Assembly (NCBI RefSeq): GCF_002305875.1
Contig: NZ_CP022098.1
Coordinates: 6,386,001 to 6,450,000, forward strand
Length of the DNA stretch: 64,000 nt
Direction: 5' to 3'
DNA from: Cystobacter fuscus
GTDB lineage: Bacteria > Myxococcota > Myxococcia > Myxococcales > Myxococcaceae
Shown: piece by piece, positions 1 to 64,000 of the stretch
Layout of the letters: each line of letters opens with the position of its first letter
Position numbering within the stretch: the stretch's first letter is position 1
Made by a program: the position numbers and the translations under genes
Notes under the pieces: generated by a model
Databases searched by the model: none
What the model was told of the DNA's origin: nothing
Seen by the model: only the letters and a program-made list of their open reading frames with translations

Positions 1-415
1 CGACGAGCAGCTCGATCGGGTGCTCGACATCTTCGAGCAGATTGGCAAGAAGATGGACGTCATCCCCCAGACGCGGCCCTCCAGCTACACGCCGGTGCAG
101 ATCGCCCGTCCCCACACCTTCGTGCGCAACAACAAGGCGTCGGACAAGTGGGCCGCCGCGGCCGCCGGGGAGCTCGCCCCCAACGGCTTCTCGTTGGATC
201 AGCTCTCGCGCATGTCCTCGCGCGAGGTGGCCGGCCGGCTCTTCGACGCGGTGGAGAACCTCACCTGGCGCGCCGCCAACCTCCAGTCCGAGGATCTGCG
301 CAAGCTCGGGCAGATGCCGCTGAAGCTGTGGGAGAAGCGCGCGAACATCCCCGGGCTGTTGCTGGAGAAGGGCGCCAACCTCTTCATCCGCAACGGTCGC
401 GAAGACAGGAGCTAG
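1..415 (+). CDS. C-terminal end of a probable PLP-dependent alpha-oxoamine synthase-like enzyme (partial)
   Basis: The reading frame is open from the first bases of the window to a TAG at 413-415, so the 5' part of the gene lies outside. About 137 residues are visible. The first stretch (DEQLDRVLDIFEQIGKK) resembles the last helix of the aminotransferase/alpha-oxoamine synthase fold (serine palmitoyltransferase, KBL, AONS). It is followed by a tail of about 100 residues rich in charged helices with no motif I recognise. No catalytic residue is in view, so the family assignment rests on the terminal helix and on the neighbour: a GNAT-fold acyltransferase starts 6 nt downstream, a pairing expected for bacterial sphingolipid synthesis. 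The enzyme class is a guess; the coding assignment is firm. Confidence 0.55.
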   Translation, partial: DEQLDRVLDIFEQIGKKMDVIPQTRPSSYTPVQIARPHTFVRNNKASDKWAAAAAGELAPNGFSLDQLSRMSSREVAGRLFDAVENLTWRAANLQSEDLRKLGQMPLKLWEKRANIPGLLLEKGANLFIRNGREDRS

Positions 416-421
416 TCACCC

Positions 422-1603
422 ATGGCCGCCGCCGAACCGTCCACCGCAGCAGGCACTCCCCTGCCTCCCCTCCCCGCCAACGTGGAGGTGACGCCCGTGC
501 GCACCTCGGCGGAGCGCACGGCCTTCATCCGCTTCCCCTACACCATCTACCGGGGGGACCCGAACTGGGTGCCCCACCTGGAGATGGAGCGCCGGGACTT
601 CATCGACCCGCGCAAGAACCCCTTCTTCGAGTTCGGCGAGGTGGAGTTCTTCCTCGCCCGCCGGGAGGGACAGGTGGTGGGACGCATCGCCGCGGTGAAC
701 AACCCGCGCTACAACGAGTTCCAGAAGACGAACGTCGGCTTCTTCGGGCTCTTCGAGTGCGTGAACGACGCGGGCGTGGCCCGGGCGCTGTTCGAGGCCG
801 CGGCGGGCTGGCTGCGCGCCAAGGGCTTCACCTCGGTGATCGGCCCGATGAGCTACTCGACCAACCACGAGGTGGGGTTGCTCGTCGAGGGGTTCTCCAC
901 CCCGCCGGCCATCATGACGACGTACAACCCGCCCTGGTACGCCGCGCTCATCGAGGCCAACGGCTACGCGAAGGTGAAGGATCTGTACGCGTGGGAGCTG
1001 TCCTCCGCCACCCCGCCGCCGGAGAAGGTGGCGCGCGTGGCGGAGAAGATCCGTCAGCGCGAGGGCGTCACCGTGCGCCCGGTGAACCTCAAGGACTTCG
1101 ACGGCGAGGTGGCCCGCATCAAGGCCATGTACAACAAGGCCTGGGAGAACAACTGGGGCTTCGTGCCGATGACGGAGGCCGAGTTCGACAACCTGGCGCG
1201 CGAGCTCAAGCAGATGGTGCGTCCGGAGCTGGTGCTCATCGCCGAGGTCAAGGGTGAGCCGGTGGCGTTCGGGCTCACCGTCCCGGATGCCAACGAGGCC
1301 CTCAAGGCCGCCAACGGTCGGCTCACCACGTTCGGCCTGCCCATCGGGCTCGCGAAGCTGCTGCTGGCCTCGCGCAAGATCCGCCGGCTGCGTCTCATCC
1401 TGCTCGGCACCGTCGAGGGCTATCGGCGCCGGGGCCTGGACGCCATCCTCTACCTGGACACGCTGCGCACCGCGCGCGAGCTGGGCTTCGAGGGCGGGGA
1501 GATCTCCTGGACGCTCGAGGACAACCACCTCGTCAACCGCGCCATCGAGTCCATGGGCGGCAAGCGCTCCAAGATCTTCCGCGTCTACGAGAAGCCCCTG
1601 TAA
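422..1603 (+). CDS. GNAT-fold N-acyltransferase, candidate ceramide-synthase type
   Basis: The product is 393 aa, far longer than a simple GNAT acetyltransferase (about 150 aa). The last third has the GNAT look: a strand around VLIAEVKGEPVAFGLTVPD, a YRRRGLDAILYLDTLRTA helix that fits the acyl-CoA pyrophosphate loop, and EISWTLEDNHLVNRAIESMG, the usual final helix. The N-terminal half contains FPYTIYRGDPNWVPHL, typical of the large uncharacterised GNAT proteins found in Proteobacteria. An AGGAG lies about 10 nt before ATG 422, and the upstream partial gene ends 6 nt away, so the two are probably co-transcribed. The bacterial ceramide synthase of Caulobacter is also a large GNAT-like protein encoded near spt. 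That makes N-acylation of a sphingoid base a reasonable inference, not something the sequence proves. Confidence 0.8.
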   Translation: MAAAEPSTAAGTPLPPLPANVEVTPVRTSAERTAFIRFPYTIYRGDPNWVPHLEMERRDFIDPRKNPFFEFGEVEFFLARREGQVVGRIAAVNNPRYNEFQKTNVGFFGLFECVNDAGVARALFEAAAGWLRAKGFTSVIGPMSYSTNHEVGLLVEGFSTPPAIMTTYNPPWYAALIEANGYAKVKDLYAWELSSATPPPEKVARVAEKIRQREGVTVRPVNLKDFDGEVARIKAMYNKAWENNWGFVPMTEAEFDNLARELKQMVRPELVLIAEVKGEPVAFGLTVPDANEALKAANGRLTTFGLPIGLAKLLLASRKIRRLRLILLGTVEGYRRRGLDAILYLDTLRTARELGFEGGEISWTLEDNHLVNRAIESMGGKRSKIFRVYEKPL

Positions 1604-1613
1604 CCGCCGAAGG

Positions 1614-1635
1614 GGGGCCCTCTATCGGGGGCCCC
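1614..1635. terminator. GC hairpin between convergent genes
   Basis: A 7-bp perfect stem (GGGGCCC at 1614-1620, GGGCCCC at 1629-1635) with an 8-nt loop lies in the 50-nt gap between the convergent acyltransferase and mlaC-like genes. There is no U-run on either side, so if it ends transcription it is not a classical intrinsic terminator. Confidence 0.4.
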
Positions 1636-1653
1636 TGCCCTCTCGTCCCCGCA

Positions 1654-2220
1654 TCAGGGGATGAGGGTCTTCTCGATCTGCGCCCGCTTGGCCTTGAGCG
1701 TGGCGAGCAGCCCATCGAAGCCCTTGGTGGCGAGGATCTTCCGGAACTGCTCCTGGTAGGTCTCCAGGAGCGAGACGTCATCGGTGACCACGTCGTAGAT
1801 GCGCCATGCGGCCTGGTCGCCCGAGCGGTAGAGCTTGTAGTTCACCGGGTACTTGTCCCGGTTGACGTTGACGGTGGTGTCCACGCTGGCCTCGTTGCCC
1901 TCGATGGACTCCTTGCCGTAGTGCACCTGGGTGCGGCCCTGGCCGAGCGCCTTCTGGGCGTAGGAGGCGCGCAGCAGGCCCTCCATGGTGCTGGAGAAGT
2001 CCTTGCGCTGGGCGGCGGTGAGCTTGTTCCACGTCTCGCCGAGCGCGCGCTTGGACAGCTCACCGAAGTCCACGAAGCGCTCCACCACCTGGTAGACCTG
2101 CTCCGCGGTGGCCGCCTTGGCGGAGGCGACCTTCTGGACGTTGGTGTTGCCCTCCTTCACGACCTCGAGCGGGCCAGGCGAGGCGGTGAGGAGCACGGCG
2201 GTGAGCAGGGAGACGAGCAT
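1654..2220 (-). CDS. mlaC: MlaC/Ttg2D-family periplasmic phospholipid-binding protein
   Basis: About 188 aa. An N-terminal signal peptide (MLVSLLTAVLLTASPG) is followed by the MlaC fold. Typical elements are FVDFGELSKRALGETW, the LTAAQRKDF...LLRASYAQKAL helices, VDTTVNVNRDKYPVNYKLYR and WRIYDVVTDDVSLLETYQEQF near the C-terminus. MlaC ferries phospholipid between the outer-membrane component and the MlaFED permease. ATG at 2220 is preferred over 2238 because GGAG sits 9 nt upstream and translation then begins with the signal peptide. It lies 76 nt downstream of a TolC-family gene on the same strand. The matching permease operon (mlaEFD) is about 30 kb away at 31.5-34.7 kb, so the system is split. 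Confidence 0.88.
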   Translation of the reverse strand: MLVSLLTAVLLTASPGPLEVVKEGNTNVQKVASAKAATAEQVYQVVERFVDFGELSKRALGETWNKLTAAQRKDFSSTMEGLLRASYAQKALGQGRTQVHYGKESIEGNEASVDTTVNVNRDKYPVNYKLYRSGDQAAWRIYDVVTDDVSLLETYQEQFRKILATKGFDGLLATLKAKRAQIEKTLIP

Positions 2221-2296
2221 GGATGGGGGCTCCGGCATTGAGGGGTGAAACGGGGTGAGACGATGAGGGCCAGGACACTCCGCGCGGCCGGGTTAT

Positions 2297-3835
2297 TCAT
2301 GGCGCGCCGGGGACCCGGCCCAGGACCCGGTCCAGCTGTGCCCGGGCCACCTGGAAGTCATGCCAGCTCTGGGCCCGATCGGCCGACGCCTGGGCGAACG
2401 CCGTGAACGCCTCGATGAGATCCCGCGTGCCTCCCGTGCCGAGCTCGAACGCGCTCAGGGCCGCCGTCACCCAGCGCCGTGCTTCCCGCTCGGCCTGGCT
2501 GAGGGCCTGGGCGCGATCGCGTGCCGCCACCAGCGCCCCGTGCACCTGGGTCACCTCCAGGCGGATGGCCGAGAACAACAGCCGCTGCTGCGCCTTGAGC
2601 TTGTCCAGCTCCGCCCGGGATTGATCCAACTGCGCCTGCTTCACGGGGATGTCGAAGGTGTAGCGCGCCACCAGCCCCACCCCCGCCTCCCGATCGTTGT
2701 ACGGATCGTAGGCGAAGGGATCCCGCTGCCGCGTGGCGCTCGACGTGAAGCGCAGGGTGAGGAAGCCCGCGAGGCCGAGATCCGGATAGAAGCTGCGCTC
2801 GCGGATGAACACTTCCTTCTCGCGCGCGACGATGCCCGCGGCGATGCCGGCGATCTCCGGCCGCTGTCGCTCGGCCGTGGCCAGGGCCTGCTCGAGCGCG
2901 GGTGGTGCCTCGGCCTCCTCCGGCTCCAGCTCCACCTCGGCCACGTCCACGGGCTCGTCCGCGGGGGTGCCCGCGAGCAGGCGGATGGCGGCGAGCGCCA
3001 ACTGCCGGCCCTGCTCGGCCTGGGCGCGGCGCGCGTCGAGCTGCTTGCGGAAGAAGCCGACCTTGTACAGGTCCATCCTCGACACCTGATCGGACTTCGC
3101 CGCCAGCATCTCCTGGATGCGCCCGGCGGCGTCCTCCAGCCGCTGGGAGGTCTCCTCGAGCTGCACGAGCCCCGAGCGCGCCAACTGGTAGCCGTAGAAG
3201 GCCTGCGCGGCCTGGAACCCCGCCTCGTCCTCGGCGCGCGCCTGGAGCGCCTTGCCGATGACGGGGCCCTGCTCCGCGGCCTGCTCCAGGGCCTTGAGTT
3301 TCCCGAAGGTATAGAGGGGCAGCACGGCGTTGGACTCGACGAACGCCGTCACGCCCACGCGGCCGAAGTCGAGATCTCCCTCCAGCGAGGCATGAGTGGT
3401 GGGAGGACCGCCCAGGCCGTCGTTGCGGGCCTCGGGAATGGGGCCGCCCAGGCCCACCCGGGTCTCGAACTTGGGAAACCACGCCCAGCGCGCCTCGCTC
3501 AGCAGCGCGTGCAACCGGCGCAGCTCCGCGCGCGCGGCCTCCACCCGCGCGTCCTGCTCGCGCGCGCGCCGCACGAGCTGCTCCAGCGTGAGCGGCGTGC
3601 GTTTCACCTCACCGGGCGCCGAGGACGGGCCCTCGTCCGGCACGGATTGCTCCGCCGCCTCGCCCACCTGGGGGGTGATCTCCGGCATCCGGGGCGTCCC
3701 GTCCGGCGCCGCGGGAGACTCCACCTGCCCGCTGGGGACGGGCGCCGGGGGCGGCGCGATCTGCGCTCCCGCCAACGTCGCGGTGAGCACCCAGCCCAGC
3801 CCCATGACACGTCGCGATGTGCTGCGTTCCACCAC
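2297..3835 (-). CDS. TolC-family outer membrane protein
   Basis: About 512 aa when started at GTG 3835, which has GGAGG 7 nt upstream. An in-frame ATG at 3892 has no ribosome site. A signal peptide (GLGWVLTATLAGAQ) precedes a Pro-rich linker and then the duplicated long helical hairpins of the TolC/OEP family: LVRRAREQDARVEAARAELR, RLEDAAGRIQEMLAAK, a second repeat with RPEIAGIAAGIVAREKEV, and a final helix ending near ARAQLDRVLGR. Such proteins form the trimeric outer-membrane channel of efflux or lipid export machines. No adaptor or inner-membrane pump gene is adjacent. The only co-directional neighbour is the mlaC-like gene, which suggests a role as outer-membrane partner in lipid trafficking rather than drug efflux (inference). 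Confidence 0.85.
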   Translation of the reverse strand: MVERSTSRRVMGLGWVLTATLAGAQIAPPPAPVPSGQVESPAAPDGTPRMPEITPQVGEAAEQSVPDEGPSSAPGEVKRTPLTLEQLVRRAREQDARVEAARAELRRLHALLSEARWAWFPKFETRVGLGGPIPEARNDGLGGPPTTHASLEGDLDFGRVGVTAFVESNAVLPLYTFGKLKALEQAAEQGPVIGKALQARAEDEAGFQAAQAFYGYQLARSGLVQLEETSQRLEDAAGRIQEMLAAKSDQVSRMDLYKVGFFRKQLDARRAQAEQGRQLALAAIRLLAGTPADEPVDVAEVELEPEEAEAPPALEQALATAERQRPEIAGIAAGIVAREKEVFIRERSFYPDLGLAGFLTLRFTSSATRQRDPFAYDPYNDREAGVGLVARYTFDIPVKQAQLDQSRAELDKLKAQQRLLFSAIRLEVTQVHGALVAARDRAQALSQAEREARRWVTAALSAFELGTGGTRDLIEAFTAFAQASADRAQSWHDFQVARAQLDRVLGRVPGAP

Positions 3836-4051
3836 GTACTTCCCTCCGTTGCCCCGTGAATACCCTGGATCCGGCTCGACGCGTCGCGGCATCTCCTGGC
3901 TGGAATTCCCGGGAGGCTGAATCGTTCCCGCAAGAGAGACACCAGAGTGACGAAGAAATGAATGATCGCTTGGTTGTGGGCCGCTCGCGTGGGAAGAATC
4001 CGCGCCGCCTATCCAGTCTCGGGGCGTCGAGCCCCCCTATCGAGGAACCCC

Positions 4052-4975
4052 ATGGCGTACACCGACCGCGTCAAGCAGATCCTCTCCTGGTACCCGTCTG
4101 ACAACCCCGGCACGCTGGCCAACCTGGCCCGCCTGCTCAACACCGGCACGCTCGCGGGCACCGGCAAGCTGGTCATCCTGCCCGTGGATCAGGGCTTCGA
4201 GCACGGCCCGGCGCGCTCCTTCGCGCCCAACGCGGCCGGCTATGATCCGGACTATCACATCCAGCTCGCCATCGACTCGGGCTGCAACGCCTACGCCGCG
4301 CCCCTGGGCTTCCTCGAGGCGGTGGCCGGCAAGTACATGGGCGAGATCCCGCTCGTGCTCAAGCTGAACAACTCGGACACGCTGGCCAAGACGGACTACC
4401 CCATCTCCGCCATCACCTCCTCGGTGCGTGATGCCGTGCGCCTGGGCTGCTCGGCCGTGGGCTACACCATCTACCCGGGCTCCGGCGCGCGCAACCAGAT
4501 GTACGAGGATCTCCGCGAGATCATCGCCGAGGCCAAGGACTACGGCCTGCCCACCATCGTGTGGGCCTACGCACGCGGCAACATGAGCAAGCAGGGCGAG
4601 ACGGGCATCGACGTCATCTCCTACGCGGCGCAGATCAGCGCCCAGCTCGGCGCGCACATCATCAAGGTCAAGCCGCCCCAGGACTTCCTGGAGCAGGCCG
4701 AGGCCAAGAAGGTCTACGAGCAGTTCAAGATCCCCACCGCCACCATGGCCGACCGCATCCGCGACGTGGTGAAGTCCGCCTTCAACGGCAAGCGCATCGT
4801 CATCTTCTCCGGCGGCGAGTCCAAGAAGACCGAGGACCTGCTCGAGGAGATCCGTCAGATCGCCGCCGGCGGTGGCTTCGGCTCCATCATGGGCCGCAAC
4901 GCCTTCCAGCGCCCCCATGCCGAGTCCGTCAAGCTGCTCAAGGACGTGATGGCCATCTTCAAGAACGCCCCCTGA
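4052..4975 (+). CDS. Class I fructose-bisphosphate aldolase, DhnA/FbaB (archaeal) type
   Basis: 307 aa, starting at ATG 4052 with GAGG 6 nt upstream. The sequence has the DhnA-type TIM-barrel landmarks: LVILPVDQGFEHGPARSF near the N-terminus, LKLNNSDTL, VGYTIYPGS, TIVWAYARG, then HIIKVKPP with the Schiff-base lysine at about residue 205, and IVIFSGGESKKTEDLLEEI followed by SIMGRNAFQRP, the phosphate-binding end. It cleaves fructose-1,6-bisphosphate to DHAP and glyceraldehyde-3-phosphate (or works gluconeogenically) in the cytoplasm. It is a single-gene unit with a hairpin terminator at 5015-5044. The assignment to this aldolase family is secure; the physiological direction is not visible. Confidence 0.93.
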   Translation: MAYTDRVKQILSWYPSDNPGTLANLARLLNTGTLAGTGKLVILPVDQGFEHGPARSFAPNAAGYDPDYHIQLAIDSGCNAYAAPLGFLEAVAGKYMGEIPLVLKLNNSDTLAKTDYPISAITSSVRDAVRLGCSAVGYTIYPGSGARNQMYEDLREIIAEAKDYGLPTIVWAYARGNMSKQGETGIDVISYAAQISAQLGAHIIKVKPPQDFLEQAEAKKVYEQFKIPTATMADRIRDVVKSAFNGKRIVIFSGGESKKTEDLLEEIRQIAAGGGFGSIMGRNAFQRPHAESVKLLKDVMAIFKNAP

Positions 4976-5014
4976 GTCGCTCCCTCACCCGAGCGCACCC
5001 AGACCCACACCCAG

Positions 5015-5044
5015 GCGGCCGTAGCTCCTCGAGGGCTCGGCCGC
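5015..5044 (+). terminator. Putative terminator after the aldolase gene
   Basis: Inverted repeat GCGGCCG (5015-5021) / CGGCCGC (5038-5044), with further pairing inside the loop, followed by the T-rich stretch TTGTTCGTT. It lies 40 nt past the aldolase stop codon and fits an imperfect intrinsic terminator. Confidence 0.5.
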
Positions 5045-5164
5045 TTGTTCGTTCCGGGAGCGGGGAAACGTCCGCCGCTGAAAGAACCTCACGGGTATTG
5101 CGTGACCCAAGCCACGTTTCCACAGCGGGGCTCTTCCTTGCCGTTTTCAGCGGCAGTATTCCTT

Positions 5165-5220
5165 CCCTACGAAGAAGTTGTTTGCTCGAAGAAAATTTTT
5201 CTGATAGTAAAATATCGAGG
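5165..5220 (+). promoter_or_regulatory. AT-rich candidate promoter/operator of the polyprenyl synthase gene
   Basis: In a roughly 70% GC surround this block is strikingly AT-rich. TTGCTC (5182-5187) and TAGTAA (5205-5210) are spaced 17 nt and could be a sigma-70-like promoter. A perfect 13-nt palindrome (AGAAAATTTTTCT, 5190-5202) lies between the two elements where a regulator could bind. The polyprenyl synthase start codon is about 60 nt downstream. The elements are read by eye; no expression evidence exists here. Confidence 0.4.
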
Positions 5221-5270
5221 AATGTCCGAGGGGCGAGCTTGATCCCCGAAGTAAGCCCCGGAGGTTCTAC

Positions 5271-6449
5271 ATGCTGACGCTGGTGGCCGCAGTGCAAGAT
5301 ACAATGCCGACGCGCGGAACCTCGAGTGCACCCTACTCGGTCATGAAAGAGCGGAAGTCTTCTACCCAGGCCGAGGCGCCGGCGGCGGAGCAGCAGCAGG
5401 CTCCCCCCTCCCCCGTTGACTTCACCTCCTGGGCGAAGACGGTCCAGTACCAGACCCAGGTGGTGTTGCATCAGATCCTGGAGCTGGAGGACGAGCGCCA
5501 TCTGGATCCCGCGTGGAACAAGGTGCTCGAGCAGGTGCGCAGCTACAGCCTGCGGCCCTCCAAGCGCATCCGGCCGGCACTGGTGCTGGTGGGCTACGCG
5601 CTGGGACGGGGTGACACGCGAGCCCCCTCGGGGTTGTGGCGGTTCGCGGCGGCCACCGAGCTGCTCCACACCTTCATGTTGATCCACGACGACGTGGCGG
5701 ATCAGGCCGACACCCGCCGCGGCGGCGCGGCGCTGCACAAGATGCTCGGCGAGGGGCGCCTGGGCGAGAACCTGGCGATCGTCATCGGGGATCACCTCTA
5801 CGGGCGCTCGCTGGAGGTGATGCTGGGCTGCAACCTGCCGGAAGCGGACGTGGCCACGCGCTACTTCCTCAAGGTGTGCCGCTACACCGCCGCCGGGCAG
5901 TACATGGACATCCGGCTGCCGCACCAGCCCCTGGCCGAGCTGTCCATCTACAACGCGCTGCGCGTGGCCTACCTGAAGACGGCGCTCTACGGCTTCACCG
6001 CGCCGCTGGTCTGCGGGGCCATGCTGTCCGGCTCGGCGCCGGAGATCATCAACAAGCTGGAGCGCTTCGGCCGCTACGTGGGCACGGCCTACCAGCTGCG
6101 TGACGATCTGCTGGGGCTGTACGGCCAATCCTCGGTGGTGGGCAAGCCCACCGACTCGGACCTGGCGCAGGGCAAGCGCACCTTCCCGCTGCTGGCCGCC
6201 TACCTGCGCGCCACGCCCGAGGCCCGCCAGGAGATGGAGACGCTCTGCATCCCCGGCCCCAAGGACGAGACGATGCTGCAGCGCGCCCGCGAGCTGGTGG
6301 AGCTCCACGGCGGGCGCTCCGCCACCGAGCGCATCATCGAGCGCTCCACCAACGCCGCCGCGCGCATCCTGCAGACCCTGCCCGAGGCCGGAGGTCTCAA
6401 GCAGATGCTGCGCGACCTGCTGCAGATGTTGATGATCCGCGAGGCCTGA
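5271..6449 (+). CDS. trans-polyprenyl diphosphate synthase
   Basis: 392 aa. GGAGG lies 6 nt before ATG 5271. The first aspartate-rich motif is D140-D141-VA-D144 in LIHDDVADQADTRRGG, and the second is D278-D279 in YQLRDDLLGLYG. The prenyl-acceptor helix and the KPTDSDLAQGKRTFPLL segment are also present. These bind Mg-diphosphates and define chain-elongating E-isoprenyl synthases (FPP/GGPP/polyprenyl). The N-terminal 45 residues are low complexity and Gln/Ala/Pro-rich, an extension not needed for catalysis. Product length cannot be told by eye. It stands alone, with its own AT-rich promoter block upstream and the hairpin at 6500-6525 downstream. Confidence 0.92.
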   Translation: MLTLVAAVQDTMPTRGTSSAPYSVMKERKSSTQAEAPAAEQQQAPPSPVDFTSWAKTVQYQTQVVLHQILELEDERHLDPAWNKVLEQVRSYSLRPSKRIRPALVLVGYALGRGDTRAPSGLWRFAAATELLHTFMLIHDDVADQADTRRGGAALHKMLGEGRLGENLAIVIGDHLYGRSLEVMLGCNLPEADVATRYFLKVCRYTAAGQYMDIRLPHQPLAELSIYNALRVAYLKTALYGFTAPLVCGAMLSGSAPEIINKLERFGRYVGTAYQLRDDLLGLYGQSSVVGKPTDSDLAQGKRTFPLLAAYLRATPEARQEMETLCIPGPKDETMLQRARELVELHGGRSATERIIERSTNAAARILQTLPEAGGLKQMLRDLLQMLMIREA

Positions 6450-6499
6450 GCAGGGCCGGGCCGCTCCGGGCGGCCCCTCGGAAGCGTGAAAAATTCAAA

Positions 6500-6525
6500 G
6501 CCCACCCGATTCTCACCGGGTGGGC
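6500..6525. terminator. Intrinsic terminator hairpin (copy 1 of a repeated unit)
   Basis: A 9-bp perfect stem, GCCCACCCG / CGGGTGGGC, with an 8-nt loop. On the plus strand it is followed by TTTTC, so it can end the polyprenyl synthase transcript. On the minus strand it is followed by TTTGAATTTTT, so it can also end transcripts from the tRNA locus. The same hairpin recurs at 6608-6633. Confidence 0.8.
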
Positions 6526-6536
6526 TTTTCACGTTG

Positions 6537-6597
6537 TGGGGCTGGCCGGATCCGCACCGGTGTGCTCTTGAATGCCCTTCAAGCCTCACGAGGCGGA
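6537..6597 (-). pseudogene. Decayed tRNA-Ala copy
   Basis: This stretch aligns base by base with the 3' two-thirds of the intact tRNA-Ala genes just upstream on the minus strand. The anticodon stem (CTTGA/TCAAG) and the GGC anticodon are kept, but the invariant U33 is G, the T-stem has lost a pair, and the D-arm and 5' acceptor strand are missing. It sits between two copies of the same terminator hairpin, so it is the eroded third unit of a tandem duplication and cannot fold into a working tRNA. Confidence 0.65.
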
Positions 6598-6607
6598 AAA
6601 GCAAAAA

Positions 6608-6633
6608 GCCCACCCGATTCTCACCGGGTGGGC
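6608..6633 (-). terminator. Intrinsic terminator of the tRNA-Ala locus (copy 2)
   Basis: Identical 9-bp stem to the hairpin at 6500-6525, with TTTTT directly after it in the minus direction. It lies 11 nt past the 3' end of the tRNA-Ala at 6645-6717, which makes it that gene's terminator. Confidence 0.85.
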
Positions 6634-6644
6634 CTTTCACGTTG

Positions 6645-6717
<73 letters not shown>

Positions 6718-6743
6718 TCATCTTCTGTTGCCTTCGGCGGAGG

Positions 6744-6782
6744 GAGACGAGGCCCGATGGGGTGACCACCGGGCCTCGTCTC
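6744..6782. other. Long hairpin between the two tRNA-Ala genes
   Basis: Perfect 12-bp arms, GAGACGAGGCCC (6744-6755) and GGGCCTCGTCTC (6771-6782), around a 15-nt loop. It sits between two identical tRNAs transcribed on the minus strand. It may be a terminator lacking a U-run or a processing site for a tRNA precursor. Confidence 0.6.
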
Positions 6783-6791
6783 TTCTTCCAG

Positions 6792-6864
<73 letters not shown>

Positions 6865-6915
6865 ACAACTCGGTTGGCCACCTGGGGAGTGGCCGCCGTC
6901 GAAAGCGGCGCTCTT

Positions 6916-7314
6916 CTACAACTTCTTCGTGCGGGTCGCTACTCCCGAATGCGCGGCCCCGGTGTTTTTCTGTTTCAGGCGCTGGGCCGCTTCCTCCCCT
7001 TCCTGGAGCAGATCGCTGATCTCCCGCGTCTGGGCCTCGACCTTGAGCTGCACCTGATCGATCGCCTTGAGCAGGGGGGCGAACGAGGAGGGCAACTCCA
7101 GGCGCCCCTTCTGCACCTGCTTGAACACGGCCTCGCCCAGCTCGCGCATCACCCGCTCCTTCTCCTGCTGGAGCAGGTCGCTCCGCGCCTTCGCCTGCGC
7201 CAGCGCGGAGTGCGTCTCCACCTGCTTGCGCAGCTGGCTCATCTTCTGCTGAGCGGACTCGAACGCCTCTTGGATCTGGCGCAGGGCTTCGGACTGCTTG
7301 GGGTCGGCTGCCAC
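6916..7314 (-). CDS. Small coiled-coil protein of unknown function
   Basis: About 132 aa from GTG 7314, with GAGG 10 nt upstream; upstream in-frame codons read as low-quality Arg-rich sequence typical of antisense. The body is almost entirely charged heptad-like helix (LRQIQEAFESAQQKMSQLRK, LLQQEKERVMRELGEAVFKQ, VEAQTREISDLLQEGEEAAQ), so a dimeric or trimeric coiled coil is likely. There is no signal peptide or membrane segment. It lies 62 nt downstream of the rRNA methyltransferase gene on the same strand. I do not recognise a named family. Confidence 0.7.
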   Translation of the reverse strand: MAADPKQSEALRQIQEAFESAQQKMSQLRKQVETHSALAQAKARSDLLQQEKERVMRELGEAVFKQVQKGRLELPSSFAPLLKAIDQVQLKVEAQTREISDLLQEGEEAAQRLKQKNTGAAHSGVATRTKKL

Positions 7315-7375
7315 CGGGCGCGAACCTCGCGGAAAAAGGGGGTTTTCCTTGCGTAGCGTGCGCGCGACCGGACTG

Positions 7376-8776
7376 TCAACCCGGCCCCGGCCCCTTGCGC
7401 AGCCGGGCGGCGAAGAAGCCGCCCCCGGGCACCCGCGACGGCAGGGCTCGCAGGAAGGGGCCGTCGCACAGCAGGGCCGCCCGCTCGGGGCCGAAGACGG
7501 GCGCCAGGGGCTCCAGGCTGAAGCCGGACTCCCGAGCGAGGAAGTCGCGCACCACCGTGTCGTTCTCCTCCGGCAGCAGCGAGCACGTGGCGTACACCAC
7601 CAGCGCACCGGGCTTCACCTGGGGCGCCAGCTCGCGCAGCAACTCGAGCTGCGTCGTGTGGAACTCCGCCACGGCCTTGGCGCTGAGCTTCCACTTCTGA
7701 TCCGGCTCGCGCGCCAGCGAGCCCGTGCCGCTGCATGGCGCGTCCACCAGCACCACGTCCGCGGACTCCAGGGGCAGCGGGTGCGGAAAGGACACGTGGC
7801 GCAGGGACAACTCCCGGGCCCGCTCGCGCGCATGCGCCAGCCGGCGGCGCGAGCGATCTCCGGCCAACACCCGTCCCGCCTTGCCCACCTCGTCCGCCAG
7901 CGCGAGCGTCTTGCCTCCCGCCCCCGCGCACACGTCCGCCACCGTCCACCCCGCGAGCGAGCCCCCGTTCCCACCCTCGTCAATGATGGGGATGGGACGG
8001 CACGCCTCGACGATGAGCTGGCTGCCCACGTCCTGCACCTGCAGGCGCCCCTCGCGCATCACCCGCGTCTCGAAGACCTTGTGGCTCGCCTCGGCGACGC
8101 GCACCGCGCCCGGCGCCAGCACCACGGGCTCCGCCGCCACGCCCTCCTCCGCCAGCCGCGCGAGCACCTCGTCGCGGCTGCCCGTGGGGCGCGCGCGCAG
8201 GTGCAGCGCGGGCTCCTCGTCCAGCGCCGCCAGCATCGCCTCCAGCATGGGCTCCGGATGCAGCTCGGCCAGACGCTGCACCAGCCAGGTGGGAAAGGAG
8301 TAGCGCGTCGCCAGACGATCCGGGACGGACTCGGGCAAGGAGGGCTCGGCGAGCGGCGCCTCCACCACCCGCTGGAGGAAGTCATCCTTCAGGGTGCGCG
8401 GGCGCACGGGGCCGGGCAGCTTCACCTCGGGGCCGATGCGCGCCCAGTTGGCGCCACAGAAGAGCCTCCGCCAGAGCACGTAGCGCACCAGCGCCTGATC
8501 CTCCAGCAGTCCAATCTTGCTCGGCGCGTGGCCCAACGTGCGCGCCGCCAGATCCAGGAGCCGCTGGTGCCGGGACAGTTCGCGCACCGCCAGCGCGGTG
8601 AAGCGCCGCTCCTGGCCTCCCAGCCCTCCCGCGTCCTTGAGGGCCTCGGCGAGCGAGAGCTTGAGGGGCTCGCCCTTGAGCACGGCCAGGTGGGCCTCGA
8701 GCGCCGCGGTCGCCGCGCGCCGCGAGGGTCGCCCCAGACGCGCCTCGTCCAGGAAGGTGTCGGGCCAGAGACTCAC
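7376..8776 (-). CDS. RsmB/NOP-family m5C rRNA methyltransferase
   Basis: About 466 aa from GTG 8776. The N-terminal third is an RsmB-type NusB-like helical region (RRAATAALEAH..., RFTALAVRELSRHQRLLDLAAR). The C-terminal part is the SAM-dependent catalytic domain: SAM loop VADVCAGAGGKTLALAD, motif IV DAPCSGTGSL with one active cysteine, and YATCSLLPEEN with the second. Two cysteines are the signature of RNA m5C methyltransferases. The start codon overlaps the stop of the REC-cupin gene (GTGA), so the two are translationally coupled. The target is probably 16S rRNA; the exact cytosine cannot be read from sequence. Confidence 0.88.
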   Translation of the reverse strand: MSLWPDTFLDEARLGRPSRRAATAALEAHLAVLKGEPLKLSLAEALKDAGGLGGQERRFTALAVRELSRHQRLLDLAARTLGHAPSKIGLLEDQALVRYVLWRRLFCGANWARIGPEVKLPGPVRPRTLKDDFLQRVVEAPLAEPSLPESVPDRLATRYSFPTWLVQRLAELHPEPMLEAMLAALDEEPALHLRARPTGSRDEVLARLAEEGVAAEPVVLAPGAVRVAEASHKVFETRVMREGRLQVQDVGSQLIVEACRPIPIIDEGGNGGSLAGWTVADVCAGAGGKTLALADEVGKAGRVLAGDRSRRRLAHARERARELSLRHVSFPHPLPLESADVVLVDAPCSGTGSLAREPDQKWKLSAKAVAEFHTTQLELLRELAPQVKPGALVVYATCSLLPEENDTVVRDFLARESGFSLEPLAPVFGPERAALLCDGPFLRALPSRVPGGGFFAARLRKGPGPG

Positions 8777-9426
8777 GCGTCCACGGGGAGCGAGACGGCC
8801 AGGCACCCCTCTTGGGTGCGCAGCTCGCGCGGTCCGGTCGCCAGGAAGAAGTAGTGATCGCGCCCGAGCGTCTCGCCGTCCACTTCGAGCGAGCCCTCCA
8901 CCACCAGGGCCGCGCGGCCCCGGCTCACGGGCGGGCGGTAGGTGGAGCCCGGCGCCAGGCGCAGCCACGAGCCCCCGTCCGGTCGCTGCGACAGTCGCAG
9001 GCCCGTGGTGGGCTCCGTCGTCCAGGCGTCCTCGGGCGGCACGTCCCCCGCGGCCAGGCGCTCCACCTCGCGCCGCAACCGCACGAAGCGCTCCACCAGG
9101 AGCATCATGTCCTCGATCTGGAAGGGCTTGTTGAGCACCGCGTCCGGCTCGTGGGGCCGCAGCACCCGCACCACTTCCTCGGCGGACGAGGCGCTGACGA
9201 TGGCCACCGGCTGCAGCCGCTTGCGCGCCGCCTCGAGGATGATGCGCCCGCCGCCTCCGCTGTCGCCGATGCGCAGATCCGTGAGCACCAGGGCGAAGGA
9301 TTCCTCCTGGAGCGCCCGCTGGGCCTCGGCCACGCTGCCCGCCTCGCGCACCAGGGTCTGCTCGGCGATGAGCTCCGCCATCCCCTCGCGCAGACCGGCG
9401 TCATCCTCCACCAGCAGCACCTTCAT
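8773..9426 (-). CDS. Response-regulator receiver domain with C-terminal cupin-like domain
   Basis: 217 aa from ATG 9426 (GAGAAG 6 nt upstream; ATG 9447 has no such site). Residues 1-120 are a REC domain: acidic pocket ED at 7-9, phospho-acceptor D50 in LVLTDLRIG, the SAS switch in IVSASSAEEV and the lysine in VLNKPF. After a charged linker, residues 140-217 look like a small beta-barrel (SWLRLAPGSTYRPPVSRGRAALVVEGSLEVDG...DHYFFLATG), as in cupin/ChrR-like domains. There is no DNA-binding domain, so output is through the barrel or a partner. No kinase gene is adjacent. It overlaps the downstream rRNA methyltransferase by 4 nt. Confidence 0.8.
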   Translation of the reverse strand: MKVLLVEDDAGLREGMAELIAEQTLVREAGSVAEAQRALQEESFALVLTDLRIGDSGGGGRIILEAARKRLQPVAIVSASSAEEVVRVLRPHEPDAVLNKPFQIEDMMLLVERFVRLRREVERLAAGDVPPEDAWTTEPTTGLRLSQRPDGGSWLRLAPGSTYRPPVSRGRAALVVEGSLEVDGETLGRDHYFFLATGPRELRTQEGCLAVSLPVDA

Positions 9427-9510
9427 CGGGCTCTTCTCGCCGGGCATGTCAGGGACTCATCCGCGCCTGGGAGGCGTGCTTCTGCTCGTTGGGCGACAAC
9501 ATCCCGGGTG

Positions 9511-9596
9511 TGGCCCTCCCCGGACTCGAACCGGGACGCGGGGTCAGCCGCAGCGGATTTTGAGTCCGCCTCGTCTACCAATTTCGACAGAGGGCC
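9511..9596 (-). tRNA. tRNA-Leu (CAA)
   Basis: 86 nt class II tRNA. Acceptor GGCCCTC pairs with GAGGGCC, the D-arm contains AAATTGGTAGACG, and the anticodon stem GCGGA/TCCGC encloses the loop CTCAAAA, giving anticodon CAA. A long variable arm (TGCGGCTGACCCCGCG) precedes the T-arm CCGGTTCGAGTCCGG. The discriminator is A and CCA is not encoded. Confidence 0.95.
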
Positions 9597-9689
9597 CCTT
9601 GGGGGTGGGACGGGCAGACGTATACCGCGACTCCGCGCCGGACGCATCCGAAGATTGCGGTCCCCCGCGCTGATCGCTAAACGGGCGCC

Positions 9690-10436
9690 ATGTACAACCT
9701 CCTCATCGCCCTGGGTGTGGGCCTCGCCATCACCTTGGGTATCAAGTTCGCCGGCTTCAACATCTGGGCGGCCCTCGTCCCGGGCACCCTCGCCTTCGTG
9801 GGCTCCTACATCTGGCTCGGCCGACGCATCGGGCAGAAGCTCCAGGCCATCATGGCCGCCGTGCAGCGCGAGCTCCAGGGCCAGCCCACCAGCCAGAAGG
9901 AAGCCCAGGCGCGCATCGAGCGGGCCGTCAAGATGCTCGAGTCCGGTCTCGTCTACGACAAGTGGCAGTTCCTCGTGGGCGCGGAGGTGCACTCCCAGAT
10001 TGGAATGTTGAAGTACATGTCGAAGGACCTGGAGGGCGCCCAGGGGCACTTCGCCCGCGCGAGCCCGCGCAACTACCTGGCCAAGGCCATGGAGGGCGCC
10101 CTCTTCTTCCAGAAGAAGGACAGCGCCGCCATGAAGAAGTCCTTCGAGGCCGCGGTCGTCTCCGGCAAGAAGGAGTCCGTGGTGTGGGCCGTCTACGCCT
10201 GGTGCCTCCTGCAGAACAAGGACAAGGACGGCGCTCTCAAGGTGCTCGGGCGGGCGGTCGAGGCCAACCCCTCCGACGAAAAGCTCAAGAGCAGCTTGTC
10301 GGCCCTGCAGAACGACAAGAAATTGAAGATGAAGCCCTACGAGCCCATGTGGTGGCAGTTCGGGCTGGAGACCCCTCCTCCTCAGATCATGGGGGGTGGT
10401 GGCGGTCGGCGCGTGCAGTTCAATCCCCGACGCTGA
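9690..10436 (+). CDS. Membrane-anchored TPR-like protein of unknown function
   Basis: 248 aa. Two hydrophobic helices (LLIALGVGLAITLGI and WAALVPGTLAFVGSYIWL) fill residues 3-45. They are followed by a cytoplasmic or periplasmic helical-repeat region in which degenerate tetratricopeptide units can be seen (YLAKAMEGALFFQKKDSAAM, VVWAVYAWCLLQNKDKDGAL, KVLGRAVEANPSDEKLKSSL). The C-terminus is Gly- and basic-rich. It is probably a membrane scaffold. It lies alone between tRNA-Leu and the sigma-54 promoter candidate, and I cannot name a family. Confidence 0.75.
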   Translation: MYNLLIALGVGLAITLGIKFAGFNIWAALVPGTLAFVGSYIWLGRRIGQKLQAIMAAVQRELQGQPTSQKEAQARIERAVKMLESGLVYDKWQFLVGAEVHSQIGMLKYMSKDLEGAQGHFARASPRNYLAKAMEGALFFQKKDSAAMKKSFEAAVVSGKKESVVWAVYAWCLLQNKDKDGALKVLGRAVEANPSDEKLKSSLSALQNDKKLKMKPYEPMWWQFGLETPPPQIMGGGGGRRVQFNPRR

Positions 10437-10568
10437 CCCCTCCCCGCCGGGAATTCCTACCGGGCCTCATTCCCGGTAATGCTGCAACTCTTGCCTATCC
10501 CGCCGCCGGGCGGCCCACTCGCTGATCGCAACCCCTCGGAATCACGGTCCGAAATCGGGATGGTCGAG

Positions 10569-10584
10569 CGGCACGGCCCTTGCT
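10569..10584 (+). promoter_or_regulatory. Candidate sigma-54 (-24/-12) promoter
   Basis: CGGCACGGCCCTTGCT matches the sigma-54 consensus TGGCACG-N4-TTGC at every conserved position except the first T. The invariant GG and GC are exactly 10 nt apart. It lies upstream of the REC-GGDEF gene in a 200-nt non-coding stretch, with transcription expected to begin near 10595. Confidence 0.6.
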
Positions 10585-10764
10585 CCTGAGTGGTTCATCC
10601 CCGGAGAAGGAAATCCCCGGGGATCAGCAGGCGGCCGGGGGTCTTGGGTGATGGAGGACATGGGCAGGGCGGCGGAGGAAGAGCGGGCAGGCGAGGCCTC
10701 CGAGCGGTTCGCTCGGGACTCGCACTCCGGATTCCAGGGCCAGGCGCAGGAAGCGGAGCAGAGC

Positions 10765-11730
10765 ATGCGGCAGCGCGACCGACACGGAGAGAGGCCCCTG
10801 ATCCTGGTCGTGGAGGATGATGCGGGCACCCGTGACAGCCTGACGGAGTTGCTCTCGGCCCGCTACCACGTCCTGGGCGCCAGTGATGGCCAGTCCGGAG
10901 TGGAGCTCGCCCGGGAGCGGCACCCGGATCTCATCCTCCTGGATCGCTTCCTGGAGAGCGGCGAGGACGGTCTGGCCGTGCTCGAGTCGCTCCAGCACGA
11001 CCGCGCCACCGAGTCCGTGCCCGTCATCTTCCTCACCGGGGACTCGGACGAGGCCACGCTCGAGCGCTGCCTGGAGCTGGGCGCGGTGGACTTCGTGCAC
11101 AAGCCGGCGAGCGCGCGCGAGCTGATGGCCCGCATCAACCGGGCGCTGCGCCAGAGCGAGCAGCAGCAGCGGCTGCAGGCCATGGCCCAGACGGACGCGC
11201 TCACGGGCCTGGCCAACTTCCGCGCGCTGTCCATGCGGCTGGACGAGGAGTTCAAGCGCTCGAGCCGCTACGACTACCCGCTGTCCGTGGTGGTCATCGA
11301 CTTGGATCACCTCAAGGCCATCAACGACGGCATGGGCCATGAGGTGGGCAACCGCGCCATCCTGGCGCTCGCCAACCTCCTGCGCACCAACCTGCGCGAG
11401 GTGGACTTCGCGGCGCGCTTCGGCGGCGACGAGTTCGTGGCGCTCCTGCCCCACCAGACGGCCGCCGAGGCGGCGGTGCTCGCCGAGCGCATCCGCACGG
11501 GCCTGCGCACGGTGAAGGTGACGCGCAGCGATGGGCGGCCCGCCCCCTTCGGGTTGAGCGTGAGCGTGGGCATCGCGGATCACTCCCCCGCCCAGCCGCG
11601 CGCGTGCACCGACGAGTTGCTGAGGGCCGCGGACGCGGCGCTCTACGAAGCCAAGCGCGAGGGCCGGGATCGCGTGGTGGTGTACGGCGCCTCGGATCTG
11701 GCGTCCCCCAAGGCAGCACAACGGCACTGA
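10765..11730 (+). CDS. Response-regulator diguanylate cyclase (REC-GGDEF)
   Basis: 321 aa from ATG 10765, which has GGAG 6 nt upstream. A longer start at GTG 10648 is possible but adds a disordered acidic tail. REC domain: LILVVEDDAG, phospho-acceptor D60 in LILLD, LTGDSD and the HKPAS lysine. GGDEF domain: DALTGLANFRAL, DLDHLKAINDGMGHEVGN, and GGDEF at about 220-224, preceded five residues earlier by the RxxD product-inhibition site (REVD). It should therefore make c-di-GMP when phosphorylated and feel feedback. A sigma-54 promoter candidate lies upstream, and a flavoprotein-REC gene follows 30 nt downstream, probably in one transcript. Confidence 0.92.
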   Translation: MRQRDRHGERPLILVVEDDAGTRDSLTELLSARYHVLGASDGQSGVELARERHPDLILLDRFLESGEDGLAVLESLQHDRATESVPVIFLTGDSDEATLERCLELGAVDFVHKPASARELMARINRALRQSEQQQRLQAMAQTDALTGLANFRALSMRLDEEFKRSSRYDYPLSVVVIDLDHLKAINDGMGHEVGNRAILALANLLRTNLREVDFAARFGGDEFVALLPHQTAAEAAVLAERIRTGLRTVKVTRSDGRPAPFGLSVSVGIADHSPAQPRACTDELLRAADAALYEAKREGRDRVVVYGASDLASPKAAQRH

Positions 11731-11760
11731 CAGACGATTTCACTACCCCCAGAGGTCGCG

Positions 11761-13509
11761 ATGGACGGTGGAGCAAGGGCTCGGATGAGCGGCAGCAGGC
11801 TGGCGAGCGGATCACGGGTGGCCATCGTCGGCGGGGGGATCGCCGGAGCGGGACTCGCCGCTTCGCTGATCTTCAACGGACGGGCCCGTGGGTGCGCGCT
11901 CGATGTGCGCGTGTACGAGAGCACGGATCCGGACTCCGTGGCTCCCCCCGCCATCCTCACGCCCGAGTGCCGCTCGCGCCTGGCCGCGCTCGGCGCCCGC
12001 GTGCCCCAGGAGTGGCGCGTCCATGAGTTGCGCGGCGTGGAGCTGCTCTCCCATGGCCAGCGCGAGGTGATGCCCGCGTCGGCTGGTGGCCTGTGGGTGG
12101 TGGATGCGTGGCCGCAGGGCCAGGGCGGACTGGCGCTGGTGCGCGAGGCGCTCGCGGGCACGGCCACCTCCCAGGGCGCGCGCTTCGTGCCCCGGCGCGT
12201 GGAGCGCGTGGAGCACCTGCCCTCGGCGCCGGATGCTCCCGCGGTGGTGCGCAAGAATGGTCCCCTCGTGGTGCGCGCCCAGGGCAGTGGCGAGCGCTTC
12301 CACGCGGTGGCCCTCGCCACGGGCGCGGGCGCGTCGCTCGGCGACTCCTTCTTCCCGGGCTTCCAGCCCGCTCCGTCCGTGGCCGCCGTGCAGGCACGCC
12401 TGCGCCTGCCCTCGCCCCGCATGGGCCCTCCGCCGCTCGCCCGGCTGTGGATGTCTCCCCTGCCCTCCGTGGATGGGCTCGTGCTCCTGCCGGGCGCCCA
12501 CTCGGTGTACGCGCTCGCCTATGGCCCCGCGGTGACGCCGGCGGACCTGTGCCAGGCCTTGATGATGGCCGCGCGCGACGGGCTCGTGGAGGAGGGCTTC
12601 GAGCTGCTCGCCCTGGAGACCACGCGCCTGCCCTACGGGCCGGGCCGCTCGCTGGTGGCACCCGGACAGCTCGTGGTGGGCGCGGCCGCGTTCGGCCACC
12701 CGCTCCAGGTGGGCCTGTCGGACACCCTCGCCTCGTGCAGCCGCGCCGCCGTGGCCCTGCTGGACGCGGGCCTGGAGGCCCCCGCCCTGGAGCGCCGGTA
12801 CGTGCGCGACGGCCTGGGGGATCTGCTGGATGACGCGGCCGCGGGCGCACGCGCCGTGACGTGGCTGCGCCGCGCGGGACGCCGCGCGCCCCAGGCCTTC
12901 CTCACCGCTCGTCACCGCGTCGCCGCGGCGGGCACCGTGGGCTCGGGTGTGCTGGGCCTCCCCGCCCCCTCTCCCCAGGTGCTGCTGTCCGTGGCGCGCT
13001 GGGCCGGCATCCGCGAGACGATGTCCTCCTGGGTCCGCACCGCCGTGGAGCCCCTGCCCACGACGATTCCCACGATGGAGCCGGACCTCTACTACATCGT
13101 GGACGACGATCCGGATCAACGCGAGGCCATGACGCAGCTGCTCGAGTCCACGGGCGCCCACGTGGTGGCCTTCGCCGACGAGCTGGCCCTGTTCTGCGCG
13201 GTGGCCCGGCGGCCTCCCACCGCCATCCTCCTGGACGTGGTGCTGCACTGGGTGGACGGACTGCGGCTGTGCGAGGGGCTCAAGCAACACCCGCTCACGC
13301 GTGACACGCGCGTGGTGGTCATGAGCGGAATGAACCGGCCCCACGTGCGCCAGCGCGCGCTCGACGCCGGCGCCGAGGCCTTCCTGCCCAAGCCCGTGGA
13401 TCCCGAGCGCCTGTTGCGCCAGCTCATGGGCCTGGTGCCTCCCACCTCCTCCGCTCCCACCGAGGCGCCGCTCGACTCGGCCGGGGAGACGGGGCGCTAC
13501 GCCTCCTGA
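11761..13509 (+). CDS. FAD-dependent oxidoreductase fused to a C-terminal receiver domain
   Basis: 582 aa. The N-terminus has the Rossmann dinucleotide motif VAIVGGGIAGAGLAASL (residues 21-37) and, later, a GQLVVGAAAFGHPLQVGLSD segment equivalent to the GD-motif that closes the FAD site in the geranylgeranyl-reductase/monooxygenase superfamily. Residues from about 443 form a complete REC domain: YYIVDDDPDQ, phospho-acceptor D492 in AILLDVV, VVMSGMN and K544 in FLPKP. The linker runs through a helical stretch near 400-440. Flavoenzyme and receiver in one chain is an unusual pairing. It follows the REC-GGDEF gene by 30 nt and its 3' end overlaps miaA, which is convergent. The substrate is unknown. 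Confidence 0.85.
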   Translation: MDGGARARMSGSRLASGSRVAIVGGGIAGAGLAASLIFNGRARGCALDVRVYESTDPDSVAPPAILTPECRSRLAALGARVPQEWRVHELRGVELLSHGQREVMPASAGGLWVVDAWPQGQGGLALVREALAGTATSQGARFVPRRVERVEHLPSAPDAPAVVRKNGPLVVRAQGSGERFHAVALATGAGASLGDSFFPGFQPAPSVAAVQARLRLPSPRMGPPPLARLWMSPLPSVDGLVLLPGAHSVYALAYGPAVTPADLCQALMMAARDGLVEEGFELLALETTRLPYGPGRSLVAPGQLVVGAAAFGHPLQVGLSDTLASCSRAAVALLDAGLEAPALERRYVRDGLGDLLDDAAAGARAVTWLRRAGRRAPQAFLTARHRVAAAGTVGSGVLGLPAPSPQVLLSVARWAGIRETMSSWVRTAVEPLPTTIPTMEPDLYYIVDDDPDQREAMTQLLESTGAHVVAFADELALFCAVARRPPTAILLDVVLHWVDGLRLCEGLKQHPLTRDTRVVVMSGMNRPHVRQRALDAGAEAFLPKPVDPERLLRQLMGLVPPTSSAPTEAPLDSAGETGRYAS

Positions 13510-14405
13510 GGCAGCTCCGCGGCCCTCAGCGCGTCATAGGGCGGCTCCACGAAGAGCGCCCCGGGCTCCTTGCGGAACCACGTGAGCTGCCGCTTGGCGT
13601 AGCGGCGCGTCTCCTGGGCCACCAGCTCTCGCGCCCGCTCGAGCGACAGCTGGCCCTCCACCACCGCCTTCGCCTGCGCGTAGCCCACGCTGCGCATGGG
13701 CGCCGCCTCGGCATACCCCCGGGCGAGGAGCCCTCGCACCTCCTCCACCAGGCCCCGCTCGAACAGCGCCTCCGTACGCCGATCGATGGCCTCGTACAGC
13801 GCCTCGCGCGGCGGTGAGAGCACGTACATCCGGAAGGGATAGCGGCTCGCGGCGAAGGCATGCTCCCGGCGGAACTCGGAGGCGGGCCGGCCCGTCTGGC
13901 GGTGGATCTCCAACGCCCGGATGACGCGCACCAGATCTCGCGGAGGCAGCTTCGCGGCCGTCTCCGGATCCACCTGGGCGAGCTGCCGGTGCACGGCCTC
14001 ACGGCCCTCGGCGGCGGCGAGCGCCTCCAGCTCGGCGCGCAACGTCGGATCCGCGCCGGGCGCCTCCACGAGCCCATGCAGGAGGATGCGCAGGTACATG
14101 CCCGTGCCGCCCACGACGAACACCCGCCGCCCCCGGGAAACAATATCCGCGATGGCCGCGTCCGCCCGGCGCTGGTACTCGGCGGCGGAGAAGGGCTCGA
14201 GCGGCTCCACCACGGAGACGAGGTGATGGGGCACCGCGGCGCGCTCCTCGGCCGAGGGCTTGGCGGTGCCGATGTCGAACTCGCGGTACACCTGCTGCGA
14301 GTCCGCGCCAACGATCTCCCCCCCGTGCCGCAGGGCGAGCTCCACGGCGAGCGCGGTCTTCCCCGAGGCGGTGGGTCCGGCGATGACGGTGAGGAAGGGC
14401 TTCAT
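13497..14405 (-). CDS. miaA: tRNA dimethylallyltransferase MiaA
   Basis: 302 aa, full length for the family. The P-loop is GPTASGKT (10-17), followed by the substrate-binding segment VGADSQQVYREFDIGTAKPS and HHLVSVVEPLEPFSAAEY, then GGTGMYLRILLHG and the C-terminal GYAQAKAVVEGQ...TRRYAKRQLTWFRKE. The enzyme transfers the dimethylallyl group to A37 of tRNAs reading UNN codons. It is the last gene of a minus-strand run (psd-hisS-miaA), 48 nt after hisS. The 3' ends of miaA and the convergent flavoprotein gene overlap by 13 nt. Confidence 0.96.
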   Translation of the reverse strand: MKPFLTVIAGPTASGKTALAVELALRHGGEIVGADSQQVYREFDIGTAKPSAEERAAVPHHLVSVVEPLEPFSAAEYQRRADAAIADIVSRGRRVFVVGGTGMYLRILLHGLVEAPGADPTLRAELEALAAAEGREAVHRQLAQVDPETAAKLPPRDLVRVIRALEIHRQTGRPASEFRREHAFAASRYPFRMYVLSPPREALYEAIDRRTEALFERGLVEEVRGLLARGYAEAAPMRSVGYAQAKAVVEGQLSLERARELVAQETRRYAKRQLTWFRKEPGALFVEPPYDALRAAELPQEA

Positions 14406-14453
14406 CGGCGCTCGGGCCCCGCGCGGCGTGACGCGCGGGAGCCCCGAAGGCTC

Positions 14454-15728
14454 TCAGGCGGCGGGCTTGCCCGAGGCGCGCAGCTCCTGGGCCAGCTCGG
14501 CGAGCTTCACGGGCCGGGGATCTCCACCCGCCATGGGCTTGAGCTGGGCTTCCCCGCTCTGGCGCTCCCGCTCACCCAGCACCAGGGTGTAGGTGGCGCC
14601 CACCTTGTCCGCGCGCTTCATCTGGCTCTTGAGGCTGCCTCCGCGCGTGTCCAGCTCCACCCGGAGCCCCTCGCGGCGCAGGCGGCTGGCCAGCACGAGC
14701 GCCTCGTCCGCCGAGCCCTCGTCCGCCACGGCGATGAAGAGCTGGGTGGGCTGGGAGAAGCGCTGGCCACTCTCCTGCAGGAGGATGCACAGCCGGTCCA
14801 GGCCGATGCCAACGCCCACCGCGGGCACGTCCGGCCCCCCGAGGCTCTTCACCAGCTTGTCGTAGCGGCCCCCGCCGCCCACCGTGCTCGCCGTGCCCAG
14901 CACCGGGTGCGCGGCGATGAACTCGAAGGTGGTGCGCGTGTAGTAGTCCAGCCCGCGCATGATGCGGTGGTTGACCTCGTACTTGATGCCCAGCGCCCCC
15001 AGCTTGCGCTGCACGTCGCCGAAGTGCGCGCGGCACGGCTCGCACAGGGACTCGAGGATGCTCGGCGCGGCCTGTGCGATCTGCTGGCAGCGCTCCACCT
15101 TGCAGTCGAGCACGCGCAGCGGGTTGCGCTCCAGGCGCACCTTGCAGTCCGCGCACAGCTCGTCGACGTGGGCGCGCAGGTGCCCCACCAGCTTCTCCTG
15201 GTAGGCGGGCCGGCACGCCTCGTCCCCCAGCGAGTTGATGTTGAGCGACACGTCGCGGAGCCCGAGCGTCTGGAGCAGCTGCACCACCAGGTCGATGATC
15301 TCCACGTCCTGGGCGGGCTCCTTCGAGCCGTACGCCTCGGCGCCGATCTGGTGGAACTGACGGTAGCGGCCCGTCTTCATGCGCTCGTAGCGGAACATGG
15401 GCCCCATGTAGAACCAGCGCGTGAGCGGCTCCTGGTTCACCACCGAGTGCTCGATGTACGCGCGCGCCGCGGGAGCGGTGCCCTCGGGGCGCAGGGACAG
15501 GCTGCGGCCGCCCTTGTCCTCGAAGGTGTACATCTCCTTGCCGACGATGTCGGTCTCCTCGCCCACGCTGCGCACGAAGAGCGCGGTGTCCTCCACCGTG
15601 GGGGTGCGCACCTCGCCGTAGCCGAAGCGCGAGAACACGTCGCGCGCCGTGCGCTCCACGTGCTGCCACACCTCCACCTGGCCGGGGAGGATGTCGTTCA
15701 TGCCCTTGACGCCGGAAATCTTGCTCAC
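14454..15728 (-). CDS. hisS: Histidyl-tRNA synthetase
   Basis: 424 aa from GTG 15728 (GGGGAG 5 nt upstream). Class II motif 1 appears in GVKGMNDILPG...TPTVEDTALFVRSVGEETD, motif 2 in RPEGTAPAARAYIEH and RWFYMGPMFRYERMKTGRYR, and the HisA signatures GLDYYTRTTFE and the motif 3 AVGVGIGLDRL follow. The C-terminal anticodon-binding domain begins at TQLFIAVADEG. The start overlaps the psd stop codon (GTGA), so psd and hisS are translationally coupled. Confidence 0.97.
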   Translation of the reverse strand: MSKISGVKGMNDILPGQVEVWQHVERTARDVFSRFGYGEVRTPTVEDTALFVRSVGEETDIVGKEMYTFEDKGGRSLSLRPEGTAPAARAYIEHSVVNQEPLTRWFYMGPMFRYERMKTGRYRQFHQIGAEAYGSKEPAQDVEIIDLVVQLLQTLGLRDVSLNINSLGDEACRPAYQEKLVGHLRAHVDELCADCKVRLERNPLRVLDCKVERCQQIAQAAPSILESLCEPCRAHFGDVQRKLGALGIKYEVNHRIMRGLDYYTRTTFEFIAAHPVLGTASTVGGGGRYDKLVKSLGGPDVPAVGVGIGLDRLCILLQESGQRFSQPTQLFIAVADEGSADEALVLASRLRREGLRVELDTRGGSLKSQMKRADKVGATYTLVLGERERQSGEAQLKPMAGGDPRPVKLAELAQELRASGKPAA

Positions 15729-16567
15729 GGAATCTCCCCGATGCGCCGACCCATGCGCACCACCGCCTCGGGCTGCAGGCTGTCGTCCCACTTCACCCGG
15801 CCCGGCTCGAACAGCAGGATGACGGTGGAGCCCATCTCGAAGCGCCCCAGCTCCCCACCCTTGTCCACCGGAATCCCCGTGTCATAGCGGTGCACCTTGC
15901 CGGGCTTGCCCTGGTGCGTGATGACGTCCTCATAGGCCGCCTTGATGCGCGACACGCACGTGGCGCCCACCTTCACCACCGCGCACTGCCCGGCCACCGT
16001 GTCCAGATAGGTGACGAGCCGCTCGTTCACGCAGAAGAGCGACTGCTTGTTCTTCACCGAGGCCGGGTTGACGGGCCAGAACTCGCCCGGAATGTAGGCG
16101 TAGCCGGTCACCTTGCCCCCCAGGGGAGCGTGGATGCGGTGGTAGTCGCGCGGCGAGAGGTAGATGGTCGTCCACGCACCGCCGTGGAAGGGCCTGGCCG
16201 CGGCCTCGTCGCCGAGCAGCTCGCCCACCGTGTAGTGGATGCCCTTGGCCTGCAGCACCCGGCCGTGCTCGGAGTAGCCCACCTGGGACACCGCGCCATC
16301 CACCGGGGACACCACCACCTTCTGCCCCGGATCGATGGGGCGCGCGCCGCCCTTGAGCCCGCGGGTGAAGAACTCCGCGAACGTGGGGTAGTGCTCCAGC
16401 GTGTGCTCGGCCTCGGCCACGTCCACGTTGTAGAGCCGGGCGAAGGTCTTGATGACGGCCCGGTGCAACGGCGCGGGCGCGGGCAGACGCGTGGCCATCC
16501 CCACCGCCGTGGACAGCGCGGACTTGGGGAGCACTTGCATCAACTTCATGAAGGTCTGTTCGTTCAT
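15725..16567 (-). CDS. psd: Phosphatidylserine decarboxylase proenzyme
   Basis: 280 aa from ATG 16567 (MNEQTFMKLMQVLP). The sequence carries the PSD landmarks TFAEFFTRGLK..RPID, VVSPVDGAVSQVG, YLSPRDYHRIHAP, PVNPASV..KQSLFCVNER and the self-cleavage site MGST (Ser247, in place of the commoner LGST), which becomes the pyruvoyl group. The enzyme makes phosphatidylethanolamine at the inner membrane. It overlaps hisS by 4 nt and follows a lipoprotein gene by 62 nt, so these are probably one operon. Confidence 0.96.
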   Translation of the reverse strand: MNEQTFMKLMQVLPKSALSTAVGMATRLPAPAPLHRAVIKTFARLYNVDVAEAEHTLEHYPTFAEFFTRGLKGGARPIDPGQKVVVSPVDGAVSQVGYSEHGRVLQAKGIHYTVGELLGDEAAARPFHGGAWTTIYLSPRDYHRIHAPLGGKVTGYAYIPGEFWPVNPASVKNKQSLFCVNERLVTYLDTVAGQCAVVKVGATCVSRIKAAYEDVITHQGKPGKVHRYDTGIPVDKGGELGRFEMGSTVILLFEPGRVKWDDSLQPEAVVRMGRRIGEIP

Positions 16568-16629
16568 GAGGGGCGCGACGAGAAGGGAAAGGGGTGGGAG
16601 AAAGGAAACCGCGCGAGAACGCGCTTCAT

Positions 16630-17352
16630 TCAACGGCCCGCGTCCGCGGCGGGGCTCGGCGTGCCCCCATCGGTGGCAACCGCCTGGATGGACTTCCTGG
16701 GCGCCAGGGCGAGCACCTTGCCCTCTTCGATGATCAACACCTGATCCTGGAGCGTGGCGAACTGCTCGCGGCACGCCGGGCTGTCGGACAACTCCCAGCG
16801 GTCGCGCAGCCCCCGGCCCTGGACCTGCAAGGACTCACCCTGCTTGAAGCAGCCGGAGAAGCCGCTCGCCAGCTCCTTCGCGGGCGTGCCGATCCCCGGA
16901 GCGCCGCCCGCCGTGCCGGCATCCGTCCCGGCATCCTCGGCCTCGGCCGCGGGCTCGGTGGGCCGCGAGGAAGGGAACGACGGGGTGCCTCCATACCCTT
17001 GCGCTGGCATCCGCGCCGGCTCGCTGGCCTTGCCGCGGAGCTCTTCCAGCGCGCGCTGCCGGGAACGGGCCTGCTGCTTGCCCTCCTCGATGCGCGCGCG
17101 CAGCTCGTTGGCCGCCGGAGCGTCCAGGCTGTTGGCGGGCACCTGGGCGAGCAGCCCCTCGATGGCGGTCAGCTCGGGGTCCGCGAACGCATCGTCCCCC
17201 CTGGCCGCGTACAGCTTGCCAAAGCGCGTCTGCGCCTCGACATAGGCCTCCGAGGGCTGAGCGGGCTTGCGGCAGCCGGCGGGGGCGGCGAGCAGCAAGG
17301 CGGTCAAGAGGGCAGCGAACGTCCGGCCAACACGAGGGCTGTAGGTGCGCAT
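16630..17352 (-). CDS. Putative lipoprotein of unknown function
   Basis: 240 aa. A lipoprotein signal (ALLTALLLAAPAGC, lipobox AAPAGC) leads into an alpha-helical region (EAYVEAQTRFGKLYAARGDD, LRARIEEGKQQARSRQRALE), a low-complexity Ala/Gly/Thr/Asp linker, and a compact end with GFSGCFKQGESLQVQGRGL and CREQFATLQDQVLIIEEGKV. Two further cysteines in the C-terminal part may form a disulphide. It is the first gene of the run leading into psd, hisS and miaA. No family recognised. Confidence 0.75.
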   Translation of the reverse strand: MRTYSPRVGRTFAALLTALLLAAPAGCRKPAQPSEAYVEAQTRFGKLYAARGDDAFADPELTAIEGLLAQVPANSLDAPAANELRARIEEGKQQARSRQRALEELRGKASEPARMPAQGYGGTPSFPSSRPTEPAAEAEDAGTDAGTAGGAPGIGTPAKELASGFSGCFKQGESLQVQGRGLRDRWELSDSPACREQFATLQDQVLIIEEGKVLALAPRKSIQAVATDGGTPSPAADAGR

Positions 17353-17456
17353 GGGTCCGGTTTTCTACGCCATTTCCGGGCGGACGCACCCCTTTTTCGC
17401 GCGGGGCCCTCCACCGCCGCATGCTTGCGTGTCCCTCCTCCCCTCCCGAGCCCCAG

Positions 17457-19379
17457 ATGCCCTCCCCCGCCCACGTGCTCCAGTCCGTCTTCGGCTTCTC
17501 CGGCTTCCGCGAGGGGCAGGAGCCCGTCGTCTCGCGCCTGCTGGAGGCCCGGTCCGTGCTCGCCATCTTCCCCACCGGGGCCGGCAAGAGCCTGTGCTAC
17601 CAGCTCCCCGCGCTGATGCTGGAGGGCCTCACGCTCGTCATCTCCCCGCTCATCGCGTTGATGAAGGATCAGATCGACTTCCTCCAGGGCCGGGGCATCC
17701 CCGCCGCCCGGCTCGACTCGACGCTCGGGCCCGAGGAACTCCGCCGACTCTACTCGGACCTGAAGGCGGGCACGCTCAAGCTGCTCTACATCGCGCCGGA
17801 GCGGCTGGCCAACGAGCGCTTCCTGCAGACGCTGCGCGGCGTGCGCATTTCCATGCTCGCGGTGGATGAGGCCCACTGCATCAGCGAGTGGGGACACAAC
17901 TTCCGGCCCGACTACATGAAGCTCGCCCCGCTCGCCCGGACGCTGAAGGTGGAGCGGGTGCTGGCGCTCACCGCGACCGCCACGCCCTCGGTCGCCCGGG
18001 ACATCGCGGGCGCGTTCGGCATCGCCCCCGGGGATGTCGTCCAGACGGGCTTCCACCGGGAGAACCTCACGCTGCACGTCTCCCCCACCCCCGGTGGCGA
18101 CGCGCGCCGGGAGCTGCTGCTGTCTCGCCTGCGCTCGCGCCCGCGGGGGGCGACGATCGTCTACGTCACGCTCCAGCGCACGGCGGAGGAGACGGCCCGG
18201 TTCCTCACCGACCACGGCCTGCCCGCCCGGGCGTACCACGCGGGCCTCGCGCCCGAGGTGCGGCACGAGGTGCAGGACTGGTTCATGGACTCGGCCGACG
18301 CGGTGGTGGTCGCCACGATCGCCTTCGGCATGGGCATCGACAAGAGCGACATCCGGGCCGTCTACCACTGCAACCTGCCCAAGAGCCTGGAGAACTACGC
18401 CCAGGAGATCGGCCGCGCGGGACGGGACGGCCAGCCCTCGGACTGCGAGCTGCTGGCGGCCCGGGAAGACGTGGTCGTCCTGGAGAACTTCACCTATGGC
18501 GACACGCCCACGCCCGAGGCCGTGGCCGGAGTGCTCGAGCACGTGCTCGGCCAGGGCGACACCTTCGACGTCTCGCTCCACGAGCTGTCCCAGACCCACG
18601 ACGTGCGTCCGCTGGTCATCGAGACGCTGATGACCTACCTCGAGCTGGACGGCGTGCTCGAGTCCACGGGTCCGTTCTATACCGAGTACAAGTTCCAGGC
18701 CCTGCGACCGCTCGACGAGGTCTTCGCCGGCTTCGACGCCTCCCGGGCGGACTTCCTGCGCCGCGTGTTCGCCCTCGCCGAGCCCAAGCGGACCTGGTCC
18801 CTGCTCAAGCTCGACGACATCTCCCGGAAACTCGGCGAGCCGCGCGCGCGCATCATCGCCGCGCTCAACTACCTCGAGGAACAGGGAGCGCTGAAGCTCC
18901 AGGTGACGGGGGTGCGCCAGGGCTACCGGCGCACGCGCGGCGACGTCGAGGCCGCCACGCTCACCCGGACGATGATCGAGCGCTTCGACGAGCGCGAGCG
19001 CCGGGACGTGCGGCGGCTGCGCCAGGTGCTGGACTTCGCGGGCCACGAGGGGTGCCGCACCCGCTTCCTGCTCACCTACTTCGGCGAGGATCTGGAGGCC
19101 GACTGCGGTCACTGCGACTGGTGCGCGGGCGAGCGTCCCGGCCCCCTGCCCGCCCTGGCCGTCCCCGCCCCGGGGGCTCGGGAAGTGGCGAGACTGAAGC
19201 AACTGCGCGCCGAGCGGCACGAGGCCCTCGCCACGCCCCGGCAACTGACGAGGTTTCTCTGTGGCATCGCCTCGCCGAGCGTCTCCCGGGCGCGGCTCGC
19301 CTCCCACGAGCTGTTCGGCCTGCTGTCGGACGTGCCCTTCCAGCAGGTGCTCGCCTTCGTGGAGGACACCTCGCGGTAG
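17457..19379 (+). CDS. recQ: RecQ-family ATP-dependent DNA helicase
   Basis: 640 aa from ATG 17457 (MPSPAHVLQSVFGF); an upstream ATG at 17421 adds 12 Pro-rich residues. Helicase motifs in order are FREGQEPVVSRLL (motif 0), FPTGAGKSLCYQLPA (I, K44), SPLIALMKDQ (Ia), AVDEAHCISEWGHNFRPDY (II), LTATATP (III), and QEIGRAGRDGQPSDC (VI). The RecQ-Ct zinc site is reduced to CGHCDWC near the end, preceded by the winged helix. The classic HRDC domain is absent, so this is the short form. A SET-domain methyltransferase gene starts 58 nt downstream on the same strand. Confidence 0.93.
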   Translation: MPSPAHVLQSVFGFSGFREGQEPVVSRLLEARSVLAIFPTGAGKSLCYQLPALMLEGLTLVISPLIALMKDQIDFLQGRGIPAARLDSTLGPEELRRLYSDLKAGTLKLLYIAPERLANERFLQTLRGVRISMLAVDEAHCISEWGHNFRPDYMKLAPLARTLKVERVLALTATATPSVARDIAGAFGIAPGDVVQTGFHRENLTLHVSPTPGGDARRELLLSRLRSRPRGATIVYVTLQRTAEETARFLTDHGLPARAYHAGLAPEVRHEVQDWFMDSADAVVVATIAFGMGIDKSDIRAVYHCNLPKSLENYAQEIGRAGRDGQPSDCELLAAREDVVVLENFTYGDTPTPEAVAGVLEHVLGQGDTFDVSLHELSQTHDVRPLVIETLMTYLELDGVLESTGPFYTEYKFQALRPLDEVFAGFDASRADFLRRVFALAEPKRTWSLLKLDDISRKLGEPRARIIAALNYLEEQGALKLQVTGVRQGYRRTRGDVEAATLTRTMIERFDERERRDVRRLRQVLDFAGHEGCRTRFLLTYFGEDLEADCGHCDWCAGERPGPLPALAVPAPGAREVARLKQLRAERHEALATPRQLTRFLCGIASPSVSRARLASHELFGLLSDVPFQQVLAFVEDTSR

Positions 19380-19437
19380 GGCCCGCGCGGCCGACTTCCG
19401 CGCTCGTGCTGGCCTGGGGTAGCGTCCCCAGCCACCC

Positions 19438-20817
19438 ATGAACTCCGCATCCCCCCCGAGCCCCCCCGCGACGTCTGGATTGAGGACCTCCGCCGAGTCC
19501 TCGGAGCAGAAGCTGTCGAGCCTGCTGCGGTGGATGGAGCAAGGCGGAGCGCTCTTTCCCAAGATGCACATCGTCCGGCAGGCGGATGGGGAGCGCTCGG
19601 TGCTGGCGCGCTCGGACATCGCCGAGGGCGAGGTGGTGCTCCAGATTCCCACCACGCACCTGTTCACGCTGGAGCGCGCGAAGGCGTCGGAGATCGGGCG
19701 CCGCATCCAGTCCCAGCTCCAGCCGGACAATGACTTCCTCTACCTGGCCTCCTGGCTGCTCGAGGAGAAGCACCGGGGCGCGGACTCCTTCTGGAAGCCC
19801 TTCGTGGACAGCCTGCCCGAGGCCTATCCCCACGTGCCCCTGTTCTACTCGGAGCAGGAGCGCGCGCAGTTGAAGGGCTCGCAGTTGGAGCGGCTGGTGG
19901 AGGTGCAGCGCCAGTCCTTCGAGCAGGAGTACGCGCAGTTGCACGGGAAGCTGCCCGAGTTCGAGCGCTTCGGCTTCGAGGAGTACGTCTGGGCGCGGAT
20001 TTCGTTGTACTCGCGCCTGTTCTCGCTCAAGGGGGGCCTGCAGGGACCGAGCCTCGTGCCGCTGTCGGACATGTTCAACCACCGCCAACCGCCCGACGTG
20101 CTCTGGTCGACCTCGGAGGATGGACAGACGTTCCGGATGATCGCGCAGCGCGCGGTGCCGGCCGGGGCGGAAATCCATACACACTACGGCGCCAAGAGCA
20201 GCGACGTGTTCCTGCTCCACTCGGGCTTCGTGCCCGACGGCAACGAGGAGAACGACGAGGTGTACCTCTCCGTGGGGCTGCCCGCGGGGGATCCGCTGGC
20301 GTCGATCAAGCAGCAGATGTTCGGGCTCGGCTCGGCCACGGCGAAACATCCCTTCAAGGTGTCGCGCCAGGGCAAGTACCTCGCGTCCTGGTCGGTGTTC
20401 TCCTTCCTGCGCATGGCGCACGCGTCGCCCGACGAGTTCCTCGCCCTGTCCAACCGGCTGCTGTCGGGCCCGAAGACGATCGCGCCCGTGAGCGTGGCGT
20501 GCGAGGAGCGGGTGCTGGGGACACTGGCCGCGGCGTGCGAGGAGCGGTTGAAGGCATTCCCCACCACGCTGGAGGAGGACGAGCGGCTGCTGCGCGAGGG
20601 GCCCCTGTCGCCGAACGAGCGCAGCGGCGTACTCCTGCGCCGCCAGGAGAAGCGGCTGCTGCGCGACTACCTGGAGCTGACCCGCGCGGGCCGCGCCCTG
20701 CTGCGCCAGCCCCGCGAGGAAGTCGAGCAGCTCGCCGCGCGTGCCGACTCGCCGTGGGGATGGTTCGACGGCTACGTGCGCAACGATCTGCTGGGGCTGC
20801 TGGGCCGGAAGGCGTGA
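19438..20817 (+). CDS. SET-domain protein lysine methyltransferase, SETD3/Rubisco-LSMT-like
   Basis: 459 aa. The layout follows the eukaryotic SETD3/RLSMT family rather than the short bacterial SET proteins. The start of SET is FPKMHIVRQADGERSVLARSDI with EGEVVLQIP. A long helical insert (iSET) contains FLYLASWLLEEKHRGADSFW and PEFERFGFEEYVWARISLYSR. Then comes LVPLSDMFNHRQPPDV (the DMxNH motif), AGAEIHTHYGAKSSDVFLLHSGFV (the YG..SN..LL..GF motif), and a helical C-terminal domain like the Rubisco-LSMT substrate-binding region (GTLAAACEERLKAFPTTLEEDERLL). It should methylate a protein lysine or histidine with SAM. The target is unknown. Confidence 0.88.
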   Translation: MNSASPPSPPATSGLRTSAESSEQKLSSLLRWMEQGGALFPKMHIVRQADGERSVLARSDIAEGEVVLQIPTTHLFTLERAKASEIGRRIQSQLQPDNDFLYLASWLLEEKHRGADSFWKPFVDSLPEAYPHVPLFYSEQERAQLKGSQLERLVEVQRQSFEQEYAQLHGKLPEFERFGFEEYVWARISLYSRLFSLKGGLQGPSLVPLSDMFNHRQPPDVLWSTSEDGQTFRMIAQRAVPAGAEIHTHYGAKSSDVFLLHSGFVPDGNEENDEVYLSVGLPAGDPLASIKQQMFGLGSATAKHPFKVSRQGKYLASWSVFSFLRMAHASPDEFLALSNRLLSGPKTIAPVSVACEERVLGTLAAACEERLKAFPTTLEEDERLLREGPLSPNERSGVLLRRQEKRLLRDYLELTRAGRALLRQPREEVEQLAARADSPWGWFDGYVRNDLLGLLGRKA

Positions 20818-20988
20818 CCTGACCTGGAACGCATGGTCGGCTCGGCTCGTGACCAAGGCCGTCATCCGCTACTACTCCGCCCAGCCGCGGAGTTCGCCCA
20901 GGAGTTGCCGCGGGTCCCCTTTTCAGGGCAGGTCATTCGCCTATGCTTCGCGCGGCCGCCTCACGGCCCCTACTCCGGGAGAATGAAC

Positions 20989-21603
20989 ATGTTCGGAAAA
21001 CTCGCCGCCGACGCCCTTGGTCTCAGTGACATCGGCGCGGTCATCGCTCCGGCCGACTACGACAAGGTGGATGCCGACGACTACGTGATGCACGAGGACC
21101 AGGAGAAGATCTTCTTCCTGATCAAGTCCAAGTCCGACGAGTACTGCTTCACCAACAAGGCCCTCGTCCACCTGGATGGCACCAGCGCCACCAGCAAGAA
21201 GCGCATGCTGCACCGCTACAGCTATGGTTCCCACCCGGTGTCCAACGTGCGGCTCGAGACCGCGGGCACCATCGACATGGACGTGGAGATCAAGTTCCAG
21301 CTCGGCGCGAAGAGCTTCTCCATCGACGTGCACAAGAAGCACCTCGAGCAGGTGAAGGATCTCTACAAGGCCCTCTTCCGCATCTCCGAGCTGATGCACG
21401 AGAACGAGGTGGCGCTCGGTCTGGCCAAGACCAGCATCGAGCTCGCCTCCACCACCCTGGGCCGTGGCCAGGCGGGCAGCGCGCCGCTCGTGGAGACCTT
21501 CAAGGAACTCAACCAGGCCGCCTTCTCCTGGTTCCTCGGCGCGCAGCAGAAGTACTGGGTGAAGGACTTCGGCTTCGTGTTCGAGCGCTACCTCAAGTCC
21601 TGA
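20989..21603 (+). CDS. YvbH-like bacterial PH-domain protein
   Basis: 204 aa. ATG 20989 has GGGAG 7 nt upstream; ATG 20983 is too close to it. The first 125 residues are a bacterial PH (bPH_1) domain: MFGKLAADALGL, KIFFLIKSKSDEYCFTNKALVHL, RMLHRYSYGSHPVSNVRLET, DMDVEIKFQLGAKSFSIDV. The rest (ISELMHENEVALGLAKTSIE ... FSWFLGAQQKYWVKDFGFVF) matches the helical oligomerisation extension of Bacillus YvbH. It is cytoplasmic with no signal. Its function is unknown in any species as far as I know. Confidence 0.82.
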   Translation: MFGKLAADALGLSDIGAVIAPADYDKVDADDYVMHEDQEKIFFLIKSKSDEYCFTNKALVHLDGTSATSKKRMLHRYSYGSHPVSNVRLETAGTIDMDVEIKFQLGAKSFSIDVHKKHLEQVKDLYKALFRISELMHENEVALGLAKTSIELASTTLGRGQAGSAPLVETFKELNQAAFSWFLGAQQKYWVKDFGFVFERYLKS

Positions 21604-21707
21604 GCTGGAAACACTCCCCCCGGCTCCGGGCCATGTCCGGCACGCCTCTTCATGATTCTTCATGAAGGCGTCACGACGCGGAAAGATGCCGGGGGTGTGA
21701 TGGGAGC

Positions 21708-22988
21708 ATGAACCTTCGTGCTCCCGTGGCTTCCCAGGCGCCGTGCTCCCTCTCCGTCGCGCTCCTGACCCTGGGGCTGGCCCTCGGCGGCTGCGCTACC
21801 GCGCCCCCGAAAACCCCGCTCGTGCCGGAGGTGGCGTCTCCAGCCGTTTCTTCCCCCGAGGCCTGCGCGGATGCGGCTGGCTGCCGCGAGGCACTCCGGG
21901 ACTCGCCGCGGGACACCCTGTCGGAGTGTGAGGTGCAACGGCGGGTGGAACTTGCCCGCGGGGCCTGTGCGCTGGACGTGGCCGAGGGCTGCACCGAGCT
22001 GGGACGGTGGGAGGCGCGGGGCCTGGCGAAGGAGAACGGCCCGGACCTCGTCGCGGCCGCGGGTCTGTTCCAGCGGGCCTGCACCCTGGGAGACGGCGAG
22101 GGGTGTGCCCTGAAGGCGCTGATGACGCTGCGGGGACAAGGGGTGGAGCGGGACGCGGTGGCGGCCCGGGCGGCGCTCGAGGACGCCTGCGATCGCTTTC
22201 CCGGGAGCGCGTGTGGGCTCGCGGTGCAAGGGCTCGCCGAGGAGGCCCTGCGCAACGGCGTGGAGCCCGAGTGGGAATGGATGGCGCTGTTCGCGCAGCG
22301 GGGCTGTGACGCCGGTGACGGCCTGTCCTGCCGGATTCTCGGGGAGGCGTTCTACTCGGGGCGCGGCGTCGCGCAGGATGCCGACAAGGCCGCCGGGCTC
22401 TACGCCCGCGCATGCGAGGCGAACGATGGCGAGGCGTGCGCGCGCCAGGGGATGCTCCTACGAGCCGAAGGACCCTGGGCCGAGCCGCGCGCCGAGCAAC
22501 TGCTCTCGCGGGGGTGCGATCTCGGCTCGCCGGAGGCGTGCCGGCTGACGGTGCTCGAGACACTCGACTCCCAGGGACGCCAGAAGAACGCCACGGACCG
22601 GCGGGCGCTCTTCCGCCACGCGTGCGACCGGGGCGCGGCACTGGGCTGCCTCGCCCTCTACGATGAGCTCCGCAACGAGCCGCCCGCGGTCCGGCCGGTG
22701 TTCGAGCTGCCCGGACTGCTCAAGCGCGCGTGTCTGCTCGGAGCGGGCCAGGCGTGCGAGTTCCTCGACGAGGTGACCCAAGCAGCCCGGCCGCGGTGCG
22801 CCTCGGGGTCGGCCTCGGCGTGTGGAGTGCTGGGCGTGCTGTTCCTCAGTCCCCCGTTGCGACAGGGCGAGAGCACCGAGGGGGAGCGGCTGCTGCACGC
22901 GGCCTGTGAGGGCGGAGACCTGGCGAGCTGCAAGGGCTTGAGCGAGCTGGGCGGCGCCCCGGCGGATCTGACGTGCCGTTCGCGGTGA
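21708..22988 (+). CDS. Sel1-repeat lipoprotein
   Basis: 426 aa. A lipoprotein signal (LLTLGLALGGC) is followed by a long array of Cys-containing Sel1-like repeats. Units can be read at about 36-residue intervals: ACALDVAEGCTELGRWEARG, ACTLGDGEGCALKALMTLRG, GCDAGDGLSCRILGEAFYSG, ACEANDGEACARQGMLLRAE, ACDRGAALGCLALYDELRNE and ACEGGDLASCKGLSELGG. The paired cysteines in each unit are typical of secreted Sel1 proteins, which form disulphide-stapled solenoids for protein binding. It is a single gene, convergent with the flavoprotein gene 4 nt away. Confidence 0.87.
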   Translation: MNLRAPVASQAPCSLSVALLTLGLALGGCATAPPKTPLVPEVASPAVSSPEACADAAGCREALRDSPRDTLSECEVQRRVELARGACALDVAEGCTELGRWEARGLAKENGPDLVAAAGLFQRACTLGDGEGCALKALMTLRGQGVERDAVAARAALEDACDRFPGSACGLAVQGLAEEALRNGVEPEWEWMALFAQRGCDAGDGLSCRILGEAFYSGRGVAQDADKAAGLYARACEANDGEACARQGMLLRAEGPWAEPRAEQLLSRGCDLGSPEACRLTVLETLDSQGRQKNATDRRALFRHACDRGAALGCLALYDELRNEPPAVRPVFELPGLLKRACLLGAGQACEFLDEVTQAARPRCASGSASACGVLGVLFLSPPLRQGESTEGERLLHAACEGGDLASCKGLSELGGAPADLTCRSR

Positions 22989-22992
22989 GACC

Positions 22993-24099
22993 TCACGGCG
23001 TGGCCGCCACCCGGTTGCGCAAGGATTTGGGCAGCACCTTGGCCACGGTGTCGAGCACGGGCGAGTCGATGAGGGGTTGCAGCAGCCGGGTCGCCGCGAA
23101 GGACGCGGAGTACGCGAGGCGGCAGCGCGACTCGTAGCGCTCGAAGGCGCGCGCCTCGGTGCTCGCGCCGGTGAGCACGTCGCGCAGGGCCTCGGCCGCG
23201 AGGATGCCCGAGCGCATGCCCTGGTAGATGCCCTCGCCGGTGGCCGGATGCACCATGCGACCCGCCTCGCCGATCACCACGCGCCCGGGCGAGTGCAGCT
23301 TCTCGATGGTGTACGAGTAGAGGATGGGGTGTCCCTTCCAGGTGCCGAGCTGCCGCGCGCCCCGCAGGCGGGGGGCGAAGTGGGTGTCGAGGATCTGCTG
23401 GAACAGGGCGCGGGCGTTGTGCTGGTGCGCGTCGTCCCGGTAGCAGATGCCGATGTTCACCCGGGTGTCGTTCTCCGGGAAGAGCCAGACGTACCAGGGG
23501 GCCACGCGCGGATCGAAGATCATCTCCACGTGGTGGGGGGTGAACTCGACGCCCTCCCACCAGCCCATGATGGCCTGGAGGATGGACTTGGGGCCCCGCT
23601 CGGGGATGAGCTTGGAGTGTCCGCCGTCGGCGACCACCGTGTAGCGTGCGCGCACCTCGCGGCCCTCGTCGTCCTGGAAGCCCACCACTCGCCCGCCCTC
23701 CTCGATGAGCGAGCGCACGAGGAAGTTGGGGACGAACTCCACTCCGAGCGACTGCGCGCGGCGCAGCAGGATCTCATCGAGCGTGCGGCGGTTGCAGATG
23801 ATGGCGGCGGCGGCCTCGCCACCCGACAGGAACATCGTCTCGTTGCCCCGGGTGGTGAGCCGGAGGCCCTTCACCCAATAGGCATGCGGCTCCACCGCGT
23901 CCCAGACGCCCAGCGTCTTCAGACAACCAATTCCCTTGGGGCTCACCCCGCTGCCGCAGGTCTTGTCCCGAGGGAAGTCCGCCCGGTCCACGAGCACCAC
24001 CCGCTTCACCCCGAGCTGACCCAGGTGCAGCGCGGCGGCCGTCCCGGCGGGCCCCGCTCCCACGATGGCGACATCGGCTTCCAGGACGGACTTGGGCAT
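22993..24099 (-). CDS. Geranylgeranyl-reductase-family FAD-dependent oxidoreductase
   Basis: 368 aa. FAD-binding Rossmann motif DVAIVGAGPAGTAAALHLG at the N-terminus; the family box DFPRDKTCGSGVSPKG; the ADGGHSKLIP loop; a substrate-domain beta-sheet with WYVWLFPENDTRVNIG; and the second FAD motif GEAGRMVHPATGEGIYQGMRSG. These match the GGR/digeranylgeranylglycerophospholipid reductase group, which saturates isoprenoid double bonds. ATG 24099 has GGAGG 7 nt upstream. A perfect inverted repeat (24115-24137) sits directly ahead of the ribosome site. The substrate cannot be fixed from sequence. Confidence 0.88.
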   Translation of the reverse strand: MPKSVLEADVAIVGAGPAGTAAALHLGQLGVKRVVLVDRADFPRDKTCGSGVSPKGIGCLKTLGVWDAVEPHAYWVKGLRLTTRGNETMFLSGGEAAAAIICNRRTLDEILLRRAQSLGVEFVPNFLVRSLIEEGGRVVGFQDDEGREVRARYTVVADGGHSKLIPERGPKSILQAIMGWWEGVEFTPHHVEMIFDPRVAPWYVWLFPENDTRVNIGICYRDDAHQHNARALFQQILDTHFAPRLRGARQLGTWKGHPILYSYTIEKLHSPGRVVIGEAGRMVHPATGEGIYQGMRSGILAAEALRDVLTGASTEARAFERYESRCRLAYSASFAATRLLQPLIDSPVLDTVAKVLPKSLRNRVAATP

Positions 24100-24114
24100 G
24101 GGCGGGCCTCCTCC

Positions 24115-24137
24115 AGAGGGGAATGTTCTTCCCCTCT
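24115..24137. promoter_or_regulatory. Perfect 9-bp inverted repeat upstream of the reductase gene
   Basis: AGAGGGGAA (24115-24123) and TTCCCCTCT (24129-24137) flank TGTTC, 16 nt ahead of the start codon at 24099. The left arm touches the GGAGG ribosome site, so a protein bound here, or a hairpin in the mRNA, could block expression. Confidence 0.5.
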
Positions 24138-24400
24138 ACCCAACGGGCGGCTCGGCCGTCCATGGTTCGTCCGTCCAAGGCGCGGTGCTCCTATTCACTG
24201 GAGAGCAGAAGTCGGAGCTGGTGTCACTCCGTCGCCATGCGGGCAAGGTTGGCTCAACGCCCTGGTCCAGAAGGCCTGGGGACTCAGCGGGCCTCCAGCT
24301 CCTTGAAGACGACCCCCTTCGAAAACTGGATGCGGATCATCCACCGGAGCAACTCGCAGCCAATGCCCTACCCCAACACCGGCCACTACAACCCTGGCGC
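24138..24400. other. Non-coding stretch, nothing recognised
   Basis: Together with the inverted repeat this makes a 301-base gap between the reductase start (24099) and the Uma2 stop (24401). Short reading frames here have no ribosome site and no recognisable protein motif. No tRNA-like fold or strong hairpin was seen. Confidence 0.5.
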
Positions 24401-25006
24401 TCATTCGGACCAGACGAGCGCCAGGTCCAGCTCGACGGCCTCGAAGGGCTCGGCGCGGACGCGGCCCTCGCCGGTGAAGCACTCGCCGCGCCGCCACTGG
24501 CCCTCGGCGAGCTGGAAGAGTTCGAGCGTCCGCGTGAGGGGATCCACATGCCACAAGTGCCGCACGCCCTCGCGAGCGTAGGTGCGCATCTTCGGCCCCT
24601 GGTCCACGCGCCGCGTGCCCGGGGAGAGGATCTCGCAGGCCCAGTCCGGAACGAGTTCATAATGCGCGGGAGCGTCCGCGCCACCGACGGCACGGGGCAG
24701 CCGCTCACGCCGCCATCCGGCGAGGTCCGGCACGACCTTGTCCGGACGTGGGCCGAGATGGAGTTCGGGCTCGGCGAGGAGGACCCATCCGCCGGGCCCG
24801 TCCTTGCCGAACTTGAAGGGCCCCGAGAGCAGGCCCGCGAGGTTGTAGTAGACGTTGGCGTGGGGCCGGGCTGGACGGGGGCTGAGGTGCAGTTCCCCCT
24901 CGAGGATCTCCGCCACCAGTTCCTCGGGGGCCGACTGAAAGGCCGCCTCGACGGACGGGGCGTTGCGCCCGGTGGACTCGGACTCGGGAGTGCGGCGGAG
25001 GGCCAT
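24401..25006 (-). CDS. Uma2-family (DUF820) restriction-endonuclease-fold protein
   Basis: About 201 aa from ATG 25006; the start is uncertain and an in-frame ATG exists at 25132. The core has the Uma2 sequence pattern: EELVAEILEGELHLSPRP, HANVYYNLAGLL, the active-site-type VVPDLAGW aspartate, and WACEILSPGTRRVDQGPKMR with TYAREGVRHLWHVDP. These residues form the PD-(D/E)xK nuclease core, though most family members have no known activity. The C-terminus holds a beta-hairpin ending in ELDLALVW. It is a single gene. Confidence 0.82.
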   Translation of the reverse strand: MALRRTPESESTGRNAPSVEAAFQSAPEELVAEILEGELHLSPRPARPHANVYYNLAGLLSGPFKFGKDGPGGWVLLAEPELHLGPRPDKVVPDLAGWRRERLPRAVGGADAPAHYELVPDWACEILSPGTRRVDQGPKMRTYAREGVRHLWHVDPLTRTLELFQLAEGQWRRGECFTGEGRVRAEPFEAVELDLALVWSE

Positions 25007-25197
25007 GGATGAAGAATGTCGCATGCCCCTCGCGTGGTGCAACGCGAAGGCCATGACGTGTCTCATCGTGTACAGCTCCCCTACATCCCAGGTCATCAGC
25101 TCCGACGCCCGTCGAGCGCCCTTCCCTGTCATCCAGCCGCTACCGCTCTCGCGACACGCCGCTTCTGCTAACGTGCCTGGAAGGGGGGGTTCTGGCG

Positions 25198-25848
25198 ATG
25201 ACCAAGACCCATGTCGTCAAACAGGGCGAGTGCCTCTTGCTGATTGCGCGGCGCCATGGCTTCGCGGACTACAAGAAGCTCTACGAGCACCCGGACAACG
25301 CGGAGCTGCGCGAGAAGCGCCCCAATCCCCACGTCCTCTTCCCCGGGGACGAGATCGTCATTCCGAAGCCCACCTCCGCGAAGGGCATGACGGTGAGTCT
25401 CTCCACCGGTCAGTCCCACCGCATCGTCCTTCAACTGAGGACACGGCTGGTGAGACTCGCCCTCAAGGACGCCGAGGGAAAGCCCCTGGCCAACACGCCC
25501 TACACGCTCACCCTCGGGAATGAGCCGCGAGAGGGAAGAACCAACGACCAGGGGCTCCTCGAGCAGAGGGTTCCATACGCCGCGACCCGCGCCCTGCTCC
25601 AATGCGACGGGAGGAGCTGGCAACTCGAACTGGGACACCTCAACCCACTGGAGAGCGTGCCGGACGAGAGCATCTCGGGGGCGGAGGCCCGGCTCATCAA
25701 CCTGGGCTACGGGCTTGAGCCCACGGGCCAGATGACGCCAGCGCTGCGCAGCGCCATCCGCGCCTTCCAGCATCGGAGCGGCCTCGAGCTCACCGGCCGC
25801 CTGGATGAAACCACGCTCAAGAAGCTCACCGAGCTGCACGGAAGCTGA
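25198..25848 (+). CDS. LysM and peptidoglycan-binding-domain protein
   Basis: 216 aa, no signal peptide. Residues 4-57 are a LysM domain (HVVKQGECLLLIARRHGF ... HVLFPGDEIVIPKP). The middle (about 65-135) is a small beta-domain, LALKDAEGKPLANTPYTLTL, of the kind used to carry cargo in secreted spikes and effectors. The C-terminal 60 residues are a PG_binding_1 domain (GAEARLINLGYG ... LRSAIRAFQHRSGLELTGRL). A 762-aa partner begins 24 nt downstream. The pair looks like a cell-wall-targeting module, but no secretion apparatus genes are in the window. Confidence 0.85.
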   Translation: MTKTHVVKQGECLLLIARRHGFADYKKLYEHPDNAELREKRPNPHVLFPGDEIVIPKPTSAKGMTVSLSTGQSHRIVLQLRTRLVRLALKDAEGKPLANTPYTLTLGNEPREGRTNDQGLLEQRVPYAATRALLQCDGRSWQLELGHLNPLESVPDESISGAEARLINLGYGLEPTGQMTPALRSAIRAFQHRSGLELTGRLDETTLKKLTELHGS

Positions 25849-25872
25849 GCCCGCCTCCAGCCGAGGATTTCG

Positions 25873-28161
25873 ATGGCAGTCAAGGCCGTGACCAAGAAGA
25901 CCCGAGCCCCACCCAAGCAGGGTGCTCCTCAGGCGAAACCAGCCGCCACCGAGCCTCAGCCCCAGCCAGGAGAGGCGCAGGCCGGGCAGGCGGACCCCCC
26001 CAAGAAGGCCGCCGTGCCAACGGTCACCGAGAACGAGGCGCACCACGCGACCCTCCAGGAGACGAAATGCTCGGATTGCGTGGTCGGCCTGCTCAAGCAG
26101 TACACCAGCGAGAGCCTCCGGGCACAGAAGAAGCTCGACCCGACCAACCAGAAGTACCACCTCCAGGACAACGAGGAGATCGAGTTCCTCCGCGCGAAGC
26201 CGCTCACGCTCCAGTTCGTGGGACTGCGCCGGGAGCGCTCCATCTCGAACAAGTTCGATGACCTGCTGATCGTGCTTTACGACCCCGCCCTGCTGAAGGA
26301 GGGAGAGAAGACCGTCCTGGAGGATCCGGAACTGCGCCCGGAGAACCTGGCGAATGCACAGGGATTCGTGGACAAGATCCTCTCGGACAAGGATCGCCCG
26401 CCCCTGAAGAACTGGCCCCTCCCGGGGACGGATGTCTCATGCCTTCAGTGCATGCACTGGCGGGTGCTCACCTTTCCCATCACCACGGAGCCTGGGTACG
26501 ACCCCAAAGCGCCCCACACCAAGAAGGATGCACAGGGAAAACAGCTCCCCAACTTCGACGACCTTTCCCTGCTTCCAGATGAGGTCGGCGCGGTCGCTCC
26601 CGGCATCTACAACAACTCCTACCGGGTGGGATTGCACCTGGGAGCGCGCAAGCCCCCCAACTCCTTCGCCGCACTCCAGCTCATCCTCGATTCGATTCCC
26701 GCCCGGCGGCGCTACCCCATCGGCCGCTTCCTGAAACGCGCGGAGAGCGCGTTCAACAAGGGGACGGACGACGACATCCGAAAGGCGCTCATCCGAAAGG
26801 ACGCCAAGGCCCAGAAGGAACTCATCGCCAGCATCCAGGAAGAGTTCAAGGAGATGAAGCGCGGAACGAAGGCCGAAAAGGCCGCCTTCGACAAAGCGGT
26901 GAAGAAAGAACTCGACACACGCAACCGTGAGTCCTACGCGCCCAAGCTCCTCGAACTTCGGACGAACGCGGCCAAGGCCGTGCTCAACGCGCTCAAGGCC
27001 CGGATCGGCGGGAACGAGCGGTACATCCGGCTCGAGGCACCCAGCGGCGCCGAGACACAGGATTTCGACAAGGAGGGCAACCAGGTCTCGAGCATGGAAG
27101 TGGCGGATGACGACACCTCGCCCATCCGGGTGTGCGTCCGGCTCGTCTTCAAGTCTCCGCCCCCGACATCGAGCCCCTCCACGGCCGTTGGCGCCTCTGC
27201 GACAACTCCCCCGCCGCCCAGGACGTTGACGCTGACGAAGGATGACGTGCTCGTGACCTTTGGCACCGCGGCTGGCACGAACATGCACCGCTCGGCCAGG
27301 GAAGAAGGAGGGGCCTGGGGAAAGAATCGCGAGGTGAACAACTGGTCCGAAGGTTGTCAGGTGTTCCGTTCTCCCAATGACTTCCGTCACTTCATGCGGA
27401 TGGCCATGCTGTCCAAGCGCGTGCATTGCCCATCCCGCACCGACAAATGCTGCGCGAAGCTCACCGTGGAAGACGTGGAGAAGGGCATCGGAGCGAACAT
27501 GACCGCTTACATCAGCGGTTGTCCCGATGAGTTCGCGAAGAGTGCGGAGCCGGCACTCCGGACAGGTTTTTCCCCACCAACGTCCGCCGAAACGTCTGCG
27601 CCCAACGAGCCGAAGGCCGCTGCGACTCCCGACTCCAAGAGACTCCGAGAAGCAGTCGAAAAGCTCTTCGCCGAGAGCAAAAGTCACCAGGAGTTCACCA
27701 GTCAGGTGGAGAAGGCCTACTGGAAACAATTCCCCTCGGAGAAATACTACAACAAGAACACCTATTCACTGCTCCAGAACTACGCGCGGGAGAAGGTGCT
27801 CAGTGCATTGAGCGACAAGAGCACCGAAGAGGACATCAAGAAGGCCGCCGACGCGAGCATCGAGGAATTCACCAAGAAGCTGATTGAGACCAAGGACGCC
27901 TGGGTGAAGAGTAATTATGCTCGCGAGATCGAAGACAGGTACGAGGAGTACCTTGTAGATGGACTTGAGCCATGTGATTTCGGCACCTGCGGCTTCAAGT
28001 TCGATTACATGCTGGCCGAGACCACCCGAACCAACATGGAGGCGTTCGTATCGAAACTGGGAGACCGCGACTGGAACTCCTTGTACCCCCAGGACGCATC
28101 ACCACCCGCGCCCAAGCCCCCAAAACCAGCGGTGCCGCGTGTTAAATCGCCCGCGAAGTAG
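25873..28161 (+). CDS. Large protein with a split L,D-transpeptidase-like motif, partner of the LysM protein
   Basis: 762 aa with no signal peptide and a disordered Pro/Ala/Lys N-terminus. Two separated segments look like halves of one domain. PGIYNNSYRVGLHLG (about 243-257) precedes a charged helical insert of nearly 200 residues; then come TNMHRS (H472) and VNNWSEGCQVF (C495). The His...S-x-G-C-Q arrangement resembles the L,D-transpeptidase-like cysteine site of phage and effector proteins. Cysteine pairs (CSDC, CLQC, CPSRTDKCC) suggest metal or disulphide sites. The last 150 residues are helical. The gene has lower GC and more A/T-ending codons than its neighbours, pointing to import. The function is inferred only. 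Confidence 0.7.
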   Translation: MAVKAVTKKTRAPPKQGAPQAKPAATEPQPQPGEAQAGQADPPKKAAVPTVTENEAHHATLQETKCSDCVVGLLKQYTSESLRAQKKLDPTNQKYHLQDNEEIEFLRAKPLTLQFVGLRRERSISNKFDDLLIVLYDPALLKEGEKTVLEDPELRPENLANAQGFVDKILSDKDRPPLKNWPLPGTDVSCLQCMHWRVLTFPITTEPGYDPKAPHTKKDAQGKQLPNFDDLSLLPDEVGAVAPGIYNNSYRVGLHLGARKPPNSFAALQLILDSIPARRRYPIGRFLKRAESAFNKGTDDDIRKALIRKDAKAQKELIASIQEEFKEMKRGTKAEKAAFDKAVKKELDTRNRESYAPKLLELRTNAAKAVLNALKARIGGNERYIRLEAPSGAETQDFDKEGNQVSSMEVADDDTSPIRVCVRLVFKSPPPTSSPSTAVGASATTPPPPRTLTLTKDDVLVTFGTAAGTNMHRSAREEGGAWGKNREVNNWSEGCQVFRSPNDFRHFMRMAMLSKRVHCPSRTDKCCAKLTVEDVEKGIGANMTAYISGCPDEFAKSAEPALRTGFSPPTSAETSAPNEPKAAATPDSKRLREAVEKLFAESKSHQEFTSQVEKAYWKQFPSEKYYNKNTYSLLQNYAREKVLSALSDKSTEEDIKKAADASIEEFTKKLIETKDAWVKSNYAREIEDRYEEYLVDGLEPCDFGTCGFKFDYMLAETTRTNMEAFVSKLGDRDWNSLYPQDASPPAPKPPKPAVPRVKSPAK

Positions 28162-28194
28162 ATTGGCACCTTGGCGGACCGGAACGCACTCCGC

Positions 28195-29187
28195 TCAAGG
28201 CGGAGTCTCTTCCCTGTATTTCAGATCGAGTTCCAAGATCCTCCACTGCCCATCGACCATGCGCCATCGAATCCTGAAGTTCGCGAATGCGTCGGGTTGC
28301 TTGGGAGGAAGAAGGGGATCGAACACGTAGCCCATTCCGCGCGGGGCCGGTGTAAGCCGGAACAACTCGCTTTGTACCCAGGCGCCGGCCCTATCCTCGT
28401 AGAGCGCGTGCCGTTCATCACCCCATTCACTGAGGGGCTTCTTGCGCAGATCGGACGCCTGTACCGGTGAACGCAGTGGCCCATCGTGGGGAACCTTCTG
28501 GTAGGTCCGGAGCCATGCAGGCTCGTCACCCTCCTTGGACGGCAGAAGATGTTGGACAGGTGTCGACTGGCTCATGAACACCGCGAGCGTGGGAGCGAGT
28601 TCCTTGCCCTGTCCCCGGAACGACTTCTCCGCGTCCCGGAACACCGGGATGAAGTTGGCGATGCACAGGTCGCGGTACTTCTTCCCGGGCCAGACCGAGA
28701 CAACCGTCAGCCGCGCCGAGAGAACAGCCAACTTCCTCGCATAGGCCACGTAGATGGACCCACCGGCGGGGAAGTTGCGTGGGAACTCGAACTCGTAGTT
28801 CAGCTGTTTGTTTTCCTCGAGCTTCAGCTCCAGCCGAGCCTTTCTCGGGCGGGCATTGGCTTGGTAGAGCTTCGGGGATTTGGGATTGCCGGGTGTCACC
28901 AGGAAGGCCTCCACCGGAGTTCCCGGCGGGAAGCCCAGCTCGACCCACTCCCCCACGCCATTGCCCTTCACACCCTCGGCCCAGATTGTTCCCGGGTCCT
29001 CATCGAGAAGGTTGGCGGGTGCATACCGGCCGGCGTTCTTCGCATCCTCCAACACCGAGGACGCCGTCACGGTGATGGGCACCTCGTGCAGCGTCACCTG
29101 CGCCGTGGGGTTGACCGTCTGCGCGGCGGCCTCGAGCCCCAGCAGCACATAGCCCAAGGCCACCCACCTGGCGCTCCACGCACGCAT
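28195..29187 (-). CDS. Secreted protein with an NADase-type glycan-binding (discoidin-like) domain
   Basis: 330 aa. A signal peptide (ALGYVLLGLEAAAQ) is followed by a discoidin-like beta-domain with the signature I associate with 'NADase-type glycan-binding' modules: YAPANLLDEDPGTIWAEG, VKGNGVGEWVELGF and YQANARPRKARLELK. The C-terminal half (LRTYQKVPHDGPLRSPVQAS ... FANFRIRWRMVDGQWRILEL) is an unrecognised alpha/beta region with a terminal beta-hairpin. It probably binds surface sugars outside the inner membrane. It is convergent with the 762-aa gene, 33 nt apart. Confidence 0.75.
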   Translation of the reverse strand: MRAWSARWVALGYVLLGLEAAAQTVNPTAQVTLHEVPITVTASSVLEDAKNAGRYAPANLLDEDPGTIWAEGVKGNGVGEWVELGFPPGTPVEAFLVTPGNPKSPKLYQANARPRKARLELKLEENKQLNYEFEFPRNFPAGGSIYVAYARKLAVLSARLTVVSVWPGKKYRDLCIANFIPVFRDAEKSFRGQGKELAPTLAVFMSQSTPVQHLLPSKEGDEPAWLRTYQKVPHDGPLRSPVQASDLRKKPLSEWGDERHALYEDRAGAWVQSELFRLTPAPRGMGYVFDPLLPPKQPDAFANFRIRWRMVDGQWRILELDLKYREETPP

Positions 29188-29267
29188 ACCGCCCTCCCCA
29201 GCAACGAGGCGCGGGCACTCTCACGCGCCACGGACTCCCCTCCCCCAGGGCCAGGCCCTCCCGGCCG

Positions 29268-29999
29268 CTACACCCCGAGGAACAGGCGCTTGCCGAAGTT
29301 GAGCGCGAGCGAGGCGTCGAAGATCTTCTGCGCCGCCGACTCGATGTCGTACTCCACCCGGATGTACTCCACCGTGCGCGCGCCCGTGTCGCAGATGACG
29401 AAGCACGCCCGGTTGTCGTAGTCGCGCGGCTGCCCCACGCTGCCCACCGAGATGATGTACTTGTAGCCCCGGCGGATGCCGAACTTCTGCGCCACCACGT
29501 CATGCACCTCGCCATTGCCGATGGCGAACGCCTTGCACAGGTGGCTGTGCCCGATGAACGTCACCTCGGGCAGGTGCTCCACGTACGGCGCGAGCTCGCG
29601 CGCCTGCTCCAACGCGAAGATGTACTCGTACGCCCGCGGCTCCACCGGCGAGCCGTGACAGAAGCCCACGTCCCCAATCCGGTACGTGTAGGGCAGCGTC
29701 TTGAGCCACTCCATGTTCTCGTCGGACAGCACGCTCGCGCTCCAGTCGAGCGCGTGCCGGGCGGCGTCGTAGTAGTACGAGTAGTCCATGCGCCCGGCCA
29801 CCGCCGCGTCGTGGTTGCCCAGCAGCGTCACCTCCGTCACCGAGCGCACCAGGTCGCAGCACGCGTTGGGCGAGGCGCCGTATCCCACGATGTCGCCCAG
29901 CGACACGATCCGGTCCACCTTCTGCTCTTCCGTGACGCGCAGGACCTGCGTGAGAGCCTCGATGTTGGAATGGATGTCGGAGATGATCGCGATTCGCAT
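29268..29999 (-). CDS. Calcineurin-type metallophosphoesterase
   Basis: 243 aa, complete. The metal-binding motifs appear in order: IISDIHSN, SLGDIVGYG, LLGNHD, FCHGS and FIGHSHLCKAF. This is the YfcE/MJ0936-like small phosphoesterase group that hydrolyses phosphodiesters, including some cyclic nucleotides. It is cytoplasmic. It begins 12 nt after the PilZ gene on the same strand, so it may be co-expressed with a c-di-GMP sensor. The substrate cannot be read from the sequence. Confidence 0.9.
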   Translation of the reverse strand: MRIAIISDIHSNIEALTQVLRVTEEQKVDRIVSLGDIVGYGASPNACCDLVRSVTEVTLLGNHDAAVAGRMDYSYYYDAARHALDWSASVLSDENMEWLKTLPYTYRIGDVGFCHGSPVEPRAYEYIFALEQARELAPYVEHLPEVTFIGHSHLCKAFAIGNGEVHDVVAQKFGIRRGYKYIISVGSVGQPRDYDNRACFVICDTGARTVEYIRVEYDIESAAQKIFDASLALNFGKRLFLGV

Positions 30000-30011
30000 G
30001 TGGTGGAGTCT

Positions 30012-30362
30012 CTACGAAAGGCCGAACGGGGGCCCCCGTTGCTCGTTGGAAATGATGCGCCTCAACAAGTCCTGGGCGCCAGAATCCAACCCCTCGAAAC
30101 GCAGGCCCATCCCAGCCGGGCCCTTGTCCTGACGCCGGGACCGATTCCACATCACCGTGGCCTCGGCCGTCACCTCGTGCACCACCCCGCCCCCCAGCCG
30201 CACCCGCGCCCGACGGCCCGCGTCCAGGGGTGTGCTCGTCTGTAGGAACATCCCCCCCTCGCTCAAGTTGGCCACCCGAGCATAGAGGGTGATGTCCTCC
30301 GACTCGCACCAGCAGCGCAGGCGCGAGGTGAACCGCGTGGTCTTCCGGTTATCGATCGGCAC
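30012..30362 (-). CDS. PilZ-domain c-di-GMP-binding protein
   Basis: 116 aa from GTG 30362, which has GGAGG 8 nt upstream; ATG 30419 gives 135 aa but lacks a ribosome site. The whole protein is a PilZ domain: the RKTTR motif (RxxxR) near the N-terminus, NLSEGGMFLQT (N-x-S-x-x-G) and the strand GMGLRFEGLD. Both c-di-GMP-contacting motifs are intact, so binding is expected. It sits between pfkB-type and phosphoesterase genes and has its own promoter candidate at 30447-30480. Confidence 0.88.
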   Translation of the reverse strand: MPIDNRKTTRFTSRLRCWCESEDITLYARVANLSEGGMFLQTSTPLDAGRRARVRLGGGVVHEVTAEATVMWNRSRRQDKGPAGMGLRFEGLDSGAQDLLRRIISNEQRGPPFGLS

Positions 30363-30446
30363 CCCGCTGCCCTCCAGAGCCCGGTTCTCTCGGACCCACC
30401 ATGTCACGGCCCTCCCCATGGTTTCGAGGGAGTCCGGATTAACGGG

Positions 30447-30480
30447 AATCCACTCTAGGTGGATTGTAAAAATCCGTCAA
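30447..30480 (-). promoter_or_regulatory. Promoter with operator-like inverted repeat ahead of the PilZ gene
   Basis: On the minus strand TTGACG (30480-30475) and TAGAGT (30457-30452) are 17 nt apart. A perfect inverted repeat AATCCAC-N5-GTGGATT (30447-30465) covers the -10 element. The arrangement fits a sigma-70 promoter that a repressor could occlude. Confidence 0.55.
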
Positions 30481-30526
30481 GAGGCGATTCCGGGAGGGTC
30501 TGGCGGGCTGGCTGGAGGGGGGCGGG

Positions 30527-31453
30527 TCAGGCGTCGATGACGGGCAGGTCGTCGAAGTGGGTGAGGCGCTTGAACTCGGAGAAGCGCTGGTGGAGGTCGG
30601 AGCGGGAGATTTCGCGCAGGCGCTCGAGGCTGAACTTCTCCACGGTGAAGGAGGCCATGACGCTGCCCATGACCATGGCGCGGCGCAGCATGGGGATGTC
30701 CAGGGAGCCGGCGGCGGTGGCGAGCGTGCCCATGAAGCCGCCGGCGAAGGTGTCTCCGGCACCGGTGGGATCGAACACGTCGGCCAGGGGCATGGCGGGG
30801 CAGACGAAGAGGTGATCCTTCTCCACGAGCATGGCGCCGTACTCGCCGCGCTTGATGACCACGCGCTGGGGGCCCATGGCGAGGATGGCGCGGGCGGCGC
30901 GGATGATGTTGTGCTCGCCGGAGAGCTGGCGCGCCTCGGCGTCGTTGACGAAGAGCAGGTTGACGCGCTCGAGCGTCTTGAGGAGCGCGGGCCGGCTGCC
31001 GTTGATCCAGAAGTTCATGGTGTCGGCGGCCACGAGCCGGGGAGACCTGACCTGGTCCACCACGCGCGCCTGGAGCTCGGGGTGGATGTTGCCGAGCATG
31101 ACGTACTGGGCGTCGCGGTGGCGCTCGGACAACTGGGGCGAGAAGCTCTGGAAGACGTTGAGCTGGGTGTCGAGCGTCTCGGCCTCGTTGAGCTGCCAGC
31201 CGTAGCGGCCCTTCCAGCGGAAGGTGCGGCCCTTCTCGTGGGACACGCCATCGATGTCCACGCCGCGCGCGCGCAGGAAGTCGAGGTGGGCCTGGGGGAA
31301 GTCCTCACCCACCACGGCCACCATCTGCACGGGGGTGAAGAACGAGGCGGCGGTGGAGAAGTAGCTGGCCGAGCCACCGAGGACGTCCTCCTTGAGCCCG
31401 AAGGGGGTTTCCACCGAATCCAGCGCGACCGAGCCAACGACGAGAAGAGACAT
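30527..31453 (-). CDS. PfkB-family sugar/nucleoside kinase
   Basis: 308 aa. PfkB signature 1 region: LGGSASYFSTAASFFTPVQMVAVVG. Signature 2: DPTGAGDTFAGGFMG with the anion hole and catalytic Asp. LLFVNDAEARQL and RVVIKRGEYGAMLV are also family-typical. The enzyme phosphorylates a sugar, nucleoside or similar alcohol using ATP. It lies 93 nt downstream of the mlaD gene and 107 nt upstream of the PilZ promoter. The substrate is unknown. Confidence 0.9.
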   Translation of the reverse strand: MSLLVVGSVALDSVETPFGLKEDVLGGSASYFSTAASFFTPVQMVAVVGEDFPQAHLDFLRARGVDIDGVSHEKGRTFRWKGRYGWQLNEAETLDTQLNVFQSFSPQLSERHRDAQYVMLGNIHPELQARVVDQVRSPRLVAADTMNFWINGSRPALLKTLERVNLLFVNDAEARQLSGEHNIIRAARAILAMGPQRVVIKRGEYGAMLVEKDHLFVCPAMPLADVFDPTGAGDTFAGGFMGTLATAAGSLDIPMLRRAMVMGSVMASFTVEKFSLERLREISRSDLHQRFSEFKRLTHFDDLPVIDA

Positions 31454-31546
31454 GGGCCATCCAGGGGGAGCGGGCCGGCGGACAACGGCACGGGGGGCTC
31501 CCAGGGGCCCGTGCCGAGGCGAGGTACGACTTTTGGGCCGGTCAGG

Positions 31547-33070
31547 TCAAGGGGTGGGAAGGACGGGCAGCAGCGCCTTGAGGTCATCGTCGGTGAAGTA
31601 GAGGCCACCGCCGAAGAAGAAATCCCGGCCGGCGAGCATGCGCCGGGTGTTGATGTCGCGCTGGGGTGCGTTGAGCAGGTCGTCCATGCCCACGGTGACG
31701 AAGATGCGATCGAAGGCCTGGGCCCGGAGCGAGGTGCGGATGCGCGGGTAGCGCAGCTCGTCCACCGAGAAGTTGAAGGCGTCCAGCCTGAGCATCAGGT
31801 GGTCCTTGAAGAAGTGGAAGTCGGCGCCCACGCCGCCCGTGGACTCGATGATGCCGAAGCGCAGCGTGGTGAAGTAGTAGCGCTTGGCGAACTGCGCGCT
31901 GAAGGTGAAGCCCTGGCGGGTGATCTTCTGCTGCTGCAGCACGGGCTCGCCCGAGGAGGGCGGGTTGGTCTGGGTGTAGACCGTCTCGGTGATGCCGCGC
32001 GGATCGTCCACCACCTCCAGCAGGTAGTACTTGTCCGGCCGGGGGGCCAGGCGCACCGACAGGCTGTTCTTCGACGTCTCCTGTCCGGTGAGCCACGTGG
32101 CCTGGAGCCCCACCTCGGTCTGCAGGCCGGTGAGGGTGGAGGCGAGGCTGGACACGTCCTCCACGGTCTCGGCGAGCTTCTGGCCCAGGCGCTCGTCGCT
32201 CAGCAGCGTGCCCACGGCGCCCTCGCCGTTCTTCACCTTGGTGGTGACCTCCTCGATGTTGGCGAGCGAGCGATCCAACCGCTCCATCGTCTTCTTGAGG
32301 CTGGACACGCTGTCCTTGAGGTCCCCTTCCCCGCTGCCGATGATCTGGCGCACCGTGACGAGCACCTCGCGGGTGTCCTGGGTGATGACCTCGATGTTCT
32401 TCACGATGTGGCCGACGCTCTCCTCGTTGGAGTGCGTCATGCCGCGCACGTCCTTGCTCACGCCCTCGAAGTTGCGAAGGATGGCGTCCAGGCGCTCGGA
32501 GCTGGAGCGCACCGTCATGTCCACCGAGTCCGACAGGCGCACCATGTTGTCCACGATGCGCCCGAGCGAGCCCGTGCCCTTCTCGCCGCCGAGCACGTCG
32601 CGCAGCGCGCCCGTCACCTGCTGGATGTCCTCGGTGATCTGACTGAGCGAGGCGAAGGCGGCCTCCATGCCCTGCACGTCCACCACCTTGCGGATCTCCT
32701 CGCCGTCCTTGAGCGGCGGGGTCATCTCGGTGCCGGGGTTCAAGTCCAGCAGGTAGTCGCCGAGCAGCGACTCGGAGCGTTTGATGAGGGCGGCGTCCTG
32801 GTGGAGCACCACGTCGCGGCGCACGCGCACGGTCACCTTGGCGCGGGTGCCCTCCAGGGTGACGCCCGTCACCTCGCCCACGGGGATGCCGGCGATCTGG
32901 ATGCGGCTCTTGGTGCCCAGACCCGAGGCATCGCGGAAGTAGGCGTGGGCCTCCATGGCCTCGTCCCTGCCCATGCCGCCCTTGCGGGTGAAGAGGATGA
33001 AGGCCATGAGGCATCCTCCGGCGATGAGCACCAGCAGACCGACGCGGAAGGGTGTGACGAAGCGCTTCAC
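31547..33070 (-). CDS. mlaD: MlaD-type MCE-domain protein with a long C-terminal extension
   Basis: 507 aa, much longer than E. coli MlaD (about 180 aa). One N-terminal membrane helix (FRVGLLVLIAGGCLMAFILF) precedes a single MCE domain (YFRDASGLGTKSRIQIAGIPVGEV ... SLLGDYLLDLNPG). A long helical region of heptad-like repeats follows (about 120-310). The last 190 residues are beta-rich (KYYLLEVVDDPRG, FSAQFAKRYYFTTLRFGIIE, GLYFTDDDLKALL), like outer-membrane beta-sheets. The MCE part forms the hexameric lipid channel on the MlaFE permease. It is 12 nt downstream of mlaF in an E-F-D operon. Confidence 0.9.
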   Translation of the reverse strand: MKRFVTPFRVGLLVLIAGGCLMAFILFTRKGGMGRDEAMEAHAYFRDASGLGTKSRIQIAGIPVGEVTGVTLEGTRAKVTVRVRRDVVLHQDAALIKRSESLLGDYLLDLNPGTEMTPPLKDGEEIRKVVDVQGMEAAFASLSQITEDIQQVTGALRDVLGGEKGTGSLGRIVDNMVRLSDSVDMTVRSSSERLDAILRNFEGVSKDVRGMTHSNEESVGHIVKNIEVITQDTREVLVTVRQIIGSGEGDLKDSVSSLKKTMERLDRSLANIEEVTTKVKNGEGAVGTLLSDERLGQKLAETVEDVSSLASTLTGLQTEVGLQATWLTGQETSKNSLSVRLAPRPDKYYLLEVVDDPRGITETVYTQTNPPSSGEPVLQQQKITRQGFTFSAQFAKRYYFTTLRFGIIESTGGVGADFHFFKDHLMLRLDAFNFSVDELRYPRIRTSLRAQAFDRIFVTVGMDDLLNAPQRDINTRRMLAGRDFFFGGGLYFTDDDLKALLPVLPTP

Positions 33071-33082
33071 CGGGAGTGACTC

Positions 33083-33850
33083 CTAGTCGTTCTTACCAAA
33101 CCACGTCTGGAGGAAGATCTTCACCGCGGGCTGCTCGGAGGCGCGCAACTGCTCCGGGGAGCCCTGCTCCAGGATGACGCCCTTGCTGAGGAAGGCGATC
33201 TGGTTGGCGATGTTGAAGGCCGAGGCGACATCGTGGCTGATGACGACGCTGGTGATACCCAGCTCGCGCTGGGCCGCGAGGATCATCTCGTCCACGTAGT
33301 CGGTGGTGATGGGATCCAACCCCGTGGTGGGCTCGTCGTAGAGGACGATCTTCGGATTCATCACGATGGCGCGTGCCAGGCCCACGCGCTTGCGCATGCC
33401 GCCGGACAGGTCGGCGGGAAATTTCGACTCCACCGAGCGCGGCAGGCCCATGATCTCCAGCTTGGAGCGCACGAGCGCGTACTCCTCGTTGGCGGGCAGG
33501 CGGCGGTGCTCGCGCAGGGGGAAGGCCACGTTCTCGTAGACGGTCATCGAGTCGAAGAGCGCCGCGGCCTGGAACACCATGCCGAACTTGTGGCGCACGC
33601 GCTCGAGGCCCTCGGCGCCAAAGGGGACGATGTCCTCGCCGTCGATGAGGACCTGGCCCGAGTCCGGCTTGAGCAGGCCGATCATGTGCTTCATGAGCAC
33701 CGTCTTGCCCGAGCCCGAGCCGCCGAGGATGACGCAGGTGCTGCCCTCGGGCACGGCCAGATCGATGCCCGTGAGGACCTTGTTCGGGCCGAAGGACTTG
33801 TGCAGGCCGCGGATGTCGATCATCGGCCGCGCGGGAGTCGGGTCGCCCAT
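33083..33850 (-). CDS. mlaF: MlaF ABC-transporter ATPase
   Basis: 255 aa. Walker A GGSGSGKT, Q-loop region FQAAALFDSMTVYENV, the ABC signature LSGGMRKRVGLARAI, Walker B IVLYDEPTTGLDP and the switch histidine in VVISHD. The LSGGMRKR form is typical of MlaF/Ttg2A. It energises phospholipid movement by the MlaE permease. The start ATG at 33850 overlaps the mlaE stop by one base (TGATG). Confidence 0.95.
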   Translation of the reverse strand: MGDPTPARPMIDIRGLHKSFGPNKVLTGIDLAVPEGSTCVILGGSGSGKTVLMKHMIGLLKPDSGQVLIDGEDIVPFGAEGLERVRHKFGMVFQAAALFDSMTVYENVAFPLREHRRLPANEEYALVRSKLEIMGLPRSVESKFPADLSGGMRKRVGLARAIVMNPKIVLYDEPTTGLDPITTDYVDEMILAAQRELGITSVVISHDVASAFNIANQIAFLSKGVILEQGSPEQLRASEQPAVKIFLQTWFGKND

Positions 33851-34674
33851 CAGTGCAGGAGCACCCCGACGATGAAGTCGAGGATGAAGATGGAGAGGGC
33901 GCTGTTGACCATGGCGGCGGTGGTGGCCTGGCCCACGCCCTTGGCACCGCCGGTGGCGTTGTACCCCTTGAAGCAGCAGATGAGCGCCACGGACAGGCCG
34001 AAGACGGCGCCCTTGATGAGGCCCTCGTAGACGTCGATGGGATCCAACCACTGCTGCGTGCGGGCGATGAAGGTGCCGGGGGACACGTTCTGCACCGACA
34101 CCGCGACGATGTAGGCGCCGAAGATGCCCGAGGTGTCGAAGAGCAGCGTGAGCGCGGGCACCATGAGCAGGCCGGCGAGCACCCGGGGCACCAGCAGGTA
34201 CTGCACGGGGTTGACGGCCATGGTCTCCAGGGCATCCACCTGCTCGGTGACGCGCATGGTGCCCAGCTCCGTGCACATGGCGGAGCCGGCGCGCATGGTC
34301 ATCATCAACGCGGAGAACACGGGGGCCAGCTCGCGTGTGAGCACCAGACCCACCGTGGGGCCCACGAGGCTCTGGGCGTCGAACATGGCGAAGGCGCGCG
34401 CGGACTGGTTGGCGAACACCATGCCGGTGAACAGGCCGGTGAGCAGCACGATGAAGACGCTGCCCACGCCCACGAAGTCCAGCTGGAAGAAGAAGTTGGC
34501 CGCGCGAAACGGCGGGCGCACACTCCAGCGCGCCACGTCCGCTCCGAGCGTCGCCAGCCGGCCAAGCTCCTCCACTCCCTCGACGAACACCCGCCCCAGG
34601 CTCTCGATGGCCCGGACGATCCACGAGGTGCGCGGGGATTGCTCCACCTTCTGCTCTGTGCTCTCGGACGCCAC
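33850..34674 (-). CDS. mlaE: MlaE permease
   Basis: 274 aa. Hydrophobic permease with the MlaE/DUF140 core: GVGSVFIVLLTGLFTGMVFANQ, VGLVLTRELAPVFSALMMTMRAGSAMCTELGTM, the elbow helix VDALETMAVNPVQYLLVPRVLAGLLMVPALT and a C-terminal pair ending in LDFIVGVLL. It forms the inner-membrane channel of the Mla system and heads the mlaE-mlaF-mlaD operon. The mlaC-like gene is elsewhere in the window (1654-2220), and no mlaA or mlaB was found. Confidence 0.95.
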   Translation of the reverse strand: MASESTEQKVEQSPRTSWIVRAIESLGRVFVEGVEELGRLATLGADVARWSVRPPFRAANFFFQLDFVGVGSVFIVLLTGLFTGMVFANQSARAFAMFDAQSLVGPTVGLVLTRELAPVFSALMMTMRAGSAMCTELGTMRVTEQVDALETMAVNPVQYLLVPRVLAGLLMVPALTLLFDTSGIFGAYIVAVSVQNVSPGTFIARTQQWLDPIDVYEGLIKGAVFGLSVALICCFKGYNATGGAKGVGQATTAAMVNSALSIFILDFIVGVLLH

Positions 34675-34889
34675 CGGGGGCCTACTCTACGTGCCCCGGC
34701 TCCAGGCACAAGCAAAGGCTCCGCCCCCCCCCGTCACTCCCCATGTGTGCCCCGGCTTGCCGGACCCCAGGCATCCAGGCACCATCCCCCCTCGGCCGAC
34801 AAAGGGGGTTTCTCCCGAGCGGTGTTGCCGTTATGTTGCGCCCCCCTTTTCATCCCCCCTCCACATAGAGAAGCGAGAAGCACACACCC

Positions 34890-35468
34890 ATGGCGACCCA
34901 ACTCAAGGTCGGCGGCGAGGTCGACGCGTTCTGCACCCGCTGCAGGCTCACGCTCGCACACACCATCCTGGCGATGGTGGGCACGAAGATCGCTCGCGTG
35001 CGCTGCAACACCTGCAACGGCGACCACGCCTTCCGGTCCGCGCCCGGCACCACGGACCGGCCGAGCACCTCGTCGCGCTCGAGCGGCGGCGGCTCCAGCA
35101 CCCCCCGCGCCCCGCGCGCCAGCCGCGCGTCGGACGAGGAGAAGGTCATCATCTCCTTCGAGGAGCAGCTGGCGGGCAAGGACATCGCCAATGCCCCGCG
35201 CTACACCCCCAAGGACACCTACAAGGTGGATCAGGTCATCCAGCACCCCACCTTCGGCCTCGGCCTGGTGACGGCGGTGCGGGGCAACAAGGTGGACATC
35301 ACCTTCAAGTCCGAGACCAAGACGCTCGTGCACGCCACGGGGGGCGCCAGCGCGGAGAAGCCCACTTTCAGCCCGCCCAACGCGAAGATGACAGGCCCAG
35401 CGGACAAGCCCATGACGGCTCCCGTGGAAGAGCCCGCCGAAGCCCCGGGTGACACCGCCGAGGGTTGA
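34890..35468 (+). CDS. Zinc-ribbon protein with a UvrD/PcrA Tudor-like C-terminal motif
   Basis: 192 aa. The N-terminus has a CTRC...CNTC pair (about residues 15-44), a likely zinc ribbon. A low-complexity Ser/Arg/Thr linker follows. Residues 105-145 read YKVDQVIQHPTFGLGLVTAV...VDITFKSETKTLVHA, which matches the pattern 'GD.V.H..FG.G.V....g..v.v.F....K.L.' of the C-terminal Tudor-like domain of UvrD/PcrA helicases, known there as an RNA polymerase contact. The tail is Pro/Glu-rich. It starts a four-gene plus-strand run, with 40 nt to the next gene. The role is unknown; a nucleic-acid or RNAP adaptor is a guess. Confidence 0.72.
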   Translation: MATQLKVGGEVDAFCTRCRLTLAHTILAMVGTKIARVRCNTCNGDHAFRSAPGTTDRPSTSSRSSGGGSSTPRAPRASRASDEEKVIISFEEQLAGKDIANAPRYTPKDTYKVDQVIQHPTFGLGLVTAVRGNKVDITFKSETKTLVHATGGASAEKPTFSPPNAKMTGPADKPMTAPVEEPAEAPGDTAEG

Positions 35469-35508
35469 CACGGACGCCGGGGAGGCTGGACGGTAAGGGC
35501 CCTTGCCT

Positions 35509-36921
35509 ATGCGCATGCTCCTGACCCTGCTGCTGCTCGCCCTGCCGGGCCTGGCGGGGGCGGAGCCCTTGCCGGTGACGCTGTTGCCCCCCGAGGTGTT
35601 GCTCGGCCGGGATCCGGTGGTGGTGGTGCGGGTGGCGACCCCACCGGACGCCCCGCCCCTCCGGGCCGCGGCCTCCACGGGTCGGCTCACGCCCCAGCGC
35701 TCCTCCAAGCCCGGCGAGTCCCTGTTCATCTGGACACCACCGGACATCCGCTACCCGCTGCTGGCGGTGCTCGCCTTCTGGACGGACTCGCCCGACGGCC
35801 CGCCGGAGATCACCCGCGTCCCCATTCCGCTGCTGGGCCGCAACGAGCTCACCGTGGACACGGCCGCGGGCGCCCAGGTGGTGGTGGAGGTGGCTGGCCG
35901 CAGCTTCGGCCCCGCCCGCGCCGACCGCCGGGGCAAGGCCAAGGTGACGGTGCAGGTGCCCCCGGGGGTGAGCAAGGCCAGTGTGCGCGTCACCTCCACG
36001 CGCCAGCGGCCCTCGCTGCGCACCATCCCCCTCGACGTGCCCCCCGAGCAGCCCCTGCTCGCGGTGATGAGCCCCGAGTCCCTCCCCGCGGGTGGGGGCG
36101 GCTGGCTCGTCCTCATGGGGGAGCAGCCCGTGCCGGGCTCGCAACTGCGCCTGCGGGTCCAGGGCGCCAGTACCCAGGAGGAGCTGCCCAGTGTCTTCCG
36201 CGTGAAGCCGGAGCCCGGCGCGAACGCGGTCGTGGTGGACGCCCAGCGGGCGGATGGCACCGGCTCGGCGCGTCTCACGACCCATGTGGTGGCGGCCGTG
36301 GCACGCTTCACCCCCGCGCCCGCCCCCCCCGCCCTGGTGGTGCCCCTGGCCGAGGTGATGCCCGGGCTCGTCCTCGGGCCCGTGGTGGTGGCTCCTCCCC
36401 GTCCCCCGCCTCCTTCCCACCCCTTTTCCGTGCAGGTGTTGGCCGGGGGCTTTTTCGCCGGGGGGGACAACCGGGGGCCGCTGGCCTCGCTGGGCGTGGG
36501 CTTCCAGCTTCCTCTCCTCCACGGTCGCTTCACCCTGGAGACCGAGGCGGGCCTGCGGCGCTCCACCTCCCACCCCCTCGTGGAGGGCCTGGGCACGGTG
36601 GACTCCCGGGTGGTGGCCTACCCCCTGTTGTTCTCGGTGAGGGGGCTGGCGTTCGAGCTTGGACGCTTTTCCCTGCACGGCCGCGTGGGCGCCGGGCCGA
36701 CGTACTACAATCACCGCGCGACGGGCTCCTTCTTCGACACCCCGCTCGTCCAGCAAGGGCGCACCTTCATGGGCTTTGTCGCGGCACAGGCCGTCTGGCG
36801 TCTGGGCGCGGTGAGCACCCTTCTCGAGGTCCGCGCGGGCCGTGCCGCCGCGAGCGCCTCGTTCGTCGATGCCCAGCTCGGCGGTCTTTCCGCCTGCGTG
36901 GGCCTGAGGTACCGGTTATGA
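35509..36921 (+). CDS. Secreted envelope protein, probable outer-membrane beta-barrel C-terminus
   Basis: About 471 aa. Signal peptide MRMLLTLLLLALPGLAGA. The middle consists of Ig-like beta-strands (PPEVLLGRDPVVVVRV, LTVDTAAGAQVVVEVAG, AKVTVQVPPGVSKASVRV). After a Pro-rich linker, the last 170 residues alternate polar and hydrophobic residues with aromatic girdles (FSVQVLAGGFFAGGDNRG, FTLETEAGLRRS, FSLHGRVGAGPTYYN, ACVGLRYRL) and end in a terminal strand, as in outer-membrane barrels. The stop overlaps the next gene's start (ATGA). Confidence 0.72.
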   Translation: MRMLLTLLLLALPGLAGAEPLPVTLLPPEVLLGRDPVVVVRVATPPDAPPLRAAASTGRLTPQRSSKPGESLFIWTPPDIRYPLLAVLAFWTDSPDGPPEITRVPIPLLGRNELTVDTAAGAQVVVEVAGRSFGPARADRRGKAKVTVQVPPGVSKASVRVTSTRQRPSLRTIPLDVPPEQPLLAVMSPESLPAGGGGWLVLMGEQPVPGSQLRLRVQGASTQEELPSVFRVKPEPGANAVVVDAQRADGTGSARLTTHVVAAVARFTPAPAPPALVVPLAEVMPGLVLGPVVVAPPRPPPPSHPFSVQVLAGGFFAGGDNRGPLASLGVGFQLPLLHGRFTLETEAGLRRSTSHPLVEGLGTVDSRVVAYPLLFSVRGLAFELGRFSLHGRVGAGPTYYNHRATGSFFDTPLVQQGRTFMGFVAAQAVWRLGAVSTLLEVRAGRAAASASFVDAQLGGLSACVGLRYRL

Positions 36922-37610
36922 GCAAGCGGTTGATCCCGGTGCTCGCCACGGTGCTGAGCGCGTGCGAGCCCTCTTCCACCCTGAAGCCCTTCCAGATCCT
37001 CGACGTGACGCCCCTCACCCAGAAGACCAACGAGTCGACGAGTGTCCGGGTGCGGCTCGACACGGATCCGGCCTTCCTGGTGGACTACGGCGAGCCCGCG
37101 GCCCGGATGGTGGGACAGCCCCAACTGGTGATGGGCTCGCGCACCCTCCCCCTCACCTACCTGGGCCATGGCCTGTTCGAGGGCACCGTGGAGCCGCTGG
37201 CGGTGGGCCAATACACCGTCGGCGTGAACCTGGGCGATGGGCGCGAGGCCACCTTCGCCACGCCCTACGTGGTGACGGCGGTGCAGCCGGAGCTGCCGGT
37301 GGCGCGAGCGACGTACGATTTCACGCGCATCGAGCCCCAGGTCCAGGGCCGGCCCTTCCTCGTCACCATCACCGTCAACGTGCGTGGACAGGTGGAGGGC
37401 GCGCCCCCCTACGAGGGCACCGCCGTGTTGGCGGTCTACAGCGGGGGCAAGAGCGCCTTCGAGGTGCAGCTGGGTCCCTTCGGGGCGGGCAAGATCCAGC
37501 AAGAGGTCATCATCGACCAGTCCGGCGACGACTTCGTCGCCAAGATCGAGGACGCCCTTGGGGAGCAAGCGTTTTCCAACGCCTTCCCCGTGGCTCCCTC
37601 CGAGAGCTGA
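36918..37610 (+). CDS. Putative lipoprotein
   Basis: 230 aa. Signal LIPVLATVLSAC gives a lipobox cysteine at about residue 16, followed by beta-strand-rich sequence (VRVRLDTDPAFLVDYG, LTYLGHGLFEGTVEPLAVG, PFLVTITVNVRGQVEGAPP). No catalytic motif is seen. It is translationally coupled to the barrel-like protein (ATGA overlap) and is followed 12 nt later by the site-2 protease gene, so all three probably act in the envelope. Confidence 0.72.
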   Translation: MSKRLIPVLATVLSACEPSSTLKPFQILDVTPLTQKTNESTSVRVRLDTDPAFLVDYGEPAARMVGQPQLVMGSRTLPLTYLGHGLFEGTVEPLAVGQYTVGVNLGDGREATFATPYVVTAVQPELPVARATYDFTRIEPQVQGRPFLVTITVNVRGQVEGAPPYEGTAVLAVYSGGKSAFEVQLGPFGAGKIQQEVIIDQSGDDFVAKIEDALGEQAFSNAFPVAPSES

Positions 37611-37622
37611 TTCACGAGGCAC

Positions 37623-38990
37623 ATGAGCACGGACTCTTCTTCTCCCTTCTCCTGGCACTTCAACCTCGGCCGCATCCCGGTCGTCGTCGAGCCGAGCTTC
37701 TGGCTCATCACCGCCATGTTCGGCCTGTACGGCCAGATGGACGACTGGCGCCGCGTGCTGTCGTGGGTGGCCGTCTGTTTCGTCTCCATCCTGCTGCATG
37801 AACTGGGACACGCGCTCATGGCGATGAGCCTGGGCTGCGACGTGGCGGGCATCCGGCTCTATGCCTTCGGCGGACTGACGTACCCGGACCGGATGCTCAG
37901 CCGCTGGCGCGACGTGGCCGTCACCGCCGCCGGACCGTCCGCGGGCTTCCTGTTCGGCGGATTGATGATCGCCGTCAACCACTTCGTGCCCCCGCAGACG
38001 CCGCTGGCCCACACCATCTTCCGCCAGCTCATGTGGGTGAACTTCGGCTGGGGCATCATCAACCTGCTGCCCGTGCTCCCCCTGGACGGCGGACAGATTC
38101 TGCGCGGCGTGCTGGGCCCCACCCGGCAGCGACTCACCCTGTGGGTGGGGGTGATTTTCGCGGGCGCGGTGACGGCCCTGTTCCTCTTCCTGCGCGCGTT
38201 CTTCTCCGCCTTCATGTTCGGCCGCATGGCGTACGACTGCTGGCAGGCCCTGTCGGTGACCCGCGACGTCAAGCCGCTGCCCCCCGTGCAGACCGCGGAG
38301 CCCGAGCCGGAAGCGCTCGCGCGCGGCTGGCAGGCGCTGCGCTCGGGCCAGGAGACCGAGGCGGCGCGGCTGGCCCACCTGGCGCTCTCGTCGGCCCGGC
38401 CGGGCGCGGAGACCAACGCGGCGAGGGATCTGCTCGCCTGGGTGGCGCTCGCCGAGGGCAACCCCCGCGCCGCCCTGTCCCATCTGGAGAAGGTGCAGCC
38501 GCCCCAGGACACGCGGCCCTTCAGCTGGGCCATGGCCTACGAGGCCGCGGGCCTGCCGGATCGCGCCCTCGCGCCCGCGCTCGCCGCGCTCGAGCGCGAG
38601 CCCTCCGAGACGGTCGTGGCGCTGGCGGTGCGTCTGCTCGTGAAGGCACGGCGGCTGGAAGAGGCCGAGCGCACCGCGCGCGACTTCGCCTGGAAGTCCC
38701 TGGCCCGGCGCGACGCGCTGCTCGCGGACATCGCGGTGGCCCGGGGAGACTTCGACGCGGCGGCGGCGCTCTTCGCGGCCACCTTCGAGAGCACCGGCCG
38801 CGCCGAGGAGGCCTACCAGGCCGCCCTCAACCACGCGCGCAGCGCTCAACTGGAGCGCGCCGCCGAGTGGCTCAAGCGCGCGCTGGACGCGGGGTATGAC
38901 GACCTCGAGGCCGTCGGCCTGGAGCCCGCGCTCGCCCCCGTGCGCTCCGCGCCGGAGATCGCCGCGCGGCTCGGTCAGCGCAAGCCCTGA
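37623..38990 (+). CDS. Site-2-protease (M50) with C-terminal TPR-like repeats
   Basis: 455 aa. Membrane-embedded zinc protease: HELGH (H59-E60-...-H63) in the second helix region and NLLPVLPLDGGQ (D155) supply the zinc ligands. Several hydrophobic segments fill residues 20-215. The second half is soluble helical repeats rich in Ala/Glu (ALARGWQALRSGQETEAARL, LLAWVALAEGNPRAALSHLE), like TPR. This group cleaves membrane-bound substrates such as anti-sigma factors. It is the last gene of the 34890-38990 operon, and its 3' end overlaps the convergent RluA-type gene by 16 nt. Confidence 0.9.
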   Translation: MSTDSSSPFSWHFNLGRIPVVVEPSFWLITAMFGLYGQMDDWRRVLSWVAVCFVSILLHELGHALMAMSLGCDVAGIRLYAFGGLTYPDRMLSRWRDVAVTAAGPSAGFLFGGLMIAVNHFVPPQTPLAHTIFRQLMWVNFGWGIINLLPVLPLDGGQILRGVLGPTRQRLTLWVGVIFAGAVTALFLFLRAFFSAFMFGRMAYDCWQALSVTRDVKPLPPVQTAEPEPEALARGWQALRSGQETEAARLAHLALSSARPGAETNAARDLLAWVALAEGNPRAALSHLEKVQPPQDTRPFSWAMAYEAAGLPDRALAPALAALEREPSETVVALAVRLLVKARRLEEAERTARDFAWKSLARRDALLADIAVARGDFDAAAALFAATFESTGRAEEAYQAALNHARSAQLERAAEWLKRALDAGYDDLEAVGLEPALAPVRSAPEIAARLGQRKP

Positions 38991-39682
38991 CGGGCGAGCT
39001 CCACGGTGCGCGCCATGTCCCCGGGGAGCGGGGACTCCAGGCGGCGCGCGCCCACGCCCGGCAGCGCGGGCCACTCCAACCGGGCCGCGTGCAGGGGCGT
39101 GCGGGCCAGCACCACGTCCTCCCCCTCCCCGCCCAGCTCGCGCGCCGTCCACGGCGTGTCCCGCCCGTACTGGTGATCCACGAGCAGCGGGTGTCCCAGG
39201 GACAACAGGTGCACGCGAATCTGGTGCGTGCGCCCCGTGAGCGGCTCGGCCTCCACGAGCGAGGCCGAGGAGAACACCTCCACGGGTTGAATCCGCGTCG
39301 TCGAGGGCTTGCCCTCCTCGCCCGGCCGGGCCACCCGCATGCGGCCCTTGCGCGCGGGCGCGAGCGCCGCGTCCACCACGACGGGCGCCTCCAGCCGGCC
39401 CTCCACCAACGCCAGGTAGTGCTTGTGCACCGCTCCCGCCTCGAAGGCCATGGACAGCGTGCGGTGGACCTCGGGCGTCAGGGCGAACACCACCACGCCC
39501 GAGGTGTCCCGATCCAACCGGTGCACCACGAACACCTTGCGCTCGAGCTCAACCTCCAGCACCTCGCGCAGCGAGGGGGCGCTGTCCTCGGAGCGCCCGG
39601 GGATGACGAGCATCCCCGCGGGCTTGTCCACCGCGAGCACTCCCCCGCCCTCGAAGAGGACGGGGACGCGCGCGCCGCTCAC
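38975..39682 (-). CDS. RluA-type pseudouridine synthase
   Basis: 235 aa. The active-site segment is HRLDRDTSGVVVFAL with catalytic D57; GRTHQIRVHLLSLGHPLLVDHQYG is the second family motif. There is no S4 domain, so it is the short form. GTG 39682 overlaps the stop codon of the M16 gene by 4 nt, which couples it to the peptidase pair. It modifies a uridine in rRNA or tRNA; the position is not decidable from sequence. Confidence 0.9.
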   Translation of the reverse strand: MSGARVPVLFEGGGVLAVDKPAGMLVIPGRSEDSAPSLREVLEVELERKVFVVHRLDRDTSGVVVFALTPEVHRTLSMAFEAGAVHKHYLALVEGRLEAPVVVDAALAPARKGRMRVARPGEEGKPSTTRIQPVEVFSSASLVEAEPLTGRTHQIRVHLLSLGHPLLVDHQYGRDTPWTARELGGEGEDVVLARTPLHAARLEWPALPGVGARRLESPLPGDMARTVELARQGLR

Positions 39683-41046
39683 TCGTAGTCCGAGGCCGGC
39701 ACCACCTTCACCGACCCCAGCCCCTTGAGCTGCTTCTTCACCGCGGACGCCTTGCCCAAGAGCACGATGAGCGGGGGGTTGGGGAAGAGGTACTTCGCCG
39801 CCACCTCCAGCGTCTGCCGGGGCTTCACCGCGTGCAGGCGCTCGCGGAACTTCTCCACCCAGTCGTCCCCGAGCGCGTGCACCCGGATGTCGCCGATGAT
39901 GGACGCCACCGACTCGTTCGTCTCGGTGCGCATGGGGTAGAGCCCCGCCAGGTAGCGCTGCGCCTTCTTCAGCTCCGCCGCGCCGATGCCGCCCTCGCGC
40001 ACCTTGGCCACCTCGGCGAGCGTCACGTCGATCATCTCCCGCGTGCGCTCCGTCTGGGTGAAGGTGGAGATGGCGAACACGCCGCCCACGTTGAGCATGT
40101 CGAAGTAGCTGCTGATGCCGTACGTCAGGCCGCGCTCCACGCGCACCTCGTTCACCAGCCGCGAGGTGAAGCCACCGCCGAGCACGTTGTTCATCGCCGT
40201 GGACGGGAAGTAGTCCGGATGCCCCATGCGGAAGCCCGGGCCCCCGATGCGCACCTGCGTCTGCGTCTGATCCGGCTTGTCCACGAGCAGGATGCGGCCC
40301 GAGGCCATCTTCCCCAGTTCGGCGATCCGCGGTGCCACTTCCGGTCCGCCCGTCCAGCCCGCGAAGGCCTTCTCCGCCTCGTCCAGCACGAGCTTCGGAT
40401 CCACCGCGCCCACCACCGACAGGAGCGCCACCTTGGGCCCCAGCCGCTCGCCGTGGAAGCGCACGAGATCCTCGCGCGTGAAGGTGCGCACGTGCGCCGA
40501 GCTGCCGCCGATGTCATGGCCGTAGGGATGCCCGCCCCACAGCGCCCGGGTGAAGGCCCGATCGGCGATCGTCGACGGATCATCCAGATCGTTGGCGAAG
40601 CCCGCCAGGGTGCGCTCGCGCGCCAGCGCCACCTCGCGCTCGGGGAAGGACGGCTCGCGGAGGATCTCCCCGAGCAGCCCGATCATCGCCGGGAAGTGCT
40701 CGGCGGGCGTGGTGACGAAGAACGACAGCAGGTCCTCGTTGCTGCCCACCGAGAAGCTCGCGCCGACGAACTCGATGGCCTCGTCGATCTCGTCCGCGCT
40801 GCGCTTGAGCGTCCCGCGGCGCATGAGCCGCGCGGTGAAGTCCGCCAGGCCGTGCTTGTCCTTGGGGTCCACCGCGCTGCCCGCGCGCACGACGAGCCGC
40901 ATGGCGACGAGCGGCAGCGGTCCCCGCTCGGCCGCCAGCACCGTCAGCCCGCTGGAGGTGGTGCTCTCGTGCAGGGCGGGCAACATCAGCGCGCTCGTCG
41001 CCGGGGCGGCTGGCTTCTTCTGGGTCGTGCTCTTCCGGGCCGCCAT
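39679..41046 (-). CDS. M16-family peptidase homologue lacking the zinc-binding motif
   Basis: 455 aa. ATG 41046 has GGAGG 7 nt upstream and overlaps the previous stop (TGATG). The fold is M16/insulinase-like (VVRAGSAVDPKDKHGLADF..., ERERTLAGF-type helices, GGGFTSRLVNEVRVERGLTYG), but where HxxEH should stand the sequence is HGLADF, so zinc cannot bind. The RGLTYG R/Y pair of the second domain is kept. In this family such inactive subunits pair with an active partner, here encoded directly upstream. Confidence 0.88.
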   Translation of the reverse strand: MAARKSTTQKKPAAPATSALMLPALHESTTSSGLTVLAAERGPLPLVAMRLVVRAGSAVDPKDKHGLADFTARLMRRGTLKRSADEIDEAIEFVGASFSVGSNEDLLSFFVTTPAEHFPAMIGLLGEILREPSFPEREVALARERTLAGFANDLDDPSTIADRAFTRALWGGHPYGHDIGGSSAHVRTFTREDLVRFHGERLGPKVALLSVVGAVDPKLVLDEAEKAFAGWTGGPEVAPRIAELGKMASGRILLVDKPDQTQTQVRIGGPGFRMGHPDYFPSTAMNNVLGGGFTSRLVNEVRVERGLTYGISSYFDMLNVGGVFAISTFTQTERTREMIDVTLAEVAKVREGGIGAAELKKAQRYLAGLYPMRTETNESVASIIGDIRVHALGDDWVEKFRERLHAVKPRQTLEVAAKYLFPNPPLIVLLGKASAVKKQLKGLGSVKVVPASDYE

Positions 41047-42398
41047 CACGCGACCTCCTTCGCGTCCACCGCCGCCTCATCCCCGGCCCGGTCCACGGGG
41101 GCCGTGGGCCGCACCGTCACCACCGAGCGGCGCTCGGGCGCGAAGTACTTCGCCGCCACCGCGCGCACCTGCTCGTTCGTCGCGGCCGCGTACACGCTCG
41201 GCAGGCTCAGCCCGTCCCGCCACGAGCCCAGCAGCGCCTCGTAGTGGCCCATGGCGTGGGCCCGGCCGCTGTTGGTGGCCAGCTCGCGCAGGTGGTCCGC
41301 GCGCAGGTTGTTCTTCGCCTTCTGCAGCTCGCGCTCCGTGAGGCCCTCGGCCACCAGACGCTCGAGCTCCGCGTAGAGCGCCTCCTCCACCTTGCGCGGA
41401 TCCGAGTCCGGCTTGAGCTCCAGGAAGAAGAGGATGATGCCCGGGTCCACGCGCCAGCCCCAGTCCACGCCCACCGACACGGCGAGCTGGGTGTCATAGA
41501 CGAGCTTCTTGGTGAGCCGGCTGCCCTCGCCCTTGGCCAGCGCGTATTGGATGACGTCCAGCAGGAGCGTGTCCTCGTCGCGCGCGGCCGGGCCGCGGTA
41601 GGCGATCATCAGGGCCGGGGACTGGGCGGGGTGGCGCACCTCGGCGCGGCGCTCGCCCTTCTGCTCGGGCTCGGCGTCGAGCACGGGCGCGGGCGTGGGG
41701 CCCTTGGGGATGTCCCCGTAGTACTTGCGCACCAGCGCCAGCGTCTTCTTCGGATCGATGTCCCCGACGATGTAGAGCACCGCGTTGTTGGGCGCGTAGT
41801 AGGTGCGGAAGTACTGCTCGCAGTCCTGGCGGGAGATGTTCTCGATGTCCTTCTGCCAGCCGATGACGGGCCAGCGGTAGGCGTGCGCCTTCCACACGAG
41901 CGTGCCCAGCTCCTCGTCCATGATGCCGGTGATGTCGTTGTCCACGCGCACGCGGCGCTCTTCCAGCACCACCTGGCGCTCGCTCTGGAGCGCCACGTCG
42001 TTGATGCGCAGGGAGCGCATCCGGTCCGACTCCAGGTCGAGCACCGTCTCCAGCGCGTCCGAGGCGAAGTCCTCGTAGTACACGGTCATGTCCGTGGACG
42101 TGTAGGCATTGGAGCGGCCGCCGTTGGACTCGAGCGTCTGATCGAACTTCTTGGGGCCGTACTTCTTGGCCCCGTTGAACATCATGTGCTCGAACAGGTG
42201 GCTGATGCCGGTGATGCCGGGCCGCTCGTTGCGACTGCCCACCTGGAAGAAGGTGTAGAGACTCACCACCGGAGTCTGGTGGTTGGCCAGCAGGCGTACC
42301 CGGAGGCCATTGGGCAGCGTGGCCTCCTGGACGTCGAACAGGGAGAGGAGGACGGGATCCGCCTTACGCGCGGCGGGTTTCGCGGGAGCCTTCGCCAT
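41046..42398 (-). CDS. M16-family zinc peptidase, active subunit
   Basis: 450 aa. The inverted zinc motif HLFEH (H67, E70, H71) lies in GISHLFEHMMFNG, and the downstream metal-ligand glutamate is expected in the LESDRMRSLRINDVALQSER region. The second domain contains GEGSRLTKKLVYDTQLAVSV. No signal peptide is seen. It is divergent from the P450 gene, with a 99-nt promoter gap, and heads a coupled three-gene run with the inactive M16 homologue and the RluA-type synthase. Confidence 0.92.
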   Translation of the reverse strand: MAKAPAKPAARKADPVLLSLFDVQEATLPNGLRVRLLANHQTPVVSLYTFFQVGSRNERPGITGISHLFEHMMFNGAKKYGPKKFDQTLESNGGRSNAYTSTDMTVYYEDFASDALETVLDLESDRMRSLRINDVALQSERQVVLEERRVRVDNDITGIMDEELGTLVWKAHAYRWPVIGWQKDIENISRQDCEQYFRTYYAPNNAVLYIVGDIDPKKTLALVRKYYGDIPKGPTPAPVLDAEPEQKGERRAEVRHPAQSPALMIAYRGPAARDEDTLLLDVIQYALAKGEGSRLTKKLVYDTQLAVSVGVDWGWRVDPGIILFFLELKPDSDPRKVEEALYAELERLVAEGLTERELQKAKNNLRADHLRELATNSGRAHAMGHYEALLGSWRDGLSLPSVYAAATNEQVRAVAAKYFAPERRSVVTVRPTAPVDRAGDEAAVDAKEVA

Positions 42399-42497
42399 AG
42401 AGGCTCACCGTATAACGACTCCTCGCCAGGGCAAGCACGCCTTTCACGTGGGAACTGTCGGGCATACTTCCCTTTCGCCCCCCCGCCGGAGTTCCCC

Positions 42498-43721
42498 ATG
42501 CCCCCTGCCGCCATGCCGTGGTCGTCCGAGCACCTGCGCGACCCCTACCCCTTCTATGCCTCGCTTCGAGAGGCCGCCCCCGTCCTCCAGGTGGAGGCCT
42601 TCGGAGGGGCCTACGCCATCACCCGCTACGACGACATCACCGCCGCACTGAAGAACCCGGGAATATTCTCCTCCCAACGCGTGGCCCCCGTGGTGTCGCT
42701 GAAGGCGGAGAGCGGCGAGAAGGCGCGCGGGTACTTCGGCAACACGAAGAACCTCATCTCCGCGGACCCGCCCGAGCACACGCGCCTGCGCGCCCTGGTG
42801 GGACGGGCCTTCACCCCCCGCCGCGTCGCCGAGCTGGAGCCGTGGATGCGCGCCCTCACGCGCGAGCTGCTCGATCGCATGCTCGCCCGGGAGGAGTTCG
42901 ACCTGATGGAGGAGCTGGCCATTCCCCTGCCCGTCATCGTCATCAGCGAGCTGCTCGGCGTGGAGCCCGAGCGCCGCGAGGACTTCAAGCGCTGGTCGGA
43001 CCACGTCGTGCAGACGATGGCCATGAGCGTGGGCACGCGCGACCCGGCCCCCATCCTCGCGGGCCTCCAGGAGTTCCACGCCTACCTGGAGCAGATCATC
43101 GAGCAGCGACGGCACGAGCCACGCGGGGATCTCATCAGTGCCCTGCTCGAGGCCAGCGAGGGCTACCTGGACGTGCCGGATCTCATCTCCTTCACCCGGC
43201 TGCTGCTCGTCGCGGGCAACGAGACCACGACCAACCTGTTGGGAAACGCCCTGGTGGCCCTGCTGCGCCACCCCCGGGAGCTGGAGCGGCTGCTGGGCAA
43301 TCCCTCGCTCACCCCCTCCGCCGTCGAGGAGGCGCTGCGCTATGACGGGCCCCTGCAGGCGATCGTGCGGGTGACCTCGGAGGACACCCAGGTCGCGGGC
43401 CATCCCATTCCCGAGGGAGTGCGCGTCATGCTGCTGATCGCGGGCGCCAACCGCGACCCCCGCCGCTTCGTGGAGCCGGACCGGTTCGACATCACCCGCG
43501 ACAATCCGGGCTCGTTGTCATTCGGGCATGGCGTGCATTTCTGCCTCGGCGCGCCCCTGGCGAGGCTGGAGGCGAAGGTGGTGCTCGAGGAGTTCGTCTC
43601 GCGGGTGCGCCACGTCTCGTTCGCTCCCGGCCAGGAGCAGAGCTTGAACTGGGGCAACTCGCTGCAACTGCGCGGCCCCCGCGCCCTGCGCTTGAGGGCC
43701 GAGCGGCGCCCCACCCCCTGA
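42498..43721 (+). CDS. Cytochrome P450
   Basis: 407 aa from ATG 42498, with GGAG upstream. P450 landmarks: I-helix AGNETTTNLLGNAL (about 239-244), EEALRYDGP with the ExxR pair, and heme loop FGHGVHFCLGAPLARLE with C349. N-terminal DPYPFYASLREAAPV and ISADPPEHTRLRALVGRAF are typical of soluble bacterial class I P450s (CYP107-like). A ferredoxin partner is not encoded nearby. The substrate is unknown. Confidence 0.95.
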   Translation: MPPAAMPWSSEHLRDPYPFYASLREAAPVLQVEAFGGAYAITRYDDITAALKNPGIFSSQRVAPVVSLKAESGEKARGYFGNTKNLISADPPEHTRLRALVGRAFTPRRVAELEPWMRALTRELLDRMLAREEFDLMEELAIPLPVIVISELLGVEPERREDFKRWSDHVVQTMAMSVGTRDPAPILAGLQEFHAYLEQIIEQRRHEPRGDLISALLEASEGYLDVPDLISFTRLLLVAGNETTTNLLGNALVALLRHPRELERLLGNPSLTPSAVEEALRYDGPLQAIVRVTSEDTQVAGHPIPEGVRVMLLIAGANRDPRRFVEPDRFDITRDNPGSLSFGHGVHFCLGAPLARLEAKVVLEEFVSRVRHVSFAPGQEQSLNWGNSLQLRGPRALRLRAERRPTP

Positions 43722-43919
43722 GAAGCCCCGCCATCCCTCGAACGACCGAGGACGATATGACCACCCCCCATCGCTCGGCGCGCCCCAGCTCGTCATCAAC
43801 AGCCGCAGGCTGCACCGGCGGTACGTTGCTGTTTCCGGAAGGCGCAGGCGCGCTGCGCCCGGGCGCCTTCGCTTCCATGGGCCTGGGAGTGGACAATCCG
43901 CGCTGACTCGCCAGGGGCA

Positions 43920-45443
43920 ATGGGAACGGGGCTGTTGCTCGTTCTGGCATTGCTGTCCAACGCCTGTGCGTCGCTGAGGCCTCCGCCCGGCCGGGGGATG
44001 AGGCTGCACTACACGCCGCACGAGGCCACAGGGTCCGCGGCGGTCGCAGGGCCGAGCGAGGAGTCTCGGCTTGCCCGCTCCTCCCCGCCACCCTCCCCGC
44101 CTGGACCCGAGGCACCGGAGCGGCTGCACCGGCGCCGGGACTCGCGGGAGGCCGTGATAGCGGCGGGCCCTGGCAGGGTTGAGGGGAATGCGTGGCTGAG
44201 CGCCCTTGCGGCCCACGTGGCGTTTCTCGGTGCCCTGGACGAAGTGTCCGGCTCCTCGCGCCGCCTATCCAGCGAGCTCTCCAGGCTCAAGGCCAGCCAC
44301 CCGGGCGTTGCCGGTGTCGGCAACGGCATCTTCGTCCGCTACGTCGACTACGGCGAACGTCAACTGCGGTGGATTGACGCCGAGCTCGCAGCCGCCACCC
44401 GGCTGGCCACCACCGCCTCGGAGGTGGAGGACCCGGACATGCAGCTTGCCCTCCTGCGCCTCGCCGGCCCACGGCTGGAGGCCGCCATGATGGGCTCCTT
44501 CCTGATGGCCGTGTGGTTCGACTTCCTCCACCTCACCGACGCCGCGCTCTCCCGGCACCTCTATGGCGTGGAGACGCTGTTCATGAACATGGACCGCCTC
44601 CAGAAGATGCTCGAGCCCACCATGACGGCGCTCTCCTCGTTGGAGCCAGAGCAAGTGGAGGCCGCGGCGCAAGACGTGCCCGCCCTGGTAGGACACCTCA
44701 CCGGCGAGTTCGCCGCACTCCGTGAGGCCATACGCAAGGGGGCGGAAGTCCTCCAGAAGGCGCTGGCACTGAAGGAGGCCATGGAGGCGCTCACCATGCT
44801 GTCGGCGCTGAGGTTCTCCCTACCCCGGCTGCTGCCGCGAGCCGGCCCCGCCACGCTCGGCGTGGGCTTCATGGTGAGTTCCAACGGCGTGATGATGGGC
44901 ACACGGATTGTCGTCTCCGCCGAGTGGGTGGAGATGATGCGCCAGTTGGTGCGGGCGGGCGTCCTCTCCGTGCCCGCCATCAGCGCCACCGTGCGGATTC
45001 AGGCCGGCCAGGTGATGATGGCCGAGGCACACGGCGAGCTACCCAGGGGCGTGCGCGAGGCGCTGGGCGACAGCCCCGAGGTGCGGGGCATGCGCGTGAC
45101 GGGCAAAACAGGGGCCGGCATGGCCGAGCCCCCTCGGCACCACGTCATGCCGAAAGAGTTCCGCGAGTGGTTCGAGAAGCGCGGGTTCACCGGCGAGATG
45201 GACATCAACAAGTTCTGTGTCACGCTGCAGCAGGCACACCACCAGGCAATCCACGGTGGTGGGAACTGGAAGTTGGGGCGCAAGTGGCCCGGCGAATGGA
45301 ACCAGATGCTCATGGATGCGCTGCTCAAGGCTGAGTCCAAGGCCGGCCGGATGTTGACGCGGAACACGATCCTGGAGGTCGTCGCGGAGCAAATGATGAA
45401 GTACAGAATCTCAATGAATTTTGTCCGCTGTGGTGGGAGATGA
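43920..45443 (+). CDS. Lipoprotein polymorphic toxin-like protein, DUF2380 nuclease C-terminus (SitA5-like)
   Basis: 507 aa. A lipoprotein signal (LLVLALLSNAC) leads into a Pro/Arg-rich linker and a long helical body (about 95-340). The last 100 residues carry a DUF2380/HNH-like pattern: RHHVMPKEFREWF (H407, H408), then QQAHHQAIHGG (H440, H441, H445) and WPGEWNQML. This myxobacterial paralogous lipoprotein family includes Sit toxins, which pass between kin cells by outer-membrane exchange and kill cells lacking the immunity protein. The next gene overlaps by 4 nt, as toxin-immunity pairs do. The nuclease activity is inferred from the His pattern. Confidence 0.8.
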   Translation: MGTGLLLVLALLSNACASLRPPPGRGMRLHYTPHEATGSAAVAGPSEESRLARSSPPPSPPGPEAPERLHRRRDSREAVIAAGPGRVEGNAWLSALAAHVAFLGALDEVSGSSRRLSSELSRLKASHPGVAGVGNGIFVRYVDYGERQLRWIDAELAAATRLATTASEVEDPDMQLALLRLAGPRLEAAMMGSFLMAVWFDFLHLTDAALSRHLYGVETLFMNMDRLQKMLEPTMTALSSLEPEQVEAAAQDVPALVGHLTGEFAALREAIRKGAEVLQKALALKEAMEALTMLSALRFSLPRLLPRAGPATLGVGFMVSSNGVMMGTRIVVSAEWVEMMRQLVRAGVLSVPAISATVRIQAGQVMMAEAHGELPRGVREALGDSPEVRGMRVTGKTGAGMAEPPRHHVMPKEFREWFEKRGFTGEMDINKFCVTLQQAHHQAIHGGGNWKLGRKWPGEWNQMLMDALLKAESKAGRMLTRNTILEVVAEQMMKYRISMNFVRCGGR

Positions 45444-45910
45444 GCGACGGGCGTGCTTGGGAGGGCAATGTGAAGGCGCGCCTGTATGCGCGGGTCCGCG
45501 AGCGAGGTTACGATTCGCTCACCGCCTTCGCCGAGGCGCGCCCCACCGCTTCACTGGTGGCGCTGGCGGACGAGCTTGGTCCGGACGACATCGCGGCAGT
45601 GCAGGTGTTCAGTGGGTTGGTGGCCGAGGCTGAGCGAAGCCGCAAGGTCACGCGTTTGGTGCGTGGGCAACTCGTGCGCGAACTGTCTCAGCGTCTTCCC
45701 AACGGCTGGCCGGCCGTGCTCGACGACGCAAACCGCCTCAAGGTTGCCGTGGCGCTCGGCACGTGGTTTGCCTACACTCCTGAAACCCATAAAGAGCGCG
45801 TTGACAAGGTTGGCGATTCACTCCTCGCCACGCCGCCGCTTCCCGGATGGCTCCCGCACGGGCCCGACGACGAACTGCTGCTGACTCTCCTGCCTGACGA
45901 AGAAGCCTGA
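45440..45910 (+). CDS. Probable cognate immunity protein
   Basis: 156 aa with no signal, so cytoplasmic. The start overlaps the toxin stop (ATGA), which enforces coupled expression. The sequence is all-helical and acidic at its C-terminus (GWLPHGPDDELLLTLLPDEEA), with an N-terminal helix of KARLYARVRERGYDSLTAFA. I do not recognise the family. The immunity role is inferred only from position and size relative to the DUF2380 lipoprotein. A short hairpin (CCATCCA/TGGATGG, 45930-45946) follows the gene. Confidence 0.65.
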   Translation: MSDGRAWEGNVKARLYARVRERGYDSLTAFAEARPTASLVALADELGPDDIAAVQVFSGLVAEAERSRKVTRLVRGQLVRELSQRLPNGWPAVLDDANRLKVAVALGTWFAYTPETHKERVDKVGDSLLATPPLPGWLPHGPDDELLLTLLPDEEA

Positions 45911-45949
45911 GCTTCACCCCTGGAGAGAACCATCCAGCGTGGATGGCGG

Positions 45950-46582
45950 AGTTCCAGAGGACCCGTGAACCCCATGGCCCTGAGAGGCGGCCCGAACCAG
46001 GGGACACTCCCCTCCCCTGGCTCGCTGGGTATGCTCGCCGCCCATGCTCTCCTTCGACACGCCGACGCATCGCTTCCACCTGCGCGCCGCCGCCGTCATC
46101 CGCCAGGGCACGCGCGTGCTGCTCCACCGCCTGGAGTCAGACACCATCTGGGCGCTACCAGGCGGGCGCGTGGAGCCCGGAGAAGAATCCGCGGCCACCG
46201 TGCTCCGCGAGCTGCGAGAGGAATTGGGGCTCGAGGCCGCCGTGAGCCGTCTGCTGTGGGTGGCCGAGAACTTCTTCCCGCACGCGGGCCGTCACTACCA
46301 CGAGCTCGGCATGTACTTCGAGGTCACCCTCCCGGACGACAGCCCCGTGTTGACCGGCCCCGGTCCGTACTTCGGCTCGGAGTCCGGGGTCGTGCTGAGA
46401 TTCCAATGGTTCGCCCTCGAGGAACTCGAGCGACTCGACGTGCGCCCCGCCTTCCTCAAGCGCGCGTTGGGCTCGAGCTCGCCAGTCCCCAGGCACTTCG
46501 TCTTCCGTGACGAAGCGGACGACCCGCCCCCCCGCCGTTGAGCCCAACCCATCACGCTCCCATTACGCCCCTGTTGCTACCG
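45950..46582 (+). repeat. 0.63-kb near-identical direct repeat, copy 1 (contains NUDIX gene)
   Basis: This block and 53825-54455 are the same sequence apart from about six substitutions and a 2-nt indel, all counted by eye. The match begins at AGTTCCAGAGGACC and ends at GTTGCTACCG; flanks on both sides are unrelated. Each copy sits just downstream of a toxin-like/partner gene pair, so the repeat is a ready substrate for recombination that would delete or swap the 7.2 kb between. Confidence 0.95.
46044..46541 (+). CDS. NUDIX hydrolase (copy 1)
   Basis: 165 aa. The Nudix box is GGRVEPGEESAATVLRELRE with EELGLE, matching Gx5Ex7REUxEExGU. The preceding strands RAAAVIRQGTRVLLHRLES and later EVTLPDDSPV complete the alpha/beta/alpha fold. 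It hydrolyses a nucleoside diphosphate linked to another group; the substrate is unknown. It differs from the copy at 53917-54414 at only two residues (AAVSRL versus AAVCRL, and SSSPV versus STSPV). Confidence 0.93.
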   Translation: MLSFDTPTHRFHLRAAAVIRQGTRVLLHRLESDTIWALPGGRVEPGEESAATVLRELREELGLEAAVSRLLWVAENFFPHAGRHYHELGMYFEVTLPDDSPVLTGPGPYFGSESGVVLRFQWFALEELERLDVRPAFLKRALGSSSPVPRHFVFRDEADDPPPRR

Positions 46583-46596
46583 CGGCATCATCATAG

Positions 46597-48456
<1,860 letters not shown>

Positions 48457-48488
48457 GGGAGTTCCTCTTGGAGGTTCAATCCAGCCCC

Positions 48489-48518
48489 TTCATGGTTGGA
48501 TTTTCAGCGATGAAGTCG
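48489..48518. repeat. 30-bp direct repeat, remnant copy
   Basis: Exactly 30 bases identical to 48912-48941 inside the hydrolase gene. In this copy the hydrolase stop region (the 15 bases identical to 48707-48721, here 48476-48490) is joined directly to it, so about 190 bp present in the intact gene are missing. Confidence 0.9.
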
Positions 48519-48645
48519 GCCCCGCGCATCCTGCGAGCCCGGCCACGAGCGGAGTTGCACCCATCGCCACCACACCCTTGAGAACGTCACGCCGGCTGCT
48601 TCCTGCCGTGCCGGGACGCTCGGGCTGATTCCTCTTCGAACGCAT
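48490..48645 (-). pseudogene. Tat signal-peptide remnant fused to a hydrolase fragment
   Basis: A 51-residue frame from ATG 48645 (GGGAG 8 nt upstream) begins with a clear twin-arginine leader: SSRRDVLKGVVAMG followed by a hydrophobic stretch and LAGCAG. It then runs into sequence that, in another frame, is the C-terminal end of the adjacent hydrolase gene (DFIAENPTM joined to KGLD and stop). So a Tat-exported protein gene lost its body, and a deleted copy of the hydrolase tail replaced it. Confidence 0.65.
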
Positions 48646-48706
48646 GTGTGTTGCTCCCTTCATCGTCCTACGACGTCTGCTCTTCGGTGGTACATCTCAA
48701 CCCAGC

Positions 48707-49804
48707 TCAATCCAGCCCCTTCTGCGCGAGAAACCGAGACAGAAGGTCGGCGATCTGGACATTGTTGAGATCCGACATGGGGAAGTGCGTATTGCCGCGA
48801 ACCCCGGCCTCGGGCAGATGCACGACAGTCGCGTCACCGCCGTGGCGGTTCACCGCATCGCGGAACTGCCTTGCCATGGCGAGCGTGACTCGCCACTGGT
48901 CCTGGCCCGGATTCATGGTTGGATTTTCAGCGATGAAGTCGCCGTAATACATGACGATCGGGATCTTCGTGAGCTGCATGAAGTCCGACAGCGGCACCTC
49001 GACGCCTCTGACCGTGGCGCCGGTGAACGTCGTCAACTCAGGTGCTTCGCCCGGCGGGAAGGCGAAGCCAGCACCCGGTTCGTAGGAAACGATGGCTCGC
49101 ACATTTCTGTTCTTGATCGCCGTGCTCCAGCCGAGTCCACCGCTCTGTGAGTGCGTGACGAGAATGCCGGGCCCGATCCGGTCGAAGAGTGCGGAAACCG
49201 CGTTGGAATTGACTTCCGCGTCGTAGGGGCCCGTGTTGGGCACCATCTGCCGGAAGAACTGGTTGAGTGCCTCCGGATCGCGCGAGAACTGCACGCCTGG
49301 GTAGAAGTCCGGCCACAGGCCAAGGCGGAAGATGCCGAACCAGAGCTGTTCGTCAGGCGCAGCCGTAATCGTGATGGGCTGAGTGCTGCGTGCCGCGCGG
49401 CCGCGTCGTGGTTGATCGATCAAATACACCGGAAAGCGACGGCGCAGGAAGATGTTCTGGAATCCCTCTCGGCCATCCGGCGTGCTCTCCCACGTCCTCG
49501 CGGACTGGCCATGGCCGTGCCAGAACACGAGCGGAAGCTTTCTGGCACTTGCCGGGAGCTCATAGGACACAGAAACGTGATCGCCGTGCAACGTCTGCCC
49601 CGCGGAGTCGGGCCCCGCGGGGTTGTAACCGCCCTGTTTGATTGGGTCGAACGTGCCGGGCGCGGTGATGACCGTTCCGCCGGCTGCGAAGCTGCCTTGC
49701 TCCTGAATGAGCAGCGGCCCGGGTTGATTGTCTCCGGCCGTGGTTGCACACGCGGAGGTAATGAGCGCGACGGTGATCAGCGCAAAGGCAGTGAGGTATT
49801 TCAT
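48707..49804 (-). CDS. Lipoprotein alpha/beta hydrolase
   Basis: 365 aa. Lipoprotein signal FALITVALITSACATT. Alpha/beta-hydrolase fold: oxyanion region VFWHGHGQSARTWES, nucleophile elbow VTHSQSGGLGW with Ser221, acidic residue near YYGDFIAENPT, and a histidine in GNTHFPMSDLNN. It is an esterase-like enzyme held in the envelope. It belongs to the lower-GC cluster with the AKR and cupin-CMD genes and diverges from the LysR gene. Part of its 3' end is duplicated with a deletion at 48476-48518. Confidence 0.85.
   Translation of the reverse strand: MKYLTAFALITVALITSACATTAGDNQPGPLLIQEQGSFAAGGTVITAPGTFDPIKQGGYNPAGPDSAGQTLHGDHVSVSYELPASARKLPLVFWHGHGQSARTWESTPDGREGFQNIFLRRRFPVYLIDQPRRGRAARSTQPITITAAPDEQLWFGIFRLGLWPDFYPGVQFSRDPEALNQFFRQMVPNTGPYDAEVNSNAVSALFDRIGPGILVTHSQSGGLGWSTAIKNRNVRAIVSYEPGAGFAFPPGEAPELTTFTGATVRGVEVPLSDFMQLTKIPIVMYYGDFIAENPTMNPGQDQWRVTLAMARQFRDAVNRHGGDATVVHLPEAGVRGNTHFPMSDLNNVQIADLLSRFLAQKGLD
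48912..48941. repeat. 30-bp direct repeat, intact copy inside the hydrolase gene
   Basis: Source copy of the 30-base match at 48489-48518. It encodes the DFIAENPTM region of the hydrolase. Confidence 0.9.
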
Positions 49805-49897
49805 CGGTCCAATCCCTTCTGTGGCCTGGAACAGCGCCGTCCACGCATCAGCGCCGTATTTCGCTGAAGCACCCGCATCACGTCTCTCCCTGGGGAC

Positions 49898-49912
49898 CGG
49901 AGGGACCCTCCG
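49898..49912. promoter_or_regulatory. Inverted repeat in the hydrolase/LysR intergenic region
   Basis: CGGAGGG-A-CCCTCCG, a perfect 7-bp inverted repeat about 94 nt upstream of the hydrolase start. It is a candidate site for the divergently encoded LysR regulator. The rest of the 316-nt gap (49805-50120) shows AT-rich patches and the palindrome at 50051-50072 but no gene. Confidence 0.4.
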
Positions 49913-50050
49913 TTGACGTCCAGAGAAATACGGCCCGCTGCCGCCAGGGACTAGACGGCGAGGTGTTGATGGGCTGTTAAATCAGCTTTGACAATGCGGC
50001 GCGAACTCCACGGGCCTTGGGGGTCCTCGAGCAGTCCGCCGAGCAGCCGC

Positions 50051-50072
50051 CCCCCGCCTCGCGAGGCGGGGG
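50051..50072. repeat. Perfect 22-bp GC palindrome upstream of the LysR gene
   Basis: CCCCCGCCTCGCGAGGCGGG plus GG reads the same on both strands with no loop. It lies 49 nt before the LysR start codon. It could be a dimer-binding operator or a cruciform/hairpin in the leader; its composition is also that of simple GC-rich repeats. Confidence 0.6.
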
Positions 50073-50120
50073 CGCACACGCATGAGGCGAGGCCCACCGG
50101 GGCCCGCAGGAGCTCTCCTG

Positions 50121-51026
50121 ATGAAGACGGCCGTCCTCCCGCACCTCCAGGTATTCCTCGATGTGGCGCGCCTGCGCAGCTTCAGCGCCGCGGCACGCGA
50201 GCTGGGCGTCTCCACGGCCGCGGTCAGTCACTCCGTGCGCCAGCTCGAGGGACAACTGCGTGTCGTGCTGCTCACCCGCACCACGCGCAGCGTGGCACTG
50301 ACGGAAGCGGGGCGGCGCCTGGTAGAGGGCGCGGGGCCCGGGCTGGGCCAGGCGTTCGAGGCCCTCAAGGAGGTGTCGGCCCAGCCGGGAGAAGTCGTGG
50401 GGCAGCTGCGGCTGACGGTGCCGGGGGTCGCGGTGCCCTACGTCATCACCCCGGTGCTTCCTACCTTCCGCGCGCGCCACCCTCGGGTGGAGGTGGAGGT
50501 CGTCGTCGAGAATCGCTTCGTGGACATCGTGGCGGAGGGCTACGACGCGGGCGTGCGTCTGAGCGAGGCCATCGAGCGCGACATGGTGCAGGTGCGGCTC
50601 TCCAACGCCTTCCGCTTCGTGGTGGTGGGTGCGCCCGGCTACCTCGAGCGGCATGGGACGCCCGAGCGCCCCGAGGACCTGCTGCGCCACGAGTGCTTCA
50701 CCCTCCGCGTGCCGACGACGGGGGCGCTCTTCGCCTGGGAGCTGGAGCGCGGGCGCAAGAACTGGCGCGTGCCGGTGCGCGGGAGCATCGTCACCAACGA
50801 CAACGCGCTGAGGCTGTCCCTGGTGGAACAGGGCCTGGGGCTGACGTACGCCTTCGAGCCAGCGCTGGAGGATCAGCTGCGCACCGGGCGGCTCGTGCGG
50901 GTGCTCGAGGCCTATGCCCCTACCGTCCCAGGCTTCTTCCTCTACTTTCCCAGCCGTGCGCAGCGCTCCGGGCCACTCCGGCTCTTCCTCGAGACGGCCA
51001 AGGAGCTGCTGATGCAGAAAGGATGA
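50121..51026 (+). CDS. LysR-family transcriptional regulator
   Basis: 301 aa. ATG 50121 has AGGAG 8 nt upstream. The N-terminal winged HTH is LQVFLDVARLRSFSAAAREL with GVSTAAVSHSVRQLEGQL; RTTRSVALTEAGRRLVEGA is the linker helix. The effector domain has the DxxVRLSEAIERDMVQVRLS pattern and VTNDNALRLSLVEQGLGLTY, typical of the CrgA/DsdC-like group annotated on quinone or aromatic stress genes. Divergent from the hydrolase-cupin-AKR cluster, which it probably controls. The palindromes at 49898 and 50051 are candidate sites. Confidence 0.92.
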   Translation: MKTAVLPHLQVFLDVARLRSFSAAARELGVSTAAVSHSVRQLEGQLRVVLLTRTTRSVALTEAGRRLVEGAGPGLGQAFEALKEVSAQPGEVVGQLRLTVPGVAVPYVITPVLPTFRARHPRVEVEVVVENRFVDIVAEGYDAGVRLSEAIERDMVQVRLSNAFRFVVVGAPGYLERHGTPERPEDLLRHECFTLRVPTTGALFAWELERGRKNWRVPVRGSIVTNDNALRLSLVEQGLGLTYAFEPALEDQLRTGRLVRVLEAYAPTVPGFFLYFPSRAQRSGPLRLFLETAKELLMQKG

Positions 51027-51475
51027 CACTCACGCGATCGGCCAGCGGCAGCACGCGTCAGAAGAAACTCCGCCTGGATGAATGGCGCGGCCTTGGACGG
51101 CAGGGGCCGCGAGCGGTTTGTCAGACACCGCCAACCAGCGGGTCCCCCAAGGCGATCCGCGCCTCATCGTTAAGAGTGGGCTCGGCTCAAAGCGGCGGGT
51201 TGCTCTGCATGGAGGTGGCGGGAATCGAACCCGTGAACAAGGCGATGGAACTCCCCCAAGCCGGGCGGTGTGCGACAGGCGGGGGCCTCCTCACTGTCCG
51301 CGAGAGCGCGCCCGCTGGCACCGCTACCGCCCTGGGAGCCCTCCACAGGCCCGGGTTGCGGCTACCGTGTGCCGCTCCCCCCGCAGGCTCGTCCCTTGCT
51401 GTCGGGGCGGGCTGTCATACTCCGAACAGTCCCACCAGGACCCGCCAGGTCCTGACCTGGTTGGAGGATGTAGCC
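51027..51475. other. 449-base gap before the second toxin-like gene
   Basis: Frames crossing this stretch read as low-quality Arg/Gly/Pro-rich sequence with no ribosome site. The only recognisable element is the tRNA/tmRNA-like 3' fragment at 51210-51235. The last 50 bases contain the GGAGG of the following toxin gene. Confidence 0.5.
51210..51235 (-). other. tmRNA/tRNA 3'-end fragment, attachment-site-like
   Basis: On the minus strand the sequence is ACGGGTTCGATTCCCGC followed by CACCTCCA: a T-arm (4 bp plus one A-C mismatch) with the conserved TTCGATT loop and a 3' acceptor strand and discriminator. It matches the 3' end of bacterial tmRNA (…GGGTTCGATTCCCGCC.CCTCCA) better than any tRNA I know. 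No 5' half or anticodon arm is present, so it is a fragment. Integrases of islands and phages recombine in exactly this part of ssrA. Confidence 0.55.
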
Positions 51476-52450
51476 ATGCGTTTCCGAGCGTGCATCGCCC
51501 TGCTGCTCTACGTCTCCGCCTGCGCTACGTCAGCGCCGAGCCCAAGAGAGCCAGCGGCCCGAGACCCGAGGCTCGCCAACCTCCAGCGAGCGGCGACGCT
51601 GCCCTGGACGGACGGGGGGCGGTGTGCCGTCCGCGAAGCTTCCGAGCCCTGGCCCGTGCTGGCGGAGCGGTGCTATCAGGCCCTCGACCATGACCGGCTC
51701 GAGTTTCACGACCTCACGGGACGATGCGCGTTGGCCTCCGCGGGCGCCGCGGCCATGGGGCTCGGGGTCTGCGTCCTCGCGGCGCCGGAGCTCGTGGTGG
51801 GCGCGGTAGTTGTGGCGGGCGTGGTGGTGGTGGGCTTCGCCATCAAAGAGGCCCTGGAGGCTTACGAGAAGAGGGGCCGTCCCCAGGTTCGGCCGCCTAC
51901 GCTGCCGGTGCCGGAGACGCAGCCGGTGCCGGAAGCGCGGCCCGTGCCTGAAGTGAAGCCCGTGCCTGAAGTGAAGCCCGCCCCGCAGGAGACCTCGCCG
52001 GAAAAAGGGCCCAAGCCGGAGCCCAAGGGGCCGGATTTTTTCCCGCCGCTGGAGCCACCCGAGGCTTTGGAGCGAGAACGCCGCCGCAGGTGCGAACCCA
52101 TCCCGGTGCCACACGAGGGCAAGGATGACGCACATAACCAGTGCGCCGATCAGTTTCCGCCCAACCGCTATCCCGGAATGGACGTGCTCGTGGACGGTGT
52201 GAGCTTCGATGCGCTGCAAGTCGGCGTGCGTGTGCTGTGGGAGATCAAGACCCATCAATTTGATACGTACCCTGACTTTATCCAGGACAAGGAGATTGAT
52301 AAGGAAATGAAGCAACTGGACAAGGAGCGAAAAGCTGCGGCGGCATGTGGATATGACTTCGTAGTTGGCGTGAGCACCGACGCGCACAAACTCGCGCTGC
52401 TCAAGCGAGATTCCACCTTCAAGATCGCCGTCACGGGGTGCAAACGATGA
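51476..52450 (+). CDS. Lipoprotein polymorphic toxin-like protein, DUF6310 PD-(D/E)xK C-terminus (SitA6-like)
   Basis: 324 aa. GGAGG 8 nt before ATG 51476. Lipoprotein signal IALLLYVSACATS, then a hydrophobic pair (GAAAMGLGVCVLAAPELVVG, AVVVAGVVVVGFAIKEALE), and a linker of PVPE-type repeats. The last 110 residues read CEPIPVPHEGKDDAHNQCAD, PGMDVLVDGVSFDAL, VLWEIKTHQFDTY: D236 and E256-x-K258 fit a PD-(D/E)xK nuclease core. I recognise this as the myxobacterial DUF6310 family of OM-exchange toxins. Its partner gene overlaps by 4 nt. Confidence 0.82.
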   Translation: MRFRACIALLLYVSACATSAPSPREPAARDPRLANLQRAATLPWTDGGRCAVREASEPWPVLAERCYQALDHDRLEFHDLTGRCALASAGAAAMGLGVCVLAAPELVVGAVVVAGVVVVGFAIKEALEAYEKRGRPQVRPPTLPVPETQPVPEARPVPEVKPVPEVKPAPQETSPEKGPKPEPKGPDFFPPLEPPEALERERRRRCEPIPVPHEGKDDAHNQCADQFPPNRYPGMDVLVDGVSFDALQVGVRVLWEIKTHQFDTYPDFIQDKEIDKEMKQLDKERKAAAACGYDFVVGVSTDAHKLALLKRDSTFKIAVTGCKR

Positions 52451-53202
52451 CTACGCGAAAAAGACTCGGAATCGTCGTCTACGCGCCTGCGCTCGTGGGC
52501 AACGACCGCCGCGCGCTTGATAGCGTCCATGGAATGGAAAGGGCGCTCCCCGGCTTGCGCTTGGAGTGGAGAGTTACCGAGAGGCGACGGCTTGCCGCGT
52601 TGCCGCAGCGCGACGCGTGGCTCGTAGAAAGGATTGAGGACGGGGGATTCCCGCTCCTGTGCAATGGCGACGAGAGCTATCCCGTGACGGTTTCGGGAAG
52701 GGGGAGATCGGGACTCTTCAGCCCAGGCGGTCAGGACCAGCTTGAAGTGCATGCAAGACTGCCACTGGACGAGCCCGTGATCGCGTCAGCGGCGGCTGTG
52801 CTTGAGGGCGTGGCGGAGGGGGCGTGTGCGCTATGGGGGCGTGCGACGCCAGACGACGCTGAAGGGGACATCGCGTATCAGACAGCACCCACGCTTGAAG
52901 GGCCGCCGTCCCCACGCCGGGGGTTGCCCGCCCTCAAGCTCTTCGAGCACATCCGCTCGCCAGAGATTCCCTACTACCTTGGATGGCTGAACTACTGGTC
53001 GGCCGCTGCCGCACGGGCTATCGGCTTTCCGGACCCGGCCCGCGACGCGGAGCTACTGTCACGCTCACGGCGTACCGTGACGGGAGGGTGGGTTGTACAG
53101 CTCACCGATGCGCCGCTCGACCTGGACAACCCCGCGCACCTGGACGCGCTCAAACGGGCCTACGAGCGCTTCCCAGAGATCGGCGGGCGCTCGGCCCCGT
53201 GA
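52447..53202 (+). CDS. DUF5953-family partner (probable immunity) protein
   Basis: 251 aa from ATG 52447, overlapping the toxin stop (ATGA). The sequence has the DUF5953 layout: RLGIVVYAPALVGNDRRALD, GMERALPGLRLEWRV, LCNGDESYPVTVSGRG, LNYWSAAAARAIGFPDPARD and WVVQLTDAPLDLDNPAHLDA. The family occurs beside DUF6310 genes in myxobacteria. It is cytoplasmic, with no signal peptide. The immunity role is inferred from position; no activity has been shown that I know of. Confidence 0.8.
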   Translation: MTTRKRLGIVVYAPALVGNDRRALDSVHGMERALPGLRLEWRVTERRRLAALPQRDAWLVERIEDGGFPLLCNGDESYPVTVSGRGRSGLFSPGGQDQLEVHARLPLDEPVIASAAAVLEGVAEGACALWGRATPDDAEGDIAYQTAPTLEGPPSPRRGLPALKLFEHIRSPEIPYYLGWLNYWSAAAARAIGFPDPARDAELLSRSRRTVTGGWVVQLTDAPLDLDNPAHLDALKRAYERFPEIGGRSAP

Positions 53203-53230
53203 GGCTCGGCACTGCTCGCGGTGGCCGTGC

Positions 53231-53824
53231 TCAGGGCGCCGCCTTCTGGCTCACCGGGAAGGTGACGTTCCCAAGGGTGACGGTGCGTGGCCCCCCTGCC
53301 TCCCAGAGTTTGAGGGTACAGGGGTAGCCGAGCTGCGGGTTCCCCTCGATGCCCACCACGACGGCACCGGCACCATTCGCGGGAATGGGTGCCTCTTGCC
53401 ACCGGGAAAGTTCCACCTCTTCCCCCGTAGAGTCCACCAACGCCGCCCCCGCCAGCGTCCAGGGCTCAGCGCCGGGGTTGGAGAGGCCCAGCCGCACAGC
53501 CACGCTTGCCGGGCGGGTCTCGCCCTTAACGGTGTAGCTGTAGCTCCAGGCTTCATCGAGCCGCAGCGCGTTTGCTGGCTGCTCCCTCACCCACGAGCCA
53601 AGCTTCTTGGACGCCACGACCCCGCCCCCCTCAGCCAGGCGGCCCCCATGAGCCCGCCCGGCTCCTGACGCTCGGCCAGAAGCCGCGCTTTGTCCTCCTG
53701 GCACTGGCGCGCTTCGGCCTGTGCTTCGTCACGCTCTTTCTTGAACACCGCGGGCGGGCGCGGTTGGCGGAACACCTCTACGCGCCGCGTCCCCCGTGAC
53801 GGTCGCGTACAAAGGGCAATGCCT
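53231..53824 (-). pseudogene. Truncated and frameshifted DUF2381-family gene
   Basis: The C-terminal half reads in one frame up to about 53620 (KKLGSWVREQPANALRLDEA ... LGYPCTLKLWEAGGPRTVTL ending at 53231), which is the conserved DUF2381 end. Upstream the homologous protein continues in another frame (VEVFRQPRPPAVFKKERDEA, QCQEDKARLLAERQEPGGLM). The switch is at the C-run at 53621-53630, so one or two bases were gained or lost there. The N-terminus is missing because the NUDIX repeat begins at 53825. Two lesions in one gene mean it is dead. Confidence 0.8.
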
Positions 53825-54455
53825 AGTTCCAGAGGACCCGTGAACCCCATGGCCCTGAGAGGCGGCCCGGACCAGGGGACTCCCCTCCCCTGGCTCGCTG
53901 GGTATGCTCGCCGCCCATGCTCTCCTTCGACACGCCGACGCATCGCTTCCACCTGCGCGCCGCCGCCGTCATCCGCCAGGGCACGCGCGTGCTGCTCCAC
54001 CGCCTGGAGTCAGACACCATCTGGGCGCTACCAGGCGGGCGCGTGGAGCCCGGAGAAGAATCCGCGGCCACCGTGCTCCGCGAGCTGCGAGAGGAATTGG
54101 GGCTCGAGGCCGCCGTGTGCCGTCTGCTGTGGGTGGCCGAGAACTTCTTCCCGCACGCGGGCCGCCACTACCACGAGCTCGGCATGTACTTCGAGGTCAC
54201 CCTCCCAGACGACAGCCCCGTGTTGACCGGCCCCGGTCCGTACTTCGGCTCGGAGTCCGGGGTCGTGCTGAGATTCCAATGGTTCGCCCTCGAGGAACTC
54301 GAGCGACTCGACGTGCGCCCCGCCTTCCTCAAGCGCGCGTTGGGCTCGACCTCGCCAGTCCCCAGGCACTTCGTCTTCCGTGACGAAGCGGACGACCCGC
54401 CCCCCCGCCGTTGAGCCCAACCCATCACGCTCCCATCACGCCCCTGTTGCTACCG
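53825..54455 (+). repeat. 0.63-kb near-identical direct repeat, copy 2
   Basis: Second copy of the block at 45950-46582, same orientation, 7.9 kb away. Its left edge cuts into the DUF2381 pseudogene and its right edge is 62 nt before the alternative AraC start. Six substitutions and one 2-nt indel separate the copies, so the duplication or last gene conversion was recent. Confidence 0.95.
53917..54414 (+). CDS. NUDIX hydrolase (copy 2)
   Basis: 165 aa with the same Nudix box as copy 1 (GGRVEPGEESAATVLRELRE). Substitutions relative to copy 1 are Ser to Cys in AAVCRL and Ser to Thr in STSPV; neither is in the catalytic box. Both copies are intact and therefore probably both used. The gene has no visible strong ribosome site in either copy. 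Confidence 0.93.
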   Translation: MLSFDTPTHRFHLRAAAVIRQGTRVLLHRLESDTIWALPGGRVEPGEESAATVLRELREELGLEAAVCRLLWVAENFFPHAGRHYHELGMYFEVTLPDDSPVLTGPGPYFGSESGVVLRFQWFALEELERLDVRPAFLKRALGSTSPVPRHFVFRDEADDPPPRR

Positions 54456-54600
54456 ATGCACGCACGGGACACATCAATCGAGTGTTCCGCGGATTCAGCT
54501 CTCACGCGGAGATGGAATGGACCGATCTGCATTCAGGACTCCCGCGGGCCCGACTGACGGTGTCCCCGGGCGACGGCGGGAAGGACTCCGGAGACAAGGC

Positions 54601-55659
54601 GTGACGCCACCGGAGCTCGCGGGCAGCGTGCACGCCGGCGCGGTCCGGCACCTCGTGGAAGGGGCCGAGCGCGCTGGCCTGGATGTACGGCCGCTCCTGG
54701 CCGGACTGGACATCCCGGAAGCCGCGCTCACCGACCTGGACGGGCGCGTTCCCCTGGAGCGCTATGTGGCGCTGTGGAAGGCGGCCTCGGCGCACGCCAC
54801 CTCCGCTCCCCTGGGCCTCGTCGTCGGCCGGGAGCACCGTCCCGAATACGGAGGGGTGCTCATGTACCTCCTGGGCCACAGCGCCACGCTGGAGGACGGA
54901 CTGACGCGCGTGCGGCGCCACCAGCGTCTCGCCCATGAACTCTTCATCCCCGAGCGGGTACGGGACGGCGACGTCGTTCATTTCCAGCGGGAGCTGCCTC
55001 CGGCCATCGCGGAGGTGGGCGCCCTCGCCGAGATGCTCGTGATGATGTGGCTCACCACCGCCCGCCAGCTCACCGGAAGAGACGGCTGGCCGCGAGAGAT
55101 CGAATTCCAACACGCGTGTGCCTTCGAGCCGAGCGTCTATTCCGAGGCCTTTCACTGTCCGGTGCGGTTCGAGCGGCCGAGGACGCGGGTGAGCGCCGAT
55201 CCCTCGGTGCTCGACATACCGCTGCGCCACGCCGATGCCCTGCTGTGCGCCCACCTCGAGCGCCATGCCGCGGCGCTCCTCGAGCGCGTCCCAGGGGAGG
55301 AGCCCCTCGCCCACCGGGTGCGCGGCCTGTTGAGGGAGGAGCTGCGCGGCGGAGATCCCTCCCAGGAGCGCATCGCCAGAGGCCTCGCCCTGGGCACGCG
55401 AACCCTGCAACGCCGGCTCAAGGACGAGGGGGTCGCGTTCAACGATCTGCTCGACGAGCTGCGCAGGGAGCTGTGCCTGATGCACCTGAAGGATCAATCC
55501 CTCTCCGTGCAGCAGGTGGCGTTCCTCCTGGGGTACGCGGAGCCGAGCGGGTTCTACCGCGCGTTCCGCCGCTGGACGGGAACGACGCCGCAGGAACTGC
55601 GCGCCCGTCAGCACTCCCTCCGGTTCACGGCGGGCGAGTCACGCCACGCGTCCGTCTGA
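54601..55659 (+). CDS. AraC-family transcriptional regulator, arabinose-binding-like N-domain
   Basis: About 352 aa from GTG 54601 (GGAG 8 nt upstream). ATG 54517 also has a GGAG and would add 28 low-complexity residues. N-terminal domain of the OruR/'Arabinose_bd' type (GAVRHLVEGAERAGLDVRPL, PLERYVALWKAASAHA, YGGVLMYLLGHSATLEDGLT). The C-terminal double HTH has IARGLALGTRTLQRRLKDEG and VAFLLGYAEPSGFYRAFRRW, followed by GTTPQELRARQ. It probably controls a nearby stress or metabolite pathway; the target is unknown. Confidence 0.9.
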   Translation: MTPPELAGSVHAGAVRHLVEGAERAGLDVRPLLAGLDIPEAALTDLDGRVPLERYVALWKAASAHATSAPLGLVVGREHRPEYGGVLMYLLGHSATLEDGLTRVRRHQRLAHELFIPERVRDGDVVHFQRELPPAIAEVGALAEMLVMMWLTTARQLTGRDGWPREIEFQHACAFEPSVYSEAFHCPVRFERPRTRVSADPSVLDIPLRHADALLCAHLERHAAALLERVPGEEPLAHRVRGLLREELRGGDPSQERIARGLALGTRTLQRRLKDEGVAFNDLLDELRRELCLMHLKDQSLSVQQVAFLLGYAEPSGFYRAFRRWTGTTPQELRARQHSLRFTAGESRHASV

Positions 55660-55884
55660 GCCAGTCTCAGCCCAGGCCACGGCGCTGTCGCCAGACGCCA
55701 CACCTTTGTCGGGCGCGGACACTGGTGGGTGGAGCCGGAAACAGTCATGACTGAGACACGAGCACAGGGCACACCCAGCGCCTGGTTCGCGCGGACATGG
55801 CAGTCCACTCCGCGCCGCCGCGTGCCGCCGTGCTCGCCACCGGACACCCGCGTCCCCGCGGCGTGTCGCACCAGGAGAATGAGC

Positions 55885-56238
55885 ATGTTGAAGAAGAGCC
55901 TCATCGCCGTGGGCTTCGCCCTCTCCCTCGCCGCCTGCATGGGCCCGCCGGACGACGCCGAGAGCGCCGAAGCTGGCGCGCAGCCCGTGGAGTCCGTGCA
56001 GCAGCCGCTGCCCTCGTCTGGCTGGACCCGGACCTATTACAGCGATGCCACGCGCACGACGGTGGTGGGCATCGAGCAGTACGACTGCGATCCCGACTAC
56101 CGGACGTTGGAGGGCGACAAGTCGAACTATTACAAGATGTTCTATTACGACTGCCCCGGCTTCGATAACCCCTTCTACCCGCAGACGAAGTGCTGGAGCT
56201 GCACGTCGGCGACGTCGTGCACCCTCGTCTCCTGCTAG
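55885..56238 (+). CDS. Small Cys-rich lipoprotein, DUF6289-like
   Basis: 117 aa. AGGAG 7 nt before ATG 55885. Lipoprotein signal LIAVGFALSLAAC. The mature part carries TRTYYSDATRTTVVGIEQYD, a pattern I associate with DUF6289 small secreted proteins, and six further cysteines, concentrated in the end (CPGFDN, CWSCTSATSCTLVSC), which suggests disulphide knots. Function unknown. The region before it (55660-55884) has no other gene. Confidence 0.7.
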   Translation: MLKKSLIAVGFALSLAACMGPPDDAESAEAGAQPVESVQQPLPSSGWTRTYYSDATRTTVVGIEQYDCDPDYRTLEGDKSNYYKMFYYDCPGFDNPFYPQTKCWSCTSATSCTLVSC

Positions 56239-56391
56239 CGGGAGTGGGGGCGACCACGAAGGGTCGAGCCTCGCCCGGGAAGGGGCTCGCCGCGGCTCAG
56301 CCCCTTTTCCTCACATGGGGAGGAAACTTTTTTTCAGGACCTACGAAAATAGGAACAGTTGCTCCCCCTGCGAACAAGCGAGTCCGCCCCC

Positions 56392-57306
56392 ATGGTCGCC
56401 ATTTCCCGCGCCGCCCCCTCCGCCGCCCTCCGCACCACCGCGGCCCTGTCCAACCCCGTGTTGCGCGAGGGGGCCCGGGGCGCCTCCGTCACCGCGCTGC
56501 AGAACAAGCTCAAGGCGGCGGGCTTCAACCCGGGCGCGGTGGATGGCGCCTTCGGGCCCAAGACGGAAGCGGCGGTGAAGGCCTTCCAGAAGGCGCACGG
56601 CCTCGCGACCGACGGCATCGTGGGCCCCAAGACGTGGGGCGCCCTCAACAAGGCGGGAGCGTCCTCGGGGGGCTCGGGCCCCACGCTGCGCGAGGGCGCC
56701 AGGGGCGAGGCGGTGCGCGCCCTGCAGAACCGGCTCAACGCCCTGGGCTTCAACGCGGGGAGCGCGGATGGCGCCTTCGGCCCCAAGACGGAGGCGGCGG
56801 TGAAGGCCTTCCAGAAGGCCCGCGGTCTCACCGCCGACGGCATCGTGGGCCCCAAGACGTGGGACAAGCTGGGCATCAAGGTGAGCGGCGGCTCGGGCCC
56901 CTCCGCCCCCTCGGGCGGTGGCCGCGCCGTCACCGGCTACGTCAACGGCGTGCCCCGGCAGATCAACCTCAGCGGCATTCCCAATGGCAAGGAGATGCGC
57001 TCGGACGCGGCGGCCGCCTTCAACCGCATGCACGCCGCGGCCGCCCGCGCCGGCATCAACCTGCACGTCAACAGCGGCTTCCGCTCCATGGCCGAGCAGC
57101 AGGAGCTCTACCGCAAGTACTTGAACGGCACCGGCAACCTCGCCGCCAAGCCGGGCTACTCCAACCACCAGGGCGGCATCGCCGTGGACGTCAACGTGGG
57201 CAGCACCAGCAGCGCCACCTACCGGTGGATGGCCGCCCACGCCGCCGAGTTCGGCTTCAAGCGCACCGTGCCCTCCGAGCCCTGGCACTGGGAATTCCGG
57301 CCGTGA
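56392..57306 (+). CDS. VanY-type D-alanyl-D-alanine carboxypeptidase with two peptidoglycan-binding domains
   Basis: 304 aa from ATG 56392 (TTG 56359 possible, with AGGA 4 nt ahead). Two PG_binding_1 units are nearly identical ([20 protein letters not shown] and [20 protein letters not shown], each ending DGIVGPKTW). The C-terminal peptidase M15 domain has [17 protein letters not shown], the zinc motif [13 protein letters not shown] (SxHxxGxAxD) and the second metal site EPWHWEF. It trims peptidoglycan stem peptides. No signal peptide is visible, so export would need another route or lysis. Confidence 0.9.
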
Positions 57307-57380
57307 GCCCGTGCTGAGCGGCGCCCCCCCCGCCGCGTCCCCGTCCGGAGCGTGATAAATCCTTCCGGGCGAGGACCTTC

Positions 57381-58595
57381 ATGCCGACCATCACGCCGCC
57401 TGATTTCAGTTCGCAGCAATTCAAGGCCAACCCGTTTCCGTTCTACGCGCGCCTGCGCCAGGAAGCGCCCGTCTACCACTTCACCAGCCTCACGAAGGAG
57501 CCGACCTGGCTGGTGACGCGCTACGAGGACGTCTCCCAGGTCTTGAAGCACGCGAGCCTCAGCAAGGATGTCTTCGGCGCCGCCGGTGCGGAGCGCAGGG
57601 CCCAGATGCCCTGGCTCCTGAAGATCTTCGAGCCGGTCTCGCAGAACATGCTGAGCAAGGATCCGCCGGATCACACCCGGCTGCGCTCGCTCGTGCACAA
57701 GGCCTTCACGCCGCGGTTGATCGAGCAGTTGCGCTCGCGCGTCCAGGCGCTGTCGGACCGGCTGCTGGACGAGGCCGCGCGCAAGGGCTCCATGGATCTC
57801 GTCTCGGAGTACGCGCTGATCGTCCCCGTGACCATCATCGCCGAGATGCTGGGCGTGCCCCCGAGCGACTACCGGAAGTTCCAGCACTGGTCCAACCGGC
57901 TCATCTCGAACACGAGCCTGTGGGACGTGATCCTCTCCGTCCCGAGCGTGGTGATGTTCACCCGCTACCTGCGCCAGCTCATCGCGCGGCGGCGCTCGTC
58001 GCTGGGAGACGATCTGCTCTCGGCCCTCATCCAGGCGGAGGAGGCGGGAGACAAGCTGAACGCGGACGAGCTGGTCAGCATGGTGTTCCTGCTGCTGGTG
58101 GCCGGGCACGAGACCACGGTGAACCTGATCTCCGGCGGCACGCTCGCCCTCTTGCAACACCCCGAGCAGTTGGAGCGGCTGAGGAAGGAGCCCGGGCTCA
58201 TCGCGCCGGCGGTCGAGGAGCTGCTGCGCTACGCGAGCCCGGTGGAGGTCTCCACCGAGCGCTTCACGAAGGAGGACATCACCGTGGGCGGGGTGACGAT
58301 TCCGCGAGGGCATCTGGTCTTCGCGGCGATCGGCTCGGCCAACCGCGACGAGCGCCAGTTCAAGGATCCGGACACGCTCGACCTGGGCCGCGAGCCCAAC
58401 CGGCACCTGTCCTTCGGAATGGGCATCCACTACTGCCTGGGAGCGCCGCTGGCGCGGCTCGAGGGGCAGATCGCCCTGCAGACGCTGGTGAACCGGTTTC
58501 CGAAGCTGCGCCTGGCCACGTCGGCGCAGTCGCTCAAGTGGCGCACGGGTGTGTTGATGCGCGGGCCCCAGCGGCTGCCGGTCTCGCTGTCCTGA
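57381..58595 (+). CDS. Cytochrome P450
   Basis: 404 aa. I-helix AGHETTVNLISGGT (A241-G-H-E-T-T), ExxR in VEELLRYASPVEVSTERF, heme ligand C352 in FGMGIHYCLGAPLARLE. SKDPPDHTRLRSLVHKAFTP is the usual C-helix region of CYP107-type soluble P450s. It is related to but distinct from the P450 at 42498. A perfect 14-bp inverted repeat follows the gene at 58621-58668. No redox partner gene is near. Confidence 0.95.
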   Translation: MPTITPPDFSSQQFKANPFPFYARLRQEAPVYHFTSLTKEPTWLVTRYEDVSQVLKHASLSKDVFGAAGAERRAQMPWLLKIFEPVSQNMLSKDPPDHTRLRSLVHKAFTPRLIEQLRSRVQALSDRLLDEAARKGSMDLVSEYALIVPVTIIAEMLGVPPSDYRKFQHWSNRLISNTSLWDVILSVPSVVMFTRYLRQLIARRRSSLGDDLLSALIQAEEAGDKLNADELVSMVFLLLVAGHETTVNLISGGTLALLQHPEQLERLRKEPGLIAPAVEELLRYASPVEVSTERFTKEDITVGGVTIPRGHLVFAAIGSANRDERQFKDPDTLDLGREPNRHLSFGMGIHYCLGAPLARLEGQIALQTLVNRFPKLRLATSAQSLKWRTGVLMRGPQRLPVSLS

Positions 58596-58620
58596 GCCCG
58601 CCGGAGCGAGCTCCGTGACG

Positions 58621-58668
58621 CACCCGCCATCCCCGTGCTGGCACCGTCATCCCGGGGGATGGCGGGTG
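58621..58668. terminator. Long inverted repeat between convergent genes
   Basis: Arms CACCCGCCATCCCC (58621-58634) and GGGGATGGCGGGTG (58655-58668) pair perfectly over 14 bp around a 20-nt loop. The right arm overlaps the last codons of the convergent TIMP-like gene. It probably serves as a bidirectional terminator for it and the P450; no U-run is present. Confidence 0.6.
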
Positions 58669-59480
58669 ATCCACTCATTGCAGAGGGTTTCCTCGCCGGA
58701 CGGGCCGACGCACTTCAGGCCCGGCTCCGTTTCCGAGCGGGCCGGAACGAGCCGCTCGCACCAGCGCCGCAGCACCCGGTGCACACAGGCCTCTTCCGCT
58801 CGGGAGGGCTGTCGGAGTTCGAGCTGGAACGCCCGCCCTCCCGAGGCCACGCCCGACACCAGGGGACCGTAGGGGAACGCCCGTGCCTTCACGGGAGTCG
58901 TCCAGAAGGGGCGGGCCTGTGCCAGGGCCTCCGCCACCTCGGCCTCGGGCAGGGGCGGACAGGGCCCGGCGCCCGGACACACCAGGACACGCGCCGTGGC
59001 CTCCAGGTCGCACCGGGTGCAGCTGACCTTCGAGCGTTGGAAAAAGGGCGAGGCACCGCCGCGCAGGAAGTCGAGCTCGGCGGCGGCCTGGTCCGCGGGG
59101 CGGGTGCGCGAACAACTGTGGGTGCTCAGGCCCTTGGACTCGGAGCCCTCGGCGTACACGAGGTAGTCGACACCCTTCTTGAACTGGTAGCCACACGCGG
59201 TGCCGAACACGCTCGTGGTGACGGTGCGCTGGGTCCGGGCCTTGCCCTTGAAGGTCTCGGTCACGGTGAAGGTGACGCGATGCTCGAGCGGATGCCCCTC
59301 GCCCCCCACGGGCTGGAGGTCCTCGACCCGCCCCCGGAAGATGGTGGAGGCCCGCGCGCGAGCCTTCTGGAAGGCGACCCGGTCGTCCGGCTCGCGCCCG
59401 CAACTGCACGCCCGTGCCTCCGAGGTCCACGCGAATGGGACGAGGAAGACGAGTACCCCCAGGAGCCGGAGCCAGAGCAT
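58647..59480 (-). CDS. Secreted TIMP/netrin-like domain protein
   Basis: 277 aa. Signal peptide LLGVLVFLVPFAWTSEARA directly precedes CSCG, so the mature N-terminus begins with a cysteine pair as in TIMPs. The NTR-like core follows: ASTIFRGRVEDLQPVGGEG, RVTFTVTETFKGKARTQRTV, TACGYQFKKGVDYLVYAEGS, LSTHSCSRTRPADQAAAELD. Six or more further cysteines are scattered through the second half, which I do not recognise. In animals NTR domains block metalloproteases; in bacteria the role is unknown. Confidence 0.75.
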   Translation of the reverse strand: MLWLRLLGVLVFLVPFAWTSEARACSCGREPDDRVAFQKARARASTIFRGRVEDLQPVGGEGHPLEHRVTFTVTETFKGKARTQRTVTTSVFGTACGYQFKKGVDYLVYAEGSESKGLSTHSCSRTRPADQAAAELDFLRGGASPFFQRSKVSCTRCDLEATARVLVCPGAGPCPPLPEAEVAEALAQARPFWTTPVKARAFPYGPLVSGVASGGRAFQLELRQPSRAEEACVHRVLRRWCERLVPARSETEPGLKCVGPSGEETLCNEWITRHPPG

Positions 59481-59524
59481 GCGGACACTCTAAGCCATTC
59501 GGGTCCGGACCAGCCGGTCCTCCG

Positions 59525-60151
59525 TCATGGGCTCGGGGAAAGGTTCTTCTGGAGGGCGATGGCGGTGTCGAGATGGCGTTGCACCGCTCCTCGGATCGCC
59601 AGGGCGAAATCGCGCAGCTCGGCATTTCGGAGCTGGGGCTGGAGCACGCTGTCCATCAGGAACAAGGTCTTCGCATGGAGGAAGACCTGCACGTCCATGT
59701 AGGCCAGATCGAATGTCCCCGTGTCGGCACTCGCGCGGAGGATCATGAGGAGCTGGTTCGACTCCGCCATGAGCTGCTGACTGAGTGGGCTTTCGCGGGG
59801 CGTGATGCCCAGGGCTTGCAGGCGCGCCTGGAGTTCCTGGTGGGCCGCCGTGTGCTCCTGGACCATCTGCTCGGCGAATCGCCGAACCTCCGAGTTCGTC
59901 GCCTGCTGTCGCGCGAGCTCGCCTTGTTGGATTTCGCCCATGTTCACGTTGAGGAGCACCTGGGCGATCTCCTCGTCGCTCAGGGCGGGCAGGCCGATAT
60001 CCGCGGCCACCGGGCATGACGTTCCATTGGTGTTGAGATGGGTACTGCCGTCGGTGGTGGTCGGGCCTTCCACACACGCGCCAACCCCCAGCACCGCGAG
60101 CGAGAGCAGGAGCAGCCGAGCGACGGAGCGCGGCGGGTTCTTCTGGAGCAT
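59525..60151 (-). CDS. DUF4142-domain lipoprotein
   Basis: 208 aa from ATG 60151, with GGAGG 7 nt upstream. Lipoprotein signal LLLLSLAVLGVGAC. The mature part is the helical DUF4142 fold: LNVNMGEIQQGELARQQATN, EVRRFAEQMVQEHTAAHQEL and DLAYMDVQVFLHAKTLFLMD. These ferritin-like bundles occur widely in soil bacteria with no proven activity. It diverges from the protein kinase gene (200-nt gap). Confidence 0.85.
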   Translation of the reverse strand: MLQKNPPRSVARLLLLSLAVLGVGACVEGPTTTDGSTHLNTNGTSCPVAADIGLPALSDEEIAQVLLNVNMGEIQQGELARQQATNSEVRRFAEQMVQEHTAAHQELQARLQALGITPRESPLSQQLMAESNQLLMILRASADTGTFDLAYMDVQVFLHAKTLFLMDSVLQPQLRNAELRDFALAIRGAVQRHLDTAIALQKNLSPSP

Positions 60152-60350
60152 GGATTCCCCTCCACCTGGTCCGCGCTCAAGGTGAATCCGGGGGGAGCCC
60201 CAGGCCATTGTCCCGCGGTGGGGCTTTGCAACCCTACCTCTCGTGTCATCTCTCCGTGGGGAGAAAACCCTCCGTCCGAGGTTACGTCCGCCAACATCCC
60301 GTAGTATGAGGGCCACTGGCTGGGTACCAGACGAGCGCGGAGGTGCGAGG

Positions 60351-61766
60351 ATGACCACGAACCATGGAGAGATGACGCCGTACCCGGACGCATTGGAACT
60401 GGGCACCCAGGTGGGCCGCTGGCGCGTGGTGAAACGGTTGGGCGTGGGCGGCCAGGGCGCCGTCTACCTCGTGGAGGACGTGGACCGCCCGGGTGACTTC
60501 TACGCGCTCAAGCTCGCGCTGTATGCACGTGACGGACGCGCCGAGCGCGAGGTGGCGCTGATGATGAGCCAGGCGGCGCACCCTCACGTGGTGGGTTTCC
60601 ACGGCTGCGCGCGCTGGCCTCACCCTCGCGAGGGTTATCTGGGCTTCGTCATGGACTGGGTGCCCGGCCTGGCCCTGGACGTGTGGGCCGAGACGGACGG
60701 CACCACCTTCCGTCAGCTCGCCACGGCGGGGGCCACGGTGGCGCGCACCTTGGGCGAGTTGCATGCGCGGGGCGTGCTGCACCGCGACCTCAAGCCCGAG
60801 CACATCCTCATTCGGAAGTCGGATGGGCAGCCGGTACTGCTGGACTTCGGCGTGGGCTGGTACGAGGGCGCGGCCCCGCTCACCACGGGCCCCTTGCCTC
60901 CGGCCACCCTGCACCAGCTCAGCCCCGAGGCGGTACGCTTCCTGTGGAAGAGCCGCGAGTACCCCGACACCCACTACGCCTTCCAACCCACCGATGATCT
61001 GTATGCCCTGGGCGTCTGCCTCTACCGGGCGACTACCGGGCATCAACCCTTCTCCGAATGGCTGCCAGCGGACATGTTGCAGATGGCGATCGTCGAGGCG
61101 CGCCCGGTGGCGCCCGCGCTCGTCAATCCCCGGGTGCCTCGGGCGCTGAGTGACGTGATTGTCCGGCTGCTGGCGAAGGACCCCTCGGAGCGCTACGCGA
61201 GTGGCGCGGCGCTCCATGCGGCGTTGAGCGAGGCAGTTGCCGGTGAGGAAGCCACATGGGACGCGAGCATCTTCGAGTGGGAAGAGGTGCCGCCGACACA
61301 GGAGGGGGGCCCCCCTGAGCGGCACCTCCTCCGGCCTCCGAGGCCCAAGCCGTCCTGGTCTGTTCGGCCTTCCGCACCCGCTCCTACTCCCACGCGAGTG
61401 GAGCGGCGGAGTTGCTGGCCCAGAAGGCTCGTGTTCGCCACGGCGGTGCTGCTGGCCCTGGTGGCCGTGAGGCTTGTTACATCTGTCGCGCCGGGTGTCC
61501 GGGTGCCAGATGAAGAGTGGGCCACGGATGTGCGGGTCGGTCCGGGAACTGCCCAACACGAGCAGGCGCCGTTGCCGGTGAGGAATCAGAAGCTGGCACC
61601 CTGTACGGCAAGACTTGAAGTAGAGCTGTCCGGCGCGTGCTGGCTTTCACTCAAGCAGCGACCTCCAGACTGCCCACCCCAGACGGTCGCTTACAAAGGG
61701 GAGTGCCTGTTACCGGTAACGAATTCCCGCCCTGTTCCGACCAGCGTGGATGGCGGGGTGCCGTGA
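60351..61766 (+). CDS. Membrane Ser/Thr protein kinase with Asn-to-His change in the catalytic loop
   Basis: 471 aa from ATG 60351 (GGAGG 7 nt upstream). Kinase subdomains: glycine loop LGVGGQGAVYLV, ATP lysine K54 in FYALKL, HRDLKPEHILI with catalytic D146 but His151 where the metal-binding Asn stands, DFG at D165, SPEAVRFL as the APE region. A C-terminal membrane helix (about 360-376, LVFATAVLLALVAVRLV) is followed by an outer domain with spaced cysteines (CTARLEVELSGACW, PDCPP, YKGECLLP). This layout is common in myxobacterial sensor kinases. The H151 change could reduce activity. Confidence 0.88.
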   Translation: MTTNHGEMTPYPDALELGTQVGRWRVVKRLGVGGQGAVYLVEDVDRPGDFYALKLALYARDGRAEREVALMMSQAAHPHVVGFHGCARWPHPREGYLGFVMDWVPGLALDVWAETDGTTFRQLATAGATVARTLGELHARGVLHRDLKPEHILIRKSDGQPVLLDFGVGWYEGAAPLTTGPLPPATLHQLSPEAVRFLWKSREYPDTHYAFQPTDDLYALGVCLYRATTGHQPFSEWLPADMLQMAIVEARPVAPALVNPRVPRALSDVIVRLLAKDPSERYASGAALHAALSEAVAGEEATWDASIFEWEEVPPTQEGGPPERHLLRPPRPKPSWSVRPSAPAPTPTRVERRSCWPRRLVFATAVLLALVAVRLVTSVAPGVRVPDEEWATDVRVGPGTAQHEQAPLPVRNQKLAPCTARLEVELSGACWLSLKQRPPDCPPQTVAYKGECLLPVTNSRPVPTSVDGGVP

Positions 61767-61781
61767 ATCCCCTGCCCCGCG

Positions 61782-62377
61782 TCATGCCCGGCTCACGCCA
61801 GGAGTCATGTCACGGCGCTCTGGTGTCCAACTCCTGGGGCGTGGGAATGCGCAGCAGCAAGCGCATCCGGTGTCTGCGATTGTACCCCACGGAGTAGAGG
61901 TCATTCCCGATGGAGACCACTGCCGGAAGAAGAGGTCGAAGAGGTGGAACTCCGTGCCGAGTTTTGGAGGGGGATGATTAGATTCCTCCTCAGCCTCTTC
62001 TTCCTCGGGCTCCTCCGCCATCCGTGCCCACTCTTCCCGGGTGGGAAGAGGGAGCAACTTCCGGTGCTTGAGTTCGCGGGCGTATGCGAGGTGATAGAGC
62101 AACTTCCCTACCCCAATGTACGCTCCGTGAGGTGGTGCGGGGTGGGACTCAAGCCATGCGTCGGCCTCTTCCTTCGTCGGGAAGGAGAGAACCGGAGTCA
62201 AAGGGCCCGTATTGAAATTCTTGAGGTACTCCTCGAACTCCCCTGCCTCGTTCCGCTCCAGGATGAAATAAAGCGCGATCCTCGAGCTCTTGAGCGCCTC
62301 GTGTTGCTCAAAGTGGTGGCACGACGATCTCCATCGTGGAGAAGGCGCAGGGTAAGCATGAGTGGCTCGGAATTCAT
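61782..62377 (-). pseudogene. Frameshifted partner gene of the decayed lipoprotein
   Basis: From ATG 62377 the frame reads NSEPLMLTLRLLHDGD and is then lost; a matching continuation (HHFEQHEALKSSRIALYFIL, LKNFNTGPLTPVLSFPTKEE, RELKHRKLLPLPTREEW) runs in another frame to the stop at 61782. The span is not a multiple of three, so an indel near 62320-62340 is implied. The downstream frame has no start codon of its own before TTG 62201. Family unknown; it looks like the second gene of a lipoprotein/partner pair. Confidence 0.5.
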
Positions 62378-62415
62378 GTGTGTGCTCCAGCGTGTCGTGA
62401 GATGGGCATCCTTTT

Positions 62416-62875
62416 TCAACCCGCCACGAGGACCACAGGCGCCAGAATCACTAGACCAGCGCCGGCCGAGAGAGTGACGAAAGCAACACCTGCGATGATG
62501 ACGATCGTTCCGACAAGGAGTTCCTTTCGGTTCCGTTTCAACCATTCGGCCGCGCCACTCGCGGCGGAAAACTCCAAGGCATTCAGCTCTTGCAGCCTGA
62601 GGCAAACCATATACTCTTCCAAACACTTATCAGAACAATGTGCGTCCGCTCGTGCTCCCATGACTGGAGAGACTGCCATACCCCGACAGGTCGAACCCGG
62701 CAGCGCGTTGCCAGGAGTGGTGAACCTGACCATCCGATGCCTCCTCGATGATGAGCACGAATCCGGTGAGTTCCTCGGCGTGTGAAGGTTCAGCATGGCG
62801 AGTACTGCCGCAGGAGAGCAACAGTAAGGCGAAGCCAGCAATGATTAGCCTGGAAATGGGCATGGGCCTTGGCAT
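62416..62875 (-). pseudogene. Frameshifted myxobacterial lipoprotein
   Basis: The N-terminal part from 62875 has a lipoprotein signal (LIIAGFALLLLSCGST) and AEELTGFVLIIEEASDGQVH, then stops at 62630 after SSHGSTSGRTLF. The C-terminal part is in another frame (CSDKCLEEYMVCLRLQ, GAAEWLKRNRKELLVGTIVI, FVTLSAGAGLVILAPVVLVA), ending at 62416. Both parts belong to one family known from myxobacteria, whose members end in a hydrophobic helix. The frame changes between 62630 and 62690, and some 50 residues present in relatives seem to be missing. Confidence 0.65.
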
Positions 62876-62917
62876 CTATCACCATTTCGCGGCCGGCGAA
62901 GGAGAAACCCCGCGGCC

Positions 62918-64000
62918 CTACGCGGACACGCCCACGGGGCGCTTGATGGGCAGGAATACCCGGAACGTGGTGCCCTGGCCCAGCGTGCTGTCCACGGTGA
63001 TGCGTCCGCCCATGCCCGTGACGATGCCATGGCAGATGGACAATCCCAGTCCCGTGCCCACGCCCACCGGCTTGGTCGTGAAGAACGGCTCGAACAGCCG
63101 GCGGAGGTTCTCCTCGGAGATGCCCGCCCCCGTGTCCTTCACCGACACCACCACCTCCTCGCCCTCGTGGTACGTGGAGATGCGGATCTCATTCGCCCGC
63201 AGATCCCCGTGCGGAATCGCCTGCGCCGCGTTGACGAGCAGGTTGAGGAAGATCTGCGCCAGCCGGGACTCGTTGGCCTCCACCGGTGGCACCTCGCCGT
63301 AGTCCTTCTCCAGCCGCGCCCGGTGGCGAATCTCACTCCAGGCGATGTTCACGCACGAGTCGAGCACGCCCCGCACGTCCACCCAGCCGCGTTGATCCTC
63401 GGTGTCGCGCGAGAACGTCTTCAAGTCCCTCACGATGTCGCGCACCCGATGGCTGCCCGACAGCGCCTCCTTGAGCGCCTCGCGCAACTCCCCTCCCCGC
63501 TCGCTCCCCAGTGGCTCGCCCGCCTCGGCCATGGCCGACAGCTCGTCCTCCACGAAGTGCAGGTTGCTCAGCAGATAGGACAAGGGATTGTTGATTTCAT
63601 GCGCCACGCCCGCCGCCAGCGTGCCCAGCGACACCATGCGCTCGGTGGCGCGCAGCTTCTGCTGCACCTGGCGGCGCTCGGTCATGTCGCGCGCGATGCA
63701 CACCTCCGCGGGCCGCCCGTCGAACACGAGCGACAACGTCACCACCTCGCCCACCACCTCGTGGCCCTGACGGTGGCGGAAGCGCACCTCGAGCAGCCCA
63801 CTGCTCCCGGGGGACTCGCGCAGCATCACCTCGCCCCCGGCCAGCACGAACGTCTCGAGTTCGCGGCCCCGCAGCTGCTCGCCGCTCGTGTACCCCAAGA
63901 GCCGCACCGCGGCCGAGTTGGCGAAGAGCAGCGTGCCGCGGCGGTGGATGAAGATGGCGTCCGGCGAGCGCTCGATGAGCAGGCGGAAGCTCTCCGCCGA
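62918..64000 (-). CDS. PAS-domain sensor histidine kinase (partial, 5' end beyond the window)
   Basis: The frame is open to the last base, so the N-terminus is missing. Visible: a PAS domain (IERSPDAIFIHRRGTLLFAN, GYTSGEQLRG ... ICARDMTERR-type end), then the dimerisation box SLGTLAAGVAHEINNPLSYL with the phospho-accepting His, the N box NLLVNAAQAIP, G1 DTGAGI, F box FFTTKPVG and G2 GTGLGLSICHG. It is the soluble NtrB-like class. No response regulator is adjacent in the visible part, so the partner is unknown. Confidence 0.93.
   Translation of the reverse strand, partial: SAESFRLLIERSPDAIFIHRRGTLLFANSAAVRLLGYTSGEQLRGRELETFVLAGGEVMLRESPGSSGLLEVRFRHRQGHEVVGEVVTLSLVFDGRPAEVCIARDMTERRQVQQKLRATERMVSLGTLAAGVAHEINNPLSYLLSNLHFVEDELSAMAEAGEPLGSERGGELREALKEALSGSHRVRDIVRDLKTFSRDTEDQRGWVDVRGVLDSCVNIAWSEIRHRARLEKDYGEVPPVEANESRLAQIFLNLLVNAAQAIPHGDLRANEIRISTYHEGEEVVVSVKDTGAGISEENLRRLFEPFFTTKPVGVGTGLGLSICHGIVTGMGGRITVDSTLGQGTTFRVFLPIKRPVGVSA

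Follow-up and report, generated by a model that had tools for sequence, protein, structure and literature searches.

What does a response-regulator receiver do when it shares one polypeptide with a domain that resembles a flavoenzyme? The question is raised by a gene of Cystobacter fuscus that lies in a 64,000-nucleotide stretch of contig NZ_CP022098.1 (hereafter the window). An earlier reading of the DNA (the original prediction) described the product as a full FAD-dependent oxidoreductase followed by an intact receiver (REC) domain, 30 nt behind a REC-GGDEF cyclase, in which phosphorylation might gate a redox reaction. Here we examine the fusion, its cofactor site, its receiver and its neighbours. 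The features discussed are listed in Table 1.

Table 1. Features of the locus, in window coordinates, with the evidence for each.
Feature	Position	Strand	Evidence or comment
REC-GGDEF diguanylate cyclase, DmxB (MXAN3735) orthologue	10648..11730	+	Pfam Response_reg 5.1e-23, GGDEF 6.2e-40
FAD-fold-REC protein	11761..13509	+	582 aa; orthologue of MXAN_3734; alternative start 11785
N-terminal GR2/FAD-monooxygenase-like domain, residues 14-436	11800..13068	+	Foldseek, profile search; below Pfam cut-offs
GxGxxG dinucleotide loop, G24-G29	11830..11847	+	61-sequence alignment
E53, end of beta-2	11917..11919	+	position variable in family
R73, family-invariant Arg	11977..11979	+	alignment
Degenerate GD motif VGAAAFGHP, residues 306-314; Asp position is A308	12676..12702	+	alignment
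Receiver domain, residues 441-558	13081..13434	+	Pfam, entropy, dN/dS
D492, predicted phosphoacceptor	13234..13236	+	invariant
S522, receiver S/T	13324..13326	+	S in 58, T in 1 (alignment)
K544, conserved receiver Lys	13390..13392	+	invariant
C-terminal pentapeptide GRYAS after freely varying linker	13492..13506	+	orthologue C-termini
miaA, convergent neighbour	13497..14405	-	overlaps end of FAD-fold-REC gene by 13 nt (13497-13509)

The fusion is old and conserved

Translation of the gene gave one open frame with no internal stops. In every orthologue whose contig spans both domains, including those of the diverged families f6-f9, the FAD-fold-REC fusion was likewise full length. Because these orthologues come from dozens of independent genomes in five families of one order, the fusion is not a frameshift or sequencing artefact. 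The candidate explanation that an error in sequencing or assembly had run two genes together, against which the original prediction had warned, was thereby excluded; nothing was found in its favour, and we give it practically no credence. The domain search that the original prediction had proposed thus returned proteins fused in the same way across these five families, and its claim that an oxidoreductase-like part and a receiver share one chain was borne out. Searching the Cystobacter genome with the N-terminal domain (N-domain) alone gave one match, so that genome has no second copy of the domain; the further matches obtained with the full-length protein were to its receiver part.

With the N-domain as the query, 77 of 145 searched genomes from the order had relatives; a profile search of the phylum set found them in 79 of 195, all within the one order. 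Outside the order, coverage consisted of some 50 additional phylum genomes, none of which matched the profile, and a scan for close-relative contigs; the family alignment had no relatives among viral contigs. The FAD-fold-REC fusion is old and conserved. Separately, a contig of 250 kb recorded as Comamonas sp. KCTC 72670 (L065) carries the fusion at 73% identity, along with DmxB and miaA; this record reads as myxobacterial and is probably mislabelled or contaminated.

The gene corresponds to MXAN_3734 of the dmxB operon

In Myxococcus xanthus, the diguanylate cyclase DmxB makes the surge of c-di-GMP that is needed for fruiting bodies. Comparison with the M. xanthus locus (L049) identified the window gene as the orthologue of MXAN_3734 and the upstream gene as dmxB, with identities to the M. 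xanthus protein of 71% for the N-domain and 88% for the receiver. In L049 and its near relative L047, the upstream gene contains D60 and R210ESD when the start is set so that GGDEF falls at 219, and D60, R210ESD and G219GDEF are the published landmarks of DmxB/MXAN3735 (PMC4877007). The downstream frame of L049 is 577 amino acids long from the Met aligned to M9 of the window protein, and 577 amino acids is the published length of MXAN_3734, which forms a two-gene operon with dmxB in M. xanthus according to RNA-seq (PMC8844925). The exact start of the window gene is uncertain, since the M. xanthus annotation begins at the codon that aligns with M9 and a start at this position fits the annotated length of MXAN_3734. 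The predicted spacing of 30 nt between the cyclase stop and the gene holds if the first ATG (11761) is used, and becomes 54 nt from the M9 start (11785). Outside its receiver, MXAN_3734 was described as having no known domains (PMC4877007, PMC8844925).

The N-domain resembles GR2-type flavin enzymes

No Pfam family reached its gathering score on the N-domain; there was a weak match to DAO, at 22.1 bits against a cut-off of 27.9, and ten diverged relatives were likewise below Pfam cut-offs. A family profile built from diverged members gave weak matches to flavin enzymes in the PDB, the best being the halogenase CmlS (E 2.8e-4). When the N-domain was modelled by itself, AlphaFold2 gave a structure of moderate confidence (pLDDT 57.9, pTM 0.60), and in a Foldseek search of this model against the PDB all of the best 50 matches were flavin enzymes (top E 1.1e-12), with TM-scores of roughly 0.4-0.5 to enzymes of the p-hydroxybenzoate hydroxylase (PHBH), kynurenine 3-monooxygenase (KMO), halogenase and geranylgeranyl reductase (GGR) kind. 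The full-chain model (pLDDT 46) was uninformative on the N-domain, as its best 50 fold matches were all receiver-containing proteins. Pyr_redox_2 gave no Pfam match in the window protein and weak, sub-threshold matches in relatives; one thioredoxin reductase chain appeared in the family profile search (E 0.004), whereas the best structural matches were to GR2 enzymes. The family profile and the Foldseek matches of the N-domain model suggest with moderate confidence that the N-domain has the fold of GR2-type FAD enzymes such as PHBH, KMO and the halogenases.

Two FAD-contacting positions have eroded

We examined the residues that hold FAD in enzymes of this fold. In 61 aligned sequences, gaps aside, G24 and G26 of the GxGxxG loop are invariant and G29 is altered once, to Ala. 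The acid at the end of beta-2 is normally the ribose-binding residue. The window protein keeps an acid there (E53), but across the family the position is occupied by E, D, S, A, Q, H or G, and is E or D in 17 of the 59 sequences with a residue at this site. At position 308, where the GD motif normally has its Asp, the window protein has Ala; of the 60 sequences that have a residue at this site, 4 have D or E and the others A, P, T or S. These diverged exceptions are three members of f6 and one of f7. As a control, we aligned the FAD_binding_3 proteins encoded in the same genome: all 22 have E or D at the end of beta-2. Over the GD motif 7 of the 22 did not align, and the remaining 15 all have D or E at the GD position. 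Position 73 is Arg in all 59 sequences with a residue there; by our own reading of the motif, related flavin enzymes presumably tend to have a hydrophobic residue at this point.

As judged from the alignments, these comparisons show that two FAD contacts, the beta-2 acid and the GD Asp, are not under the usual selection in this family, which does not by itself prove that FAD has been lost. Binding of a dinucleotide by the N-domain may persist, given the near-invariance of its GxGxxG loop and the acidic GD residue retained in three members of f6 and one of f7. The description of a full FAD-dependent oxidoreductase was thus not confirmed and is too strong: only the GR2 fold and the GxGxxG loop find support, whereas DAO falls short of its cut-off and two of the three FAD fingerprints are eroded across the family relative to the same-genome control.

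The proposal that the protein is a working FAD enzyme whose redox reaction is gated by phosphorylation of the receiver could draw on the GR2 fold, with flavin enzymes as all 50 of its best structural matches, on the nearly invariant loop and the purifying selection on the N-domain, and on the existence of REC-thioredoxin reductase fusions (PMC5847659). Against it, nearly all members have Ala, Pro, Thr or Ser in place of the GD Asp and about two-thirds have lost the beta-2 acid, both of which are retained by the FAD_binding_3 proteins of that genome; all Pfam matches to the domain score below cut-off; and the adjoining genes are the cyclase and miaA, with no obvious biosynthetic or redox-partner gene alongside. 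We therefore consider a working enzyme unlikely. Redox chemistry of the N-domain was not supported, as the FAD-holding residues lack the usual selection and neither a redox-active residue nor a substrate could be discerned.

Indications that constraint is strongest in the receiver

Pfam Response_reg matched residues 446-554 at 1.6e-21, with 77 bits against a cut-off of 30.2. D449/D450, D492 and K544 are conserved in every orthologue that covers them, so the intact receiver of the original prediction was confirmed, with D492 and K544 correctly numbered. No kinase gene was identified adjoining the FAD-fold-REC gene. Receiver identity exceeded N-domain identity in every orthologue compared, and among near orthologues the mean column entropy was 0.33 for the receiver versus 0.66 for the N-domain. 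Between close species, dN/dS was 0-0.09 for the receiver, 0.09-0.33 for the N-domain, about 1 or somewhat less for the linker and 0.20-0.29 for DmxB's own receiver, values that are best read as indications because few pairs were compared and the close pairs differ by a small number of changes. There are thus indications that the receiver is the most constrained part of the protein, beyond even DmxB's own receiver.

This constraint, and the published finding that a knockout of the gene had no developmental phenotype (PMC4877007), would fit a protein in which the receiver alone acts, as a phosphate sink or as a competitor for a kinase that other receivers also use, with the N-domain as a mere scaffold. 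The N-domain is nevertheless retained in five families with an invariant loop and R73, and its dN/dS of less than one-third or so reflects purifying selection, which argues that it is not dead sequence. On balance, we regard action by the receiver alone as distinctly improbable.

The link to the cyclase is conserved in four families

A REC-GGDEF gene lies directly upstream of the fusion in families f1, f6, f7 and f9. On the other side, the convergent gene, a putative miaA by its resemblance to the MiaA sequence family, is conserved across Myxococcaceae and in f7. The 13-nt overlap also occurs in a few relatives; in others the two genes are separated by up to 2.9 kb. Members of f8 (L071, L072 and L073/L074) have the fusion with no adjoining cyclase, next to genes that include recA, rtcB and SMC genes. 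A close DmxB was not found in the genomes of these f8 carriers, so the link of the FAD-fold-REC protein to DmxB is not obligatory. Conversely, families f2, f3 and f4 have DmxB-like genes with no FAD-fold-REC partner. At six f2/f3 loci (L133, L134, L135, L136, L140 and L142), the DmxB-like cyclase is convergent with a different receiver-bearing ORF of about 480-790 amino acids.

That the gene is coupled to a cyclase gene in four families lends some weight to another possibility, that the N-domain is a non-catalytic sensor of redox or metabolic state, through flavin or another nucleotide, and controls the receiver or the adjoining cyclase. A FAD fold with an intact phosphate loop and relaxed cofactor-site residues would fit such a sensor, whereas the variability of the beta-2 position speaks against a fixed adenosine ligand, and we find this explanation rather improbable.

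A conserved C-terminal pentapeptide

Nearly all Myxococcaceae orthologues end in [GDE]R[YF]A(A)[SY]. That this motif is merely a by-product of the 13-nt miaA overlap is an insufficient explanation, as it persists where the two genes are 0.8-2.9 kb apart. Given this persistence, the pentapeptide may be a binding or degradation signal.

A model for the FAD-fold-REC protein

The explanation we favour, and to which we give about an even chance, is that the protein is a response regulator whose degenerate FAD-fold output acts by binding, probably on DmxB or its pathway. It builds on what the data support directly: the two domains share one chain, the receiver is intact and strongly constrained, the fold can be assigned (from a moderate-confidence model), the FAD residues have eroded, and gene order with DmxB is conserved. 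A histidine kinase would phosphorylate D492 in trans, and this would change how the receiver and the FAD-fold domain relate to each other. The latter would then bind a protein or nucleotide partner with no turnover of substrate. The most likely effect would be to tune the c-di-GMP output of the co-expressed DmxB, or to act in the same developmental programme.

The receiver of DmxB itself has a dispensable phosphosite, as the D60N protein is functional (PMC4877007). Since D60 is dispensable and the FAD-fold-REC receiver is more constrained than that of DmxB, the former is the better candidate for phospho-input, which suggests that the operon would receive its phospho-input mainly through it and not through DmxB's receiver. 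That the protein tunes DmxB is unproven, because deletion of MXAN_3734 caused no developmental phenotype under the conditions tested (PMC4877007). A more specific version, which we put forward tentatively as possible but not likely, is that the pseudo-oxidoreductase has become a signalling module: receiver phosphorylation, or a ligand bound in the former flavin pocket, would lead it to bind DmxB and set its activity, thereby providing a phospho-input that is not available through DmxB's own receiver.

These results give MXAN_3734 a biochemical identity that can be tested, as a degraded FAD fold joined to a receiver on which purifying selection seems to act more strongly than on that of DmxB, and add a case of an enzyme fold apparently retained for signalling.

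Comparison with known systems

The gene and its operon were already known, and like MXAN_3734 the window gene is the second gene of a dmxB operon and encodes a C-terminal receiver. The difference is that the remainder of MXAN_3734, published as having no known domains, is here assigned the FAD fold of GR2 enzymes, with a cofactor site that has degenerated. In the open-licence PMC literature we found no description of a FAD-REC fusion in myxobacteria or of a flavin-enzyme-like half of MXAN_3734, and a GR2-fold REC protein in the dmxB operon therefore appears to be undescribed in the literature searched. The general idea of a receiver and a flavoprotein in one chain is not new, because 'Mycobacterium-like' REC-thioredoxin reductase fusions have been published (PMC5847659). 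These also join a receiver to a dinucleotide-binding flavoprotein fold; compared by the text of that paper alone, they differ in that the partner is thioredoxin reductase and not a GR2 monooxygenase-like domain (PMC5847659). With the GR2 FAD enzymes (PHBH, kynurenine 3-monooxygenase, the halogenases CmlS and PyrH, and geranylgeranyl reductase), the N-domain shares the predicted fold and the GxGxxG loop, but it lacks a conserved GD Asp and beta-2 acid, falls below Pfam cut-offs and is joined to a receiver. Finally, the upstream neighbour is a REC-GGDEF protein of the PleD/WspR/DmxB type, and the receiver of the fusion is itself PleD-like in sequence and structure searches, whereas the FAD-fold-REC protein has no GGDEF domain.
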